Source of the DNA: Trichomonas vaginalis G3
Taxonomy: Eukaryota; Parabasalia; Trichomonadida; Trichomonadidae
Direction: 5' to 3'
Length of the DNA stretch: 64,000 nucleotides
Assembly (NCBI RefSeq): GCF_026262505.1
Contig: NC_067207.1
Coordinates: 33,572,082 to 33,636,081, forward strand
Positions 1-64,000 of the stretch are shown in pieces. Numbering within the stretch: position 1 is the first letter of the stretch; every line of letters begins with the position of its first letter. The notes beneath the pieces are model-generated. The model did no database searches, was not told where the DNA came from, and was given only the letters and a program-made list of their open reading frames with translations. Both the position numbers and the translations under genes were made by a program.

Positions 1-77
1 ATGCACAACAATGGGTAAACAATAACCAACCTCACCGCCTCAAACGTGGGGAATGTAAAGTTTTTTATTGAGATGAA

Positions 78-242
78 ATGAACAATACAGCATTGAGACA
101 AATGAGTTCAAGATGGATTTGTCGGCTTCCAGCAGTTACACCACGTGTTTGTCAAGTTCTTCCTATACCTCAGGAAGTTTTAGACCGACTTAAAAACCTA
201 AACAACCAGTTGAAAACAAACCAAACTAAAATTTTTTACTGA
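78..242 (+). CDS. small hypothetical protein (54 aa), element A
   Basis: Short ATG-to-stop reading frame encoding a basic peptide rich in Arg, Pro and Val. It follows an A/T tract (about 58-70) of the kind found before Maverick genes in this window. Its stop lies in another such tract (230-247) that precedes the next gene. I recognise no family. It is kept because its spacing fits the local gene pattern, but it may be a fragment of a decayed gene. Confidence 0.25.
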   Translation: MNNTALRQMSSRWICRLPAVTPRVCQVLPIPQEVLDRLKNLNNQLKTNQTKIFY

Positions 243-247
243 GATAA

Positions 248-832
248 ATGACGAAGAAGTTGAAACGGTAGATTTTGACACCACAAACAAAAAAGTTCAG
301 AACCATTGTCAAAACCTGTCAAAGAACTTACAGATGAAGAGAAAAATTCAATAATAGAAAGTGCCAGGTCTGGAAATACAAACCCTAACTACAAAGTCAC
401 TTTTCATAAAAATGGAACGGCTAGTATCTCAAAAAGAAACAGACTCTCACAAATAAAATATTGAAGTCTGAAGGAGCTTTCGAGACAACAGATGGAAAAG
501 TTTACTTCACTGACCAACAGTTCATTATAGAACATCTCATTGACTTAGAGTCGAAATATTCTAAACTTTACAACAAACACAAAAAGTTGAAAGGAAAACA
601 AAAACAAATGGCATATGATATTTATGAAGATGTTGACGACACAACTGTTCCTGCAAGTGAAGTAAAGTCAGAGAAACCGAAAAGTGACGAAAAACCGATA
701 GAAGAAGAAAAACCAAAAACTGAAGATAAACCAAAACCAAAGTTTAGTTTGGAAACTAAACCAAGTCAACCTTCATTAGCTGGTATGGGTTGGCGTCAAA
801 GACTTATGGCAGCAGGTGGTTATGTAAAGTAA
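248..832 (+). pseudogene. decayed hypothetical Maverick gene, acidic Lys/Glu/Pro-rich C-terminus
   Basis: An ATG at 248 follows a typical A/T promoter tract, but the frame closes after seven codons. Coherent coding continues in other frames (about 300-460, then 461-832). The last segment has a predicted helical stretch followed by a Lys/Glu/Pro-rich low-complexity linker and ends in AGMGWRQRLMAAGGYVK. At least two frameshifts are needed to join the pieces. No family recognised. It ends immediately before another A/T tract leading to the next gene. Confidence 0.45.
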
Positions 833-862
833 AGAAAAAAATATTTTTTTATTTTTATAAAA

Positions 863-1496
863 ATGCCCCATATAGAATGGATAGAAAATCTGCTAGAATA
901 AAAGCAGAGTTACAAAGATATGGTTGGAGAGTTTCGAAGAAGTTTAAATATAGGAAGGAAGACCATAAAAGTCTATGACAAACTGGCTGGTCTGACCTAC
1001 GAAATGGATTTGGAAACAGCACGTGCCAATTATCCAAACAGACTAGAGAGGTTAGAAGAAGAACGTCTTATGGACATGCCTTTCGATGTTAGTGAACTCA
1101 AGTTGAAGACACGACGGCTTTGCCAGATTCTACTGGAAACATGACGAACAATTGCATCCTTTGAGAAGGAAAAAAGGTAGTGCAGAGGATGGTCATGCTC
1201 CCATGGAAAGAACAAGATATGCATATGAGAAGTATCGTGAAGTTAGAAGTCAAATTACATCTGGTCGAACCTTTACAGTAAACTTTGACGAAGGAAAGAA
1301 CAAAGAAGGCTTCATGGGTGTACTTGCTGCCATACAAGACGGAAATAAGAAAGGATACAATCTCAGATTGACCATAACGGATTTGGATGGTCACATTTAC
1401 TATGCAAATGGCAATGAACAAACAGCTGCAAACTTCTTGACGCTTTCAAGACTACAAAGAGAGAACAAATGGTTGACTCCGACTCAGACATTTTGA
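863..1496 (+). pseudogene. decayed hypothetical Maverick gene upstream of polymerase
   Basis: ATG at 863 follows a strong A/T tract (833-860). The frame breaks after 12 codons, and coding resumes in shifted frames: 920-1144 with a charged Arg/Glu-rich segment, and 1152-1496. The last part overlaps the ATG at 1469 of the polymerase frame by 28 nt. It could be a separate gene or the true N-terminus of the polymerase. At least two frameshifts. No conserved domain recognised. Confidence 0.4.
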
Positions 1497-2991
1497 ATGC
1501 AATTGAAGGAATTGCAAGTGTCAAGTTCGAATGGTACCAACCTAACCCTCAAGCAGTCAGACAACATGCTGGATACTTCCCCTTCATAAATAAGTCTGAC
1601 ATTGACTTGACAAGGTATGGAATTTACAATTCAATTGAAACAATTGTCAACGAACCTTGCATTCTTACATGTCTCAGGAACTCTGGTCTTGTTTCAGAAG
1701 AGAAGATGAAGTATCTTGAGTCATGTGTGAAGACAAGGTACATTCTCAGAGGTCAATTGGCAAAAATTGCACCGTTGGCAAATGTCAATATCCGAGTCAA
1801 CATACCTACAGCTAAAAGGTTCTTCACATGACGACTATGTTGTTGACAAAGACTTACCATGGTTGAAGATTGTAATTGTCCACAACCACTTCATGTTGAA
1901 CGAAAGTCTTACAAACCCATTGTTCGGAAAAGGCAAGTGCAACATTGTCAGAGCTGTAAACATTCTTTTCGAGAAAGGTTTGTTGGAACAATTCCAGATG
2001 ACAAGCTGACAGAAACTTTGTACCAAAAGACGAAACAAACTTTTCACTGTTAGCAAGACCAAAAGTTGTTCCAGACAAAGTTCTAGTACAAAAGAAGTAC
2101 ACAATTCCAAAAGGAGTTGGATTGTTCGGATACCAACCTGAACCAGAAGAACTTCCAATGAGGTTGCAAGAACTTCAAGATGCTATAAACAAACTTCCAT
2201 TGAGACATCCAATTGACGTCAAATTGTATTGGAGAGCATCTGAGTTAGGTCAGAAGGTTTTATATGAAACAGGTTGCTTCGACGATGTTTATGAGAAACA
2301 GGAGAAGTTTCTCAGAAGATAAGAGACTCACTTGAATTTCCACAAAACTGGACCAATTGGTTGCGACAAGTTCGACTCAGATGAAAAGATATACTATGTC
2401 GACCTTAACGCTGCATACATGAGGTTTGTCCAATATATTCCGACTGGAATTCCAAACGAAGATGGTGAGTTCCCGGGAAGGAACTATACAGTTGGAAAAG
2501 TCATACAACAACTGTATGATATTAGGAAAGCTTCAAACCCCAAACTTGCAATGACACTCAAATTGCTTATGAATTCGACATGGGGATATTCCATTAAGAA
2601 ACCTCAAGAGATGAAGAGTAAACATTATGAGAAGGTCGACAACTTTGTTGAAAGGTTTCTCCTTTTGTTTTTGAAGTACGAATTCACTCAAGGTCAAAGT
2701 GGCTTAGTAACCACATTAAAACCTATTGTCGAACATTGGTCTTACCCTCAGTTCGCAAAGGCAGTCCTTGACAACTACAACAAATTCTTCTCCGAAGTCA
2801 AATCCAAAGTGAAGGTTTACTATGAGAACATTGACGCACTCATGACGAACGAAGAAGGATACAACAAACTCATTGAAATGGGAATGGTCGGTGAAAAGAT
2901 GGTCAATTCAAATTGGACAAAATTTTCACCGAAGTTCATGTCCTCTCCAAGCGTAAGTACTGGGGCATACTTGAAGACGGCACAGAAATAA
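1469..2991 (+). pseudogene. polB: protein-primed family B DNA polymerase (Maverick polB), fragmented
   Basis: Pieces in several frames (1469-1831, about 1810-2009, about 2020-2322, 2332-2991) align as one polymerase. The last piece has a motif A-like YVDLNAAYM, a motif B-like KLLMNSTWGY and a motif C-like YYENIDALMT. Mavericks replicate with a protein-primed PolB, so this is the element's replicase. At least four frameshifts separate the pieces, and the palm is short against intact Maverick polymerases, so the gene is dead. Motif C reads NID where most B-family enzymes have DTD. Family assignment is firm; the limits are approximate. Confidence 0.75.
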
Positions 2992-3616
2992 AACATTGCA
3001 TGAAATAAAAAATTTTTATTCGAATTTGAATTAAAATGTGGAATTCTTGGGAACGGGAAAGGCTTATTTACTTGAGGAACAGGTAAAGGTGGTGGAGGTG
3101 GAGGTGGTGGCCAACCAGTCCATTTTATATTCCTTCCTAGCTAATTTCCCGTTTAATTTCATGTCGCCCTCGAGTCTTTGAATCGGACAGGTCGAGTTAC
3201 ACCATTCTTGGTCTCAAACTCATATATAACCTGTTTGTCTGTATTTTCGTCGACTATGGCACGAGACACGAACATTGACCAAACGGACAAAAAGTGTCAT
3301 TTCGGATGGTCACGCAGCCAATCGCATTCGAGCACTTCGAAGAAGCCTTACGTTCAAGGGAGAGGGTGTCTGGTGCAAGGCAGAGGTCATGAAACTCTAC
3401 GAGCAGTACATCCTCAATGCCTGGGAGGACAAATCGTCTTGGATTGGCAATTCTACCAACTCCTCTGGGACGACCTCCTACGCAACTGGATAACGAAAGA
3501 GCCCAATTCAAAGGTCGGGAACTAATTTTGCAAAATTACCCTTAATTTAACATACTTATCCAAATAAACACCTAAATTTACTTGGGGTTTTCCCCCTAAA
3601 ATAAAATTTTTTACTC
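2992..3616. other. decayed coding remnants, no intact gene
   Basis: On the minus strand, a proline-run segment (about 3035-3180) resembles the Pro-rich tail of a structural protein and is broken by a frameshift. On the plus strand, 3275-3493 is open and gives a coherent basic peptide but starts without promoter context. Neither can be assigned to a family. Base composition is richer in G and C than the rest of element A, like the neighbouring polymerase remnant. Confidence 0.35.
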
Positions 3617-4331
3617 TTAGAACCACTCGAGGTTCTCCTTACGGTTGTTGAGCTTGTCACCGTCAATGTGTCTGACCCTCGTCTTCTTGTATGGATTTGG
3701 AACCATTGCATACCGACAAGCCTTCCCATGGAAATTGAACCGTAATTCCGAAGGTTAAGGTTCAAGTGTCCCAAGTTGTTGAGGACTGGGGTAAGAACCT
3801 TGCCTGTCTCCTTGTTCCGGATTTGGTATGGGTAGGGTTGGGAAATTTCGTAAGCGTCATCGGCAACAAGGGTTGCCCAAACTTCCTCTTCTTCGTGTTT
3901 CTCTTCTTCATCTCTTCCCTCTTCTTCTTCGTGTTTCTTTTCTTCCTCTTCTTCCTCGACAATTCCTTCTTTCAATTTGGTACTCACGAAGTACGGTGTT
4001 GCATGTTCTGTCCTTTCCGAGTACCTTCCAGATGGCGTCTATCTCTTCGAAGAAACGGTTAGATGAGTCTGCAAGGTCTCGGTTCTCTCTCTCGTAAATT
4101 GCGCAAGGTTTCCGTGAAATCGTTCAGGCATTTCTCATTGGAAGCTTGGTTCATGAGGACATCGGCTTTGAGATTGGTCATCTCTGTCATAAGACTACTT
4201 TGGAGAGTCTTAATGGTGTTTGTCAGATGAGCTTTCAATTGGGCAATTTGAATTTGAACTGGGCGCTTGTCTGGCAACCTTGAAAGGACATCTGCTATTG
4301 TGTTCGGCTTCGGTGCTTGTTCGCGACATCG
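3617..4331 (-). pseudogene. decayed coiled-coil gene running into an HNH endonuclease remnant
   Basis: Reading right to left, an ATG near 4331 opens a predicted helical segment, followed after frameshifts by a Glu-rich stretch and then a NUMOD4-like start (YEISQPYPYQIRNKETGK). The HNH core, RHIDGDKLNNRKENLEWF, lies in another frame near the stop at 3617. The same architecture is intact in element B at 50380-50961. At least three frameshifts make it nonfunctional. It may be two adjacent genes fused by decay rather than one. Confidence 0.55.
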
Positions 4332-4393
4332 AAAAAATGAAGTGGTTTGAGAATGGCGCGTTTTACTTCAAAAAGCTTGTTATGACAGTTATG

Positions 4394-4942
4394 TCATACA
4401 ACAAGTTTTAAAATAATATCTTGTTCTTCTTCTGAACGTTTGTTGTCTCTTCCGATAAAAGTTTTCGAACATGAGAACCAAAAAACGTTTTTGAGATTGC
4501 GGAAGAGTTCAGGCAAACGTTCATATTCTGGATATGTTGGGAGCAGTTCGAAACATCTGAGCTGACTTTCGGACAAAAATTGGGACAATGTCAACAAATT
4601 CATCTTTGGTCGGACTGCTTGAAGGTAAGTCCCTTACATGTAAGTAGCTCTGGTAAAGTCTTCTCATTTCTGCTAACTTTTGGAGTATAGCTTCGTAGTT
4701 TAGAAGTTTTAATTTTAATTGTCTTATTCCACTCTTGACATCTAAACGTAACTCCATGAGGTCAAGAGTAGCTTTGGTAGCTTTAAGTGGAGCTATCTGT
4801 TCCTTGACTCTGCAATTTTGTTGCAATTGTGGTTTGAGCTCCTTCAAGTTCGCCGTCTATGTCGTTCTCAAACCTTCAACCATGGCTTGAAACTCTTCAT
4901 CGGTCCATTGAGATTGGTGTGGACGAATTTAACTTGCTTCAT
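4394..4942 (-). pseudogene. decayed coiled-coil Maverick gene of unknown function
   Basis: ATG at 4942 sits after a T/A tract and overlaps the stop of the upstream minus-strand remnant (TGAATG-like junction, 4940-4945). Coding switches frame near 4905 and again near 4600. The central part is rich in Leu, Lys and Gln and looks coiled-coil; the C-terminus ends KRSEEEQDIILKLVV. No domain recognised. The overlapping stop/start with the neighbour suggests a former tandem gene pair. Confidence 0.4.
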
Positions 4943-5296
4943 TCAAAAAATGAAAAAAATGTTTTTACTCAAAACGTTAAGGTTTGACTGAACTGGTTGG
5001 ATGTCGCCTTCACAGGTTATGTAGAACGGCTGACCCGAGAAGTGAAGGAGAGACTGAATTGCCAATTTCATATGGGGTAGGGTTCTCCTTGTTTGGTATT
5101 TTATCCAAGGACGTTTGTTTAGGAACTTAACAAGAGTTTCTCTTTTGGCGTCCTTTATGTCGTCGAAAGGAGTTTTTCTGGTATTTGAATTGGAATTCCA
5201 GTCGAAGTCTCGAGATTCAAGCAGCCCTTCCAGAAATAGCGGTGAACTTGACCTTGGGCTTCATTACCCTGCGCAAGTACTGCTTAACAACTTCAT
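4943..5296 (-). pseudogene. decayed small Maverick gene
   Basis: ATG at 5296 begins a basic N-terminus that closes at an early stop. A second frame (about 5195 down to 4943) then stays open and contains an aromatic-rich segment around FSGQPFYITCEGDI. One frameshift or more joins the two. No known family. It is the promoter-proximal member of the minus-strand pair with the gene ending at 4394. Confidence 0.35.
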
Positions 5297-5344
5297 TTAT
5301 CCTATAAGGTAAATTGCCTCGTCAATCCTTCTGGTATTCCGAGT

Positions 5345-5590
5345 CCTTCCATCCGACAGGAAAATATTTTCCCGACAACTGGAAAAAATTTTCCGGACAA
5401 AGGGAAAAATTTTCCCGACGACAGGAAGAACTCTTCCAGTTGTCCGTCCGTAAACCATTCAAATTTTCGAAAATTGAGAACTTTTTGGTCAAACTTCAGA
5501 AAAAGTTTTTTCTTCCGACAGAAAAAGTTTTTTCTTCCGACAGAAAAAGTTTTTCCTTCCGACAGGAAAATATTTCCATCCCACAGGACA
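5345..5590. repeat. short imperfect repeats with alternating TTTTCC and GACAGGAAAA units
   Basis: About a dozen irregular 18-22 bp units built around CCGACAGAAAAAGTTTTT and CCGACAGGAAAATATTTT. Each unit can fold weakly on itself, because A runs face T runs. Open frames across it in several phases are artefacts of the repeat. It directly precedes the Pro/Gln-rich gene at 5598. Confidence 0.6.
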
Positions 5591-5597
5591 CAAACGA

Positions 5598-5942
5598 ATG
5601 TCCCACGTCCCACCAACCGAGTCCATTCCCAAACCAGAGGAACCGAAAGCTGCAGAACCACAACAGTCTCCTCAGCAACCTCAGTTCCAGCAAGTACCTC
5701 CGATTTACTACCAATTTCCACCTCAAGGTTACTACCCACCACAAGGCTTCCCGAACTACCCTCCTCAGCCTATGCCTTACTTCCCCAACCCTTGGATGTT
5801 CCAGCAAGCTCCACCCCAGCAATTCCAATTCCAATCTCAATCGAAGAGAGACCAAGAGTTCGAAGAAGGTCTGAACCGCTTACGCAAAGAGTACGCTACA
5901 GCCCCTATTGAGAGAAAGTTGTTCCCGGACCCAAAAATATAA
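5598..5942 (+). CDS. Pro/Gln-rich hypothetical protein (114 aa), element A
   Basis: Intact ATG frame. Residues 1-90 are dominated by Pro, Gln, Tyr and Phe (repeated QFQQ, PPQG and YPP patterns); the last 25 residues are charged (EFEEGLNRLRKEY). Such composition suits a disordered virion or scaffold protein, but no family is recognisable. It is the only unbroken frame in the first 6 kb. The stop is followed within 20 nt by the AGGTTAGATCTAACCT palindrome that marks accessory-gene boundaries in element A. Confidence 0.5.
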   Translation: MSHVPPTESIPKPEEPKAAEPQQSPQQPQFQQVPPIYYQFPPQGYYPPQGFPNYPPQPMPYFPNPWMFQQAPPQQFQFQSQSKRDQEFEEGLNRLRKEYATAPIERKLFPDPKI

Positions 5943-5999
5943 TTTAGGGTAGAAGGTTAGATCTAACCTCTTTTCTCACCTCTTTTCTACCCTCTTGAA

Positions 6000-6360
6000 T
6001 TTTCATGACTTCTTCGTAAATGTTTTGTCAAGACTTCTTCGTAAATGTTTTGTCAAGACTTCTTCGTAAATGTTTTGTCAAGACTTCTTCGTAAATGTTT
6101 TGTCAAGACTTCTTCGTAAATGTTTTGTCAAGACTTCTTCGTATATGCTTTGTCAAACATGAACGTATATGCTTTGTCAAACATGAACGTAAATGTTTTG
6201 TCAAGACTTCTTCGTATATGCTTTGTCAAACATGAACGTAAATGTTTTGTCAAGACTTCTTCGTAAATGTTTTGTCATGACTTCTTCGTAAATGTTTTTT
6301 CACCTCTTGAATTTTCATGACTTCTTCGTAAATGTTTTGTCAAGACTTCTTCGTAATGAG
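6000..6360. repeat. 25-bp satellite array, forward orientation
   Basis: About 13 head-to-tail copies of ACTTCTTCGTAAATGTTTTG plus TCAAG, with variants in which the start is ACATGAACGTA. The same unit recurs at 6795-6890 in this orientation and at 8290-8610 reversed, so the accessory gene at 6992-7933 lies between facing arrays. Confidence 0.85.
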
Positions 6361-6477
6361 TGTAAAGGACCCAAAAATAAAGTTTATGTTAGAATGTTAG
6401 ATCTAACACGTTTTCTAACACGTTTTCTACCCTCTTGAATTTTCATGAATTTTCCCGAAATAAAAAATAAAGTTAGT

Positions 6478-6712
6478 TTTTTTTCATTTTTTTGTATGTA
6501 AGATATGATTTCAGGGATTTTTTTGACGAAGTGCAAACGTTCACTTCGTCAAAAAATAACAGTTATCTAATGAAAAAGTGTCATTTTTTTGTATTTTTTT
6601 GTATGTAAGATATGATTTCAGGGATTTTTTTGACGAAGTGCAAACGTTCACTTCGTCAAAAAATAACAGTTATCTAATGAAAAAGTGTCATTTTTTTCAT
6701 TTTTTTGTATTT
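6478..6712. repeat. tandem duplication (about 115 bp) with a 15-bp-stem hairpin in each copy
   Basis: Two nearly identical copies (about 6482-6595 and 6596-6710). Each begins with the promoter-like TTTTTTGTATGTAAGATATG that in intact form precedes the accessory gene at 6992. Each contains TTTTTTGACGAAGTG and its exact reverse complement around an 8-nt loop. They look like relics of the accessory gene's 5' region. Confidence 0.7.
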
Positions 6713-6721
6713 GACGAGAAT

Positions 6722-6915
6722 GTCGGGTAGATGGTTAGATCTAACACGTTTTCTAACACGTTTTCTAACACGTTTTCTAACCTCTTGAATTTTCATGACT
6801 TCTTCGTAAATGTTTTGTCAAGACTTCTTCGTAAATGTTTTGTCAAGACTTCTTCGTAAATGTTTTGTCAAGACTTCTTCGTAAATGTTTTTTCACCTCT
6901 TTTTTCACCTCTTGA
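6722..6915. repeat. intergenic module: GGTTAGATCTAAC palindrome plus satellite units
   Basis: Contains the palindromic block around 6730, repeated ACGTTTTCTA units, then four satellite copies and a CACCTC-rich stretch. A shorter version of the same arrangement lies at 5950-6010 and 6395-6450. Confidence 0.6.
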
Positions 6916-6991
6916 ATTTTCATGAATTTTCCCGAAATAAAAAATAAAGTTAGTTTTATTTTTTTTATTTTTTTTATTTTGTATAAAAGAT

Positions 6992-7933
6992 ATGATTTCA
7001 ACAATAGGTTCTACAACACTTCAAACAACAACAGCACCAAACTCGTTAGTCATGAATCCAACATCTATGTTAGTAGAAATGAAAAGCTTCATTCCTTCTT
7101 CATATACTTTTGAAACAGAAATCCAGAAGATAAAGCAAGAACTTTTAACATGTAATTTAGACTGTAGTGCGAAAGATGAAACAAATGAACAGTATCTTTA
7201 TGAAATGCAGGACATTATTGACCATTTACCCAAATTGCCTGAAATTCAGCAACAAAAACTCACTATTCCTGAATTCGATGAAATAGAAGTCAAAGCAACT
7301 GACTCAGTAGAAATAAAGAAGTTCATACGAAAGGTAAACTATGAATTCCTTGGTTTTCATTGCAACCATAAGGTTATGGACAAAGATTGCGACATGGTAT
7401 ATAAGAACATCTCTGACATATATAAATCTGAAGAATTTAAGACCTACGACAACTTTGTTTCGTTAGTTGCTGAATGTGTATGGCAGATAAGAGATAAAGA
7501 TAGAAGAGGTAAGGTATGGAATGAACAAATAAGACCCGCTATGTTTGAGATGAAGAGAGCAATTGACGCTTTAGTTGTTTTAGCAGGTAAGGTTTCAGAA
7601 TATAACGCAAAAATGAACCCGCAATGTTCTAAATGTAAAGCGGCAATTAGGAAATATAACTACTCCGTCAAAGAGATAGAACGTATGAGAAACGACTATG
7701 CTGACTTAAAGAAAGAAGCAGAAAAGCCAGCAGAAGATAAAATGAACATGTTAGAATTTCTGAACAAAAACTATCCAACAGCAGAAGATTTCCTTCTATC
7801 TGACGTCAAGAAGAAATATAAAGAGACTTTCGGCATAGTTAAAACATTCGATATCCTCAGCGAAGAAATAGAAGCTACAAAACTGTTTAGAGTCTCACGA
7901 ATTCATAACGTTTACCATGTAAAACGCTTATAA
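6992..7933 (+). CDS. Maverick accessory protein (313 aa), near-identical to the 44681-45643 protein
   Basis: Intact frame starting at an ATG two bases after a GTATAAAAGA-type promoter tract. The protein is mixed charged and helical, with a CxxC pair (MNPQCSKCKAAI, about residues 209-220) and predicted coiled-coil just after it. The C-terminal 60 residues look like a compact helical domain. I recognise no family. It matches the element B protein almost residue for residue, except that B has eight extra residues at position 12. Since A and B core proteins are strongly diverged, the gene was probably exchanged recently between elements. Confidence 0.8.
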   Translation: MISTIGSTTLQTTTAPNSLVMNPTSMLVEMKSFIPSSYTFETEIQKIKQELLTCNLDCSAKDETNEQYLYEMQDIIDHLPKLPEIQQQKLTIPEFDEIEVKATDSVEIKKFIRKVNYEFLGFHCNHKVMDKDCDMVYKNISDIYKSEEFKTYDNFVSLVAECVWQIRDKDRRGKVWNEQIRPAMFEMKRAIDALVVLAGKVSEYNAKMNPQCSKCKAAIRKYNYSVKEIERMRNDYADLKKEAEKPAEDKMNMLEFLNKNYPTAEDFLLSDVKKKYKETFGIVKTFDILSEEIEATKLFRVSRIHNVYHVKRL

Positions 7934-8290
7934 AATAACTGGGGTAGAAAAGAGGTTAGAAAACAGGTTAGATCTAACCTTCTACCCTAAACATTATTTT
8001 TGCTGAAAAATGACCAAAATTCTGAGTAAAATAATTTTTAGGGCTTGTGTCAAACCGTTGAGTTTTCACAAAATTTAAAAAATAACGTTTACCATGTGAA
8101 ACGCTTATAAAATAACTGGGGTAGAAAACAGGTTAGAAAACAGGTTAGATCTAACCTTCTACCCTAAACATTATTTTTGCTGAAAAATGACCAAAAATCA
8201 TGAGTTTTGTGTGTTTTAGACCATGTTAGAAAACAGGTGAGAAAACAGGTGAGATCTAACCATCTACCCTAAAATATATTTTTGTCTGAT
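7904..8290. repeat. duplicated 3' end of the accessory gene plus GGTTAGATCTAACC modules
   Basis: The last 30 nt of the gene at 6992-7933 and about 100 nt downstream are copied at about 8083-8200, with a third partial copy near 8215-8280. Each copy holds two GGTTAGAAAACA-type units, the 14-bp palindrome and a TACCCTAA end. Confidence 0.75.
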
Positions 8291-8625
8291 TTACGCTCAT
8301 TACGAAGAAGTCTTGACAAAACATTTACGAATAAGTCTTGACAAAACATGTACGTTCATGTTTGACAAAACATTTACGAAGAAGTCTTGACAAAACATTT
8401 ACGAATAAGTCTTGACAAAACATTTACGAAGAAGTCTTGACAAAACATGTACGTTCATGTTTGACAAAACATTTACGAAGAAGTCTTGACAAAACATTTA
8501 CGAATAAGTCTTGACAAAACATATACGAAGAAGTCTTGACAAAACATATACGTTCATGTTTGACAAAACATTTACGAAGAAGTCTTGACAAAACATTTAC
8601 GATGAAATCATGAAAATTCACGAGG
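8290..8625. repeat. 25-bp satellite array, reverse orientation
   Basis: About 13 copies of the reverse complement of the 6000-6360 unit (TCTTGACAAAACATTTACGA core), with variants carrying ACGTTCATGTTTGACAAAA. Long open frames through it are repeat translation, not genes. Confidence 0.85.
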
Positions 8626-8699
8626 GTAGAAAACAGGTTAGAAAACAGGTTAGATCTAACCTTCTACCCTAAAATATATTTTTGCTGAATTCAGCACAA

Positions 8700-8880
8700 A
8701 AATCTGAGTAAAATGGCATAAGATTGCTTCCCTCGGAAAACCGAGAGAAGAGATTCCGTATGAAAACAGTGAAGAACAGCGAGTAGGTAAGAAACCTTAG
8801 TCGCCAAAACTCTATGAAAACAGTGAAAAATAACAGAGTATTTTGACAACTTCAAACAAGCAGAGTAGATGAACCATTTA
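8700..8880 (+). pseudogene. remnant of a KilA-N-like accessory gene
   Basis: Positions 8715-8770 closely match 46960-47012 of the intact gene at 46745-47146, including its CTTCCCTCGG hairpin arm and the following ATTCCGTA. The rest is too decayed to follow. So element A once carried a copy of this accessory gene next to the satellite array. Confidence 0.5.
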
Positions 8881-8884
8881 TTTT

Positions 8885-9760
8885 TCAAGCTTGACTTTTT
8901 ACAATTTGAACTTTGTTTGCGTAGATATGAATTCTGAAAGAAGTATGAGGGTCTTGTATGACTTTGTACTTCTCCCATAGTTCATGTCTGTCAAACTTAC
9001 CTGCCATGGACTCTTTCATAAGTTCCATGAAATCGTCTTCGGACAATCCGGGGAAAAGTACAATGTCAGTAAGTATTCTTTTAACATCCTTACTTAAACT
9101 CTTTGCTGTCTGTACACAAATGACAACTGAGATGTTAAAGTGTCTGAGCTTCTTAAGAATTCGACACATGTCTTGTTCTCTGTTCTTTAACAAAGGATGA
9201 GAAGCAAAGTCATCTAAGATAAGAAGACATCTATGAGGGTAAGTCTTCCAATCGTAAGATTGCAATTTCTTCGAAATGTATTCTATCTCTTTCTGTTTGT
9301 TTCTGAAGTGTTTCTTCTCTAATATTCTCTGCATTTCCTCATTTGGGTCTTTAAACTTAGAATTTAGATACGCATTTATAGCATTATACTTCAAAACTCT
9401 TCTTTGGTACTTCTTTATCCAATCTAACAACTCAGTATCCTTTATACATACTAACTTAGACTTCTTTATAATATCTTTGAACGAATTGACGGTTTGGTCA
9501 AATTGACCAGAAGTACTACAAATGACTACTAACTCATAGAATGGGTTCTTCTCATCTAGTTCTTGTTGTTGTGCAGCCATTTTAAGATAAGTGAAAGTCT
9601 TACCCGACCCAGGTGGTGCAATTAGACCTGTTATACCATTCTGAGCAAATAAGAACTTGTCATGTATAGGCTTTATCTGAGCATTTTCTAACTTCCTCTT
9701 GTTCTTGTTTAAAACATTCTCAAATTTCTTGTCAATGTCAGCAAACTTTTTTTCTAACAT
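8885..9760 (-). CDS. DNA packaging ATPase (FtsK/HerA, A32-like), element A
   Basis: Genome-packaging motor ATPase typical of Mavericks and related viruses. With the ATG at 9760 the protein is 291 aa: Walker A APPGSGKT at residues 48-55, Walker B LLILDD at 179-184, and a sensor-like VVICVQT near 211-217. An earlier in-frame ATG (9862) would overlap the divergent gene at 9797. The chosen start leaves a 36-bp A/T-rich divergent promoter and is preferred. No frameshift is visible, so this is one of the few intact core genes of element A. The homologue in element B (36564-37489) is broken. Confidence 0.85.
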   Translation of the reverse strand: MLEKKFADIDKKFENVLNKNKRKLENAQIKPIHDKFLFAQNGITGLIAPPGSGKTFTYLKMAAQQQELDEKNPFYELVVICSTSGQFDQTVNSFKDIIKKSKLVCIKDTELLDWIKKYQRRVLKYNAINAYLNSKFKDPNEEMQRILEKKHFRNKQKEIEYISKKLQSYDWKTYPHRCLLILDDFASHPLLKNREQDMCRILKKLRHFNISVVICVQTAKSLSKDVKRILTDIVLFPGLSEDDFMELMKESMAGKFDRHELWEKYKVIQDPHTSFRIHIYANKVQIVKSQA

Positions 9761-9796
9761 ATTTTTAGAAAAATTAAAATTTTTATCTTTTAGAAA

Positions 9797-10144
9797 ATGT
9801 CTAGCGATTTCGCTATCTATATTCGAGACAAGCTTTTCGACAGCAAAACATCTGTCGACCATAAAATCTTACATAGTGTAAACAAGAAAGGTGAATTTGT
9901 TCTAAAGTTCTGTTTCTGGGAATATGACAAGAACCATAAAACATTACAAAGAGCAGTCTTAAAATTTGTCAATGACAGACTTGTTGACAGAGATGACACC
10001 GATTGGAAAGATGAAGTCCAACAAAAGTTCTTAGAATGCAAAGAAGACACATGCGCTGTTCTTGAAGATGAAATAGAAAACAGAATAGAAGAGCTATTAA
10101 AGGACAAAGAACTTTTACATAAATATGGTTGCGCCCAAATTTGA
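9797..10144 (+). CDS. hypothetical Maverick protein (115 aa), shared by A and B
   Basis: Intact frame divergent from the packaging ATPase across a 36-bp A/T promoter. The sequence resembles the 124-aa protein at 46263-46637 in element B: both have a short N-terminal helix, an F-x-F/W-x-x-x-x-YD-K/R segment, VKFVxxRLV-like residues and a Cys near the end. The function is unknown. Conservation in two diverged elements argues for a real gene. Its end overlaps the start of the small basic gene at 10125 by 20 nt. Confidence 0.6.
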   Translation: MSSDFAIYIRDKLFDSKTSVDHKILHSVNKKGEFVLKFCFWEYDKNHKTLQRAVLKFVNDRLVDRDDTDWKDEVQQKFLECKEDTCAVLEDEIENRIEELLKDKELLHKYGCAQI

Positions 10145-10250
10145 CATAACTCCACCAGAAAAGAAGAAGAAAGAAAAGAAAGAAAAGAAAGTAGAAGAAG
10201 AGAAGAAAGAACCTGAACCAGTTCCAGAGAAAAAGAAATTTGACATGTAA
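10125..10250 (+). CDS. small Lys/Glu-rich protein (41 aa), element A
   Basis: A short ATG frame overlapping the previous stop by 20 nt, made almost only of Lys, Glu and Pro between FDITPP and KKFDM. The repeated FD-x near both ends suggests an intact short protein. The overlap could allow coupled expression. It could also be the displaced tail of the upstream gene after a frameshift. No family recognised. Confidence 0.4.
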   Translation: MVAPKFDITPPEKKKKEKKEKKVEEEKKEPEPVPEKKKFDM

Positions 10251-10266
10251 AAATAAAATTTTATTT

Positions 10267-10686
10267 TTAGAACATTTCTGGGTCAATGTCAATGTTCTCT
10301 TCCTCTTTAGGAGCAAACACTGGCTTAGACTCTAAAATCTTTTTACCCAATTTACCTTGAACTTCTACAACTTTAGACTCATAATATTCATAGTCGTCTG
10401 CTTTCTTTGGTTCATAAGGTATAACAAGTTTGTATGCTTTGCCTTCTTTAAGGTTTGAAAACCTTCTGTCAAAACTTTCTTTGACTGCTAACAAACCTTC
10501 TATGTCTAAGTCTTCAAATTTCGCACCATTTTTAGTCACAATAGCAAACTTAACTGGTTCGATGTTCCAAACTTTGCTGAATGAAGACTTTTCAAAATGG
10601 TAGAAGTAAACATTCAAATATGTGAATGGGTCTAGTTCTTCTTTAAGTCCTGACATGTACTTGTTTACTGAGATGAATTTTGCCAT
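10267..10686 (-). CDS. hypothetical Maverick protein (139 aa), element A
   Basis: Intact ATG frame convergent with the genes at 9797-10250 and upstream of the helicase remnant. The sequence looks globular and mixed alpha/beta in composition, with an acidic tail ending NIDIDPEMF. A strong A/T tract (about 10690-10725) precedes the ATG. No homologue is visible in element B and no domain is recognised. A single-stranded DNA-binding role would fit the length and acidic tail, but that is only a guess. Confidence 0.55.
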   Translation of the reverse strand: MAKFISVNKYMSGLKEELDPFTYLNVYFYHFEKSSFSKVWNIEPVKFAIVTKNGAKFEDLDIEGLLAVKESFDRRFSNLKEGKAYKLVIPYEPKKADDYEYYESKVVEVQGKLGKKILESKPVFAPKEEENIDIDPEMF

Positions 10687-10724
10687 CTTTTCTATCGGAT
10701 AAAAAAAATATTTTTGTTTTAAAT

Positions 10725-11960
10725 TTACTCAGAAAAATTTTTCTTTGTATATACACCATTCTGAACATCTAAAAGACTTTTGACATTTGCCAAGAATGTT
10801 CGTTTAGAAGCTGTCATATAACCATATTCTTGACAATATTGTTTATACGAATCGTACAATGACCTTTCATCTAATGACACAAAGTCAGTTTCATCTATGA
10901 ACAGTTCATATACACTCTTGTTTGCTTCTAACAATGTTTGTCTCTCTTCGGTATGTGGAATTTGTCTTGGATTGAACTTTGAAATATCTAATGTCATAAA
11001 ATATGAGAAACAAGTGGTTGTAAAAGTCAGATGTCAAAGTTTCTGCTAAGTCGTCAAAATATTCTGTATCTTGCATATGAGAATCTGACGTTTCTGACAA
11101 CTACATATCTTCTGTCAGAACTTTCTAATTTCATCGGAACAGCATTGTTTGAAACCATAATGAAGTTTGCAACATTTTCACAAACTCTTTGGTCTTTATA
11201 TTTTCTTTCAACAACTCCAACTTTGTCTGTTTAAGACTCTTCAAAGCATCTGAGTTCAAAACTTTTGTTGTATCTATACTTTGAAGTTCATTGCAAACTA
11301 TAAGTTTCATATTCTCTATTGAGGAGTTAAACTTGCCACAGATGTTTTCTAAGTTTGTCATATTCGGGTTCGAATAACCTTCTAACAGTTTGCACAAAAT
11401 ATCTGTAAAGAATGTGTTTTACCAGTTCCTTGTTTTCCATTATAATGAGAGCAGTTTCATTTTTAGCACTTGGATGTTGTAAGATGTTTGCAAACCAACA
11501 TAAGATATACTCATAGACTCTTTCGTTTCCATTGCATATAATTTCTTTGACATGGTCTAACCAAGCTTCTATAATATTTTCTTTCCATTCTACTTGTTCG
11601 TATTTATATCCAGTGAAGATAGAATAGAAGTTTGGAGAAGGTGTATAGAACTTTATACCTCGAACTGAAAAATCTTCTAACTTTTGACAATAAGATATCC
11701 CAAGCATCTAATATCTTCATGCCAACTTGTACAACTTTTATTTTCTTAAGTTTCTGTCTACATTCTTGTTCAGACACTATTGTTGCTCTTGGTTTGTTAA
11801 AGACAACATCCCATTCTTTCATGACATAACATTCTGGGGCAGAGTCAACATAAATGACTAAACGTTTCAAATTCTCGACTGCATTGTTATAGTCTCTAAA
11901 TGGACACATATTTCTGAATGCTTGGAAGTCATAAAAATCTGAAACATCTATTCTGTACAT
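10725..11960 (-). pseudogene. SF3 (D5-like) helicase, frameshifted, without primase domain
   Basis: Segments in successive frames (11960-11690, 11707-11440, 11397-11150, 10997-10725) align in order with the helicase half of the element B gene at 47304-49627. Shared landmarks are DAWDxLL, FTGYKY, an HPSAKNETALI stretch before Walker A, the DRRY segment, and a C-terminus starting FNPRQIPHTE. At least three frameshifts fall in and after the Walker A region. An ATG at 11960 directly behind an A/T promoter tract suggests the original was a stand-alone helicase, unlike the primase fusion in element B. Confidence 0.75.
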
Positions 11961-12777
11961 TTTTATAAAAATAAAAAAAAATATTTTTTATTCTTGACTT
12001 TGTTGTTGCATTTGTTGTTTCTTGAGCTATTTGTTGTTGAAGTTGTTCTTGTAATACAATACTTTCACCAGTTGCATCTTCCAATTCGAAACTTTCTGCC
12101 GTCATTGACAAATACATAGGACATAAAAGTTTTACAGGAACAAAGTTTGCGTCAACTAATGTCAACGTTATACTTGCCAAAGTGTTTGAGTTCACTAAGG
12201 TTGAAAATTCTGCATTCGAATGAACAATAGGCAAACCAGCAGAGAAAGTATTGTTTATACGCATAAGTATCTTTTGGTCATAATAGTTTCTGTCGACATT
12301 CGAATAACACTTTGAACCTAAGTTTGAAACAATATATAAGATTGGTGTGCTTAATGTCAATGGAATAGACATTCCTTGTATGACACCTTTTCCTGTTATA
12401 GGAAACTGTTGGTAGTAAAAACCAGAAATAAGTTTTGTATTATAGCTCATATCGTTTATAGTAAACTCAGTCGGACATCCAAACATAATGAAACCTGCTC
12501 TAGTTGCAGCACATGTTACACCTGTACTTAAAGTATTAAATAAGTCAACAAAACCTGTTGGTGGTATATCTGAGTAAGTATCTTCAAAGGAGTATTTTTT
12601 ACCATTCACAACAATAAAGTCTTCTGGTGTCAAAAGAGCAAAACAGGCTTTAGTCGTCATTGTGTTTAAGGTTAGTTTACAATATCGTCCTTGAGGACTT
12701 TGTAAGTTTGTTGTTATAGAATTATATGACTCGGGGTTTTTAGTCGTAATAGTATAAACCATTATATCTTCTGCCAT
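11929..12777 (-). CDS. penton-like minor capsid protein candidate (282 aa), element A
   Basis: The frame starts at 12777, right behind the stop of the upstream gene. Most residues look like a beta-rich jelly-roll: hydrophobic/Thr-Asn strands throughout, with a C-terminal LTLVDANFVPVKLLCPMYLS motif like the LVDxxGxPVxL end of single jelly-roll penton proteins. Element B has a matching protein at 38754-39530. The last about 25 residues run into a downstream promoter tract. A one-base shift near 12015 would give a natural Gln-rich end, so the C-terminus is probably frameshifted. The penton assignment is inference. Confidence 0.5.
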   Translation of the reverse strand: MAEDIMVYTITTKNPESYNSITTNLQSPQGRYCKLTLNTMTTKACFALLTPEDFIVVNGKKYSFEDTYSDIPPTGFVDLFNTLSTGVTCAATRAGFIMFGCPTEFTINDMSYNTKLISGFYYQQFPITGKGVIQGMSIPLTLSTPILYIVSNLGSKCYSNVDRNYYDQKILMRINNTFSAGLPIVHSNAEFSTLVNSNTLASITLTLVDANFVPVKLLCPMYLSMTAESFELEDATGESIVLQEQLQQQIAQETTNATTKSRIKNIFFYFYKNVQNRCFRFL

Positions 12778-12781
12778 TTAC

Positions 12782-13318
12782 TTAGCAAATAAATTTTAAT
12801 GAAATGTTGTGGTCGTCAAATATTTTTATGACGTCTGGGAAACTATACTTTAAGTTCAACGTTTCACCTCCTTTCATAACGTATATCTTGTCAATGACAT
12901 TATATGAAACACCACAGCAACTAATGTCGGGTTCTATTTCTTTGATGTTTATATCGTCTGCCTCTGTCAAAAGTTTCAATAGTTCTTTCAAAACTTCATG
13001 AGGTGCAATGACATATGAGTTCACTTTTACAGGGTTGTGTTCGACCAAGTTTAACATTATACTTAAAGCTTGACAAATCTTCTCCTGAGTTTGAAGTTTG
13101 TCTTTCAGTTGTTGGTAGTCGTTTCGAATATCTGCAACAGAACTTAAGTCTCTGCTAACTTCAGGATATGTTGGTTGTTCTTTTACAGGAACAATTGTTA
13201 TACCATCTTCGTCCTCGTATGGTTTCCCCACTTCAACATCTCTGTCTTTGACATTGACAATAACACTTTGACTGTTTGTTTGAGTTGGTGAATTTAACTT
13301 CACATCTGCCACCGCCAT
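12782..13318 (-). CDS. conserved Maverick protein with CCG motif (178 aa), element A
   Basis: The ATG at 13318 is chosen; an upstream in-frame GTG is not a credible start. The N-terminal third is disordered and polar, the middle is helical, and the C-terminal domain contains EPDISCCGVSYNVIDKIYVM. The element B counterpart (37913-38527) has DPEIECCGQTPPFMKIGNIRII at the same place, with a similar hydrophobic ending. Both lie next to the penton-like gene. This linkage across diverged elements suggests a virion or assembly role. Function unknown. Confidence 0.6.
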   Translation of the reverse strand: MAVADVKLNSPTQTNSQSVIVNVKDRDVEVGKPYEDEDGITIVPVKEQPTYPEVSRDLSSVADIRNDYQQLKDKLQTQEKICQALSIMLNLVEHNPVKVNSYVIAPHEVLKELLKLLTEADDINIKEIEPDISCCGVSYNVIDKIYVMKGGETLNLKYSFPDVIKIFDDHNISLKFIC

Positions 13319-13382
13319 TAAACCTTTTGAAAACACTTACGCTTCTATTTTTCGGAAATGACATTTTACTTAGAATAAAAAG

Positions 13383-13802
13383 ATGGACGTATTCGAGTAT
13401 CTCTTCGAATTGAAGCAGAACAAAGTTCACACACACAAACAATACAAATACATTGACAGAATAGTTCTTTATACAAACAATGGTAAATGTTATAGAATAG
13501 CAGTCTTTGCTGAACCAAAATATTTTCATAAAGCAAAGAAAGTTGGTATAACTGAAATGGTGAAAGTTCTTGAAGCAGACAAAAATATAACTTCAAAACT
13601 TACAGATATTTCTAAAGGAAAGTTTATAATACAATATTATGTCAAAACTGGCGTACTGTCAATATTTGACGGAGAGAAGTCAGTTCAAGAACAACTTACT
13701 GACCTGCTGCCAAAATCTGCTCGATGGAAGCTGTCGTTATGCCAATCTGAGGAGCCCCAGCAGGTTTCATCGAACGAATCTTCAAAAGAGCATCTTCCGT
13801 GA
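13383..13802 (+). CDS. hypothetical protein (139 aa), overlaps capsid gene end
   Basis: Intact ATG frame divergent from the CCG-motif gene, running convergently into the capsid gene and overlapping it by 107 nt. The first about 110 residues look like a compact domain with alternating strands. The last 25, inside the overlap, are low-complexity, so the original stop may have been lost by a shift near 13700. No family recognised. Confidence 0.5.
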   Translation: MDVFEYLFELKQNKVHTHKQYKYIDRIVLYTNNGKCYRIAVFAEPKYFHKAKKVGITEMVKVLEADKNITSKLTDISKGKFIIQYYVKTGVLSIFDGEKSVQEQLTDLLPKSARWKLSLCQSEEPQQVSSNESSKEHLP

Positions 13803-15301
13803 AAAGTGCTATTGGTTTTGTAAACTTCTTTGCTTTCAATTCATCTGGACCGTCTCTGTCACCAGTATATTGTATTTGTACAGTACCAACAGTTGAAATA
13901 CCACCCATAAAGTCTTCTGAGTCAGCAAATGGAATGCCAAGCCAAAAGTTTGAACGGTCTCCATTTGTATTGAGTTTTTTGACCTCCTGTATGAGTCCAT
14001 ACTTTCACATATGGCATAATAGAACTTTGCATTTCAGGGTTAATGGTTGTTGTGAAGTTGTTGTTAAAGTTCATAGCATCTAATGTCAAGTTGTATGACC
14101 TCATATCCTCAACTGTAGAATATTCTTCTCTTGGATAATATTTGCCATCTATGTTTATATGATATTTAATACCGGGGTTGTAGAAACAAGAATAGTCATT
14201 TATAGTTCGTCTGAACAGTACAAACATAGTATCTGCATGTTTCATTGCAGTTGTTAAAGCAATATCTGTTCTTGCACCTGGGTCAGCACTTTGGTTTCCA
14301 ACTTCACCTGCAAAGTCTTTGACAGATATTTGGTGTATAGGGAACATAAGTGGAACTGCAATATATTTGGCAGCTAAAGCATTTGAAATATCTGGGTCCA
14401 ACATATAGACTGCAAGTCTGCTTTCTATTCTCTTGCATTCAAATTTTTCGCATGTAAACTTAACTGGGTCCCAAGCAGTTCCAGCAGCATTGAAATAATA
14501 GTTTACTTCATTGTTGAAGTTTGAGAAACCAAAGTCTAAGTCAACTTTGTCTTTGCAAAATTCGGCGAATGACGTTTGATTTGTTCCCTTTACGTCTGTA
14601 ATAGTGAATGGGTCTTGTGTTGGTGCAATGACTAAGTTATTTTTGCTTGGAGTAAGTTCGATAGAAATTTTTCCTGCCCAGTTTGGCAAGTATCTTAAAA
14701 ACCTGAAGATGAGGAAAGATGACAAAGGAACTCTAAGTTTCAGTTTTACTTTAGTGGCAGCAGTTCCATCTGAACCAGAAAGGTTAACATAAACTCCTGG
14801 AACGTTAGGGTCAAGTCTTCTTATTTTCTCAATATTTGCATACTGGTCTGTTTGTTCTCTAGCTTGTGGTTGTACTGAGTTTCTCAAAGCGAACCATTCA
14901 TAGTTTGCCCATGTTACTGTTTGAACTAAGTCAGAGTTAGAATATATCTTATATCCCATGAAAACTTCTGGAGCATATTGGTATCCGACATAGAAAATTC
15001 CATTGCAACCTTTCTTGTCAGACAACTTGGCAGAAGGTTTTATTTCAATGTCTTGTTCCACGTATAAGAATGAGTTGTCAATAGAAATAATATGAAACCT
15101 GTCGCAAGCAATATCTACTGTTGTTGAAGAACCTTCTCCAAACTCACCTACGTTTCCATAAGAAACAGCAGTTGTATATTCGTAAGTTCCAGGAACTATT
15201 TCTGACCTTCTAATGGCATTGTCGCATTCGTTATACCATTCGGAAACATTTCCGTTCATGGCATCCAAAACTGTTGGCGTTATATTCTGAGCGGCGTACA
15301 T
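13696..15301 (-). pseudogene. major capsid protein (double jelly-roll), one frameshift, element A
   Basis: The virion shell protein of Maverick-type elements. Nearly the whole protein is open from the ATG at 15301: tandem beta-rich halves with the conserved capsid segment KLRVPLSSFLIFRFLRYLPNWAGKISIEL, matched in element B by LRIPVRRFLPLEAIRFIPAFAGNIQLKV. A single frameshift in an A6 run near 13980 moves the last about 95 codons (13696-13975) into another frame. About 535 aa with both parts, close to the 515 aa of element B. Apart from that shift it looks well preserved. Confidence 0.8.
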
Positions 15302-15333
15302 TTCATATGGGTAAAAATATAGAATAGTTGGAT

Positions 15334-18300
15334 TTATGTGTCATAATAGAACCCACTCGGACCAAGCTTTACTTTCTTCCTGACTGAGTTTTTAACTCTT
15401 CTTTTTCCTTCATTGCCACTACTTTCACTAGATGAAGTTACTTCTTCACTATTTCACTTTGTTCTACTCTTCTTCTTTGGTGTCGCTTTTGGTAACTTGC
15501 CCTCTGCTTCAAGTTGTTGCATCTTTGCCTCATGTTCACCTAGTATGTTGTAAATTTCCCATGTCCTTTTTGCCTTTGGGCTCTGGTCGCCCATCTCAGG
15601 TAACCTATATCCTAGAAAGATTTTGTCATAGTTTGTATTTGAGTCTTCGCGTATTGTTTGCATGACTCTTTCCTGAGTTTCCGGTTCAAGCTCTTCAAAC
15701 AGAGCTTGTCCATATGGAATAAGCTCGTTTCCAAATATATGTTTTTGTAGCCATTCTGGTTTTCTTTCCATGTAACCAATAATATCTTTTGTGAATGGGA
15801 AAGCTTTTACCTAATGTTTCAGTCTTGCGTCATTTATTTCTGTAGTTGGTTTTATTTTGTCAAGGAACATGTTTTTCAATACTAACATTTCATTTGGTAC
15901 TGTCCATTTGAGTTTTCTTAAATATTCATCCCTTCTCGGTTCATTGTCTGCAAAGTAAGTTTTTATGACATTTTGCAAACTTTCGTTTGCAAGGTCATGT
16001 ACAATAGGTTCTCTTCCTTCTCTCTCCCTAACTTTCTTTCTAAACTCTTCACCAAATATACCATCTTTATGGTTCTGTGTAGTTCTTTGAGATAAATGTT
16101 CTAGAACGTCAGGTGTTATATTTCCATCAGCCATGTTCATTTCATACTGGTTCAAAATATCTGCATGTTTCATATCTTTCAATGGCATTAAAGCCGCGCT
16201 GAAAATACCAGCTATATCTGGTTCACCATTCACTTCCATTGCGTCTACAACTTCTTGGAATTGTGGTTGTAAGTTTATGAACCACCTATCCGGATTAGCT
16301 TTATGACCCCATCTCATTGTAGTTCCATAGTCTGCAGAAACAAAAGTAGGTTTGTTTCCATATTGGTTAGGTTCTGAATGAACTTTAAACAATGTTTCAT
16401 TTCTATATGTTTTGTTGAAATTTAACCTTTTATTTTCACCGAGTTCAGCCAAAGATTGAACATTATATGGTCGTAAGTAAAAAGGATTGTTGTATTTGCG
16501 TACATTTTCTTTCAGTACTTCCATTCTATGCTGAATATTTTCATCTGATGTTGGAGTCTTTTGTATGTCGGCGAACATTTTTCGATATTCTTCTACTATG
16601 TCAGCCGAATTTTTCTTAGACTCTTGGAAAGATTCCATATTCCCCGCATACACTTGTTGAGGGTCAAGATTTTTCGGCTGTTCCAAATCTTCATCTAGTT
16701 CTGTGAAGTTAGTTTCCAAAGGAGGGACTTGTTCGTTTCCTTCAGGCTCTTCTAGCTGTTGTTGCTGAACTATTTCTTCCATGTCTGGTTGTATCTGAAC
16801 TTCTTCCTGTGGAGTTTCTTGTACCTCATCTGCTGGCATTTCATATATTCCGAGACCGTTTTTAAAAAGTTCCCTATCTAAGTCATCCGGACTCATAAAC
16901 CTTTCTTCTTTCGTTCCGTCTCTATTTTTTACGCGTTTCATGAAGAGAGTTGAATTATCATTTAGCTCTGACACCAAATATCTCGGAGTAAATTCAGTCA
17001 TGTCATTTGGATGATATGCTATTAAATCATATCCCTTAGCGAGCTTGTATTTTCCAGGTTTGAAATTATATCCCATTTGGTGCTGAACCATAAAGCTAAA
17101 TAGGTTCGGGTCAGTATTTCCTTCCTTGAACTTTCTAATAGCTTCTTTATATCTGTCACTAAAGTCAAGAGTATCTGGGTAACCATAGTCTTCCTTAAGC
17201 ATTTTTAAGAATTCTTGGTTTCCTTGTTCTCTACTTCTTTTATGTCCTTGCTCTGTTTGTGGTTGTTGCTGTGCAGTGTTTTGAACTGTTGGTTGTGGTG
17301 CAGTGTTTTGAACTGTTGGTTGTGGTGCAGTGTTTTGAACTGTTGGTTGTTGTGTTGGTTGTTGTGTTGGTTTTGGTGCAGTGTTTTGAACTGTTGGTTT
17401 TGGTGCATGCCTGTGTCTGTGTCCATGTGACGATGTAAATGTTTTAGGTAGTCCTGGTGCAGGTGCTTCTCTTGGAGGGTTTGGTGGTATATAAGTTCCA
17501 CTAGCTAGTATATAAGTTCCACCAGCTGGTATATAAGTTCCACCAGCTGGCACATATGTTCCATCTGCAGCATAATGTCCTACCTGACTTTTCGTTTTTA
17601 AGAAAGCATTTACTAGGTCTGTTTTGGTCTGTTGTAACTCTTTTTCTTGACTTTCCACAACAGTTGCTCTAACGGCGTCATAGGCACTTTGAACTGCCTG
17701 TCTCGTTGCTGCATCTGTTATTTTCGTCATATTTTGTGCTACTTCTCTTAACTCGTTGTCGAAACCTTCAGACTTCAGTTTCTTTCCAGATGAGAAGTCG
17801 TTCACTAGTTTCACCTTACTATGAAGAGCTTCGAAGGCGTTCTTAAAGTCAGCATTCATTAAAGCTTCATTTGAACTGTCTTCATCCGCTTGTATTTTTG
17901 TCCTTATTGACCCTATAAGTTGGGCTGCTTTAGCGTTGGCTTGGGCATCTAACCAGTCATTATTAGCTTTTATATATTCTGCGCTTTTCATTGCCTTTTG
18001 CATGGCTGCGTCGTTATTTTTACTTTCTTGTGCTAAGTTTTCATACTGTACGGTTTGGTTTTGCAACTGTAAAAGTTTTTCTGCCTTTACATTTGCTTCA
18101 ACTTCTTTTTTATACTCATCGCTATCCATATATGTCTTCAGGGCTTTTTGTTTTATTTCTTCATCTTTCAGTACTTTATATTGAGTAGTATGGTTTTTCA
18201 AATTTATAACATCTTGTTCCATTTTTGCTACTTCTGCTGCTTTTTCTGACACTTTTTTCGCATATTCCTCTGTACTTAGTTCTTTCAGTTGTTCTTCTTT

Positions 18301-18705
18301 CTTCTTTTTCTCTACGTTTAACTCATTTAGTTTCTTTGTGTGTCTGTCATATTCTAGTTTCTTTTCGTTTTCACTTATTTGTTTCTGTATGTCTATGTTT
18401 GACTTTTTGACATCTGTTATTTGATTTTTGAGTGAACTCAAATTCATTTGACTTTGAGGGTTATAAGCTGTTCCGTCTGCAGCTCCACCATAGCCTGCCA
18501 TTTTCGCTAAAAGTGCCGCTCTTAAACCTCCACTCTGTGCACCAATAACTCGGTTTAAAAGCATAGGGTTGCTTGACATTTGTTGCAACATAGTGGGGTC
18601 ATTCATCATTTGTTGTTGCAACTGTTGTTGTGGTGTTAGTTTTACTATTGGATGTTTCAATGCTCTCTTCCTCTTACGTATATTCTTACGTAGCTTACGT
18701 GGCAT
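15334..18705 (-). pseudogene. giant coiled-coil structural protein with two in-frame stops, element A
   Basis: One continuous frame of about 1123 codons starting with a very basic N-terminus (MPRKLRKNIRKRKRALKHP). It is interrupted in frame by TAG at 15811-15813 and TGA at 15454-15456; coding character continues after both, ending GPSGFYYDT at 15334. Layout: basic tail; Gln/Met-rich segment; coiled coil (about 85-370); four 9-residue GTYxPxG-like repeats (about 395-425); PTVQNTAPQ-type repeats (about 440-475); a globular C-terminal half. Probably a core or minor virion protein. The 964-aa open part may still be made. The capsid gene starts 32 nt downstream. Confidence 0.65.
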
Positions 18706-18971
18706 TTTAAGTGAAGTTAAAAAGCGGTTTTTGACAGATGTTTATATGACACTTTTTGTTCAGCACAAAAAACTACTCGGTCAAAGTGTTGTCAGTTTTG
18801 TAAAATAACCATCCTATCTTGTTTTAAAATGGAGAAAAGGCTTCTCAAAGTATACTTCCTTGGAACGCCCGTAACTTTTCCTGTAGCGACGTTAGACCCT
18901 TACTTGTCCGGACAAAGTTATACTAAACATCTTCAGGGCTAGAGGGCACGAAGTGCCTGGAGGCCCCACTA

Positions 18972-19003
<32 letters not shown>

Positions 19004-19013
19004 CATAAATATA
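18706..19013. other. right end of element A and 40-nt T tract
   Basis: After the giant gene's promoter this stretch carries a TTGTCCGGACAA palindrome (18904-18915), a GGCAC-GAA-GTGCC hairpin (18945-18957) and an uninterrupted run of 40 T (18974-19013). Host-like DNA follows. The junction is presumed to be the element terminus, but no second terminal repeat is in the window to prove it. Confidence 0.5.
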
Positions 19014-19504
19014 ACTCTTGATGCAATTCGAATAAATATCTTCTGTATGTGAGTTCACAATTTCTTGTTTCGAGCTCATTTGATTCCTTAACGTCTTTTT
19101 AAAAAGTGGCATTTTCTAATTCTTTCACTGAGTTACGTACTATAACACACTTCTATCCCACTACGAATAAAGTTTCATGAAAACTTAATCATATAACACC
19201 TATATCTAATGCGGTTTTAATGAAGGTATTGTATAAATAGAATTAACAAAATTAATTATTGAAAAACATCGTATACTAAGATAGGATGAACAATTTTTCT
19301 CAATGAAATTGTGATTTTGTGAATCTCAAGTCAATATTGAGATCAAATAAGATTTCAACTTTGGCATATTTCTCTGTAATACTGATTAAACAACACAAAA
19401 CTTCTTTTTATCGAATACGATAAATGAGAATGATGCTTTGATCGGATCTCGTTTGTTGTAATCTTATCAACGAGATTTTTCAATTTTTTTTTTCGTGTAA
19501 AGGA
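19014..19504. other. host intergenic DNA, no gene seen
   Basis: AT-rich sequence with stops in all frames. The last 30 nt hold a TCAATTTTTTTT stretch about 25 nt before the next ATG, which could be the Trichomonas initiator. Confidence 0.5.
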
Positions 19505-20428
19505 ATGAATACACTAAAAGCTGATCTTAGAACAATATTATTGCAGGAGAAAGAGCATCCATTGACACAGGAAATAGAATCATTAATAGAACAATCATTT
19601 AATCCTAATTATATTAAACCAGTAAAAACATGGGCTCTAATCCACGATGAAAAGAAGAGATCAAAGCTTATCGCGCTTCTAAAGGGAGGAATGACTATCA
19701 AGAAGCTACCAAAACTCGTTACAGGCGTTCTGGAACCTCAGCCTGAATTTGTTCTTACTACAGCAACCTCTGTTATCGATGTAAATCACTGCTTCCCACA
19801 AATATCTCCAAGAAGAAAGCAAATGGATGTTACAAGACGCTCCCAAATCATGGAGCAAGGAATATTTGGAAATTCATCAAAATATGCAGGAGTTCAACAA
19901 CCAAAAACAAACATTATCGAGTTTCAATGCCGAAAATTATTCAATCCATTAGCAATGGAGAGAATTTTACCGACTGCTGAATTAAATATCGCTTTTATCA
20001 GAGAAATAGTCAATTGGTGTGATACAAACGCAAACTACTATCCATATATTGACAAAGCTCCTGATTTCGAGAGCAGTCCACGAGGACAAGCTTATCTTTA
20101 CAAAAGAATCCTGAAAGAAGACCATTTAATGAATAATACGTATGTACAAACCAATCCAAACTCTCCAAGAGTAAGAGAACCTCCTTCTACATCTAGATCT
20201 TTAATGTATTCAGTATATAAAGATACATTTTCCCCAGAATCCACAAAAGGCTTCAAACCATCGAATCCTGTTATTCCTCCATTAGGACAATGTCCTTTCA
20301 GTCGTTATCCACAAGTAAATGCAGAAGAATACGTATATACTAATGAACAAGTTCAGGAACAGTGTTTAAGCAATCGAACTGCAAGAAGAGCTTTTAGAAA
20401 CGTATTTAATGCTAAGACACATATCTAA
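19505..20428 (+). CDS. host hypothetical protein (307 aa)
   Basis: Intact intronless frame with Trichomonas-like codon use. The N-terminal 80 residues are helical; the rest has many short Pro, Tyr and Arg motifs (FSRYPQ, YPYIDKAPDFESSPRGQAYLYKR) and no membrane segment or signal peptide. I recognise no domain. Its low-complexity-free, Tyr/Pro-rich pattern resembles cytoskeletal or flagellar accessory proteins of protists, but this is only an impression. The start is supported by a nearby initiator-like TCAATTT. Confidence 0.75.
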   Translation: MNTLKADLRTILLQEKEHPLTQEIESLIEQSFNPNYIKPVKTWALIHDEKKRSKLIALLKGGMTIKKLPKLVTGVLEPQPEFVLTTATSVIDVNHCFPQISPRRKQMDVTRRSQIMEQGIFGNSSKYAGVQQPKTNIIEFQCRKLFNPLAMERILPTAELNIAFIREIVNWCDTNANYYPYIDKAPDFESSPRGQAYLYKRILKEDHLMNNTYVQTNPNSPRVREPPSTSRSLMYSVYKDTFSPESTKGFKPSNPVIPPLGQCPFSRYPQVNAEEYVYTNEQVQEQCLSNRTARRAFRNVFNAKTHI

Positions 20429-20858
20429 TTCTTGTGGTTTTGAAAGGTTAAATTTATTTTGATTTTTTGAGGTTTGTTTTGTCTATTGTTTGCTTAAAAA
20501 TTATTTTAGAAAACAAAAATATTTTATTTTGCTTTACTACGAATCCAAAAACTTTGATTTATCCTTAAAAATTTGATCAAAATTCTCAATAAAACCTTAA
20601 TTAGACATGAATATCTGTTTAAAATACCTTATATTCCTGATAATGAGATGTTGTTCTTATTATTTTCTCTTCTAAAATGATATTTACAATCACTTTTGAA
20701 TTGATTTCGTCATAATTTAAGCTTGAGAGATCATTTTGAAGTTTAGCGATGCCAACTTATTGTATCTATAGTAGATTTCTAATAATATCTATCTGTAAAT
20801 AATTGAATAAATTGTTTTTATTCGAAAATTAGATTTGTTTAATTTTAATATTATCGTG
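20429..20858. other. host intergenic DNA, no gene seen
   Basis: AT-rich, with stops in all frames and no repeat noticed. It ends at the outer inverted repeat of the hairpin-array element. Confidence 0.5.
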
Positions 20859-21193
20859 TTGCATGCTAGGTAGTGTCAATGTGTAAACCTCTCAATTTTA
20901 TCATCGGGGAAGCAACACAATTCCCTCAAAAATATTGAAAAAATATAGAAAATAAAATGAATTAAGATGTACTTAAAATGAGAAATAGATTATGATATTA
21001 GATTTTAGAAAAAACAGACTTTTGATATAACTTTTGAGAATCTCATATAAAAAAAAGCATTTAAAAATAAATTTAAATATCTTATTTATTTTACTATTGT
21101 AAATATATTCTGAGATTTTTAGAAAAAAACACTTTTCATAAGTATTCAATATTTGAAAATACGCTCCAAAAAAGAATAGATTCTCTTATATTT

Positions 21194-22255
21194 GCTTATA
21201 TAAAAGGAAACTCTCTATCAGATGCGAATGCATGAATTCAGCACCTCTGATAGAGAGTTTCCTCTTATATAAGCGGATCTTTTTCATGAGTTATTGTTAA
21301 TATAAAAACATAAAAAGCTTCTAATATGAGAAATTAAACCATGCGAGGTGCCAGTCTAGAACTGGCGCTTCGCAGGGTTTAATTTCTCTTGACAAATGAC
21401 AAAACTTGTTCGCAATTGTGAACCATTGCGAGCAAGTTTGCCAGATATCTGGAAGGAATTGCTCCTTATGATATATGCATTGTAACTGTATATATCATAA
21501 AGAGCAATTCCTTCAATTAAACGCAAAAACTTTGGTGCAATCGTTGCTGATTGCACCAAAGTTTTCGAACTTTCCCGAGGGAATTGGAGGGTGAGAGATA
21601 CATAGTCTATCTATGTACCTCCCACCCTCCAAATCCCACTCTAAATGGGAGAAACTTTGTTCGCATGTTATCTTATTCAAAACAAAGTTTCTCCCATTTA
21701 GAGAAGGAATAGGAGCCTACCAGGCACTGATATATAATCAGTGCTTTGTAGGCTCCTATTCCTAATAGAAAGTTCGAAAACTCGGTCGCAATTGCATCTG
21801 ATTGCGACCGAGTTTTCGAACTTTCCCGATGGAATTGAAGGGTGAGAGGTATATAGTATGCCTATATGCCTCTCACCCTCCAATTCCTTCTCTGAAGCTG
21901 GGAAATTTTGTCCAAATGTTAAACTATTCAGACAAAATTTCCCAGCTTCAGAGAAGGAATAGGAGCCTACCAGGCACTGATATATAATCAGTGCTTTGTA
22001 GGCTCCTATTCCTAATAAAAATTTGAAAACTTTGGAGCATTTGATTATTGTATTTTGTCAAGAGAAATTCAACCCTGCGAAGTGCCAGTTCTAGACTGGT
22101 GCCTCGCAGGGTTTAATTTCTCATATTGGTAGATTTTGATGTTTTTATATTAACAAAAACGAATGAAAAAGATTTGCTTATATAAGAGGAAACTCTCTAT
22201 CAGAGGTGCTGAATTCAGGCATTCGCATCTGATAGAGAGTTCCTTTTATATAAGC
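21194..22255. repeat. array of about 14 contiguous hairpins
   Basis: Successive stem-loops at about 21194-21274, 21328-21388, 21403-21438, 21452-21514, 21526-21565, 21579-21637, 21639-21703, 21705-21763, 21768-21825, 21831-21887, 21888-21955, 21955-22013, 22062-22122 and 22176-22255. Stems are 13-29 bp and several are perfect (for example 25 bp around an 8-nt loop at 21768-21825). The first two and last two are arms of the inner inverted repeat. Confidence 0.85.
21526..22013. repeat. two tandem units of four hairpins each
   Basis: Hairpins at 21526-21763 and 21768-22013 correspond one to one in order. The fourth of each unit (AGGAATAGGAGCC stem) is identical. The first three differ between units, yet each stays paired because both arms changed together (for example stems ACTTTGGTGCAAT and ACTCGGTCGCAAT). 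Confidence 0.75.
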
Positions 22256-22664
22256 AATATAAGAATCTATTCTTTTTTGGAGCGTATTTTCAAATATTGA
22301 ATACTTATGAAAAGTGTTTTTCCTAAAAATTTAATATAATGCTTAGCACAATATATAAAATTAAAATATCTATAATTATTTTCTATATCACACTTTTCAT
22401 TACACCTTGAAAAGTCTTCTCAAACTCTATTTTTAATTATTTTTTAGATATATCTCAAGTGTGATTATTCAAAAACTCATATAGACTATATTTATTTTTT
22501 CATTCAAAAAATTATATGAGAATCTCAAATTAACTTTCAAATTTTTTATTTTAAAAACATATTAATAATCATATTTTAAGATACTTTGTCGCCCAAAAAT
22601 AATCGTACTTCCTCGACGATTAATAGGCTCTCAATTTCTATCGTTGACACTACTTAGCATGCAA

Positions 22665-22963
22665 CAATCGAAGATATTTCATGATTGATAATTCAGATAT
22701 GTTTGAATTGGACTTTATTTCTTCTCAATTGTTTTTTATCATCACACAATTTTTGTGAGAAATGATTTCGTTCTATATAACCATCGCTACATATTGATAT
22801 AAATTTGATTCCACTGTGTAAAAATATTGAAACTTTCATAAACTGTAAAATGTTCTGTAAAATAATTCTACTATGATTTGGTTTAGTATATTGAATAACA
22901 CAATAATGGCTCAGCAGCCAAAATTGAATACTATCTCAATTCTGAACAATCATAAAAAGTTAT
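22665..22963. other. host intergenic DNA
   Basis: AT-rich with no gene, apart from a 19-codon open frame at 22906-22965 that is in frame with the following gene but closed by TAA. Confidence 0.4.
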
Positions 22964-22998
22964 AAAATTCACATCATTTCTTCAGACTTGGTTGCAGA

Positions 22999-23484
22999 TT
23001 GAATGATTTCTTCAAAAAGAAGTCTATTATTAAACGCGTATTAGGTGTCATTGCCTTCTTGGCAACTGTTGTTGGTCTTGCAGGCCTCACAGTTTGGTAC
23101 ATCAGATGGGCAAAGAACCTAAACCAAGTTAGCAAAGACTTGAGAACCAAGACATACACAGAACTTTTCAATATTGTTGCCTCTTGCTGTTTCTTCTGCA
23201 TGGCTGGCTGTGCTGCGTGGGTTGTTTTGTTCATTTTCTGGAATTTTGAATGCTGCAAATGTCTTGGAATTATTTTCTTCTGGGCAGCAATGGGTATTTG
23301 CTTAGCAGTTCTCGGATTTGCCATTTCTCTAGCAATTAAGGTCAAAGGAAAGTATTATTGCACAAATGCAGTTATTTGGGGTGATGATAATATCAATTGC
23401 AGAGGCTCATTTGTTCCAAATGTTGCATTGCTCTCTACTTTAGGTTTCGGTCTCATCTTAGATCTTATTATGAAATGCGATTAA
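22999..23484 (+). CDS. host membrane protein with about four transmembrane segments; start codon unclear
   Basis: The frame encodes about 160 residues with four hydrophobic segments (about 14-35, 53-75, 80-108 and 135-155), a CCKC motif and a Cys pair in the last loop, reminiscent of small tetraspan proteins. No family is certain. No ATG opens this frame: the first candidate codon is TTG at 22999, and the local ATTGAATG suggests a one-base change destroyed the original ATG. A TCATTTC initiator at 22974-22980 supports transcription starting just upstream. An upstream in-frame ATG (22906) is closed by TAA. It may therefore be a recent pseudogene. Confidence 0.55.
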   Translation: MNDFFKKKSIIKRVLGVIAFLATVVGLAGLTVWYIRWAKNLNQVSKDLRTKTYTELFNIVASCCFFCMAGCAAWVVLFIFWNFECCKCLGIIFFWAAMGICLAVLGFAISLAIKVKGKYYCTNAVIWGDDNINCRGSFVPNVALLSTLGFGLILDLIMKCD

Positions 23485-24082
23485 ATTGTACTATTCCAAT
23501 TACTAAAAATCATTTTTATTTCTTATTTTAAAGATCTTCAGTTCTTGATTTACTTAATTTTTTATTTTTTATTACAAATATTCTTTAATTGAATCTCTAT
23601 TTGGGATATTGTAAAATTTCAGAACGAACAACATCTTGGAAAGTAAGAGAAACAAAACGAATGTCAAAAAAATAAAAATTTTTAAATAGACTTGGTAATC
23701 ATATATTTACATCTATGATTCATCATAGGCATAAACACGTAGAAAGATTTTTTTCAAGCAGCATCAAATATTGCAATATTAAAGTAATCGAAATGTTAAA
23801 TAAAAGGTAATGCTCTGGTAAAAATACTTTCTGTTAATGTGCTGTAACTTTAAATAGTATGTATCTAGTTCAACGTTCTGTATTGTCTGTATAAAATCGA
23901 GAATTGAATACAAATTGAACAATATATGTATGAATTCAGGTAAAAGTAATTGCATTGAGTATTCCAACCATTCACTTAAGTTCGAGTTAGAGACAGCTAT
24001 AAAATTTTTCCGAGACAAGTTAGATTTTCCATAAAATCTACGTAAACATCAGAAAAATATCCGTTAAAAAAATTTTTATCCG
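23485..24082. other. host intergenic DNA, no gene seen
   Basis: AT-rich; the longest minus-strand open stretch (23779-24018) has no ATG and no coding character. Confidence 0.5.
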
Positions 24083-24682
24083 ATGAGAGGCTGCATAACT
24101 CCCGAAATTAATATGCACCATGGCGGCCTATTTGAAACAGAAGTAAGTAGACCTATGACTCCTATTCATTACGTTAGCGAAATCGGAGATTTACCTGAAG
24201 TATTTACTCTTCCAAAAACAACACGTAATCATGCTAAAAAATTAGTACCAAAACAAACAGGATTAAGGTTTGCACCTAAAAACGTCGTTTCTCTTGATAT
24301 CGAATCAATTCCAAAATCTTGCCCAACTTCTGCACGTCGTCCGAAGTCAGTAATGACAAAACAACCTTTCAAATCATTTGGAAGATCTCCCTCAAGGCCT
24401 CAATCTCGCCTCCCAACAACTAACGAAATCAAAAATCTTCGAAAACAAGTAGAATCTAATCAACCACGTGTTATTCATTGGGGAAGTTCTACAGATCAGA
24501 TGCCGTATTACAATAATCTTAATATAGAAGTCGAACCTGAAGAACCAAACCCTGATAATATTATCAAAGATCAGGAAGAAATAGATATTTCTAGACCATT
24601 GCAACCAGTTGGTTTAATATCAAATACAGCTTCTATCATGGATTATTGCGGAATTCCTAGTTCATTGACTTTCATTCGTTAA
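24083..24682 (+). CDS. host hypothetical basic protein (199 aa)
   Basis: Intact intronless frame. The protein is rich in Pro, Ser, Arg and Lys through the middle (RSPSRPQSRLPTTNEIKNLR) with an acidic stretch near 150-170, and has no membrane segment. It looks mostly disordered, with short linear motifs. No family recognised. Flanked by host intergenic DNA; its 3' neighbour is convergent. Confidence 0.65.
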   Translation: MRGCITPEINMHHGGLFETEVSRPMTPIHYVSEIGDLPEVFTLPKTTRNHAKKLVPKQTGLRFAPKNVVSLDIESIPKSCPTSARRPKSVMTKQPFKSFGRSPSRPQSRLPTTNEIKNLRKQVESNQPRVIHWGSSTDQMPYYNNLNIEVEPEEPNPDNIIKDQEEIDISRPLQPVGLISNTASIMDYCGIPSSLTFIR

Positions 24683-24888
24683 CTTCTGATATCAATTCAA
24701 TTATCATTTCTTTGTTTGTATAAATCAATTGCGTTTTCGTAATTACCAATTTTTTTTAACTTCCTTCTTTTTATTGGAATATAAATTTGAAATTCCTTCC
24801 AAATTCATACCAACTATACTTTTAAACGCAAATAATTTTGATTATTATTTTATTCTTATAATTGATTGGTAAAATAAGTAATATTATT

Positions 24889-25701
24889 TTAAAACAATGG
24901 CAATTGATAAAATGTTAGGATAACATCTTGTGTATTTGGTTCACTAGATCCAATATTAATTGCATTTCTTGTTCCTTGAGAAAATTCTAATAACATTTGA
25001 TCTGTGATTTCTTTTGGAACCCATTTTGGTCTAGACCCATCACCTTTTGCATATTTCTCTTTTAAGAAATATCGTCTTTGAGCAATCAGTCTTTGAATCT
25101 TTATTTTGTCTTTTTGAATTTTCTTGCAAAGATTATCGACTATGCCATGAGGAAGTTTTGATTTGATATCTGTACCAAATATGATCTTACAAACTTCTCT
25201 TTCTTTCTCAATATCAAGTTTATTAAGGTTCAATGAATCATCAGCTTTGTTTTTTGTTGAGTGTAAAATGTTTTCTATTTGATTTTCAGCAGATTTTGCG
25301 ATATGATTTAGGCAGTTAACACAATCATCAACTTCCTTCTGGGCAGTATTTCGATCAATTTGTTTATCATATTTCATTATTTCCATCTTTTTCTTGAAAT
25401 TACATATGACACTTTTCTTTAGTTCATTGTATTTCTCTAAAATGTTAATAATGCATATCATTCTAACCACTGCTAAAGCATTTGTGTTAGCTTCCGAACC
25501 AGGGAATGTAGGTTTATATAATTTTTGAACTGTAAGATTTCCAAACCAGGCATTTGGGAAATTATCTGATTTTGTAAATGTATCTATGTTATCAGTTACA
25601 GGAGTTAATTGTAGACTAGGCAATTCATCTGTAAAGCACTTGGAAAGATCACTACTTGCAATATCTAGTGAAAAATTCTCGCCGACATCTTCTTCTTCCA
25701 T
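24889..25701 (-). CDS. host hypothetical protein with coiled coil (270 aa)
   Basis: Intact frame from ATG at 25701. The N-terminus is acidic; a central Lys/Glu/Asn-rich helical region (about 95-175) includes several Cys. A basic helical segment (RRYFLKEKYAKGDGSRPKW, about 208-226) could bind nucleic acid, and the end is hydrophobic. It vaguely recalls a homeodomain-like arrangement, but the conserved W-F-N-R signature is missing, so no assignment is made. Convergent with the gene at 24083. Confidence 0.65.
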   Translation of the reverse strand: MEEEDVGENFSLDIASSDLSKCFTDELPSLQLTPVTDNIDTFTKSDNFPNAWFGNLTVQKLYKPTFPGSEANTNALAVVRMICIINILEKYNELKKSVICNFKKKMEIMKYDKQIDRNTAQKEVDDCVNCLNHIAKSAENQIENILHSTKNKADDSLNLNKLDIEKEREVCKIIFGTDIKSKLPHGIVDNLCKKIQKDKIKIQRLIAQRRYFLKEKYAKGDGSRPKWVPKEITDQMLLEFSQGTRNAINIGSSEPNTQDVILTFYQLPLF

Positions 25702-26085
25702 TAAACAATAAAAATTTCAAAATGCATCAAATTTGAGAAGTTTACAAGAAGCAAAAAATATAATAAAATTTAATGATCTTTTGATTAAGCATTAGAACAA
25801 TTAGATCTTCATCAAAATACAAAAAAATCTACATTGATTAAAATCATATTCAATTGATTTTTCTAATATTAAACCCGTCATGAAATGATATAATGATGTT
25901 TTAATGTAATACTCATTTAAATGGAATTATTTTGTTTTTTGTAAAGATTATTGAATTCGAAATTTTGATTGGGAAAATATTGATTCCATATATTCATTAT
26001 GAAGTTATTAATAGAAAAAATCAATTATTTTTGATATGCATTAATCTAATTTTCTTAAATCAGTTTCTCGAAATCAAATTTTTTG
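25702..26085. other. host intergenic DNA, no gene seen
   Basis: Very AT-rich with no credible coding frame. Start of a gene-free 6.4 kb interval that holds several inverted-repeat elements. Confidence 0.5.
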
Positions 26086-27927
26086 TTAAGGATACCCTTA
26101 CATTGCGTAGTTAGAAAGAAAATATGATATTGTCATGATTGCTAAAGTTTTAGGCTCCAGAAATGAATATACATCAAACTGAAACAATTGATAAATTGAA
26201 TGAACTTTTGAGAGGTTCTCAAATAAAAAAAATTATCTAATTTTTTACAATATTACTATTATTTTATCCACATATGTATATATAGTAATTTGAGAAAACT
26301 TTTAGGAAAAAATAAGTTTAATAAAAATCTGAATTTTACTTGTTGTGGGATTGTTATTAATTGACACTCCAGACGTATTACTAATAGTTATGCGTATGCA
26401 ATTAAAGTATTTCTGATGGACAAAATGTGAGATTTATATCAGATAATTCATTTCTACTATTAAGTTATTCATTTATGAGTTTGCACTTATTCGCACTAAA
26501 TAAATAACTATTAAAAATTGTTTTAATTAATTGACACCATATAATAGAGTGAATTTTGTTTGATCAAACAACAATAGATGATAGATATAAAGCCAAGAAA
26601 CTTGCTATTAATATGCTCTACTTGTTATTTCAATGTAAGTATGATATTTTCTAAATGTTTCGTTCAGATAACTTAGATATATTAGTCAAAATTTGAAATT
26701 TTAATAGCACATATATTAAAATATTATTATTCATAAAAGATTAATGAGTAAAAAAAATCAATCAAATTATAAAAATACAACATTTAGAAGAATTCTTATT
26801 ATCCTTCAAAAGTCAGTATTCTGCTGTAATTTTCTACAACATTGTAGTTATTGCACTTTGTCTATGGATTTGTATATATGTTATATATAAATTATATATC
26901 TAAACTGCCATAAGTGCAATTTTTAATATAAATTGTTTATTTCTTTAACAATTTCATATGAAATATGCTTTTTTAAGCGTATCAAAGCTGTGTTCTTAAT
27001 GTGCATGGATATATCAAGAAAAATGTCGAAAAAAAATGTGAATTCACAAATTCACTGAATTTTCACGTTTTTTGAATTTTGCTACAGCACTAATATTAAA
27101 TAATACTAAAATCTTCTGTCTTTGTAAAGAATAAATTCTGACAAAAAGTGCTCGTTTAAATTTAATGATCATCTGTATGACTAAGTGGTAAAAAGTGTTT
27201 TACCAAAAAAGGGTTACATGCTTAGTCTATTTTTCTGACAGGATACTCTAGATTTACATGATCTCTATTTCATATCTCCGTTTTTAGAGTTCTTCGACAG
27301 ATTTTATGATAGAAAACCAAGATTAACAAATTTCCGGTATGTTAATGAAGAAATCTGCAGCTACCCTCAATATTATTTCAATAATCAGTATCGTTTCTCT
27401 TACAATTTATTTTTTTTCAATAATTTAACAAGAAATAACAATACACACTTGGTTTTACGTATAAAAGCTAAGTGTCGAACTTAATCAACTTTACTTACTT
27501 AGCAAATGAATATTTTGTGGTTGCGAGTTCTGAATGCTGAAGTTTTAGATTTCTCTATAAATGATATATTGCACTTACAATGTTGTTCCAGCCTATCGCA
27601 TAAATCATAGAAAATCCAAAAAAAAATAATAAAAGAAAATTCATGTCATGAAGTTCAAAAAATACCGTGTAACATTAAAATTTGTTATGCATAATACATT
27701 TTAGCTATTATTGATTTTTTTTTTTAATTTTCGAGAAATTGAATGGTGAGTCCGATAGAGAAATTTTTAAAAAATCCTAGTGCCTCATAGAAGTAATTTC
27801 CCTCGTCTCCCATACTTCCAAATGTATGCATATGACATAAACTTTTATGCATTACACAAGTGGCCAATAATATCTATAGAGTAAAAAATTAGAAATTTAA
27901 TTTTTTATATGATAGTTATATTTCAGA

Positions 27928-28163
27928 TTTGCGAGCGTAACTTTTTTCTCCATGGCATACTTGTTTTAAGAGCAAATGATCAAAATCGTCCTTCAATTAT
28001 TGAAGGAGCTGATATCTTTTGAAAATTGAATTGAAAGGGTATTCAATTTTCAAATTTCCTCTCAATTTTGGAAACATATCAACTCTATGAATTAACAATT
28101 ATGTGCCTTCACAGTTTATCAGTCATATAAGGTGCTTATAAAGAAAAAAGTTACGCTCGCAAA
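27928..28163. mobile_element. 236-bp MITE-like element
   Basis: Perfect 22-bp terminal inverted repeats (TTTGCGAGCGTAACTTTTTT plus CT at the left; the reverse complement at 28142-28163). The interior is noncoding and carries a smaller hairpin around TGAAAATTGAATT. Size and structure fit a miniature inverted-repeat transposable element. Flanks share only ATAT, so the target duplication is uncertain. Confidence 0.65.
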
Positions 28164-28205
28164 ATATGTTTTTATATAGATTTCACATAAAATAATTAGG
28201 GTCAT

Positions 28206-30247
28206 TATTGATTTTGTAATTTAATCGTCGTCGTTATCGATTTTGTAATTTAATCGTTATCGTCTTTTTCTAAACGTGCATTTTTTGCTTTCGGAGCTAT
28301 TGAACATACATTGGCCCTTACCAGCAATTGAAAACTATTTTTCATTATCAACAATTACATTACTCCGAGTTATTCATCAATCAATGAAAATCGATATATA
28401 GTCCATACTTCAATTTACAATATTGGCAAGTCCAATTTCACTTGGCATATTTAACTCATATAGAAAAACCAGTTGGAATCGGCAAAATTATCTTTAATTC
28501 CATACATAAGAAAAAAAAATTATAAAGTTCTTCAATAATAGCAAACTAATAGTTTAAATAGATTTACAAGTATCGCCCATCTACTTTTGATATAATTCAC
28601 ATATTAAATGTAGAAAACTGGTTTAAAATAAATATTTCAAAAGTTCGAAAACGATTTATGAAAAAATAATGTGATGACATTTACTAAATTTGCTCTGTAT
28701 TAAAGTATCGATGATAGAAAGAGCATATTTTGTAAATATTTCAAAAATATTAAGGACTTCGACTTTAGCATCACATAAATATGTTATTTTCTATATTAAA
28801 ACGTAATTTTGGTGGTCTTAGAATAGAAAAATATGCAATATTCGTGGAGATAATGAGGGTTCTTAAACATGTTCTTAAAAATAAATAAAATAATACAAAT
28901 CTTTATTCAATCTTTTGATATTGTTGGTCCTCTCTTTGTGAAAATACTTAACTTCAAAGAGTATTATGTTTTACCTAGTGAGACCTTAAGTTTGCAAAAA
29001 CATAATAAAAGTAAAATAAAAAAGATCGATTTATCACAAAACTTTGAGTATTATAGGATTTAATATATTTTCTTAGTAGATTATATGATTTAGTTTCTTA
29101 AAATCTAAAGTATTTCTTGAGGAAAATATAAATTGAAATTCAAAAAGTAAAAAAAATGTAAACAAATCAAATTTTAAATGGACCAAATGTTGATTTTTCA
29201 TTCGTTTTCTCATTATCGAAAAAAATTTGGAAAGCTAAGAAGTCAATAACAAGTTATATAATACAACAAAACCCACATCGGATATGTTTTCATCAAATAG
29301 TCTCCTAGATTTGTTATGAAATTAAAATATCATGATATTTTAAGGGCTTTTGATTTCAATATTAGAATTATTCAGTTATGTCGTGCTAATATCAATTGCT
29401 TTATACAATTAATCGTTTACAAGCTGCAAAAATCGAACAATAATTTGACTTTGTAAAAAAAGTGCGTCATTTTTATTCGTTATACTTACAAAATGTAAAC
29501 ATTACGAGAAACATTTACATTTGTAAATGTAACAAGTAAAGTTGTATCGCATAATTTGACTTTGTAAAAAAAGTGCGTCATTTTTATTCGTTATACTTAC
29601 AAAATGTAAACATTACGAGAAACATTTACATTTGTAAATGTAACAAGTAAAGTTGTATCGCATAATTTGACTTTGTAAAAAAAGTGCGTCATTTTTATTC
29701 GTTATACTTACAAAATGTAAACATTACGAGAAACATTTACATTTGTAAATGTAACAAGTAAATACATCAGATTTAAATTGTAAATGTAGTTTATCTCTCT
29801 CATCTCCTTTTTAAAAGGTATTACATACATACGAACGCATGGGTCACTCAATAATTAGCGTGATAATAATTGAGGATAGACTGTAATCGTAATTTTATTT
29901 TTGGACTTATATTTCGACATTTTGAAGTCGCTTGAAAGTCTTGCAAATGATTAAATTTGGAAAATTTGACCTAAGTCTGCATTATTTTGATGACTTAAAC
30001 AATTCTATAAATCTGTTTTCCTAAAAATTTAAAAAGATATAATTTCAATTTCCCTAAATTTATGTAATTCATATATCACCAAAATATTTGGACTGCATTT
30101 CGTTTGTCTGCACCTAATTAAAGTCTAAATACCAATTAATTTTGGAGTTGCATTGCTTTTAATGTAAAAATGCACGTTTAGAAAAAGACGATAACGATTA
30201 AATTACAAAATCGATAACGACGACGATTAAATTACAAAATCGATAAC
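28206..30247. mobile_element. 2.0 kb non-autonomous element with about 78-bp terminal inverted repeats
   Basis: The left end contains GATTTTGTAATTTAATCG twice, then the TCGTCTTTTTCTAAACGTGC segment. The right end (30170-30247) is its reverse complement over about 78 bp with one mismatch. The interior has no meaningful frame; a 64-codon ATG frame at 28869 has no coding character. It includes a three-copy 111-bp tandem repeat. Transposase absent. Confidence 0.65.
29441..29761. repeat. 111-bp tandem repeat, about 2.9 copies
   Basis: Copies start at 29441, 29552 and 29663 and are almost identical. Each contains ACATTTACATTTGTAAATGT, a 20-bp palindrome. The array lies inside the element at 28206-30247. 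Confidence 0.9.
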
Positions 30248-30641
30248 CTCTCAAATAATTATGTAATTTCTAAAAAGAATATTTTTGTTCTTGAATATTA
30301 AAGTGTATTGTAGTTTAAAAAGTTTTAAATATGTTGCTAAAATTTCAGGTTTATAGCTCATGTCTAGCATGACTTCTTCGTATGCGCAAAAAATCTGACA
30401 CGTAAGGGTATCCTTAATGATAAATTAAAAGATGGCTTAATACATCGTTTTCATAGAACTATATTAAATGCCTTATTTGATATTGCTATTTTCAAGGTAA
30501 CTGTCATTACCCATTAAATTCCATTAAAAAATTTAACGAATAGTTTTGACAAGAAACTTGACAAAACCAACAGAAAAAAATTTGTTAGCATTACTCTTTT
30601 ATATTATATATTGTTATGATACAAGGAGTGTTTTTGCGCGG

Positions 30642-31909
30642 ACTATGTTGTAAACAGAAATTCATCAAAAGTGACACCTCAGAAAAGCTAAAATATTGAA
30701 TTTTTGGAACTTTTGATAGAGCACGTTTTTAAATATTAATTCAAGTAAATGTATATTTTGTAAAAATTCTTTTTAATAAAAAAATAAAATTTTGAAGAAG
30801 AACACAAAATCTTCTGAAAAATAATATCACATAAACTCATATTATTTTCTAATATATAACTATTTTATATAAAAATCAAATTCAATGATCTTAAAAGCGA
30901 ATGATAAACCTCAAAATTTACGAATATAATGAGTGGGAATATAATGCTTATCTATCATAAAACCATATGAAATATCAATTTTTGCTTTACGCCTAATTTT
31001 TTGACGACAATTAGCAAAAAATGTTAAATGTTAACACTCAGTCCATTTGAATATGAAAAATAAAATTGACTTTGATTAAATGTTTTTATTTATCATGCAA
31101 TTCTTCTTGCGACCAAAGATTTGAATAAAATTTCAAAAAATAAGATAGCTTAAAAAATAATATACGGTAGTGTTTACTAATAGATGAATAGTATATAAAT
31201 TCTATTAAAATGGATTTGATCCAAAAAAATATAAAACCAAAAATAATTGTTATAATTTAAATGAAGAAGTAATTTAAAACGATTTTATTTATGATCAAAT
31301 TTTATATATTTTTTTGGATCAAATCCATTTTAATAGAATTTATATACTATTCATCTATTAGTAAACACTACCGTATATTATTTTTTAAAGCTATCTTATT
31401 TTTTGAAATTTTATTCAAATCTTTGGTCGCAAGAAGAATTGCATGATAAATAAAAACATTTAATCAAAGTCAATTTTATTTTTCATATTCAAATGGACTG
31501 AGTGTTAACATTTAACATTTTTTGCTAATTGTCGTCAAAAATTAGGCGTAAAGCAAAAATTGATATTTCATATGGTTTTATGATAGATAAGCATTATATT
31601 CCCACTCATTATATTCGTAAATTTTGAGGTTTATCATTCGCTTTTAAGATCATTGAATTTGATTTTTATATAAAATAGTTATATATTAGAAAATAATATG
31701 AGTTTATGTGATATTATTTTTCAGAAGATTTCATTCTATATGCCTATGAAAAGTACTCTCAAAACTAACTTTTTCCTAATTATAATTAAATCTAGAATAT
31801 TGTATTATGCTTAGTATTATTTCATTTTTCTCATTCAATTTAGAATTTACAAATGTCAAAAAATTGAGAGCTGTCACTTTTGATGAATTTCTGTTTATTA
31901 CAACTATAG
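30642..31909. mobile_element. foldback element with about 430-bp inverted arms
   Basis: Two nearly perfect inverted arms (about 30807-31236 and 31300-31731) surround a spacer of about 63 bp. Outside them the ends repeat in inverted orientation (AACAGAAATTCATCAAAAGT at about 30653 and its complement near 31890). Noncoding. The whole could fold into one long hairpin. Typical of foldback-type non-autonomous transposons; no target duplication identified. Confidence 0.7.
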
Positions 31910-32125
31910 TGAGATTGGTCAATTCAATTGTACTGAAATGGTGAGGTTATTTTCAAAGTTTTCTAAGAAAATTTTGTATCCCGATAATTTAAAATTTATC
32001 TTTCAGTATAATAAATTTCCTTCCTGAAATAATGAAAAATAATTATCAAATAACGATTGGCCGACGGTTATTTTGAATACATCTGAATACTGAAAAAATT
32101 CGACTTCATTTTTCACTAAAACTCA
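31910..32125. promoter_or_regulatory. upstream region of the quinone reductase gene with TCACTAAA initiator
   Basis: TCACTAAA lies at 32113-32120, six bases before the ATG, matching the Trichomonas TCA-type initiator that sets transcription start close to the coding region. Confidence 0.45.
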
Positions 32126-32364
32126 ATGAAGATCTTGATCATTGATGGTGCAAAGGAATTCATTTCTTCCAAGGGCAAGCTTAATGAAGCTCTTGTTGAG
32201 TACGCAGTAAAATCTCTCAAAGAAAAGGGACATGAAGTTCAAGTTACAAAAGCAGATTCAAATTACAACTGCGAAGAAGAAGTAAAGAAGATTGTCTGGA
32301 CAGATGTTCTCCTTTGGCAGTTCCCAATCTGGTGGTTTGGAACACCATGGCATGTCAAGAAATA

Positions 32365-33670
32365 TAGGGTGTCCAAAGGTGCGTTTAGCACAGCGCTCTA
32401 TATGAGACTATTAAAGGAGATATATGCTGATTATAAATATATAATAAAAAATATGAATATATGTATATGATGAGTATGTTGTATTTTGGCGCCATGCCGG
32501 GATATAAAATGAATTTTGAGACAAGAGGCGGTTTCGCGGGAAATTTTGGCGGGATTTTTTTTCATTTTTTTAATGAATCATAAAGAAAACATCCTCGCTC
32601 TTGCAAAAAAATGCAAAGACTGTAAAAAAATCTACGAGACATTGGTAAAATGCTTCGGTATGGATGCTCCTAGCTATTCCACTGTAACGTATCATGTTAG
32701 GATGTATCACTTCATGAACAAAAAGGCGCCCATCATAAAAATTGACAAAAAATCGCCGGATCAAAGAAAAATCAAAGCAATTCTTCAAGCGCTAGATGAA
32801 GACCCAAGAGCATCACTCAGAAGGATAGAGGAGATGACAACGATACCACGTACAACAGTCAGTTATTATCTGCACAATTATTTGAACTACAAAACTAGCG
32901 TATACACGTTGGTTCCGCACAACCTTAATTCAGTTCAAAAAAAATCTAGAGTCCAATCTTCGAAAGAGCTCCTCTCTATATTGGGTGCGTATCAATCCAA
33001 GAAGTTTCGCTTTTTAGTAACAGGGGACGAGTCTTGGTTTCAATATGCAACAGAAGCCAAAATCATGTGGATCCCGAAGATGAAAATCCGCAAACATTCC
33101 CGAAGAAAAAAATTGACACAGCCAATGATGATGTTGTCGGTTTTTTTGGGGTGTGAATGGCATCATCGCAATTGATATTCTTCAAAAACCTAATACGATG
33201 AATGCTCAGTATCTAATTGACAATGTTCTTACTCAAATTATCAATTCTGATGAGTTTGAGAAATCCAAACAACAAAAACAAAAGTTTGCAATTCATTTTG
33301 ATAATTCAAGAGTTCACAAAAGTCATAAGGTAATGAATTACTTGTTGGAAAACAATGTCAAAGTTGTTCCAAACCCAATTTATTCACCTGATATTGCACC
33401 CTCTGACTTTTATTTATTCGGCACGCTAAAAAAGAGAGCTGAAGGACGCGAATTCGCGAGTCCAGATGATCTTGAAAATTTTGTAAGAGAGCAATTTGAG
33501 CAATTTTCTCATGATGATTTAAAGCGTGTCTTTGAAGCCTGGATCGATCGCTGCGAACGCGTGATTGAATCCAATGGTGATTATATTTAAATAAACTTTA
33601 TATATATCTAACTTGTTTATTTCTATTCGCAGTATTCAGGTTTGTGCTAAACACACCTTTGGACACCCTA
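32365..33670 (+). mobile_element. mariner element (Tvmar1-type)
   Basis: About 1.3 kb with 27-bp terminal inverted repeats, TAGGGTGTCCAAAGGTGCGT at the left and the matching complement at 33644-33670 with one mismatch. TA duplication on both sides (32363-32364 and 33671-33672; one-step ambiguity because the site is TATA). It contains a single transposase gene with D,D34D residues. Inserted within the quinone reductase coding sequence, same orientation. Confidence 0.9.
32573..33590 (+). pseudogene. mariner transposase, one frameshift
   Basis: Cut-and-paste transposase of the Tc1/mariner family. ATG at 32573 starts an N-terminal helix-turn-helix region. The catalytic triad lies in TGDESW, HFDNSRVH and SPDIAPSDFYLFGTLK, the last two separated by about 34 residues as in mariner D,D34D. 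A single frameshift in the T7G4 run around 33140-33151 splits the gene, with the second half continuing from about 33150 to 33590. Otherwise complete, so the copy looks young but inactive. Confidence 0.9.
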
Positions 33671-34213
33671 TATCTTGATGAAGTTTTCTTCGTTGCTCAT
33701 GGTACAATTTGGTCTGGTGATGGCCGCTCAAGAAAGGATCCATCAAAGAAGTACGGTGATGGCGGCCTCTGCCCCAACAAGAAGTTCATGCTTTCATTCA
33801 CATGGAATGCTCCTGTTGAATCATTAACAGATCCAAATCAGTTCTTCAAAGGATTAGGAGCAGATAGTGTTCATGGCCCAATTATTAGATCCCATGAATT
33901 CTGTGGAATGAAGCAAATTCCATCATTCCAATGCAATGATGTTATCAAGAACCCAGACTTCGATTCTTACATTAAGAATTATGAAGCTCACCTTACACAG
34001 TATTTTGGAAAGCAATAAATCATAAAAATTATAAAGATAATTTATTTATTCTATTCATTTTTTACAGTTTTCTGTAATAATTATGAAACATTTTTGCTTA
34101 TATGTAAAAGTTAATATAATAACTCAAGCCTCCTATGAGGTAACATCATTTTATGATTTTTAAATTTATATTACTTTATGATGGATTTAAAAATAAAATA
34201 GTAAAAATATGAT

Positions 34214-34953
34214 AGTTAGTATACATATCAAGTGTACGGAGGCACTGCGCGCCACCTTACCCCTGATATGTGAATTTGACACTTTATGAAACCGTTAACG
34301 TATATTTTACAACACAAACGACAACACTAACTTAACCTTAAATATTTATAAAACCGCCAACCACTTCACCTCACTAATGAAAAAATAAACGTTTTCACTA
34401 ACGAACTCACTACTGTAAAAATAAACGTTCTCACTTACAAAAGTATTGCAACTCTTCCCATTGCTGTGCTTCACACAATAGTTCATATTCTTCAGTATCG
34501 CTGCTGTCGCTCCAATCGTCAGAGTCAAAGTCACTGTCAAAATAAATGTTAGTAAGTTTTGACAAAGCTAATGAAACACGTTTACCGTTTGTATCGTATG
34601 CTTGTATAAACTTTCCATTCTTCATTCCTTCATAAACGCTCAAACTAACTTTACCCTTTCTCCCTCGTATCTGATAGAATGTATTTTCACGAGGAACGAA
34701 GAACAAATTCTTGAACTCATGACCGTTGTAGTTTGTTATCTCAATAGTTTTCGTCATTTATATAAAAATAAAATAAAAAATAAAATAAAAAAATAAAATA
34801 AAAAAATAAACTTAAAATTAATGATATCACCACCCTCACACGTATGAAAACATAGCGCAAAAATAAATTTAGGTGAAGTGGTGAAATCTCACCTCTTTTT
34901 TCACCTCTTTTTTCACCTCATGAATTCATTGCTTTATAACTCTCTTCCTTGGT
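34214..34953 (+). repeat. left terminal inverted repeat of element B
   Basis: Matches 55186-55912 in reverse, including a whole 108-codon gene, an A/T promoter tract, a GGTGAAATCTCACC block and, at the inner edge, the last codons of the neighbouring gene. Small length differences lie in the A/T tract and the CACCTC repeats. Confidence 0.95.
34431..34757 (-). CDS. TIR-encoded protein (108 aa), left copy
   Basis: Intact gene inside the terminal repeat, reading toward the element end. The protein is identical to that at 55369-55695. Residues 1-80 resemble the C-terminal domain of the HNH nuclease at 50380-50961: both share EIT-D/N-Y, H-x-F, an ENxFY-like segment, DTxxKxVxLxLxK and a final IY. 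The last 25 residues are Asp/Ser-rich, then WEELQYFCK. Function unknown; it might bind element DNA or partner proteins. A poly-A/T promoter precedes the ATG. Confidence 0.7.
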   Translation of the reverse strand: MTKTIEITNYNGHEFKNLFFVPRENTFYQIRGRKGKVSLSVYEGMKNGKFIQAYDTNGKRVSLALSKLTNIYFDSDFDSDDWSDSSDTEEYELLCEAQQWEELQYFCK

Positions 34954-35440
34954 TTCTTTTTAGTTGCTTTCTTCACGTCTGTCTCCAACTTGACTGTCTT
35001 TCTTCTTCGTCCGTAATGATACCAGTTACTTCCACCAGTCAATGGGTCAAATGGTCTTTCGTAAGGGTTTCCATACATTCCATAGGGACCATACGGAAGA
35101 ACTGCTGGTGGAGGAAGAGTTCCATCGACTCTATTTAAATGCATTGTTTCACCTTTCATCTGGTCATTAAAGTCTTTTGCATGTTTTGCAAACTCATCGT
35201 CCTTTCCTAAAGCATTTTCCGACTCAGTCGCAACCAAATTGGATGCTTTATTTATGAGCCCTATTTTATTTAATCTTAACTTCTTTGCAACCCAGCCTCC
35301 AATCTTCCCTTTATTTGCATCTAATGTCTTCGAAACCCTTCCTCACTCATTTTATTTACTGCGTCATAAGCTCCAAGTGCTTTTGCTCCAAATGCTAATG
35401 CTTTTGTTCCCATTGCGCCTAAAGCTGCCCAAGCTACCAT
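34926..35440 (-). pseudogene. Maverick minor virion protein candidate, one frameshift
   Basis: ATG at 35440 starts an Ala/Gly-rich hydrophobic N-terminus (MVAWAALGAMGTKALAFGAK). A one-base shift near 35335 moves the rest into another frame that runs to 34926. The C-terminal part has a PPPAVLPYGPYGMYG stretch and a very basic end (YGRRRK... KKPRKRVIKQ). A hydrophobic head with a basic tail suggests a membrane- or DNA-associated minor capsid protein; this is inference. The stop lies in the terminal repeat, and the same nine terminal bases close the gene at the other end. Confidence 0.55.
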
Positions 35441-35473
35441 TTACACCCATATTAAAATCATCTCTCTTCAATA

Positions 35474-35665
35474 TTATTCATAAAAGTTCTCGTTACTGGA
35501 GAAAGTCAATGAAACATAAACATTCTCACGGGCTTCGCCCTCACCGCTTTGCGGTCTATCTAACTTCTTTCTTATCTCATCTATTCGCTTCAAAATGTCT
35601 GAACAATTGCTAACATCTTCTACAACAGTTATTTCATCATGACTGACCTTCAAGAACAAGCTCAT
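35474..35665 (-). CDS. small protein (63 aa) carrying a double-hairpin insertion
   Basis: Intact short frame whose ATG directly follows the stop of the upstream gene at 35666. The N-terminal part is amphipathic; residues about 37-46 are encoded by a GC-rich double hairpin (35530-35555). No family recognised. Tandem arrangement with the larger gene suggests co-expression. Confidence 0.5.
   Translation of the reverse strand: MSLFLKVSHDEITVVEDVSNCSDILKRIDEIRKKLDRPQSGEGEARENVYVSLTFSSNENFYE
35530..35555. repeat. double hairpin, inside a coding frame
   Basis: GGGC-TTC-GCCC followed after two bases by ACCGC-TTT-GCGGT. Keeps the frame of the gene at 35474-35665 open. Confidence 0.8.
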
Positions 35666-36547
35666 TTAATATGCAATTAAAATCATCTCAATAATGAGTC
35701 CATCCTTTCCATCTTTAGGTAGCACAACATCTTTCATTGAAGAAGGTTCGACAAGTCTTATGTTAAACTTACTGACAAAGTTTGTTATACTATAATGCTT
35801 CGGTGGCGAATACATGTAGTTTGAAAGACATAATATAGATTCTTCAGCAAATTCACTTATACTGGATTTTATAACAATGTTCTCACGAGACCAAATACCA
35901 CCAATTGACAATCTTGTAAGCAATCCTGCTGAACCTTCTACTGTAAACATCGATGGTAACATTCCACGAAGGTCATCTATTGACATCGTTGAGTCACTGA
36001 ATTTAAATATTTTCTTAAAGCAATCGTCATTATCTAACCATGCAATAGCTTTGAAGTTTTCATTCGAATATACATCTGCTTCATTAAATGTAAATCCTGA
36101 CTTCTTTGCAGAGATGACTTTAAAATCTATTGAGTTTGTTTCAAAATTATATACTATGGTAACTTCTGAAGGTAATGGGTGTCCTTCCGCAGTCAGTTGT
36201 TCTCTCAGTACCGTTTGAAGCTTTGTGTTAAAAACTTTCATGTCATCTCCTGTGTCTAGGTTCACATACACAGCAATGGGAAAACTATCTTGCTTCTTTG
36301 TTTCATCATTATACCTCAAAACATTAAAGTTCTTCAATAATATTGTTCTTCCTGCTGGAATACTTCGAACCTGTCTGATTTCAATAGCTTTCTCACCTCC
36401 TACATACTCTACCCAGTGTCTTGGATATTCATAAGTATACTGACTTTCTTGAATTTTGGTTGGTTTCATCATAACGTGTTCATAGTATATCTTTATACTC
36501 TTGTCAGTTAGACTCGGTGCTATGTTCTGAATATTTCTGACTTGCAT
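35666..36547 (-). CDS. conserved Maverick structural protein candidate (293 aa)
   Basis: The ATG at 36547 is chosen over an earlier in-frame ATG because it leaves a 16-nt gap to the divergent ATPase ATG, as at other divergent pairs here. The protein is beta-rich with no membrane segment. Its C-terminal half shares spaced motifs with the protein at 51195-52052: GGIWSRENIVI against PGIWDRKQAIL, a KHYSIT/KYYKLT step, and LPKDGKD against LPPDGKD. The two are paralogues within element B, probably minor capsid or vertex proteins; that role is inferred from position and composition only. Confidence 0.6.
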   Translation of the reverse strand: MQVRNIQNIAPSLTDKSIKIYYEHVMMKPTKIQESQYTYEYPRHWVEYVGGEKAIEIRQVRSIPAGRTILLKNFNVLRYNDETKKQDSFPIAVYVNLDTGDDMKVFNTKLQTVLREQLTAEGHPLPSEVTIVYNFETNSIDFKVISAKKSGFTFNEADVYSNENFKAIAWLDNDDCFKKIFKFSDSTMSIDDLRGMLPSMFTVEGSAGLLTRLSIGGIWSRENIVIKSSISEFAEESILCLSNYMYSPPKHYSITNFVSKFNIRLVEPSSMKDVVLPKDGKDGLIIEMILIAY

Positions 36548-36563
36548 TTTTAATGGAGATAAA

Positions 36564-37489
36564 ATGAAGCATTTAATACATGACGTAGATGAAGACATGA
36601 ATGAAAGCAGTGAAAAGCTCAACAGTTCTCTCATTCTTCCTTTCAGTAAGGACTATGAGTTCTGTTCAAATGGTGTTTATTTCTATTGTGGAAAGATGGG
36701 GTCAGGTAAGACATTTAACCTCATTCGTCATATACTCATAACAGAGCGTTTAGGTCAAGAACACGCTAAAGGCGTGTTGAGCTCCGAAGGAGCGAATTCA
36801 TATTATGACCAAATCATTATATCAGCAACTTCAGACTCTATGGACTCAACAGCGAAAACATTTATGTCAAAAGTTCAAGCCTCTGTCGTTAAAGTTCCAG
36901 ATAGCGAACTCATTGAATTTCTTCAACGTTACATTCGACGTAAGAGGAAATATTATGCCATCGTTGAATTTATACAGTCAGGAATGCAAAAGACTTCTGA
37001 GGAGATGGAAAGAATTATTGACAAACACCACTTACGTCAGTACTCAGGAGTTTACGATATGAAACGACTTACAAACTACATTCTGTCAAAACTTTCAAAA
37101 TACCCCTTCAAAAAGTATCCTTCAAATACTCTGCTCGTTTGCGACGACTTCGCCGGAAAAGGTTTAGTGTCAAAGCCTGACTCACCATTAGCTAACATCA
37201 TTACTAAAGTCAGACATTACCACTTAACTGTAGCAATACTTATGCAAACATGGCGTTTTCTTGCTTTAAACATAAAACGTCTCATAACTGACTTCGTTTA
37301 TCTTTCAAGGTTTCTCACGCTATGATATTGAACTCATTTGGAAACAGTCAGGTATAACATTACCTTTTGAAGAAATTTGGGAAGCATATAAGTCTCTCAT
37401 CTCTTCCTCGTTCATACCTTGAGATTCATATCATGACTAATACCATTAAAGTCAAAAATATTCCATGGGAACGACCAACATTGTTTTAA
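36564..37489 (+). pseudogene. DNA packaging ATPase (FtsK/HerA, A32-like), two frameshifts, element B
   Basis: Homologue of the element A ATPase. Walker A GKMGSGKT at residues 43-50 and Walker B LLVCDD at 190-195 are intact. The frame breaks near 37318, and again near 37405, before the C-terminal NIPWERPTLF end at 37489. Between the GKT and the following strand it is 11 residues longer than the element A protein; this is exactly the 33 nt of a double hairpin (36760-36793). The 3' end overlaps the convergent gene by 4 nt. Confidence 0.8.
36760..36793. repeat. double hairpin, inside the ATPase frame
   Basis: AACACGC-TAAAG-GCGTGTT then GCTCC-GAA-GGAGC. Encodes HAKGVLSSEGA, absent from the element A ATPase. 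Confidence 0.85.
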
Positions 37490-37877
37490 AGTTTAACCTT
37501 CAATTGACTGATGGTAAACAAATTCCATGCATCTCTGTCGCCATTTCTGTTAATATTTTTGCTGTCATTCATATCATCCACTTCCCCATCCGTTAACTTT
37601 TGAGGATATGCGTTAGAATAGCTGTTCTTAAATGAAGGCTTTTCACCTTTGAGAGCATAAACTCTATAACTTTCTGCATACTTTATGTTTTGAACCTCCT
37701 GAGCCATCATTGAATAAATTTTATAGGCTTCCACCCTTTGTTCATGTTCCTGCTTCTTCCCTTAGCTCTTTTGTTCAGTAGTTCTACATCTTTATACACT
37801 GCACCTGTCTCAGTGAATTCAACAATATTTTCATTCGTTAGCTTTACATTCAAACCCTTGTCGAGTATATTGTTCAT
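37486..37877 (-). pseudogene. hypothetical Maverick gene, one frameshift
   Basis: ATG at 37877 is divergent from the CCG-motif gene across about 35 bp of A/T-rich DNA. About 40 codons are open, then a shift near 37750 moves coding to the frame ending at 37486. The C-terminal part is charged and helical, then Asn/Asp-rich. No family recognised. The stop overlaps the ATPase stop on the other strand. Confidence 0.45.
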
Positions 37878-37912
37878 TTCATACATATAAAAGGTTTTTT
37901 ATTCTATATGAA

Positions 37913-38527
37913 ATGAGAAGCAAATCCATCTTAGCTGGTGCCGTTAATGTTCCAATTGAACCAACATCAAATGTTGACTCACGAACGACAAACAATATTG
38001 TCATAAAGAACTATAGTTCAGAGTGTTTGAAAGAAAAAGAACCAGAACTGAAATCCGTGAATTTAAACTCAGCTTCAAACGCTAACGCTACATCAGATGT
38101 TAAGTTAGAGTATCCACCACTGGACCAAATTCTTTCAAGAGAAGCCAACGACAACCCTTACACAAATGTTCAAACAAATCCTTCAGATAACGTAGACCAT
38201 TACCTTCTTCAGTTATACCAAACAATTTTACTCAAAGACGATAAGAAGCTTTTGATAAATCTTATAAGTAAGAACCAAATAATTCTAACAAAGGAGGACC
38301 TTGAAAATGTTATATCACGAATAACAGGGAAACAATGTGTCATTGACTATCTCGACCCTGAAATCGAATGCTGTGGTCAAACGCCACCATTCATGAAAAT
38401 AGGTAACATCCGCATCATTGAAATACCAGGTACTCCAGGAGTTGAGTTTAAGTATAAATATTCGAATGAATATACAAAACTTTCAACAGAATATAAATTA
38501 TGTTTGAAATATGTTTTAGTAAATTAA
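37913..38527 (+). CDS. conserved Maverick protein with CCG motif (204 aa), element B
   Basis: Intact frame. Polar disordered N-terminal half (Asn/Ser/Asp-rich), a helical middle, and a C-terminal domain with DPEIECCGQTPPF that matches EPDISCCGVSYN of the element A protein at 12782-13318. It is next to the penton-like gene here as well, though the intervening small gene differs. Conserved synteny argues for a shared assembly or virion role. Function not known. Confidence 0.6.
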   Translation: MRSKSILAGAVNVPIEPTSNVDSRTTNNIVIKNYSSECLKEKEPELKSVNLNSASNANATSDVKLEYPPLDQILSREANDNPYTNVQTNPSDNVDHYLLQLYQTILLKDDKKLLINLISKNQIILTKEDLENVISRITGKQCVIDYLDPEIECCGQTPPFMKIGNIRIIEIPGTPGVEFKYKYSNEYTKLSTEYKLCLKYVLVN

Positions 38528-38793
38528 AGCAACTTATAGTATCTATCCAAAACTTCTTCAACAGTATCGAACTCATCTTCATAATGCAAACCTAATCTTA
38601 TTGACTTGGTGCAGTTTTCACTAACACAATATAGCGCTTTGCGCTCGGCGCCTTTGACGCCTTTTTCTGTTCTCTTGACTGACATAACTAACTCATTTGT
38701 TTCATCAAACAGCAATAACCAAAGTTCATGACCTAATACATAACATTCATACTTTATATTTTTAGCTCTGAGTTCTCTTGTAAGCTGTTGCAT
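38524..38793 (-). CDS. hypothetical protein (89 aa) with a double-hairpin insertion
   Basis: Intact frame whose ATG overlaps the end of the penton-like gene by 40 nt on the same strand. Short strands with two Cys (YCVSENC) and an acidic C-terminus. Residues about 45-54 (VKGAERKALY region) are encoded by a GC-rich double hairpin. Convergent and overlapping by 4 nt with the CCG-motif gene. No family recognised. Confidence 0.5.
   Translation of the reverse strand: MQQLTRELRAKNIKYECYVLGHELWLLLFDETNELVMSVKRTEKGVKGAERKALYCVSENCTKSIRLGLHYEDEFDTVEEVLDRYYKLL
38633..38661. repeat. double hairpin, inside a coding frame
   Basis: AGCGC-TTT-GCGCT followed by GGCGCC-TTTG-ACGCC (second stem imperfect). Confidence 0.7.
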
Positions 38794-39530
38794 TTAATAT
38801 TTTCTAAAAAGTCAACTTCAACAGTCATTCGCACTGGTGCCTTCAGTTCTACAGGCTCGCCCTGAAAGTCAACAAGTCTGAATTGCATGTCTTTCAAATT
38901 ATGAGGACTAATGCGAACCCATTTACCTAAATGAGTTGCTATGACAGGAACGTTTGGAATGAACATTGAATTGACTGCATAACAGAAGGATTTATATTCT
39001 ACTGAACCTTTACTATTAACTCCTGAAATACCTGTGACATTAGCTATTTTTGACTCAACGTATAAACAATTACCATAACATACGTATGGAACAGATTTCA
39101 TCTCAATCGTTTTGTCAACACTTTTCAAAGGAAATGTCATATGGTATGCTCCCAGAAGCAATTGAACTCTATGACTCATTCGTGTTATCTTAAACTCCTT
39201 CGCATAACTGAACTTCAAAACTCCTGCAATAAGTTTAACATTCATTAAGTTTTCTTCGTTCTCCTTGTTTATTGTAGTATTTATGAGCGCATTTAACACT
39301 CCAGCTAATGTTTCCATCTTATATTCTACATTATTGTGAAATCTTATTTCATGCTTCTTTCCATCTATTTCAAGCTCCATGAAATCTGTTTCATCTGTTA
39401 TAACGAATGAAGCGATAGTATTGAAGTCAACAACTCTGAATGCAAGTGGCTCATTCTGTAGACCTAAGTTTGTTTGTAGCTTTACTGTCCCGTATTCGTT
39501 TGGGTCTGTACTTTGCAAATAGAACAACAT
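38754..39530 (-). CDS. penton-like minor capsid protein candidate (258 aa), element B
   Basis: The ATG at 39530 is preferred over 39563, which would overlap the divergent fibre gene; the remaining 17-bp A/T gap fits the local promoter pattern, and the N-terminus then aligns with the element A protein (11929-12777). Beta-rich throughout, with an FRLVDFQGEPVELKAPVRM ending like the LVDxxGxPVxL end of single jelly-roll penton proteins. The role is inferred from this ending, its length and its place beside capsid genes. Confidence 0.5.
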   Translation of the reverse strand: MLFYLQSTDPNEYGTVKLQTNLGLQNEPLAFRVVDFNTIASFVITDETDFMELEIDGKKHEIRFHNNVEYKMETLAGVLNALINTTINKENEENLMNVKLIAGVLKFSYAKEFKITRMSHRVQLLLGAYHMTFPLKSVDKTIEMKSVPYVCYGNCLYVESKIANVTGISGVNSKGSVEYKSFCYAVNSMFIPNVPVIATHLGKWVRISPHNLKDMQFRLVDFQGEPVELKAPVRMTVEVDFLENIKCNSLQENSELKI

Positions 39531-39547
39531 TTTATTCTCATTAAAAT

Positions 39548-42500
39548 ATGAGTATTGCTGCATATGCGTATGAAGCTGACAGAGCTAAACGTTTATATTT
39601 TGGTCAATACTCTCTCACACTTACTGACAAATATATTGTTATTTCTGATGGAAATACCGAGAAATACATAACATGGAAGGACTATGAAAAGTTTGACCCT
39701 ATTTTAACTCCATGTACAATGCCATTCATTGTAAATGGTGAAGTTGTCATGAAGAACGACACAACAGTATATAAGTCTGTTCATGAAGCGTTAGAATATA
39801 TGTTGAATTATAATCCCGAAAGATTTGACCCAAGCACTACGTCATGTACAATGCCTTTTATTAAGGATGGTGAAATCGTAAGAGTTCCGGATTCAACGGT
39901 TTATACTGCTGTTCAAAACAGTTTACAAAACATTTTAGCGAATATCTTTAATTCAGAAACTACAGAAATAAAATTACCATATATAACAGATGCTAAAGAA
40001 ATTAAATCAAAAACGACAACATTATTTACGTCACTTAATGATTTAATGACTTATATCATTAATATTCCTGCACCAACTACAGCATTTGATCCAAACTCGA
40101 CGGTTTGCAGTGTACCTTTCATAAAGGACAGTTCATTAATTGTTTTAAGGGATTCAACAGTTAATGAATCATTAAAGGCGTCATTAATGAAAATCATTGA
40201 TTTTAACTCATTCACGAATACATATAATTCATTCATTAATGTTTCATATGCTTCTAAAGAAGGTGAGCCAAAAACTATCGATAAAGCGGTGTATGAAATA
40301 AAAGCATCAACGACGAAATTGAATTCGTTAACTTTTGACGGTGATAGTTTCGTTAATGACATAACATCGGGGAAAACAATTTTAACGAAAGAATATTTAA
40401 AATCTCATGTTAGTGAGTTCGTTGAAATTGAAAAAGAAGGTGGAATTAAGTTCGATCCACTGAGTTTCATTTTCAGCTTAGCGAATGCGGGTGTTAGTTT
40501 CGCTGAATGGACAACAATACAGAGTGAAATAAATGCAATATGGACGTTTTTGGGGTCAAAAGCGGGAATGGGTGAGCTTGTAAATGCTGCAAGAACATTA
40601 GGTGAAACAGGAAATTTTGTAGATGGTTTTAAAAGACTTGTTTCAAATGTTTTAACAAACACAAAGAAATTATTTAGATATACCATACATAACGGACGGA
40701 TTTTCGAACAGGTAGCAACAAACCCTCCGGTTATGGCTGCGTTGATGATGGTTAGAGATATAAAACCACGTAACGACGGGAACGAAGAACATGAACAACA
40801 GAGCCCAACGGGCTCAGAGCCACATAGTGGCGAGGATACTGGTCGGGTTATTCAAGACATTAAAAACGTGTATCCTGAAGTTATTGATTTATTTAGAGGA
40901 GTTAATGATTCAATTTCAAAACATTCTATAACCCTCGATGAAGAGAATAAATTAACAGATTATATATTCGTCATTATTGCAGAATTAATGAAGAGAATAA
41001 ATGAAAAAGGAATTGGTGATATCATTAATGTCAGCGATGTAATGATGAAAAGAAATTTTGACTCATTATTTACAAAACCGAAAACAGAATATAGTCTTTA
41101 TGACGTAATTACCGAATTAATGAAAAAGATTAATGATAATAAGAGTTCTGGCGGAAGAGTTGAATTAGAAGTGAATGATGTTAATGAGAAATTAGCCGAA
41201 AAAGCAGATAAAAACCATGTTCATTATATAACTTCAGACGAACAGATTATAACGGACTACCATGGATATTTAACACGAAGTGATGAAGTGAAGACAAAAA
41301 ATGTTAATGAAAGAAGATATAAATACATTCGTGCTAAAGGTTATGACATAAGCTGTACTGTACAGTATGATGTAGCTAAAGCACCAGAAGCATTTGGTTA
41401 TAACGATGAAATTTATGCCTCTACTTTCAATGTTAACGGTGTATTAGTTGAACCAAGATTTACTTTGAGAGTTAAGTCAAAAATAACGTTTGAAGATGCT
41501 ATTAAAAGTAAAGCTGACAAAGTTGAACTCGAAGCAATGAACAAAGTTTTGAAATCTCATAAACACAACATCTCCGATATAAATGAACTTCAAGCTACAT
41601 TAGACAGTAAAGCTGACAAAAATCATACACATAACTCCTTCTCAACTGTTAGAGCAGACGACATAATATTGAACTATACCCTTGGTTCAAGTGCACCTTT
41701 AGAGAATCCAAGTACAAGCGTAAAAGATACACTAAACTCCTTAAATAACAAATGTATGAATATCGAAGGTCATGTCAGAAACTTTGAAACACATGAACTA
41801 CCAGCAATGTTAGACAGTAAAGCCGACAAAACTTATGTGGATACAGAACTAACAAAGAAATTTTCGAAACCAGATACAATGACATTTACAACAGAAATTA
41901 TAAATGGTGAACCATCAACTCCATTTGAATTTGTTAGAGGTCTTCAACCAGATACTTTTGAATTTTTCTTGGATAATTCTATTGAACTAACATTACATTA
42001 TAAAAGTGGAACAAATGCAACATTTCATCCGGGAGATACATTCCAAATGGTATTTAATGACATAAGTTCTTTAGAATATGTTTATAGAGTTATGAGCATA
42101 TATGATTTAATATATCCTATAGGAGCTGTTTATACGTCTATGAATCCAATAAATCCAAACACTTTATTTGGTGGTAGATGGTATGAAATAGTTGACAGTT
42201 TTCCATTCTACACTAATACGCAGTCAATGAAGATGGGAGGTTCAAAGAAAATAGGTATTGAAAACCTTCCTTCACATATGCATAGGTTCAGTGGAAGAAC
42301 ATCTGTGGAAGGAAACCATTCACATTCAATAACAAAAAGAGGTTATACAAATCTTTGCAGCGGGTTCGGATAGACAGGGAATGCATAGATATGATATCAC
42401 AACTGACCCCAAAGATGTTAGCACAGGTATTTTCTGTGGAACTGCAGGAAATCATACACATGTTGTAGCTGGTATTACAGACCCAGCAGGTAATGGAAAA

Positions 42501-42575
42501 GATTATATGCCTCCTATATATAACAATGCACGCTTGGATACGAGTTGGTTAAAATCTTTAACTTTACATAAATGA
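39548..42575 (+). pseudogene. phage-type tail fibre with C-terminal collar domain, one frameshift
   Basis: About 1009 residues in two frames joined near 42360. Three 45-60 residue repeats near the N-terminus (pattern FDPxxxxCxMPFIxDGEIVxxxDSTVY). Middle: coiled stretches and fibre repeats of the form DSKADKNHTHN (two clear, one partial). C-terminus: YPIGAVYTSMNPINPNTLFG then W-Y-E-I and NLPSHMHRFSG, the phage tail-collar signature, continued after the frameshift by GNHTHVVAG. Such fibres bind host surfaces in phages. A GC-rich double hairpin sits in frame at 40801-40831. The next gene starts inside its stop (ATGA). Confidence 0.8.
40801..40831. repeat. double hairpin, inside the fibre frame
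   Basis: GAGCCC-AAC-GGGCTC then GCCAC-ATA-GTGGC; encodes about SPTGSEPHSGE in a linker region. Confidence 0.85.
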
Positions 42576-43655
42576 GCTTGAAAGAAGTATTCGAACAACA
42601 TCCATGGAGGTCTTTTAAGAAATTCAATGAAGCTGCAAAGAGTTCGGGATTTACTAACAGAGCTGAAGTGAAAAGGTTCTTTGACAAAAATGTTGTACAT
42701 CAAACAAAAATAAACCCTTACGACTACTTTTTACCAATTTACTCCAACACTCCTGACGCATACCAATTTGACACTCTCATTCAAAGCAGAAAAGGAAGAC
42801 ATAAACCATTCCTCATCTTCATAAATGTTAACACTCGTAAAGCATATGCATATCCAATGAGAATAAAGGAACTCGTGAAGTGTTAAGATTTTACAAAAGT
42901 TTGTAGCAGAACATAGCCCAAGTACTTTAACATCAGACCAAGACAGTGCATACCTCAGCAATGAAATCACAGATTTTCTCATTAAGCATAACATAACTCA
43001 CTACACTACTGAAGACCATAACCATAACATACTCGGTATCATTAACCGCTTCATAAGGACTCTCAGAGATTTAAATCAAGAGCGAGACTTTACCGAAGAA
43101 ACAATGAAACATTTTCTCGAAGTATATAATTCCTCAACACATTCTACAACAGGACATACACCAAATTCAATGACACAACAACAAGAAGAAAAGTATATAC
43201 AAAAGAAACTAAGTCAAACACAAAATATCAGAAATTCAAAACAATTTACCCTCATTCCTGGTACAAAAGTTCGTGTAGTTCTTGACGACAAACCATTGAC
43301 AAAGAAACGTTTAAGGTTAAGTCGAAATTATTATATCGTAGACTCTACGCAAGGTAATGGATATCTTATAAAAGCTGCTGACGACTCCATAGCATTTTAC
43401 CCTCGACATAAATTAGTTGAAAGTAGTAATGGCAAACTTGCTGAAACCATTGACGAAGCAAAGCGAGGAGTGGTTATTGAAATACTTGACTACAACACAA
43501 ACGATGACACTTATAAAGTAAGATATGAAGGAGGCGTTGAAGATGTTATACCATCTAAGAACTTGAGAGAATCTAAACCAACTCATCTGGGACCATTAGA
43601 GCGGGAGTACTGGAAAGATAAAAACATGCCAGAAAGAATAAGAAAATTCTTCTAA
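42572..43655 (+). pseudogene. int: Maverick retroviral-type integrase (rve) with chromodomain-like tail, frameshifted
   Basis: Inserts the element into host DNA. An N-terminal helical region, then the rve core: first Asp in YQFDTLIQ, second in LTSDQDSAYLS. At the catalytic Glu position (35 residues between) the sequence is LGIINRFIRTLRDL, with Asn instead of Glu. A frameshift near 42870 separates the two Asp residues. The C-terminal domain GVVIEILDYNTNDDTYKVRYEG resembles the chromodomain-like tail of Maverick integrases. Translationally overlaps the fibre stop. Two lesions suggest no activity. Confidence 0.85.
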
Positions 43656-43840
43656 ACTTTTTCGTTGGATGTAAATCAGACAAAATATATTATAGGTGAA
43701 GAGACCCAAAGGGTCAGAGCCGCAAAGCGGCTAGGTGAGATTTCACCTGTTTTTTCACCTCTTTTTTCACCTCATGAATTTTCATGTATTTCCTTATGAA
43801 ATAAAAAATAACGCTAATTTTATTTTTATTTATTTTTTTA
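43656..43840. other. accessory-gene boundary block
   Basis: Contains AGGTGAAGAGA, a GC double hairpin, the GGTGAGATTTCACC near-palindrome, two TTTTTTCACCTC units and CATGAATTTTCATG. The same order recurs at 44590-44680 and, reversed, at 45720-45915. Confidence 0.6.
43703..43732. repeat. double hairpin, intergenic
   Basis: GACCC-AAA-GGGTC then AGCCGC-AAA-GCGGCT. Identical copies at 44604-44633 and, inverted, 45870-45899. Confidence 0.9.
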
Positions 43841-43855
43841 TTTTGTATGTAAAGA
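43841..43855 (+). promoter_or_regulatory. accessory-gene promoter motif TTTTGTATGTAAAGA
   Basis: Five bases before the KilA-N ATG, preceded by a T/A tract. The same 15 bases precede the genes starting at 45643 and 50961. Confidence 0.5.
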
Positions 43856-43860
43856 CAATA

Positions 43861-44526
43861 ATGTCAGTCGAAGCAAAAACATTCACTAACAAATCTAATG
43901 GTGAAATATTCACAAAAGGCACTTATAACGGTATTGAAGTCTTACGTAGAGACAAGGATGGTTACATTAATGCAACAAAGATGGCAAGAGAAGCGGGAAG
44001 GTTAAACCATTTAAACAGATTTCTCAATAGTACTAAAATGCAGGAAATTCTTGAGTTTTGGATGAACGAATACGGTGGAGCCAAAAGTGGCTCGACCTCA
44101 AAACAAGCATTTTATGAGCTTACTAAGGGCGTTATGAATGAATTCAAAGGTATTTACATACATGCTGACCTCGTTCATTTTGTTGCTGAATGGTGCTCTG
44201 TAAAGTATGCATTTTATGTCAAAGATATTATGGACTCCATAGACAAGAAAGTTCATGAGAAGTTAGATGAAGAAGAACTCGAAGATACAGTGGAGAATGC
44301 TAAACCTTTGTTCGAAGAAGAAGTTGGAAAAATGTGCGAAAAACAATTAGAACATGAACGTGAGATATATTATGGTTATAGAGATTCTCCATACGAACTA
44401 GACCAATGGGAACAAGAAGATTTAAAGAGAGAATTTAGAGAATATGAACTCGCTAAGATAGCATTTGAAGCTGCAGAAAAGAAGTTAAAAGTTTGGGGTC
44501 GTTTTGTACAAAAATATTGTGAGTAA
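43861..44526 (+). CDS. KilA-N domain protein (221 aa), element B
   Basis: The KilA-N domain is a DNA-binding domain common in large DNA viruses and phages and in Maverick accessory genes. Here GIEVLRRDKDGYINATKMAREAGR (about residues 26-49) and a second half ending GIYIHADLVHFVAEWCSVKYAFYVKD (about 100-125) form a full domain, followed by an acidic coiled-coil tail. The linker between the halves includes a hairpin-encoded GAKSGS segment. The ATG at 43861 is chosen because it follows the shared promoter motif. Intact and probably regulatory. Confidence 0.85.
   Translation: MSVEAKTFTNKSNGEIFTKGTYNGIEVLRRDKDGYINATKMAREAGRLNHLNRFLNSTKMQEILEFWMNEYGGAKSGSTSKQAFYELTKGVMNEFKGIYIHADLVHFVAEWCSVKYAFYVKDIMDSIDKKVHEKLDEEELEDTVENAKPLFEEEVGKMCEKQLEHEREIYYGYRDSPYELDQWEQEDLKREFREYELAKIAFEAAEKKLKVWGRFVQKYCE
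44078..44093. repeat. single GC hairpin, inside the KilA-N frame
   Basis: GAGCCA-AAAG-TGGCTC, with flanking GGT and ACC extending the stem past one mismatch. Confidence 0.65.
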
Positions 44527-44535
44527 ATGAACCAT

Positions 44536-44563
44536 TTATTTTTATTGAATTCAATAAAAATAA
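44536..44563. terminator. 28-bp perfect A/T palindrome after the KilA-N gene
   Basis: Perfect palindrome centred on GAATTC with TTATTTTTATTGAA as its left half, ten bases past the stop. Its placement suggests a 3' processing or termination structure, but it could equally be a repeat boundary. Confidence 0.4.
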
Positions 44564-44588
44564 GCCGCTAGCGGCAAGGGCGAAGCCC
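44564..44588. repeat. double hairpin, intergenic
   Basis: GCCGCTAGCGGC then GGGC-GAA-GCCC. An inverted copy is at 51116-51140. Confidence 0.85.
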
Positions 44589-44603
44589 ATGTTTAGGTGA
44601 AGA

Positions 44604-44633
44604 GACCCAAAGGGTCAGAGCCGCAAAGCGGCT
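44604..44633. repeat. double hairpin, intergenic
   Basis: Same sequence as 43703-43732, 16 bases after another double hairpin. Confidence 0.9.
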
Positions 44634-44680
44634 AGGTGAGATGTCACCCGTTTTCTCACCTGTTTTCTCACCCCAGTTTT

Positions 44681-45643
44681 TCACAAGCGTTTTACATGAA
44701 TTGTACGATGTATATTTGAAATCCTAAACAATTTCGTAGCTTCTATTTCTTCTGTCAGTATGTCAAAAGTTTTAACAATACCGAAGGTTTCTTTATACTT
44801 CTTCTTGACGTCAGATAGAAGGAAATCTTCTGCTGTTGGATAGTTTTTGTTCAGAAATTCTAACATGTTCATTTTATCTTCTGCTGGCTTTTCTGCTTCT
44901 TTCTTTAAGTCTGCATAGTCGTTTCGCATTCTTTCTATCTCTTTGACGGAGTAGTTATATTTCCTAATTGCTGCTTTACATTTAGAACATTGCGGATTCA
45001 TTTTTGCGTTATATTCTGAAACCTTACCTGCTAAAACAACTAAGGCGTCAATGGTTTTCTTTAACTCAAAAGCAGTTGGTCTTATCTGTTCGTTCCATAT
45101 TTTACCTCTTCTATCTTTATCTCTTATCTGCCATACACATTCAGCAACTAACGAAACAAAGTTATCGTAGGTCTTAAACTCCCCGGATTTATATATGTCA
45201 GAAACATTCTTATATACCATGTCGCAATCTTTGTCCATAACCTTATGGTTGCAATGAAATCCTAGAAACTCATAGTTTACCTTTCGAATGAACTTCTTTA
45301 TTTCTACTGAGTCAGTTGGTTTCACTTCTATTTCATCGAATTCAGGAATAGTTAGTTTTTGATGCTGAATTTCAGGTAGTTTAGGTAAATGGTCAATAAT
45401 GTCCTGCATTTCATAAAGATACTGTTCATTTGTTTCATCTTTCGCACTACAGTCTAAATTACTTGTTAAAGTTCTTGCTTTATCTTCTGGATTTTGTTTC
45501 GAAAGTATATGAAGAAGAATGAAGCTTTTCATCTCTACTAACATAGATGTTGGATTCATGACTAACGAGTTTGGTGAAGTTGTTGTGGACAGAGTCCCGC
45601 CGTTCGCGGCTTGAATTGTTGTTGTGCCGATTGTTGAAATCAT
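44681..45643 (-). CDS. Maverick accessory protein (320 aa), copy in element B
   Basis: Near-identical to the protein at 6992-7933. Differences: an eight-residue insertion after Gln11, encoded by a 24-nt GC double hairpin (45587-45610), a few substitutions, and a short diverged stretch near residues 42-55 that looks like a pair of compensating frameshifts. CxxC pair and C-terminal helical domain are preserved. The start directly follows the shared promoter motif. Function unknown; intact copies in two diverged elements suggest it is selected or recently spread. Confidence 0.8.
   Translation of the reverse strand: MISTIGTTTIQAANGGTLSTTTSPNSLVMNPTSMLVEMKSFILLHILSKQNPEDKARTLTSNLDCSAKDETNEQYLYEMQDIIDHLPKLPEIQHQKLTIPEFDEIEVKPTDSVEIKKFIRKVNYEFLGFHCNHKVMDKDCDMVYKNVSDIYKSGEFKTYDNFVSLVAECVWQIRDKDRRGKIWNEQIRPTAFELKKTIDALVVLAGKVSEYNAKMNPQCSKCKAAIRKYNYSVKEIERMRNDYADLKKEAEKPAEDKMNMLEFLNKNYPTAEDFLLSDVKKKYKETFGIVKTFDILTEEIEATKLFRISNIHRTIHVKRL
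45587..45610. repeat. 24-nt double hairpin, exact insertion relative to the element A gene
   Basis: On the coding strand GCCG-CGAA-CGGC, G, GGAC-TCT-GTCC. The element A gene reads straight from CAA to ACAACA at this point. Confidence 0.9.
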
Positions 45644-45644
45644 A

Positions 45645-45659
45645 TCTTTACATACAAAA
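45645..45659 (-). promoter_or_regulatory. accessory-gene promoter motif TTTTGTATGTAAAGA
   Basis: One base before the ATG at 45643, identical to the motifs at 43841-43855 and 50965-50979. Confidence 0.5.
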
Positions 45660-45724
45660 TAAAAAAATAAATAAAAATAAAACTAACGTTATTTTTCTAT
45701 CTTAAGGAAATTCATGAAAATTCA

Positions 45725-45739
45725 AGACCCTTTGGGTCT
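45725..45739. repeat. single GC hairpin, intergenic
   Basis: AGACCC-TTT-GGGTCT; matches the first half of the double hairpin at 43703. Confidence 0.7.
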
Positions 45740-45869
45740 CTTCACCTATAATATATTTTTGGTCATTTACACTCATTTACGAAGAAGTTATGACAAAGCA
45801 TTTACGAAGAAGTTATGACAAAGTCACGAGGGTGAAAAAAGAGGTGAGAAAACAGGTGACATCTCACCT

Positions 45870-45899
45870 AGCCGCTTTGCGGCTCTGACCCTTTGGGTC
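45870..45899. repeat. double hairpin, intergenic, inverted copy
   Basis: AGCCGC-TTT-GCGGCT then GACCC-TTT-GGGTC: the reverse complement of 43703-43732. Confidence 0.9.
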
Positions 45900-46019
45900 T
45901 CTTCACCTAAATTATATTTTAGGTCAAAGCTTCCACGAGAGAAAAGATTCCTCATTCGCTAAGGATTCCAAAAATGAAAAAATCATTGATTTTGGCTGAG
46001 AAAAAACAGCAAAACCCTT

Positions 46020-46082
46020 CTTCCACGGGAACAAAGAAATAAAGAAGAAATAAAGTATATTTTTTATTTATTCCCGTGGAAG
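46020..46082. repeat. 12-bp inverted repeat forming a long-loop hairpin
   Basis: CTTCCACGGGAA at 46020-46031 and its exact complement at 46071-46082 with an A/T-rich 39-nt loop, near the tRNA-like sequence. Confidence 0.6.
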
Positions 46083-46147
46083 ATAGAGCACTTTTATGAC
46101 ACTTTTTATTCACGACAAACAAGACAAATAAAGAAAATAAGAAAATA

Positions 46148-46221
46148 CGGCGCTGTCGCGGTTCGAACCACAGACCTTGACCCCTCCATAACACCACCTT
46201 AGACCACTGTGCTACGTAGCC
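46148..46221 (-). tRNA. tRNA-like sequence (possibly degenerate)
   Basis: On the minus strand, TAGCACAGTGG (46214-46204) fits the pol III A box and GGTTCGAACC (46169-46160) fits the B box, at normal tRNA spacing. The T arm folds with two wobble pairs, but I cannot form a clean anticodon stem or a full acceptor stem, so no isotype is given. It may be a decayed tRNA gene carried by the element, or a pol III promoter reused for another small RNA. Confidence 0.35.
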
Positions 46222-46262
46222 TGTCGACATAAGATTTTATAAATTGCATATTTGACGTAAAT

Positions 46263-46637
46263 TTATTTCCATCTGGCTTCCCACCGCATAAGATATTCAT
46301 ACGTGTTTGTAAGACATTCATTAAACTTCTTTTCTATTGCATCTAATCTTGCGTTATTTTTTTCAATAGCTTGTCTGTATTCTTCATCATCTCCAGCAGT
46401 GTTTGGGTCTTCACGTTTAAAATATTCATTGTTAACCAATTTTTTATCTACAAATTTTATTAGTGTTTGATTCACTTCGTTATGATAACGGTCATATTCT
46501 TTCAATACGTAAGTGAAGACAAAATGCGTCGTACCTTCAATCTTAAAGCTTAAAGAACTTTCAACACAGTTTTGAGGGTCTGTCAGTGCGTCAATGAGAT
46601 AGTATTCGAAGTCAGTCAATAATCTTTTTAAAGTCAT
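46263..46637 (-). CDS. hypothetical Maverick protein (124 aa), homologue of 9797-10144
   Basis: Intact ATG frame divergent from the KilA-N-like gene at 46745. Similar in layout to the element A protein: an FVFTYVLKEYDRYH segment against FVLKFCFWEYDKNH, then LIKFVDKKLV against VLKFVNDRLV, then a helical end with one Cys. This double match supports a real conserved gene. In element A it is beside the packaging ATPase, here beside accessory genes. Function unknown. Confidence 0.6.
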   Translation of the reverse strand: MTLKRLLTDFEYYLIDALTDPQNCVESSLSFKIEGTTHFVFTYVLKEYDRYHNEVNQTLIKFVDKKLVNNEYFKREDPNTAGDDEEYRQAIEKNNARLDAIEKKFNECLTNTYEYLMRWEARWK

Positions 46638-46726
46638 TTCATACAGGATAAAATTTAATGTTGTGAAGAAATAGTGTTTATCTCAGAAAAAATAAAGTTA
46701 GTTTTTATTTTATTTATTTTTTTATC

Positions 46727-46737
46727 CTGTATGTAAG
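46727..46737 (+). promoter_or_regulatory. variant accessory promoter motif CTGTATGTAAG
   Basis: Seven bases before the ATG at 46745; the T/A tract upstream matches that before the other accessory genes. Confidence 0.4.
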
Positions 46738-46744
46738 AACAGAA

Positions 46745-47146
46745 ATGTCAACATTAGAGAACACAACAACAGTTATAGTCCATGAAGCCATAAATGAAGA
46801 ATACGAATACATACAATATAACAAACAATTGAGACTCATTCGTTCTGTCAAAGATGACATGTATCAAATGCAAAGTATAATGAACGCTCTTCGTTCTACA
46901 AAGCAAGCATATCATTGGTTTGAAAACCAACAGGCAAAAGAACTTTTAGAAGAATTTCCTCATATGATTGCTTCCCTCGGAAAACCGAGGGAAGAGATTC
47001 CGTACGAAAATCGCAAGAATTTGGCACCTGGTTTGAAAGGTTATTATGTTCATAGACTTTTAGTAAATGCTGTAGCAATGTGGGCTTCACCTCGTTATGC
47101 TTGTTATATTTTCAAACTTCTTGACAACAGTTCAGGAGGAAGGTAG
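46745..47146 (+). CDS. KilA-N-like protein (133 aa)
   Basis: Short protein whose second half, GYYVHRLLVNAVAMWASPRYACYIFKLLD, matches the end of the KilA-N domain (HADLVHFVAEWCSVKYAFYVKD in the neighbouring gene); the first half is a diverged version. A 24-nt hairpin (46971-46994) encodes SLGKPREE between the halves. Remnants of the same gene, including the hairpin, occur in element A at 8715-8770. The last 26 nt belong to an inverted repeat that flanks the primase-helicase gene. Likely a DNA-binding accessory protein. Confidence 0.6.
   Translation: MSTLENTTTVIVHEAINEEYEYIQYNKQLRLIRSVKDDMYQMQSIMNALRSTKQAYHWFENQQAKELLEEFPHMIASLGKPREEIPYENRKNLAPGLKGYYVHRLLVNAVAMWASPRYACYIFKLLDNSSGGR
46971..46994. 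repeat. 10-bp-stem GC hairpin inside a coding frame
   Basis: CTTCCCTCGG-AAAA-CCGAGGGAAG; present with one arm mismatch in the element A relic near 8728-8751. Confidence 0.85.
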
Positions 47147-47250
47147 TTATGAATTATTTTTGAAGAACCGAAGGTGCTACCATGCTACCATGTGCTACCA
47201 GGTCATTTAACTTCTCTGAAAAAGTGTGACAACTCGACATTTTGACAACA
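47121..47250. repeat. inverted repeat flanking the primase-helicase gene, left copy
   Basis: About 130 bp matching 49701-49829 in reverse, including the final codons of the KilA-N-like gene and the GGTGCTACCATGCTACCATG stretch. Confidence 0.85.
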
Positions 47251-47297
47251 ACACAGGATTAATGCAAAAATAAATTCCAATCATACTTTATAAAGCT

Positions 47298-47325
47298 AGA
47301 CCTTCAGGTCTCGCCGCTTAGCGGC
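47298..47325. repeat. double hairpin at the 3' end of the helicase frame
   Basis: AGACCT-TC-AGGTCT then GCCGC-TTA-GCGGC; covers the stop codon (47304-47306) and encodes the final PLSGET residues. Confidence 0.85.
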
Positions 47326-49627
47326 TCATTTACAGGTATTTCATCATCAGTAAATGATTCCTCATTATCGTTTGGTTCAACCTGTTTATATAATCCTTTC
47401 ATTTCTTCTTTCAAAACATAATACCATGTTTGTTTACCGTCTATTCTTCTATGTTTCCTATCACATTTATCCTTAATACTCATTTGAAAGTTTTTGTCTT
47501 TCATGTCTGATGGTTTGCAGAATAGAGCATTTTCACACGTCATACCTGCACACAATTCATCATAATGTGTATTTATCCATACATCTAAAGGATTTGATGA
47601 TAATTCAATTAAATCTTGTTTGGCTTCAGTCATCGGTATGATTCGTACATTAAATGATGAAAGGTCATATTGCATAAAATACGTCAGTAAATTATCATAA
47701 AATTCCTTTGTGCATGAATCCATTAAATTCTTGAAGTAATCAAATTGACCCTTGAATTTACCATTAACTCTTAAAACTACGTATCTTCTGTCTCCAACTT
47801 CAATTTTGACAGGGTAGACGTTGTTAGTTACGAAAATGAAGTTTGCAACGTTCTGAGCTGTTCTTCTGGGTTGATTCTTTTCATTAATTCTTATCTCATT
47901 ATCCGTAATAATTGATTTCAAAGCGTTGAAGTTTGCGAGTCTGTCTTCACCCACATTCTTGAGTTCATTAAGTACAAGAAACATTTTATTTTCAACTACT
48001 GAATTGAAATTACCCGTTAGCTCACTTATTTCGGTAATGTTTTTACATGAATAACCAGCGAGGAGTTCAGAAATAATGTCTGTAAATCTGTTTTTACCTG
48101 TTCCCTGAAGTCCTTTCAAAATAATTGCTGTTTCATTCTTGATTCCGGGATGTTGAATCATTGATGCAATCCAGCCGAGAAGGTATTTATACACTTCATC
48201 GTTATTATCACAAATGGCTTCTTTAATGAAATTCATAAACATCTCAATTTTTGAGTAATCTGGTTTTTCGAGAACGTTGTATTTATAACCTTGAAACGTT
48301 GAGAAAACATCTGGGAATCAGATTTAAAAGCAAACACCCTTAACGGTTAATGAAGACAATTGATTTAGTAGTACATCCCATGCTGTTATGGTTTTACCTT
48401 CTTCTTTAAATAATTTAATCATTTTGAGTGACTCTTTCATGTTTGACTGAAGAACAAATGATATTTGATTCATTTTGTCGTGGATATTATAGTCCTTTTG
48501 AATGAAATATTTATTTCCACAATCTACAAAACGGATTACACGTGATAAATCCTCAATTACTTCAGAACTGTTTTATACTGATGATTTTCAGCCTTGCGTC
48601 TAATATCTGTTATCAAAAACGAGTCATCAAGTTTGATATCAAATGTTATTTTTGGCTTACGTAATAAAGGTAAAACATATTCATCATAATATTCCTTTTG
48701 ATATAGTTTTAGAATCTTCACTAAAACAAATGGAGAAGTCATTAAATGTGCATATCTACTACGTGCTTTTTCAAAATTACTTTTTGCATTTTCTGTTAAA
48801 CTGCAGAAGTTATAAACGTTATCGTATGCTTCATTAATTAAATGATCCGGTAACGAATTAATAGCTTGAAACAGTGTGAATAATGTTATTTCTTTTTCTA
48901 AATTCATGTTTCCACCGTCATTATGTACTTCAAAATCACAGATGCCATCAACTATGCTCTGAGCTAGTTTATCGTCAATGTTTACATCTTTGTTTTCATT
49001 CATGATAGTCTTTATTTCTTCATTCTTTTGTTCAACTCTTACCTTAATATTCAAATCATTTAATATATCATTCACTGTTCTAGTTAATGTTGAATCGTAA
49101 CTTCCACGAATGAATGAGTATGTTTTGATTGGTTCTGTTGCATTCTTGCGAACTCTTGAATCAGCCATAACCACTAATGAACGCTTTGAATCATCAATAG
49201 AAGTCATGATATCAATATCATAATCATTGCAGGAATAACATTTAATCATTCTGTTCGAGGTTGAATAGAAGAAATTAGTGTTGCAATAAATGTGAAGACC
49301 TCCTGAAGCGGTTTTAACGATAACATCTTTATCCGAAAGTTTTGATAAAATGTCTTTTCTAACTGTTTCTTTAAGTTCATCATTGTACGATTTATTGATA
49401 TCAACATCTATAATCGTTAAATTTGATATTTTATTTACTAATAAAGCCATACCAGTTTTCCTTCCTCTTCCTCCATCATGTTTGAGGTAGTTATGTAAAT
49501 CAATCCTGTTTTCACCAATTCTTTCGTTGAGGGTTTTAGTTTCTGCCACAACTAATTCCTCAGCTAATGAATCAATAACTTTTTCATCAGAAACGATATA
49601 GTTGTTACTGTTGTTTGTTGCTGTCAT
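47304..49627 (-). pseudogene. AEP primase-polymerase fused to SF3 (D5-like) helicase, frameshifted
   Basis: Replication protein. N-terminal AEP domain in the frame from ATG 49627: catalytic IDVD (73-76) and SGGLHIYC (108-115). SF3 helicase in the frame ending 47304: Walker A GLQGTGKN, Walker B-like MFLVLNEL, sensor FIFVTNN and GDRRY arginine finger, then a winged-helix-like tail. Between 48570 and 48250 at least two frameshifts separate the halves. Intact length would be about 770 residues. With no PolB in element B, this was probably its replicase-helicase. The cassette is bounded by inverted repeats. Confidence 0.85.
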
Positions 49628-50379
49628 TTATATAGGAATAAAAAATAAAAATAATTTTAAAACTACCTTTATTTTTGGGCTGCATCATATTTCCTGAACT
49701 GTTGTCAAAATGTCGAGTTGTCACACTTTTTCAGAGAAGTTAAATGACCTGGTAGCACATGGTAGCATGGTAGCACCTTCAGTTCTTCAAAAATAATTAA
49801 TAACTACCTTCCTCCTGAACTGTTGTCAAAATGTCGAGTTGTCACACTTTTTCAGAGAAGTTAAATGACCTGGTAGCACATGGTAGCATGGTAGCAGTGA
49901 AAACATTAACGTAAACATTAACGTAAACATTAACGTAAACATTAACGTAAACATAAACGTAAACATTAACGTAAACATAAACGTAAAACATTAACGTAAA
50001 CATAAACGATAAAATTTATTTCCTGAACTGTTGTCAAAATGTCAGTTGTCACCATTTTTAAAAGAAGTTAAATGACCTGGTAGCACATGGTAGCATGGTA
50101 GCAGTGAAAACATTAACGTTTAAGTTCGACAAAGCATGTACGATGAAATCATGACAAAACATGTACGCTCATTACGATGAAGAAATCATGACAAAACATG
50201 TACGATGAAGAAGTTTCGACACATTCATTTATGCTCATGTTTGACAAAGTCATTTACGATGAAATCATGATAAAGTCATTTACGATGAGGTCATAACAAA
50301 ACATTTATGTTATACAGTAATGTTAGTCATGAATGTTTGTCCTACGTGTTGGCGTTAGTGTTGAAAAATAATGTTTGTC
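49628..50379. repeat. repeat region beside the primase-helicase gene
   Basis: Holds the right inverted-repeat copy (49701-49829), two further direct copies of the TGACCTGGTAGCACATGG block (about 49810-49895 and 50021-50105), a 12-bp GTAAACATTAAC tandem (49901-50006) and about eight satellite-like ACAAAACATGTACGATGA units (50110-50310). No gene. Confidence 0.8.
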
Positions 50380-50961
50380 CTACATGAAGCCGTACAAGCG
50401 TTTGAATTTGTTTATGCATAAAATTACACTCTTGTTTTCTGTATCTATCATAGAAACATAAGCAGCACCTGTTTTTGTAAAGTTTATATGAAGTTTTCGA
50501 TAGTTAGGACCTGTATAGTAATAGAATGCGTCCTCATTCTCAACATAGTAGTAGAACTCAAACGAATGCTTACCATAATCTGTTATTTCAACAGCTTCGT
50601 CAGATATTTCATCAACGAACTCATAAACTATATCGCCATACTTGCTTTTATTTCTATTGTTTTCAGATTTAGAACACCAACGAAGGTTTGAGATTCTGTT
50701 GTCGTCTCTTTGATGGTTTATATGGTCCACACACGGTAAATTGTTCGGATTGGAAATAAAATGAGTAGCTATGAGAACATGTTTTTGGTACTTTTTGAGG
50801 TTTAATGTTACACAAATATAACCTGTTCCTCTGTTATATTCATGTATAATTCTCTTGGTTTCTTTCTTCCTTATTTCAAAAGGCTCAGAACAGTGAATTT
50901 CATACTCTTCATCTTGTAAACATTCTTTCCATACATCTTGACCAACAAGTTCAGCGTACAT
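50380..50961 (-). CDS. HNH endonuclease with NUMOD4-like start (193 aa)
   Basis: Homing-type nuclease as found in Mavericks and phages. Residues 8-54 form a NUMOD4-like substrate-recognition module (WKECLQDEEYEIHCSEPFEI). The HNH core is HFISNPNNLPCVDHIN (about 67-82) with DDNRISNLRWC (86-96). The C-terminal domain (about 122-193) resembles the TIR-encoded 108-aa protein. Intact, with the shared promoter motif three bases before the ATG. A decayed relative lies in element A at 3617-4331. It may cut DNA to drive spread of accessory cassettes. Confidence 0.85.
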   Translation of the reverse strand: MYAELVGQDVWKECLQDEEYEIHCSEPFEIRKKETKRIIHEYNRGTGYICVTLNLKKYQKHVLIATHFISNPNNLPCVDHINHQRDDNRISNLRWCSKSENNRNKSKYGDIVYEFVDEISDEAVEITDYGKHSFEFYYYVENEDAFYYYTGPNYRKLHINFTKTGAAYVSMIDTENKSVILCINKFKRLYGFM

Positions 50962-50964
50962 CTG

Positions 50965-50979
50965 TCTTTACATACAAAA
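50965..50979 (-). promoter_or_regulatory. accessory-gene promoter motif TTTTGTATGTAAAGA
   Basis: Three bases upstream of the HNH gene ATG; identical to two other copies in element B. Confidence 0.5.
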
Positions 50980-51115
50980 TAAAAAATAAATAAAAATAAA
51001 ACTAACGTTATTTTTAAATTTTGTGAAAACTCAACGGTTTGACACCTGCCATACGTCATTTTACTCAGTAATGAGGATGAAGAGCTTTATTCGTAAGTTG
51101 AAGTTCTGAGGTCAT

Positions 51116-51140
51116 GGGCTTCGCCCTTGCCGCTAGCGGC
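51116..51140. repeat. double hairpin, intergenic
   Basis: GGGC-TTC-GCCC then GCCGCTAGCGGC: the inverted copy of 44564-44588, followed by the same TTATTTTT stretch. Confidence 0.85.
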
Positions 51141-51194
51141 TTATTTTTGTCAGCAATGAGGTCATTCGTGATAAAAATAAAGCTAGCGTAGATT

Positions 51195-52052
51195 TTACAA
51201 TACTGCGATGGTAGAGTTTAAGAGTTGTGCTTCAATGTAGAGACAGTCCTTCCCATCTGGAGGCAAGAACACTGGACATTTATGGTCATGAGTGGAGAAC
51301 ATGTCTATCCAAAACTCACGATTGAAGCCAGTTAATTTATAGTATTTAGGGTTAGGAAGTGGTGAAGTTCTTGTATGACCAATGAACTCATTTTCAACGC
51401 CTTTGGCTATATTAGAGTAAAGTATTGCTTGCTTTCTATCCCAAATGCCAGGTGTTACAATCTTTGAAAATTCATTTTTCCTCGGAAGCATTGCATCATA
51501 ATTGAAAACATTCTTAAAATCATCACTTGGTTCAGAGATTTGAAACCTTATACGTAATGGATTTTTTTTCTCTTTAGCGACTTCATTGAATGGTGAGAAT
51601 ACAATGAATTGACAGTCATGAGTTCCATCTTCATTTTCATTAAATTCATAATGAAAGTCTATAAGTTGTGGCTGACTACCTTCTTCTTTCAGTTGTGCAA
51701 GAAACTCACGTAAAGGCTGTAAAGTTTGTACTTCAATGTTGAACTTTTTCTCGAACATCTCATTAAATGAAATCATACATTGCAACAATGTTGTATCGTC
51801 TTTAAAGTATTTGTATATGTGAATGTTTTGGGCGCTTAAAGACTGTTCGTCATTTTCTATCTCGACTTGAAGTATAAAGTCAACCTTTCTGAAAGCACGT
51901 GTTATATACATAGATGTTATGCCAATGTACTTCTCTTCATTTATGTTCACAATCCAGTCTGTTGGAAACTTAAACGTTACTCTGTTCCCCTTTATTTTGA
52001 CGTCAGGGTTTTCACTACTGAACGCAACAGATAAAGGTATTTGTCTATACAT
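51195..52052 (-). CDS. conserved Maverick structural protein candidate (285 aa)
   Basis: Intact frame. Beta-rich, no membrane segment. It shares the GIW-x-R, K-Y-Y-K-L-T and LPPDGKD landmarks with the protein at 35666-36547, so element B has two members of this family. It lies upstream of the Lys-rich gene on the same strand order and divergent from the capsid cluster. Probably a virion component such as a vertex or minor capsid protein; assignment is by context only. Confidence 0.6.
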   Translation of the reverse strand: MYRQIPLSVAFSSENPDVKIKGNRVTFKFPTDWIVNINEEKYIGITSMYITRAFRKVDFILQVEIENDEQSLSAQNIHIYKYFKDDTTLLQCMISFNEMFEKKFNIEVQTLQPLREFLAQLKEEGSQPQLIDFHYEFNENEDGTHDCQFIVFSPFNEVAKEKKNPLRIRFQISEPSDDFKNVFNYDAMLPRKNEFSKIVTPGIWDRKQAILYSNIAKGVENEFIGHTRTSPLPNPKYYKLTGFNREFWIDMFSTHDHKCPVFLPPDGKDCLYIEAQLLNSTIAVL

Positions 52053-52076
52053 TTAATTCGGATAAAAATAAACCAT

Positions 52077-52349
52077 TTACTCTTTCTTTGCTTCAGCTTC
52101 CTTTGCTTTTTGTTCTTCCTTTGCTTTTGCTTCTTCTCTAGCTTTTTTCGCCAGCAAACGTGGGTTCTTCTGTCTTCCAGCAGCTAATGCAGCTAGTTGT
52201 TTTTCACTAAGTTTTCTCTTTGGTCTCTCTGGCTTTTGTTCTGGTTTTTGTTCCTTCAGTTCGGATAAAATTTGCTCGCGAATTTCTTTCTTCAATGCTT
52301 CAACATCTATGACCCCTTGGGTCTTGTCCGTAGGATTTGACTGAGTCAT
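52077..52349 (-). CDS. Lys/Glu/Ala-rich DNA-binding-like protein (90 aa)
   Basis: Intact frame 24 nt upstream of the structural gene on the same strand. After an acidic-polar start it has KRKLSEKQLAALAAGRQKNP, a short motif recurring in basic proteins of large DNA viruses, then a long Ala/Lys/Glu helix. Highly charged, probably a coiled coil or core DNA-binding protein. Divergent from the gene at 52395 across 45 bp of A/T-rich DNA. Confidence 0.6.
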   Translation of the reverse strand: MTQSNPTDKTQGVIDVEALKKEIREQILSELKEQKPEQKPERPKRKLSEKQLAALAAGRQKNPRLLAKKAREEAKAKEEQKAKEAEAKKE

Positions 52350-52394
52350 TTGACTGTAGATAAAAAACTAAATTAAAACTTTAACCGATGTAAA

Positions 52395-52823
52395 ATGAGC
52401 TTGTCAAAATCAGAACGAGAGTCTATTATATTAAATGACGCCAGAGGAATACAACATCCTTTCTATTATGTAAGTCAGAGTAAAGATGGTAAAATATATG
52501 TAAGAAAAAGAAAGGTACCATTAGCGAATGCAGAGAGCGACAACATTAAGGTGCATAGCACCGAGGGTGAAGCCCATATAAAACCTTCTATTCAAACTGA
52601 AAAGTCAATAGAACCAGAAGAAAAGAAGCCAGATGTTCTTTCAATAACGAACCAAGAGCTTATTGCAAAGTTCGTGAATTTCATTGAAAAACAAACCGAG
52701 TCAAAGAACCCTGACCCACCAGTGAAAGAAGTTGAGACAAAAGAGAATGTACAGTTCATTGAAAATGTCAAGAAACAACTTCCACCACGAATACCAAGAA
52801 GAAGAGTGAGAATAATGAAGTAA
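52395..52823 (+). CDS. hypothetical virion-associated protein (142 aa)
   Basis: Intact frame 27 nt before the major capsid gene. The N-terminal domain (about 13-45: RGIQHPFYYVSQSKDGKIYV then RKRKVPLA) matches the N-terminus of the small gene at 54964-55199 (EGFYVHTMKDGRVQFRKIKQPL), so the two flank the capsid gene as paralogues. A double hairpin encodes about residues 53-61. The C-terminus is Pro/Arg-rich and very basic. Function unknown; capsid-linked expression is likely. Confidence 0.55.
   Translation: MSLSKSERESIILNDARGIQHPFYYVSQSKDGKIYVRKRKVPLANAESDNIKVHSTEGEAHIKPSIQTEKSIEPEEKKPDVLSITNQELIAKFVNFIEKQTESKNPDPPVKEVETKENVQFIENVKKQLPPRIPRRRVRIMK
52550..52575. repeat. double hairpin, inside a coding frame
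   Basis: GGTGC-ATA-GCACC then GGGT-GAA-GCCC, with one wobble pair. Confidence 0.8.
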
Positions 52824-52850
52824 ATAGATATTTTTATCTGAAGTAAATAC

Positions 52851-54398
52851 ATGCAGAACGAACAGTTAAACGAATTTACTCCAGCAGAGCATATTCATCA
52901 GATTCGCTCATATTTCGATATCATAGACAATGCAGTTCAAATTGGTGACACTAATAGAAAATATTCTGACGCAAAGATTCCATCACAACCTGGAACTGCT
53001 AAAGATAACACATGGGTAACATTCAATCTCTCACCTCCTGGTGAAAATATGTTGGACCTTTACAATACATTCATTACGTATAAAATGGAAGGTCAATTTA
53101 TTGTAGATAAAGAAATTGGTTCAGGTTCCAATAAAACAAACCCACCAGGATTTTGGATTGGTTTCGATGACGCTTTCTATGCAGTTGCTGGATATCAAAT
53201 CCTTGCAAATGGTCGTATCGTATATTCTCAAGACAACGCAAGAGAAGAAGCATATATAACTTCAAACTCACAAACTACCGAACAAATAAAGAAAGTAGAT
53301 GTTTTCTCAAAGACTCGACATGAAGATGTATGGAGTCATTCGGGAACATGCAGAACAGGACAAATTGTTAGTGGTCCAATTACAGCAGGAAAATCATTTG
53401 ATTTTAAGCTTCGTTTAAGAATTCCTGTTAGAAGATTCCTTCCATTAGAAGCTATTCGATTTATTCCAGCTTTTGCAGGAAACATTCAGCTTAAAGTAAA
53501 GTTCAGTAGCGACGCCTTACAATGCACATCTATATCTGTAAATGATATCATTGCTTTCAATCCAACTCTTAAAGTTGCATTTGCTTCAGATTCAAATCCA
53601 CCGACAAATAAATTTGTTCCATGGAATGAACCATTCACTATGATAACGAAGGCAGTAGAAGCTAGTGGAACAGTTACTATTACAACTGTAAACCAGCAAC
53701 TATTTCGAACAAAGATGGATTTTAATGAATGTTTCATTCATCCAAAGTCATTCTCTTTAGACCCTAACATTTATACAGAACTTGTAGAACATTATACAAA
53801 CGAGGCTTTATGTTTTCCTGTTAAAGTTATGGATTGGATTCCTATGGACGGTTCATTCTCAAAGAATACAGATAGTTCAAGTGCAACATTTACAGCAGCT
53901 TATACGCCTATTAATGTTAAAAGTATTTGGGCACTATTTAGAAAGAAAGACAACTATTATGTTAATTTTGAGAACCCTAAGTTTAAATATCTTCAGCTTT
54001 CCATGGGAGCTTATGGAAATATGCCTGCAGAACCTGAAAAATCATATGGACCTGTATTTTATGAAATGGTTGCGAACGCCTGCAATACAAACAATGATAT
54101 GATAGGATTTAATGAAGATGTTATGAGGTCATTGGTGGATGATGGTAGTGTGGAACATAAATGGGATAGCTATGACAACACACATTTCTTATGTGGTTTT
54201 CCAACAGAAGTGGACTTTTGCTTCCAGCAAGGTCAAACATCTACTGCTCCAATAACATACAAATTGTCTGTTAAAGGACCTATTGAACTAGCAACTGAAA
54301 ACGTACCAAAGCCACTTATTGGATTTATGAGGGATTGTTGCTTTGCAATACAAGTAAGACAGTCAATACCAATAATAAGATTGACGACTATAACTTAG
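52851..54398 (+). CDS. major capsid protein (double jelly-roll), intact, element B
   Basis: Shell protein of the Maverick virion, 515 residues in one open frame. Two beta-rich halves. The first ends with the hallmark LRIPVRRFLPLEAIRFIPAF at about 191-210, matching the element A capsid. The second carries VKSIWALFRKKDNYYVNFENPKFKY, matching MFVLFRRTINDYSCFYNPGIKY there. Identity between the two is low, so the elements belong to different lineages. No frameshift, unlike most element B core genes. Confidence 0.85.
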   Translation: MQNEQLNEFTPAEHIHQIRSYFDIIDNAVQIGDTNRKYSDAKIPSQPGTAKDNTWVTFNLSPPGENMLDLYNTFITYKMEGQFIVDKEIGSGSNKTNPPGFWIGFDDAFYAVAGYQILANGRIVYSQDNAREEAYITSNSQTTEQIKKVDVFSKTRHEDVWSHSGTCRTGQIVSGPITAGKSFDFKLRLRIPVRRFLPLEAIRFIPAFAGNIQLKVKFSSDALQCTSISVNDIIAFNPTLKVAFASDSNPPTNKFVPWNEPFTMITKAVEASGTVTITTVNQQLFRTKMDFNECFIHPKSFSLDPNIYTELVEHYTNEALCFPVKVMDWIPMDGSFSKNTDSSSATFTAAYTPINVKSIWALFRKKDNYYVNFENPKFKYLQLSMGAYGNMPAEPEKSYGPVFYEMVANACNTNNDMIGFNEDVMRSLVDDGSVEHKWDSYDNTHFLCGFPTEVDFCFQQGQTSTAPITYKLSVKGPIELATENVPKPLIGFMRDCCFAIQVRQSIPIIRLTTIT

Positions 54399-54451
54399 CA
54401 ACTGACGACAGTGAGGAATAAAGGATGAACGTTTATTTTTAAAGCTTATAA

Positions 54452-54914
54452 ATGAGTTCTTCATCAAGCTCTCGTGAACCTTCACCATCTATTAAGAACA
54501 AACTTTACCAAACGATTATGGAGCACCTATTGAATATTTCTTACGAGCTGCACAATGGCAAAGAGCAGTCTCACCAAGGTTAGGTGTTCCACCAGCTCCT
54601 GTCAAAAATAGCATTTGGTCAAGTCCTTATATAAAATATGGTCTCCCACTAGGTTTGCTAGCTACAGCAGGAGCAGTAATGATGTTGAAAAGAAATAAAG
54701 CAAATGTTATAAATAATACTGAAGTAGCTGAATTTGAAACAAACTCCGACACCATCGCCAAAACCAACGCCTTCACAAGCAAAACCTTCAATGACTCCTG
54801 AACCTATGAAAGTACAAACTCCTGTTCAAAAGTCAACTCCTAAAACCGACTCCAACATTTAAACCAGAACCTACGCCTCAAATAAATCGTAAAACTCCTG
54901 CGTTTCCTTACTGA
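54452..54914 (+). pseudogene. membrane-anchored minor virion protein candidate, several frameshifts
   Basis: ATG at 54452 begins a Ser-rich start; coding then shifts near 54500, 54745 and 54850. The pieces show a conserved-looking segment (IEYFLRAAQWQRAVSPRLG), one transmembrane helix (YGLPLGLLATAGAVMML) and a Pro/Thr/Lys-rich tail (TPTPSPKPTPSQ). Position right behind the capsid gene and the single membrane span suggest a minor virion protein. At least three frameshifts. Confidence 0.5.
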
Positions 54915-54963
54915 AAAAAAATAAGTTAGTTTTATTTTATTTGAACATTTTATTTAGAGTAAA

Positions 54964-55199
54964 ATGACGACTAAAGTCACTGAAGCAATGAAACAAAATT
55001 TTTGGTAGAATACATTAAATCAGGAGCGGTTCCAGAAGGTTTTTACGTTCATACTATGAAGGATGGTAGAGTTCAGTTTAGAAAGATAAAGCAACCATTA
55101 GATAGAGAAGGTATATTAAGGAAGATTAAACTTCATGAGGACAACATTGCTGAACTTAGGAAGAAGTTAGAAGAGTTGGAGAAAGGAAGAGAGTTATAA
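54964..55199 (+). pseudogene. small protein related to 52395-52823, one frameshift
   Basis: ATG at 54964 opens 14 codons, then a T-run shift near 55000 moves to the frame ending at 55199. The joined product would be about 78 residues: EGFYVHTMKDGRVQFRKIKQPL, as in the gene before the capsid, then a Lys/Glu/Leu coiled coil. Its last codons lie in the right terminal inverted repeat. Confidence 0.55.
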
Positions 55200-55912
55200 A
55201 GCAATGAATTCAAGTGGGTGAAAAAGAGGTGAAAAAAGAGGTGAGATTTCACCACTTCACCTAAATTTATTTTTGCGCTATGTTTTCATACGTGTGAGGG
55301 TGGTGATATCATTTTTATTTTTTTTTTTTTTATTATTTTATTTTATTTTTTATTTTATTTGGATATAAATGACGAAAACTATTGAGATAACAAACTACAA
55401 CGGTCATGAGTTCAAGAATTTGTTCTTCGTTCCTCGTGAAAATACATTCTATCAGATACGAGGGAGAAAGGGTAAAGTTAGTTTGAGCGTTTATGAAGGA
55501 ATGAAGAATGGAAAGTTTATACAAGCATACGATACAAACGGTAAACGTGTTTCATTAGCTTTGTCAAAACTTACTAACATTTATTTTGACAGTGACTTTG
55601 ACTCTGACGATTGGAGCGACAGCAGCGATACTGAAGAATATGAACTATTGTGTGAAGCACAGCAATGGGAAGAGTTGCAATACTTTTGTAAGTGAGAACG
55701 TTTATTTTTACAGTAGTGAGTTCGTTAGTGAAAACGTTTATTTTTTCATTAGTGAGGTGAAGTGGTTGGCGGTTTTATAAATATTTAAGGTTAAGTTAGT
55801 GTTGTCGTTTGTGTTGTAAAATATACGTTAACGGTTTCATAAAGTGTCAAATTCACATATCAGGGGTAAGGTGGCGCGCAGTGCCTCCGTACACTTGATA
55901 TGTATACTAACT
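55186..55912 (-). repeat. right terminal inverted repeat of element B
   Basis: Reverse complement of 34214-34953 with small length differences in the poly-A/T tract (about 55310-55360). Confidence 0.95.
55369..55695 (+). CDS. TIR-encoded protein (108 aa), right copy
   Basis: Identical protein to 34431-34757, reading outward toward the right terminus. It resembles the C-terminal domain of the HNH nuclease of the same element. See the left copy for the shared residues. Perfect identity of both copies suggests recent homogenisation of the terminal repeats during replication. Confidence 0.7.
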   Translation: MTKTIEITNYNGHEFKNLFFVPRENTFYQIRGRKGKVSLSVYEGMKNGKFIQAYDTNGKRVSLALSKLTNIYFDSDFDSDDWSDSSDTEEYELLCEAQQWEELQYFCK

Positions 55913-57049
55913 ATGATCACTATGATATACTATAGTGTATTTTGTGTGACAGTCTGAGAGAACAAAAATGACAACTTTCTGCGAAAATAAATATTCATCA
56001 TTGTTGTTATTATTAAAAACTTTTTCTTGTTCATAAAAAATAAATGATCGAACACGAAACTGGGTCATTGTTACATCAGGTAACTCCGGAATTATCATAT
56101 AACAAGAATTATCTGTGAGGTGATCATCAATAATGTTCCTTTGGGATCCATTATAAAAATTTAATTCATAAAACACAATATTTTGATCTAATGATATTCC
56201 AGATTGGGTTGGTAATGAAACAACTGACCAATTAACTTCAACATTTTGATTAATAAAACCTTTTCTTGGTACATTAATATTCGAAGGTTTTTCTGGAGGA
56301 ACAACATTATTCATGTTAATTGTCCCGACAACATTATATAAAATTACAGTTTTGTCGTGACTGTTAGTATAAACAACTGTGCTATTAAAAGGGTCGGGAT
56401 AAAGTCCATCGCAAATACTTGCCCCTGATGATATTTGTCTATCAAGAGTAAAAGTTAATGGTAAATTTGGGGATGTCGTTTTAAGAATTCTAACATCAGG
56501 TCGATAACTATCAGCTATTCCTACATACATATATCCATCACAATCAACAAAAAAATTAGAACTAAACATATCTCCTGCAAAATTAGTTCCGCCTGATATT
56601 CCATACGTTCCTTTTGAAGAAGGATTTAATGGATCAATGAAATATACTATTGTTGCATCCGATTCTTTGTATAATATCAATTTTCTTTTATAATCAAATC
56701 CAAGTTGACAAAATTCGCCATCTACAGAAATTGGAAGTTTTGCTATCTTTGTTAATGTTGCAGATGGAATTCCGGTGTTCGGATCAGTTGGAAGGGAATA
56801 TAAATTGTCATTATTATCAAATAAATATAATTTATTATCAAACCAAACCATTCCCGGCATAATATTATCCTGAACATTTATGGAAATAGATACTTGTCCT
56901 TTCTTGACAAGATCATGTTTAGTTGCATATTCAAGTACATCTGGATTTTGCATAATATAAATTAAATGCTTTCCCACAGCAATTTGATCCGAACCTGAGA
57001 AAGCTGTCGGATTCGATGAAATAAGTGATCCAAAAGCTGTAATTGGCAT
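55907..57049 (-). CDS. host propeller-like protein with FN3-like tail, 3' end replaced by element B
   Basis: Intact frame from ATG 57049, 380 residues. Repeated blades with YxxD/W patterns (MVWFDNKLYLFDNNDNLYSL, FFVDCDGYMYVGIAD) suggest a beta-propeller in residues about 25-245. Then an FN3-like region (PPEKPSNINVPRKGFINQNV) runs to about 345. No signal peptide or membrane span. The coding frame crosses the element B junction and uses a TAG in its terminal repeat. Across the reconstructed empty site the frame would have continued about ten codons. The protein may therefore still be made almost whole. Confidence 0.6.
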   Translation of the reverse strand: MPITAFGSLISSNPTAFSGSDQIAVGKHLIYIMQNPDVLEYATKHDLVKKGQVSISINVQDNIMPGMVWFDNKLYLFDNNDNLYSLPTDPNTGIPSATLTKIAKLPISVDGEFCQLGFDYKRKLILYKESDATIVYFIDPLNPSSKGTYGISGGTNFAGDMFSSNFFVDCDGYMYVGIADSYRPDVRILKTTSPNLPLTFTLDRQISSGASICDGLYPDPFNSTVVYTNSHDKTVILYNVVGTINMNNVVPPEKPSNINVPRKGFINQNVEVNWSVVSLPTQSGISLDQNIVFYELNFYNGSQRNIIDDHLTDNSCYMIIPELPDVTMTQFRVRSFIFYEQEKVFNNNNNDEYLFSQKVVIFVLSDCHTKYTIVYHSDHS

Positions 57050-57465
57050 TTCCTAAGAAAATTATATATATTTAACTAGGTAAGATAGTTGATTTGAATC
57101 GATTAATAATTTTTTTTAATTTCAATTCGAAACAATTTAATCGATAATATCATTTTAATCTAACAAACTTTCTTCACTATTTCACGCATCATGATTTTGA
57201 TTTAATTCAAACAATTTCAATGGTTGCCTATAATATACTCCATCAAATTGACCATGGAAAATTGTCACATTTTATAAATCATTAGATTTGTTAATATAGG
57301 TATTTCTCGCCAAAGATGCTCATATGCACCTTCTAATAATAATAACGCAGAGCTCTTGTAACTGCATAATTATTAGATAAAACAATCCTAAAAATATTAG
57401 CATTTCATTTTAATTTCAAACAATATTTTATTCATGAATAAAAAATATATAATATTTTGATAGAA
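57050..57465. other. host intergenic DNA, no gene seen
   Basis: AT-rich with stops in all frames. Confidence 0.5.
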
Positions 57466-60400
57466 TTATTTCTTATTCTCTTCTTCAGAAACTGTATCTT
57501 CTGAAAGTTCGACTGATTCATCAAAATCTGTAAAAGATTCATCAGTATTAGCAATACTTGAATTTTCATCAAAGCTTGAATTACTTGGAATTTCATCTGA
57601 TTTTTCTCTTTCATAATCATCAGAGTTTTCATCACAATCGGAATCACTTGGAATCTCTTGAGATTGTTCTTTGTTTTTCATCGGTGTATTTTCTGTACTT
57701 TCATCAAAATTAGAATCACTTTCTATTTCATCCAAAACTTTGTCTTCATTTGATTGATTGTTTTTGTCTTCATTTGATTGAATGTTTTTGTCTTCATTTG
57801 ATTCTTTATTTTGATTTTCTTTTACTTCATGTTTGTTGTTGTTTTGGAATAGTGTTTGTTGGATGTTTTGTTCGTGTTCTTCGCGGAATTTGATACCATC
57901 ATTGATTGCTTTGATGATGGCTTCGCTTAAACTTGGTTGTCTTGGTTCTTCGACTTTGTTTGTATCTTCAACAACAGAATTAACTGCATCTTCAATTACT
58001 TTGTTGACATTTTTCGCCAAATAATCTCTTGAATTCAACTGAGTTTGGTTTATTTCTTGAATAGTTTCATCAACTGTTTTAGAAAGATTTGTCTGAGAAA
58101 ATTCTCTTGAAAAAGTTTCTTGTTCATTGTCTTCTTCAATTTCATTTACAATATCATTAATTTCATTTTTAATTTGTCTTTCTGTGAATTCTTTAGAAAA
58201 GTTTTCTTGTTCTAGTAATTCTTCATTTGTTTCTTTTGATTCTTTAAGAACTAAATTAATTATTTGGTTGAAATTCGTTTGTGTAAATTCTTTGGAAAAC
58301 TTTTCTTGTTCTAATTCATTTTGATTTTCTTCTTTTGTTTCTTTTAGAACAGAACTAATCAAAGATTTCTTTTCTTTCTCAACAAAATCTTTTGCGAACT
58401 TTTCTTGTTCTTTTTCATCTTCTTTTTCTTCATTGTTTTGAATTTCTTTTTGTTCTTCTTGTTTGATTAATTCTTCTTTTTCTTCATTTTGTTCTTTATG
58501 TTAATGATCCATTTGAGATGATTTTTGTTTTTCTTCTGATGATGGAATTTCTTCATTGTTTCCTATGTTTTGTTGAATTTCCTTTGGTTCTTCTTGTTCA
58601 TTTTCTTGTTCTTTCTTTTCGTTGTTTGGTTGGATTTTTTGTTGTTTATTTTCTTGAGATTCTGTTTGTTTTTCTTCAGATGACTTATGATCATTTTCTT
58701 CATTATTTTGTTTAATTTGCTTTTCTTGAAGTTCTTTTTCTTGTTTTGATTGAGATTTTTCTTCAATTTTTTGTTTTGTTTCTTGTTTAGGAGTGAAATC
58801 TCTTGTTGTTTGTTGTTCAGAAGGTTTCAAAAATGATGATAAATTAGAAATTGGTTTTTTGTTTTCTTGTTTTTCTCTTGGTGAAAATGAAGATCGAATC
58901 ATTCCAAATAATCCTCCAACTTGTTCTTCTTCTTTTTTATTTTGTTTTTGTTCTTCTTTCTCTTTCTTTCCATTAATCATTGATTTGGCCAATCCAAATA
59001 AACCTCCTGTTTCTGGTTCTTTTTCTTCAACTTTTTTAATTTTTACTTCTTTTGGAATTTCTGGTTTTTGTTGAGAATTTTCTTTGTTTTCTGTTATTAT
59101 TTGGTGAAGAATTTCATTAATTATTGGTTTTGTGTTTGTTTCTAAATAATTTTTAGAAAATTTAGTTTGTTCATCATCTTCTTTGTTGTTTTCTTTGATT
59201 AATTTCGTGATTTCCTGAATGATTTCTTTAGAATTATTCATAACAAAATCATTTGCAAATTTAGTTTGTTCATCATCTTCTTTGTTACTTTGTTTTGATG
59301 AAACTAAAACATCATTAATTGTTTGTTTCATTTCTCTTTCACAAAACTCTTTAGGAAACTCATTTTCTTCTGTATAACTTAAGAATTCTTTATAACTTTC
59401 ATTTATTTCCTTATTTTGATTGTCTTTGTTTTCTTCTTCAATTTCACTTTCAAATTCTTTATCACTTTCTATTTCTTTTTCTTCTTCTTGACTCAAAGTT
59501 GCTTTCAACATGTTTGCAATGTTTGTACTGATTGTTTCATTATTGTTTTCTTCTTTTTCACTTTCAAAGTCATCTGTTGGACTACTGAAGTCATCATCAT
59601 CTTTTTCTTCTTCTTCTTTCATTTCGTTGTTTGGTTTAAATTCTTGAATATGTTCTTTTTGATTTTGATTAAATTCTCTTTCTTTGTTTTGTTTTGTTTG
59701 TGGAAGAAGTGATGATGATAAAATGTTTAATGCTTTTTCTTTGTTTTCTTCTTCAGAAGATTTTTCTTGTTCATTATTTTGATTAAATTCTCTTTCTTTG
59801 GTTTCATTTGATAATGAATCAGAAAGAGGTTTCAACAAGTTCTGTTTGTCTTTTGAAATAAGTGATTGTGACAACAAATTTGTTTCTACTTCTTGTGATG
59901 AAATTTTTTTTTCTTTAGATAACATATTTGATAAATCATTTGCAATATTTTGTTTTTCTTCATCAATTTCTTTCTTAATTTCATTGTCATCTTTAGACAA
60001 AACAGAAGAAATATCACTTTTATCTTCATTTATATCTTTTTCTTCTTCTTTCGATAAAACATTTGAAACATCTTTAATTGTTTCATCAACTTTGTTTTCA
60101 TCTTTAGATAAAACAGAAGAATTTTCATCTAAAACAGATGATTTTTGGTTGTTTTCTTCTTCATTTTTAGATGAATCATCTTTGTTTTCTTCTTTTTCTT
60201 GAGATAAAACATTAGAAATGTTGTTAATTGTTTCGTTAACTTTGTTTTCTGTTTTTTCATCATCTTCTTTGTTTTGATTTTCTTCTTCATTATCATTAGA
60301 TGAAATTGAAGAATTTTCATCATTTTTATCTAAAACAGAAGTATCTTCTTTTTCTTTTTCCAAAATATTTGACAAATTTTCTTCAATATTTTGTTTCTTT

Positions 60401-62649
60401 TCTTCAAATTCTTTCTTAATTTCATTTTCTTCTTCTTTTTGGAAACTATCATCATGTTTATCTTCATCTGAAAATTCTTCTTTTTCTTCATCTTCTTTTT
60501 GTGAATTTTCATCTTGTTTTTGTAAAATATTTGACAAATTTTCTTGGATTTCTTTCTTTATTTGAATTTCTTCTTCTTTTTCTGGATTTTCTTCTTCAGG
60601 TTTTTGTGAATTTTCATTTTGTTTTTCTTCTTCTTTTTCTAAAACAGAAGAATTTTCATTATCTTTCTCTTTCTCCAAAATATTTGTCAATTTTTCTTCA
60701 ATATTCTGTTTCTTTTCTTCAATTTCTTTCTTTATTTCATTTTCTTCCAAATTCTGTGAATTTTCATCTTTATCTTTTTGTGAATTTTCTTCAAATTTTT
60801 CTTCGTCTTTTTGTAAATTTTCATTTTGTTTTTCTTCTTGTTTTTCTAAAACAGATGAATTTTCATCATTTTGTTTTTCTTCATTTTTATTTTGTGAATT
60901 TTCTTCTTCTTTTTCTTCCAAATGCTGCAAATTTTCATCATTTTGTTTTTCTTCTTTATTTTCTTCTTTTTGTAAAATATTTGACAAATTTTGTTGAATT
61001 TCTTTTTTAATTTCAATTTCTTTTTGAGGATTTTCATTTTTAGCTTGATTTTGTTTGTTTTCATCGAGAGAAGGAGATTCAGTGTTGTAAGAGTTTTCAT
61101 CATTTGGAAGTAAGTTGGAATCAGCCAAGTGGTTGATTCCTTTTCCTCTGTTTGCAATTGCTTCAGGAATTTTATTAATTTTCTCATTGAAATATCTGTG
61201 CAAACTCAACATTGGTTTCTTTGCATTTATTTCTTCATTTTCACTTTCATCAACATCGAAATGAACTTCTTTTGTATCATTTTCATTTGAAACAAATTCA
61301 CAATCACTTCCACACATCGCAATCATTGACATGTTTGAGTCACATCCTGATTTCATGTCTTCATCACTCGTCATCTTCACACTCGACCATTCTTTCTGTA
61401 TCCTGTTGAATTTGTTCAATGAATTCATGTCTAATTTCGTCTTTTTGATTTTTGGCAAATTTGACTTTTTGTTTTCTTTCTTAAGCGAAAACATTTTGTG
61501 TGATAAGTCAACATTAGGACCCCATATGTTCTTGTTCAATTCCCCTGTTTGTAAATTAGGTTTCGGTTTGGTCGTGTCACGTTTTGTGACAAAAACGGTT
61601 TGTTCTCTCAAAGATTGAATAGGAGCGATTAAATTCGGCAATAAAGGGTCAATTTGGACCTTTTCTTCTGTTGATTTCAAGTCACTGTAAGCTCCATTGA
61701 ATCTTTGTATTCCTGTTTCTTCTTCTTGACTTCTTTCTCTTGAAGTTTTTTTCAAAGTTTTTTCTCTGTTTTTGTTTTGATTCAATTTTTGTTGTTTTTC
61801 TTTTTCTTTCTTCATTTGTGTCTCGTATGTTTCTCTTAGACTCTTTCTGTTCTCAAGGAAAACGATTTCTTCTTTGTTTTGTTTGTGAATTAACTGTTTT
61901 TTCATGTTAATGTAGTCATAGTTCATTTGGTTTTGTGCTCTGATGACTTCTTGTTGTTCCATGTATTCGATTTCTTTCGATTTTTGTTTGGCCGTCGTAT
62001 ATTGTTTTGTTAAAATTAATTGTTGGTAAATATACTTCTGTTGGAGCAGTTCTGGTGAACATTTCCTGTATTTTGAGGGCATCTCTTCAGACCAGATACG
62101 TTCAAAATCACTATTTTCTTTCTCATGCTTTTGTTTTAAGACTTGATAATATTTATTTGTTTCTTCATCGAATTTCTTAAGTGTATCATCGAAATTTGGT
62201 GTGTTTTGCTTATTTGTATCATCCTCGAAATCATCTTGGAATGAATCTTTTGATCTTGCGGAATTTAATATTTTTCTTTTTTGATTTTCTGTTTTTGCTT
62301 TAGATTTTAGTAATGCTGCTTTTTCTGCACTATCTAAATCTTTATTTCGAGCACATGTTTGTGAGTATTGATTTAAATAAAGAGGTAAAATATCTAAAGT
62401 TTCGTTGTCAATTTTGTCGTAATTTTCACCTGACTCTAGTATATCTTGTGCTTCAATACAGTGTTTATCCGTTAATAATGAGATGTTTTTCGTATCAGAT
62501 CTGACGGATCTTGAAGAATTTTGGTTAAGCAATGTTTTCGGAGGGATAACTCGCTGTGTTGGTTTAGTTTCCTTTCTAGAAGAATGTTGCGTATCTTGTG
62601 ATTGCTTAACAGGATAAGCCCATGGTTTAATCAATGAGCTTTTCCTCAT
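57466..62649 (-). pseudogene. giant Glu/Asn/Lys-rich coiled-coil host gene split by an in-frame TAA
   Basis: ATG 62649 opens 1382 codons to TAA at 58501-58503. The same frame continues for about 345 more codons to 57466 with the same composition. Residues 1-520 are less biased and have several predicted helices. From about 540 the protein is a long charged coiled coil with repeats such as SNILxKEE and SSVLxKD. From about 1130, across the stop, there is a repeat of about 40 residues of the form EQxKFxxDF. No motor or membrane domain. Likely cytoskeletal or scaffold. The first 1382 residues may still be functional. Confidence 0.6.
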
Positions 62650-63017
62650 TCTTTAGAAAACGTGCACAAAATTTTGTAAAGATTTCAAAATCTACTGACT
62701 TGGTTTTATAATTTTGGTAAAAAAGATAACATAAATATCGTGTTGTGATCTGTTTTCATTGCAAATTTAAGTGAATTTGATAGAATTCAAGAAATATATT
62801 TTAGAATCTGACAGCAAAGATACCATAATTATACCATCTTCTGTACTTACCCAATAAAATATTATAACCCTAAGCAATAGCGGTTAAATTAATCATGAAG
62901 ATGAATTCGCAGAAATTTCGATCAATATCAAGGGAGTGACAGCATGATTACAAGAAATATGTATGTTTGATTCACATTAGGATATATTTAAAAGATATTA
63001 TTAGAAAAAGTAATTTT
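62650..63017. other. host intergenic DNA, no gene seen
   Basis: AT-rich, with no open frame of note. Confidence 0.5.
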
Positions 63018-63944
63018 TTATCTCGCTATTTTCATAAGATTGAGCAAAACTTTTATGTACTTGAACTTTTTTCGTTTAGTGATAATATCCGATGAACAAC
63101 AATTGCATGGTTTAAAACGAGTAAAACCAATTTGAAATTCATCAGTAGAAGAAGACTGTGTGTTTAAATTAGGGTAAGATCCTTTGATTTCAATTGAGCT
63201 ATGAACTATGTTTATTGAATAACCCTCATCAATCTCAAATGTATTTGGGGCGTTATTATCTTTAAAAATAGAATCCTCTATTAATAAATCATTGTTTTTT
63301 GTAGATATTAAGATATCTCCCAATGTATTATTCAATATATTAGTCTTGTTCACCGAAAATTCTTGATTTCCGTCAAAAGATATGCAATAATAACTGGTTG
63401 CTTTGTTGTTAAATAATGTTGTGTATGAACTATACCCTGGAGCGTTTGTTTGAAGGACGCAGAAACCGCAATTCTGTTGAGTTTTAGAATTTGAAGCATT
63501 TGCATTTTTTATTAAAACTTCGCCATTACTAAAATATAGTGTCGAAAGACCTGAAGTTAATGTTGCTTATGAACTTAAAAAAGAAGAAAGATAAAAATAA
63601 TTTTTGTATTGAGTTGTGCTTGATTGTGTTTTTGTATATGAATGGTGTCCATGGCTCATTGTACTACAATTGTATGCGCAAATTTTATTCTGAATGACAT
63701 TCAAATTAGCTTTAATATATATGTTTGCACCATTACCCATACTTCCGTCTGAATTTCTAGAATTTTGCTTATTAGAATGGAGTAATGATGATTCGATAAG
63801 AATTTTAATTGATGTTTCTTCATTATTATAGAAATCGATTAATCTTGAATTTTCTACTGATGTAACTTCACAAATGTAATAGTTATGATAGTCAGCGAAG
63901 TTTCCTGTTGAATAACTATCATTTGTTCCTTCATTAATTAACAT
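63018..63944 (-). pseudogene. broken surface-protein-like gene (parallel beta-helix type), in-frame TAA
   Basis: ATG 63944 lies 16 bases after a TCATTTT initiator. The frame is open to TAA at 63567-63569 and then continues in the same frame to 63018. The sequence has short beta-helix-like rungs with Asn, Ser, Cys and Gly (IYIKANLNVIQNKICAYNCS, NNDLLIEDSIFKDNNAPNTF), as in the large Pmp-like surface proteins of Trichomonas. A full member would be far longer and have a membrane anchor, so this looks like a truncated and stopped copy. Family assignment is tentative. Confidence 0.5.
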
Positions 63945-64000
63945 TCTAATCTCAAAATGATGTAATAATGATGGAGATAGAGCAGAGATGCATTGATAAA

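Follow-up and report, generated by a model that had tools for sequence, protein, structure and literature searches.

A Trichomonas vaginalis Transposon Whose Interior Is a Tandem Array of Hairpins That May Be Made and Maintained at the DNA Level

Introduction

What kind of genetic element consists of a chain of separate hairpins, and what keeps the two arms of each hairpin complementary? The question is raised by a locus of Trichomonas vaginalis G3 that lies within a stretch of 64,000 nucleotides (referred to here as the window; contig C5, 33572082–33636081). The original prediction, made from the letters of this stretch, described a transposon-like element at 20859–22664 with inverted ends, an inner inverted repeat, and about 14 back-to-back hairpins, and it proposed three roles: a substrate for a hairpin-reading enzyme, a source of small RNAs, or a product of repeated hairpin-primed repair. 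We examined the element in the window and searched for its relatives in a genome assembly of 180.85 Mb (86 contigs). Positions are those of the window unless a contig or locus is named.

Results

The Window Contains a Complete Non-Autonomous Transposon

The ends of the element, its other copies, and its target duplication identify it as a complete non-autonomous transposon on the forward strand at 20857–22666, in a copy with two units (see below). The predicted element is thus real, but its limits had been placed 2 bp short on each side. The inverted outer ends form 23 bp terminal inverted repeats (TIRs; TGTTGC...GCAACA, 96% complementary) at 20857–20879 (forward) and 22644–22666 (reverse), and they are flanked by a 4 bp target site duplication, ATCG, at 20853–20856 and 22667–22670. 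Inside the TIRs lie AT-rich subterminal regions, both in forward orientation, at 20880–21189 and 22258–22643; these are 83% and 74% identical, respectively, to the corresponding regions of elements with a second type of ends, described below (the right-hand comparison covers element positions 1471–1768). As predicted, there is no transposase or coding frame: the longest of the eight open reading frames (ORFs) of at least 40 aa that overlap the element is 67 aa. None of the 16-mers of the core recurs elsewhere within the 64 kb window. Position 22390 shows a 12/13 match to the T. vaginalis initiator consensus; we abandoned the idea that it marks a promoter, because the seven initiator-like motifs in the window (3.2 expected; seven reached by 7 of 100 shuffles) are not clearly above chance.

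The Core Is a Chain of Hairpins with a Repeated Four-Hairpin Unit

The inner inverted repeat of about 250 bp is present, with a left arm at 21125–21402 (forward) and a right arm at 22048–22321 (reverse) that match in two ungapped blocks (21125–21189 with 22257–22321, 97%; 21203–21402 with 22048–22247, 91%). Span-limited folding of the forward strand gave 14 large hairpins at 21190–22257, the number predicted, plus two weak hairpins in spacers, and the column majority of seven two-unit copies likewise gave 14 hairpins that pass the fold-back filter. Hairpins H1 (21190–21278), H2 (21328–21388), H3 (21403–21438), and H4 (main stem, 21452–21514) are followed by unit A (21526–21763), which comprises H5 (21526–21565), H6 (21579–21637), H7 (21639–21703), and H8 (21705–21763), and by unit B (21768–22013), which comprises H9 (21768–21825), H10 (21831–21887), H11 (21889–21954), and H12 (21955–22013). 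H13 (22062–22122) and H14 (22174–22257) are the inverted partners of H2 and H1. Units A and B are two versions, 80% identical, of a tandemly repeated four-hairpin unit of 250 bp. This two-fold repeat is absent from the original prediction.

The claim that almost no sequence is left unpaired holds for the core, where hairpins cover about 560 of the 611 nt at 21403–22013, but not for the whole stretch, where they cover about 860 of the 1068 nt at 21190–22257 (H4 counted by its main stem only). The folding energy of the core was −230 kcal/mol, compared with −64 ± 6 kcal/mol in 20 shuffles (z = −28.6), which excludes chance palindromes and bears out the view that the array is a series of independent hairpins and not a single terminal fold. 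The 2.2 kb tile that starts at 20001 held 13 tight hairpins; the remaining 31 tiles of the window held one to nine.

Dispersed Copies Differ in Unit Number

A genome-wide search for the end motif with up to two mismatches gave 60 forward and 63 reverse matches, and none with a reversed-pattern control. Loci drawn from 100 of these 123 places contained at least 50 distinct complete copies. A perfect 4 bp target duplication flanked 28 of the 50 (0.80 expected when left and right flanks of different copies are paired), 22 lacked one, and the flanks were mostly different, in agreement with the transposon-like character of the element. The original prediction was to be dropped if no second copy existed; second copies do exist.

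Three length classes make up 39 of the 50 copies: 27 of about 1.56 kb with one unit, seven of about 1.81 kb with two, and five of about 2.06 kb with three, with mean pairwise identities of 97.4%–98.4% within the classes. The other 11 are longer, deleted, or interrupted. A copy of 2311 bp was also seen, and in one of 3311 bp H8 occurs seven times, with a single gap of twice the usual spacing that would accommodate an eighth. Locus L082 holds an array of about 3.9 kb with a higher-order spacing of 443 bp; its left end was not found in the piece examined. The same array types recur among copies.

One insertion could be compared with its own duplicate. The segment at 19900–25723 is present in inverted orientation at C5:33502900–33509500, where locus L087 corresponds to 22667–25723 (98.5% identity) and L088 to 19900–20858 (99.5%). 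The duplicated element (C5:33505932) shows the same insertion and target duplication but has one unit where the window element has two, which indicates that unit number changes in place. Next to the element, the duplicate segment has about 1 kb of additional DNA. Over about 670 positions compared in their ends, the two elements show seven differences, and each is closer to other copies (four differences for the window element, two for its duplicate); conversion by another copy is therefore as possible a cause as unequal exchange. At two other loci, L009 and L013, the copies have 300 bp of right flank in common (99.3%), and their left flanks have no listed match to each other. Neither copy has a 4 bp duplication, and this arrangement of flanks suggests an exchange between copies.

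The Same Interior Occurs within a Second Pair of Ends

We also found the element's interior at L079 and L080 (both on C4) and at L081 (C1), within different ends (GGGCTTGGGT...). Loci L080 and L081 hold element positions 23 to 1768, and L079 holds the left part and the array. Their identity to the window-type element is 82%–91% in those left and core blocks that register best and 79%–80% in blocks that reach the right end. The target duplication of L081 is CTCCCTTCA on both sides (9 bp), and that of L080 is a perfect 8 bp. L079 and L081 have their left site in common, probably because the segment was duplicated; the right end of L079 was not found. Because the same interior lies within two kinds of ends, we conclude that the hairpin block has changed transposon ends.

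A search with the second-type left end returned L079–L081 and five partial matches. The 8–9 bp length of the duplications suggests that the second end type is Mutator-like, a group with 9 bp target duplications. We looked for MULE transposase (PF10551; 150 places listed of 687 candidates) at the partial matches at C5 6.92 Mb and C4 11.77 Mb, and none of the listed places lies at either; one listed place lies 3.7 kb from a weak 87 bp end match at C4 23.65 Mb.

The second-type element of L081 is itself inserted in a repeat of 122 bp units, each with hairpins, which occupies inverted arms at L081 156–918 and 4603–5101 (C1:8955100–8960200) and also occurs at L066 2083–2750. At L066, six 122 bp units stand beside a cut-off copy of the window-type element, and a piece of the repeat is present in L079. 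A search with two 122 bp units gave at least 533 matches (38 scored of 454 candidates), in arrays of several kilobases and in both orientations. Hairpin arrays may be a general habit of repeats in the T. vaginalis genome.

The window contains further repeats. Its Pfam matches are DUF3839, DUF4106, and a Pox_A32-type ATPase. At 8885–9862 and 39548–42373, ORFs with phage-tail-like and Pox_A32-type ATPase domains are probably Maverick or virus-like remnants. Arrays of 25 bp units in opposite orientation flank a DUF3839 ORF (6003–6895 and 8300–8613), and similar units lie near 45774 and 50242. Repeats of 29 bp at 28201–28263 and 30189–30247 resemble the 36 bp TIR of an unnamed 4.3 kb repeat around TvMULE1 (PMC2725143), and between them, at 29440–29762, is a 111 bp repeat (2.9 copies, 100% identity).

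The Ends Point to a Probable IS481EU-Type Transposase Acting in Trans

The window family is non-coding and multi-copy, with TIRs and a target duplication of fixed length, as in a MITE, although usual MITEs are shorter than its 1.6–3.3 kb. Foldback elements have long self-complementary TIRs, whereas here the TIRs are 23 bp and the long inverted repeat is internal. IS481EU transposons have TNT..AYA termini, target duplications of about 4, 15, or 25 bp, and TIRs mostly shorter than 50 bp (PMC10045372, available text). The window family has TGTTGC...GCAACA termini, 23 bp TIRs, and 4 bp duplications; when lengths of 3–30 bp were tried, no copy had a duplication of 15 or 25 bp. Judged by these features, a transposase of the IS481EU type (DDE integrase-like), supplied in trans, is most likely what moves the element. 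It resembles the non-autonomous IS481EU families of T. vaginalis in its TGT...ACA ends, short TIRs (<50 bp), 4 bp duplications, and lack of a transposase; it differs in that the available text on those families makes no mention of hairpin arrays (PMC10045372). Compared by description only, it may be the same as one of the orphan families IS481EU-N1 to N3_TV.

Searches by the end motif (100 of 123 places listed), by the left end, and among longer-spaced copies revealed no coding partner with the same ends. Among the 50 complete copies, ORFs of at least 100 aa were confined to three copies with nested inserts and to the 3311 bp array (116 aa). We considered L047–L051 as autonomous partners and rejected them: they contain nested insertions of an integrase-type element and of an unrelated element of about 3.4 kb, and the rve ORF in L047 and L050, the two loci whose nested elements were tested for the integrase domain, sits in nested elements that have their own ends. 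The nested elements at L047 486–3536, L049 2118–5417, and L050 5273–8350 are related and have inverted ends of about 720 bp with 111 bp repeats; with a 15 bp target duplication in L047, they fit IS481EU. L048 contains a further piece besides the nested insertions. The end pair L067/L083, about 26 kb apart, overlaps at element positions 139–144 and could contain a Maverick.

The Arms of the Hairpins Covary

We analyzed covariation in two sets of 13 hairpins each, Y-type and X-type, all taken from the window or L081; H12 (identical to H8), H1, H2, H13, and H14 were left out. Paired cells amounted to 91% and 90% in the two alignments, and pair-keeping changes on both sides were found at 15 of 26 and 14 of 21 pairs in the Y-type and X-type sets, respectively. 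The covariation score was reached by none of 500 shuffles in either alignment, in a test that favors these structures because they were predicted from the very alignments tested. The number of further pair types was unexceptional (reached by 19 and 114 of 500 shuffles). A consensus folding of 78 distinct units was misaligned in loops and was used for between-unit identities only.

Twelve orthologous hairpins were then compared between the window and L081 with the structure taken from one sequence at a time. Depending on the source of the structure, 41/649 or 37/626 stem positions (about 6%) and 22/108 or 26/131 unpaired hairpin positions (about 20%) differed, and the new mispairs comprised 7 or 8 G·T and 9 or 6 A·C. 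Stem differences were mostly one-sided, with two two-sided Watson-Crick changes, and the AT-rich flanks differed by 17% and 26% between the two lineages. This comparison replaced one based on a joint structure (one-sided G·T, 10; two-sided, 3; stems, 16 of 566; unpaired, 44 of 179), in which A·C mispairs cannot appear and standard pairs are favored.

Within the dispersed family, we measured stem variation in core hairpins only, excluding weak folds in the AT-rich flanks. Core stems varied about as much as flanks or more: 1.10% versus 0.97% in 27 one-unit copies, 0.94% versus 0.75% in five three-unit copies, and 2.15% versus 1.02% in seven two-unit copies, a figure that includes type differences of whole units. 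Private stem changes in dispersed copies created 23 G·T, 27 A·C, and 31 other mispairs and were almost all uncompensated. The 34 two-sided Watson-Crick cells (eight in L052, 25 in L013–L015, one in L026) reflect mostly swaps of whole unit types. As stems in dispersed copies are not protected, whatever upkeep they receive acts in moving lineages and is not visible in resting copies.

Mispairs Lack a Clear G·U Excess, and Some Loops Are Inverted

RNA pairing tolerates G·U better than A·C. In the majority sequences of two families, 941 pairs contained 39 G·T, 32 A·C, and 24 other mispairs. The first family (14 hairpins, 352 pairs) contributed 11 G·T, 10 A·C, and six others, and the second (23 hairpins, 589 pairs), in which G·T is slightly ahead, 28, 22, and 18. 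The three-unit majority had 11 G·T and 14 A·C, and the 26 paralogous hairpins had 35 and 32 in 611 cells. Of the two marks of a structured RNA, covariation is therefore present and a clear G·U excess is not, as judged from raw counts uncalibrated on known RNA.

Among 390 pairs of related hairpins, three had loops that were inverted while the stem was kept (chance mean, 0.012), and 122 had identical loops. The three probably represent two events. The H5 loop GTTGCT is AGCAAC in L081, where the stem tip is identical, and AGATGC stands against GCATCT in stems that differ. A further case, seen by eye and outside the scripted count, is TATGC in H10 versus GCATA in L081. Template switching is reported to make and keep hairpins, with loop inversions and multi-base compensated changes as its footprints, and in the same work 78.5% of two-step compensations in rRNA had passed through G-U (PMC8794818, available text).

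Discussion

On balance, we favor the reading that the window element is a non-autonomous transposon of the IS481EU type that carries, as its interior, a hairpin satellite probably made and maintained at the DNA level. One arm would be copied onto the other, by template switching or by repair of cruciforms, which would keep the arms complementary in moving lineages, and unequal exchange or conversion would add or remove four-hairpin units. The block of hairpins may, as a whole, be favored or constrained, because divergence between the lineages is about three- to fourfold lower in stems than in flanks or at unpaired positions. Since private stem changes are almost all uncompensated, any copying of arms must be infrequent or limited to lineages that are active. 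The roughly 1:1 ratio of G·T to A·C, together with the inverted loops, leads us to favor arm copying at the DNA level and unit exchange, with a possible constraint on DNA structure, over a role in RNA. Among the roles originally proposed, repeated hairpin-primed repair fits best, and it does so in spirit: the arms are compensated without a clear wobble preference, and the loops are inverted.

The hairpins might instead have a function as DNA structures, extruded as hairpins or cruciforms that are bound by proteins or that aid replication or transposition, with selection in moving lineages keeping the arms complementary. Such selection would leave a pattern much like that of arm copying. We regard a function of this kind as unlikely, although several observations are consistent with it: the low divergence of stems between lineages (within dispersed copies stems vary like flanks), the equality of G·T and A·C that is expected where both strands fold, and the persistence of the cargo within two end types. 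Against it, homogenisation between repeats could lower stem divergence too, one-unit copies are the commonest, so that the element spread without need of long arrays, and no binding partner or function is known.

We are more doubtful still that the hairpins serve as RNA, whether the array is transcribed and feeds a small-RNA pathway or folds as a structured RNA that the element needs. The strong covariation among paralogous hairpins, the conservation of stems relative to unpaired positions between lineages, and the small surplus of G·T in the second family would all suit such a role, and T. vaginalis possesses two Argonautes, an ortholog of Dicer, and small RNAs of about 34 nt that map to repeats (PMC7845603, available text). 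The near equality of G·T and A·C, seen both in family majorities and in single copies, argues against it, as do the lack of any Rfam match in the window at the gathering score and initiator-like motifs that do not clearly exceed chance. The same portion of PMC7845603 leaves open whether the 34 nt RNAs need Dicer. The proposal of a small-RNA source thus keeps some possibility and loses the G·U bias that it would be expected to show. Finally, hairpin-rich repeats are hard to assemble and array lengths vary among copies, but an assembly artefact or chance palindromes are highly improbable given the folding z score, the presence of numerous copies at unrelated sites (28 of the 50 complete ones have target duplications), and the recurrence of array types.

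In the open-access literature consulted, we found no description of this hairpin array; the element is unusual in its interior and ordinary as a non-autonomous transposon. Bacterial REP/BIME sequences are hairpin clusters mobilised by RAYT. They are alike as clusters of short mobile hairpins, whereas the window element is eukaryotic and differs in its ends, target duplication, and unit structure. The available text on Tetris, a foldback element of Drosophila virilis, describes another non-autonomous DNA transposon, whose internal tandem repeats occur in long satellite-like arrays as well; in Tetris the repeats lie in the TIRs, whereas here they lie between short TIRs and the unit consists of four separate hairpins (PMC4079207). 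Hairpins ascribed to template switching share perfect stems, multi-base compensated changes, and inverted loops with the array, but those described in the available text are in microRNA and rRNA genes (PMC8794818), whereas here they form a tandem array in a mobile element. "CRISPR-like" repeat chains of T. vaginalis, as described in part of PMC10696477, are also chains of short repeats with inverted repeats, 600–1500 bp long; compared by description, it is possible, as a lead only, that they are misread hairpin arrays.

We put forward more tentatively that the hairpin block is a mobile DNA satellite that rides in unrelated ends, with its arms rewritten pairwise and no RNA selected, and that it forms, with the 122 bp arrays, a class of "hairpin satellites". 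If this is true, base pairing persists while sequence turns over. The element shows a transposon cargo with changed ends and a tandem array that differs in unit number at one known insertion. Covariation is commonly taken as proof of a selected RNA structure, and the most useful point of the present case is strong covariation without a clear RNA wobble signature. As a multi-copy non-coding element with strong covariation but no clear G·U excess, inverted loops, and unprotected decay in dispersed copies, it is a possible natural control for the upkeep of hairpins at the DNA level.
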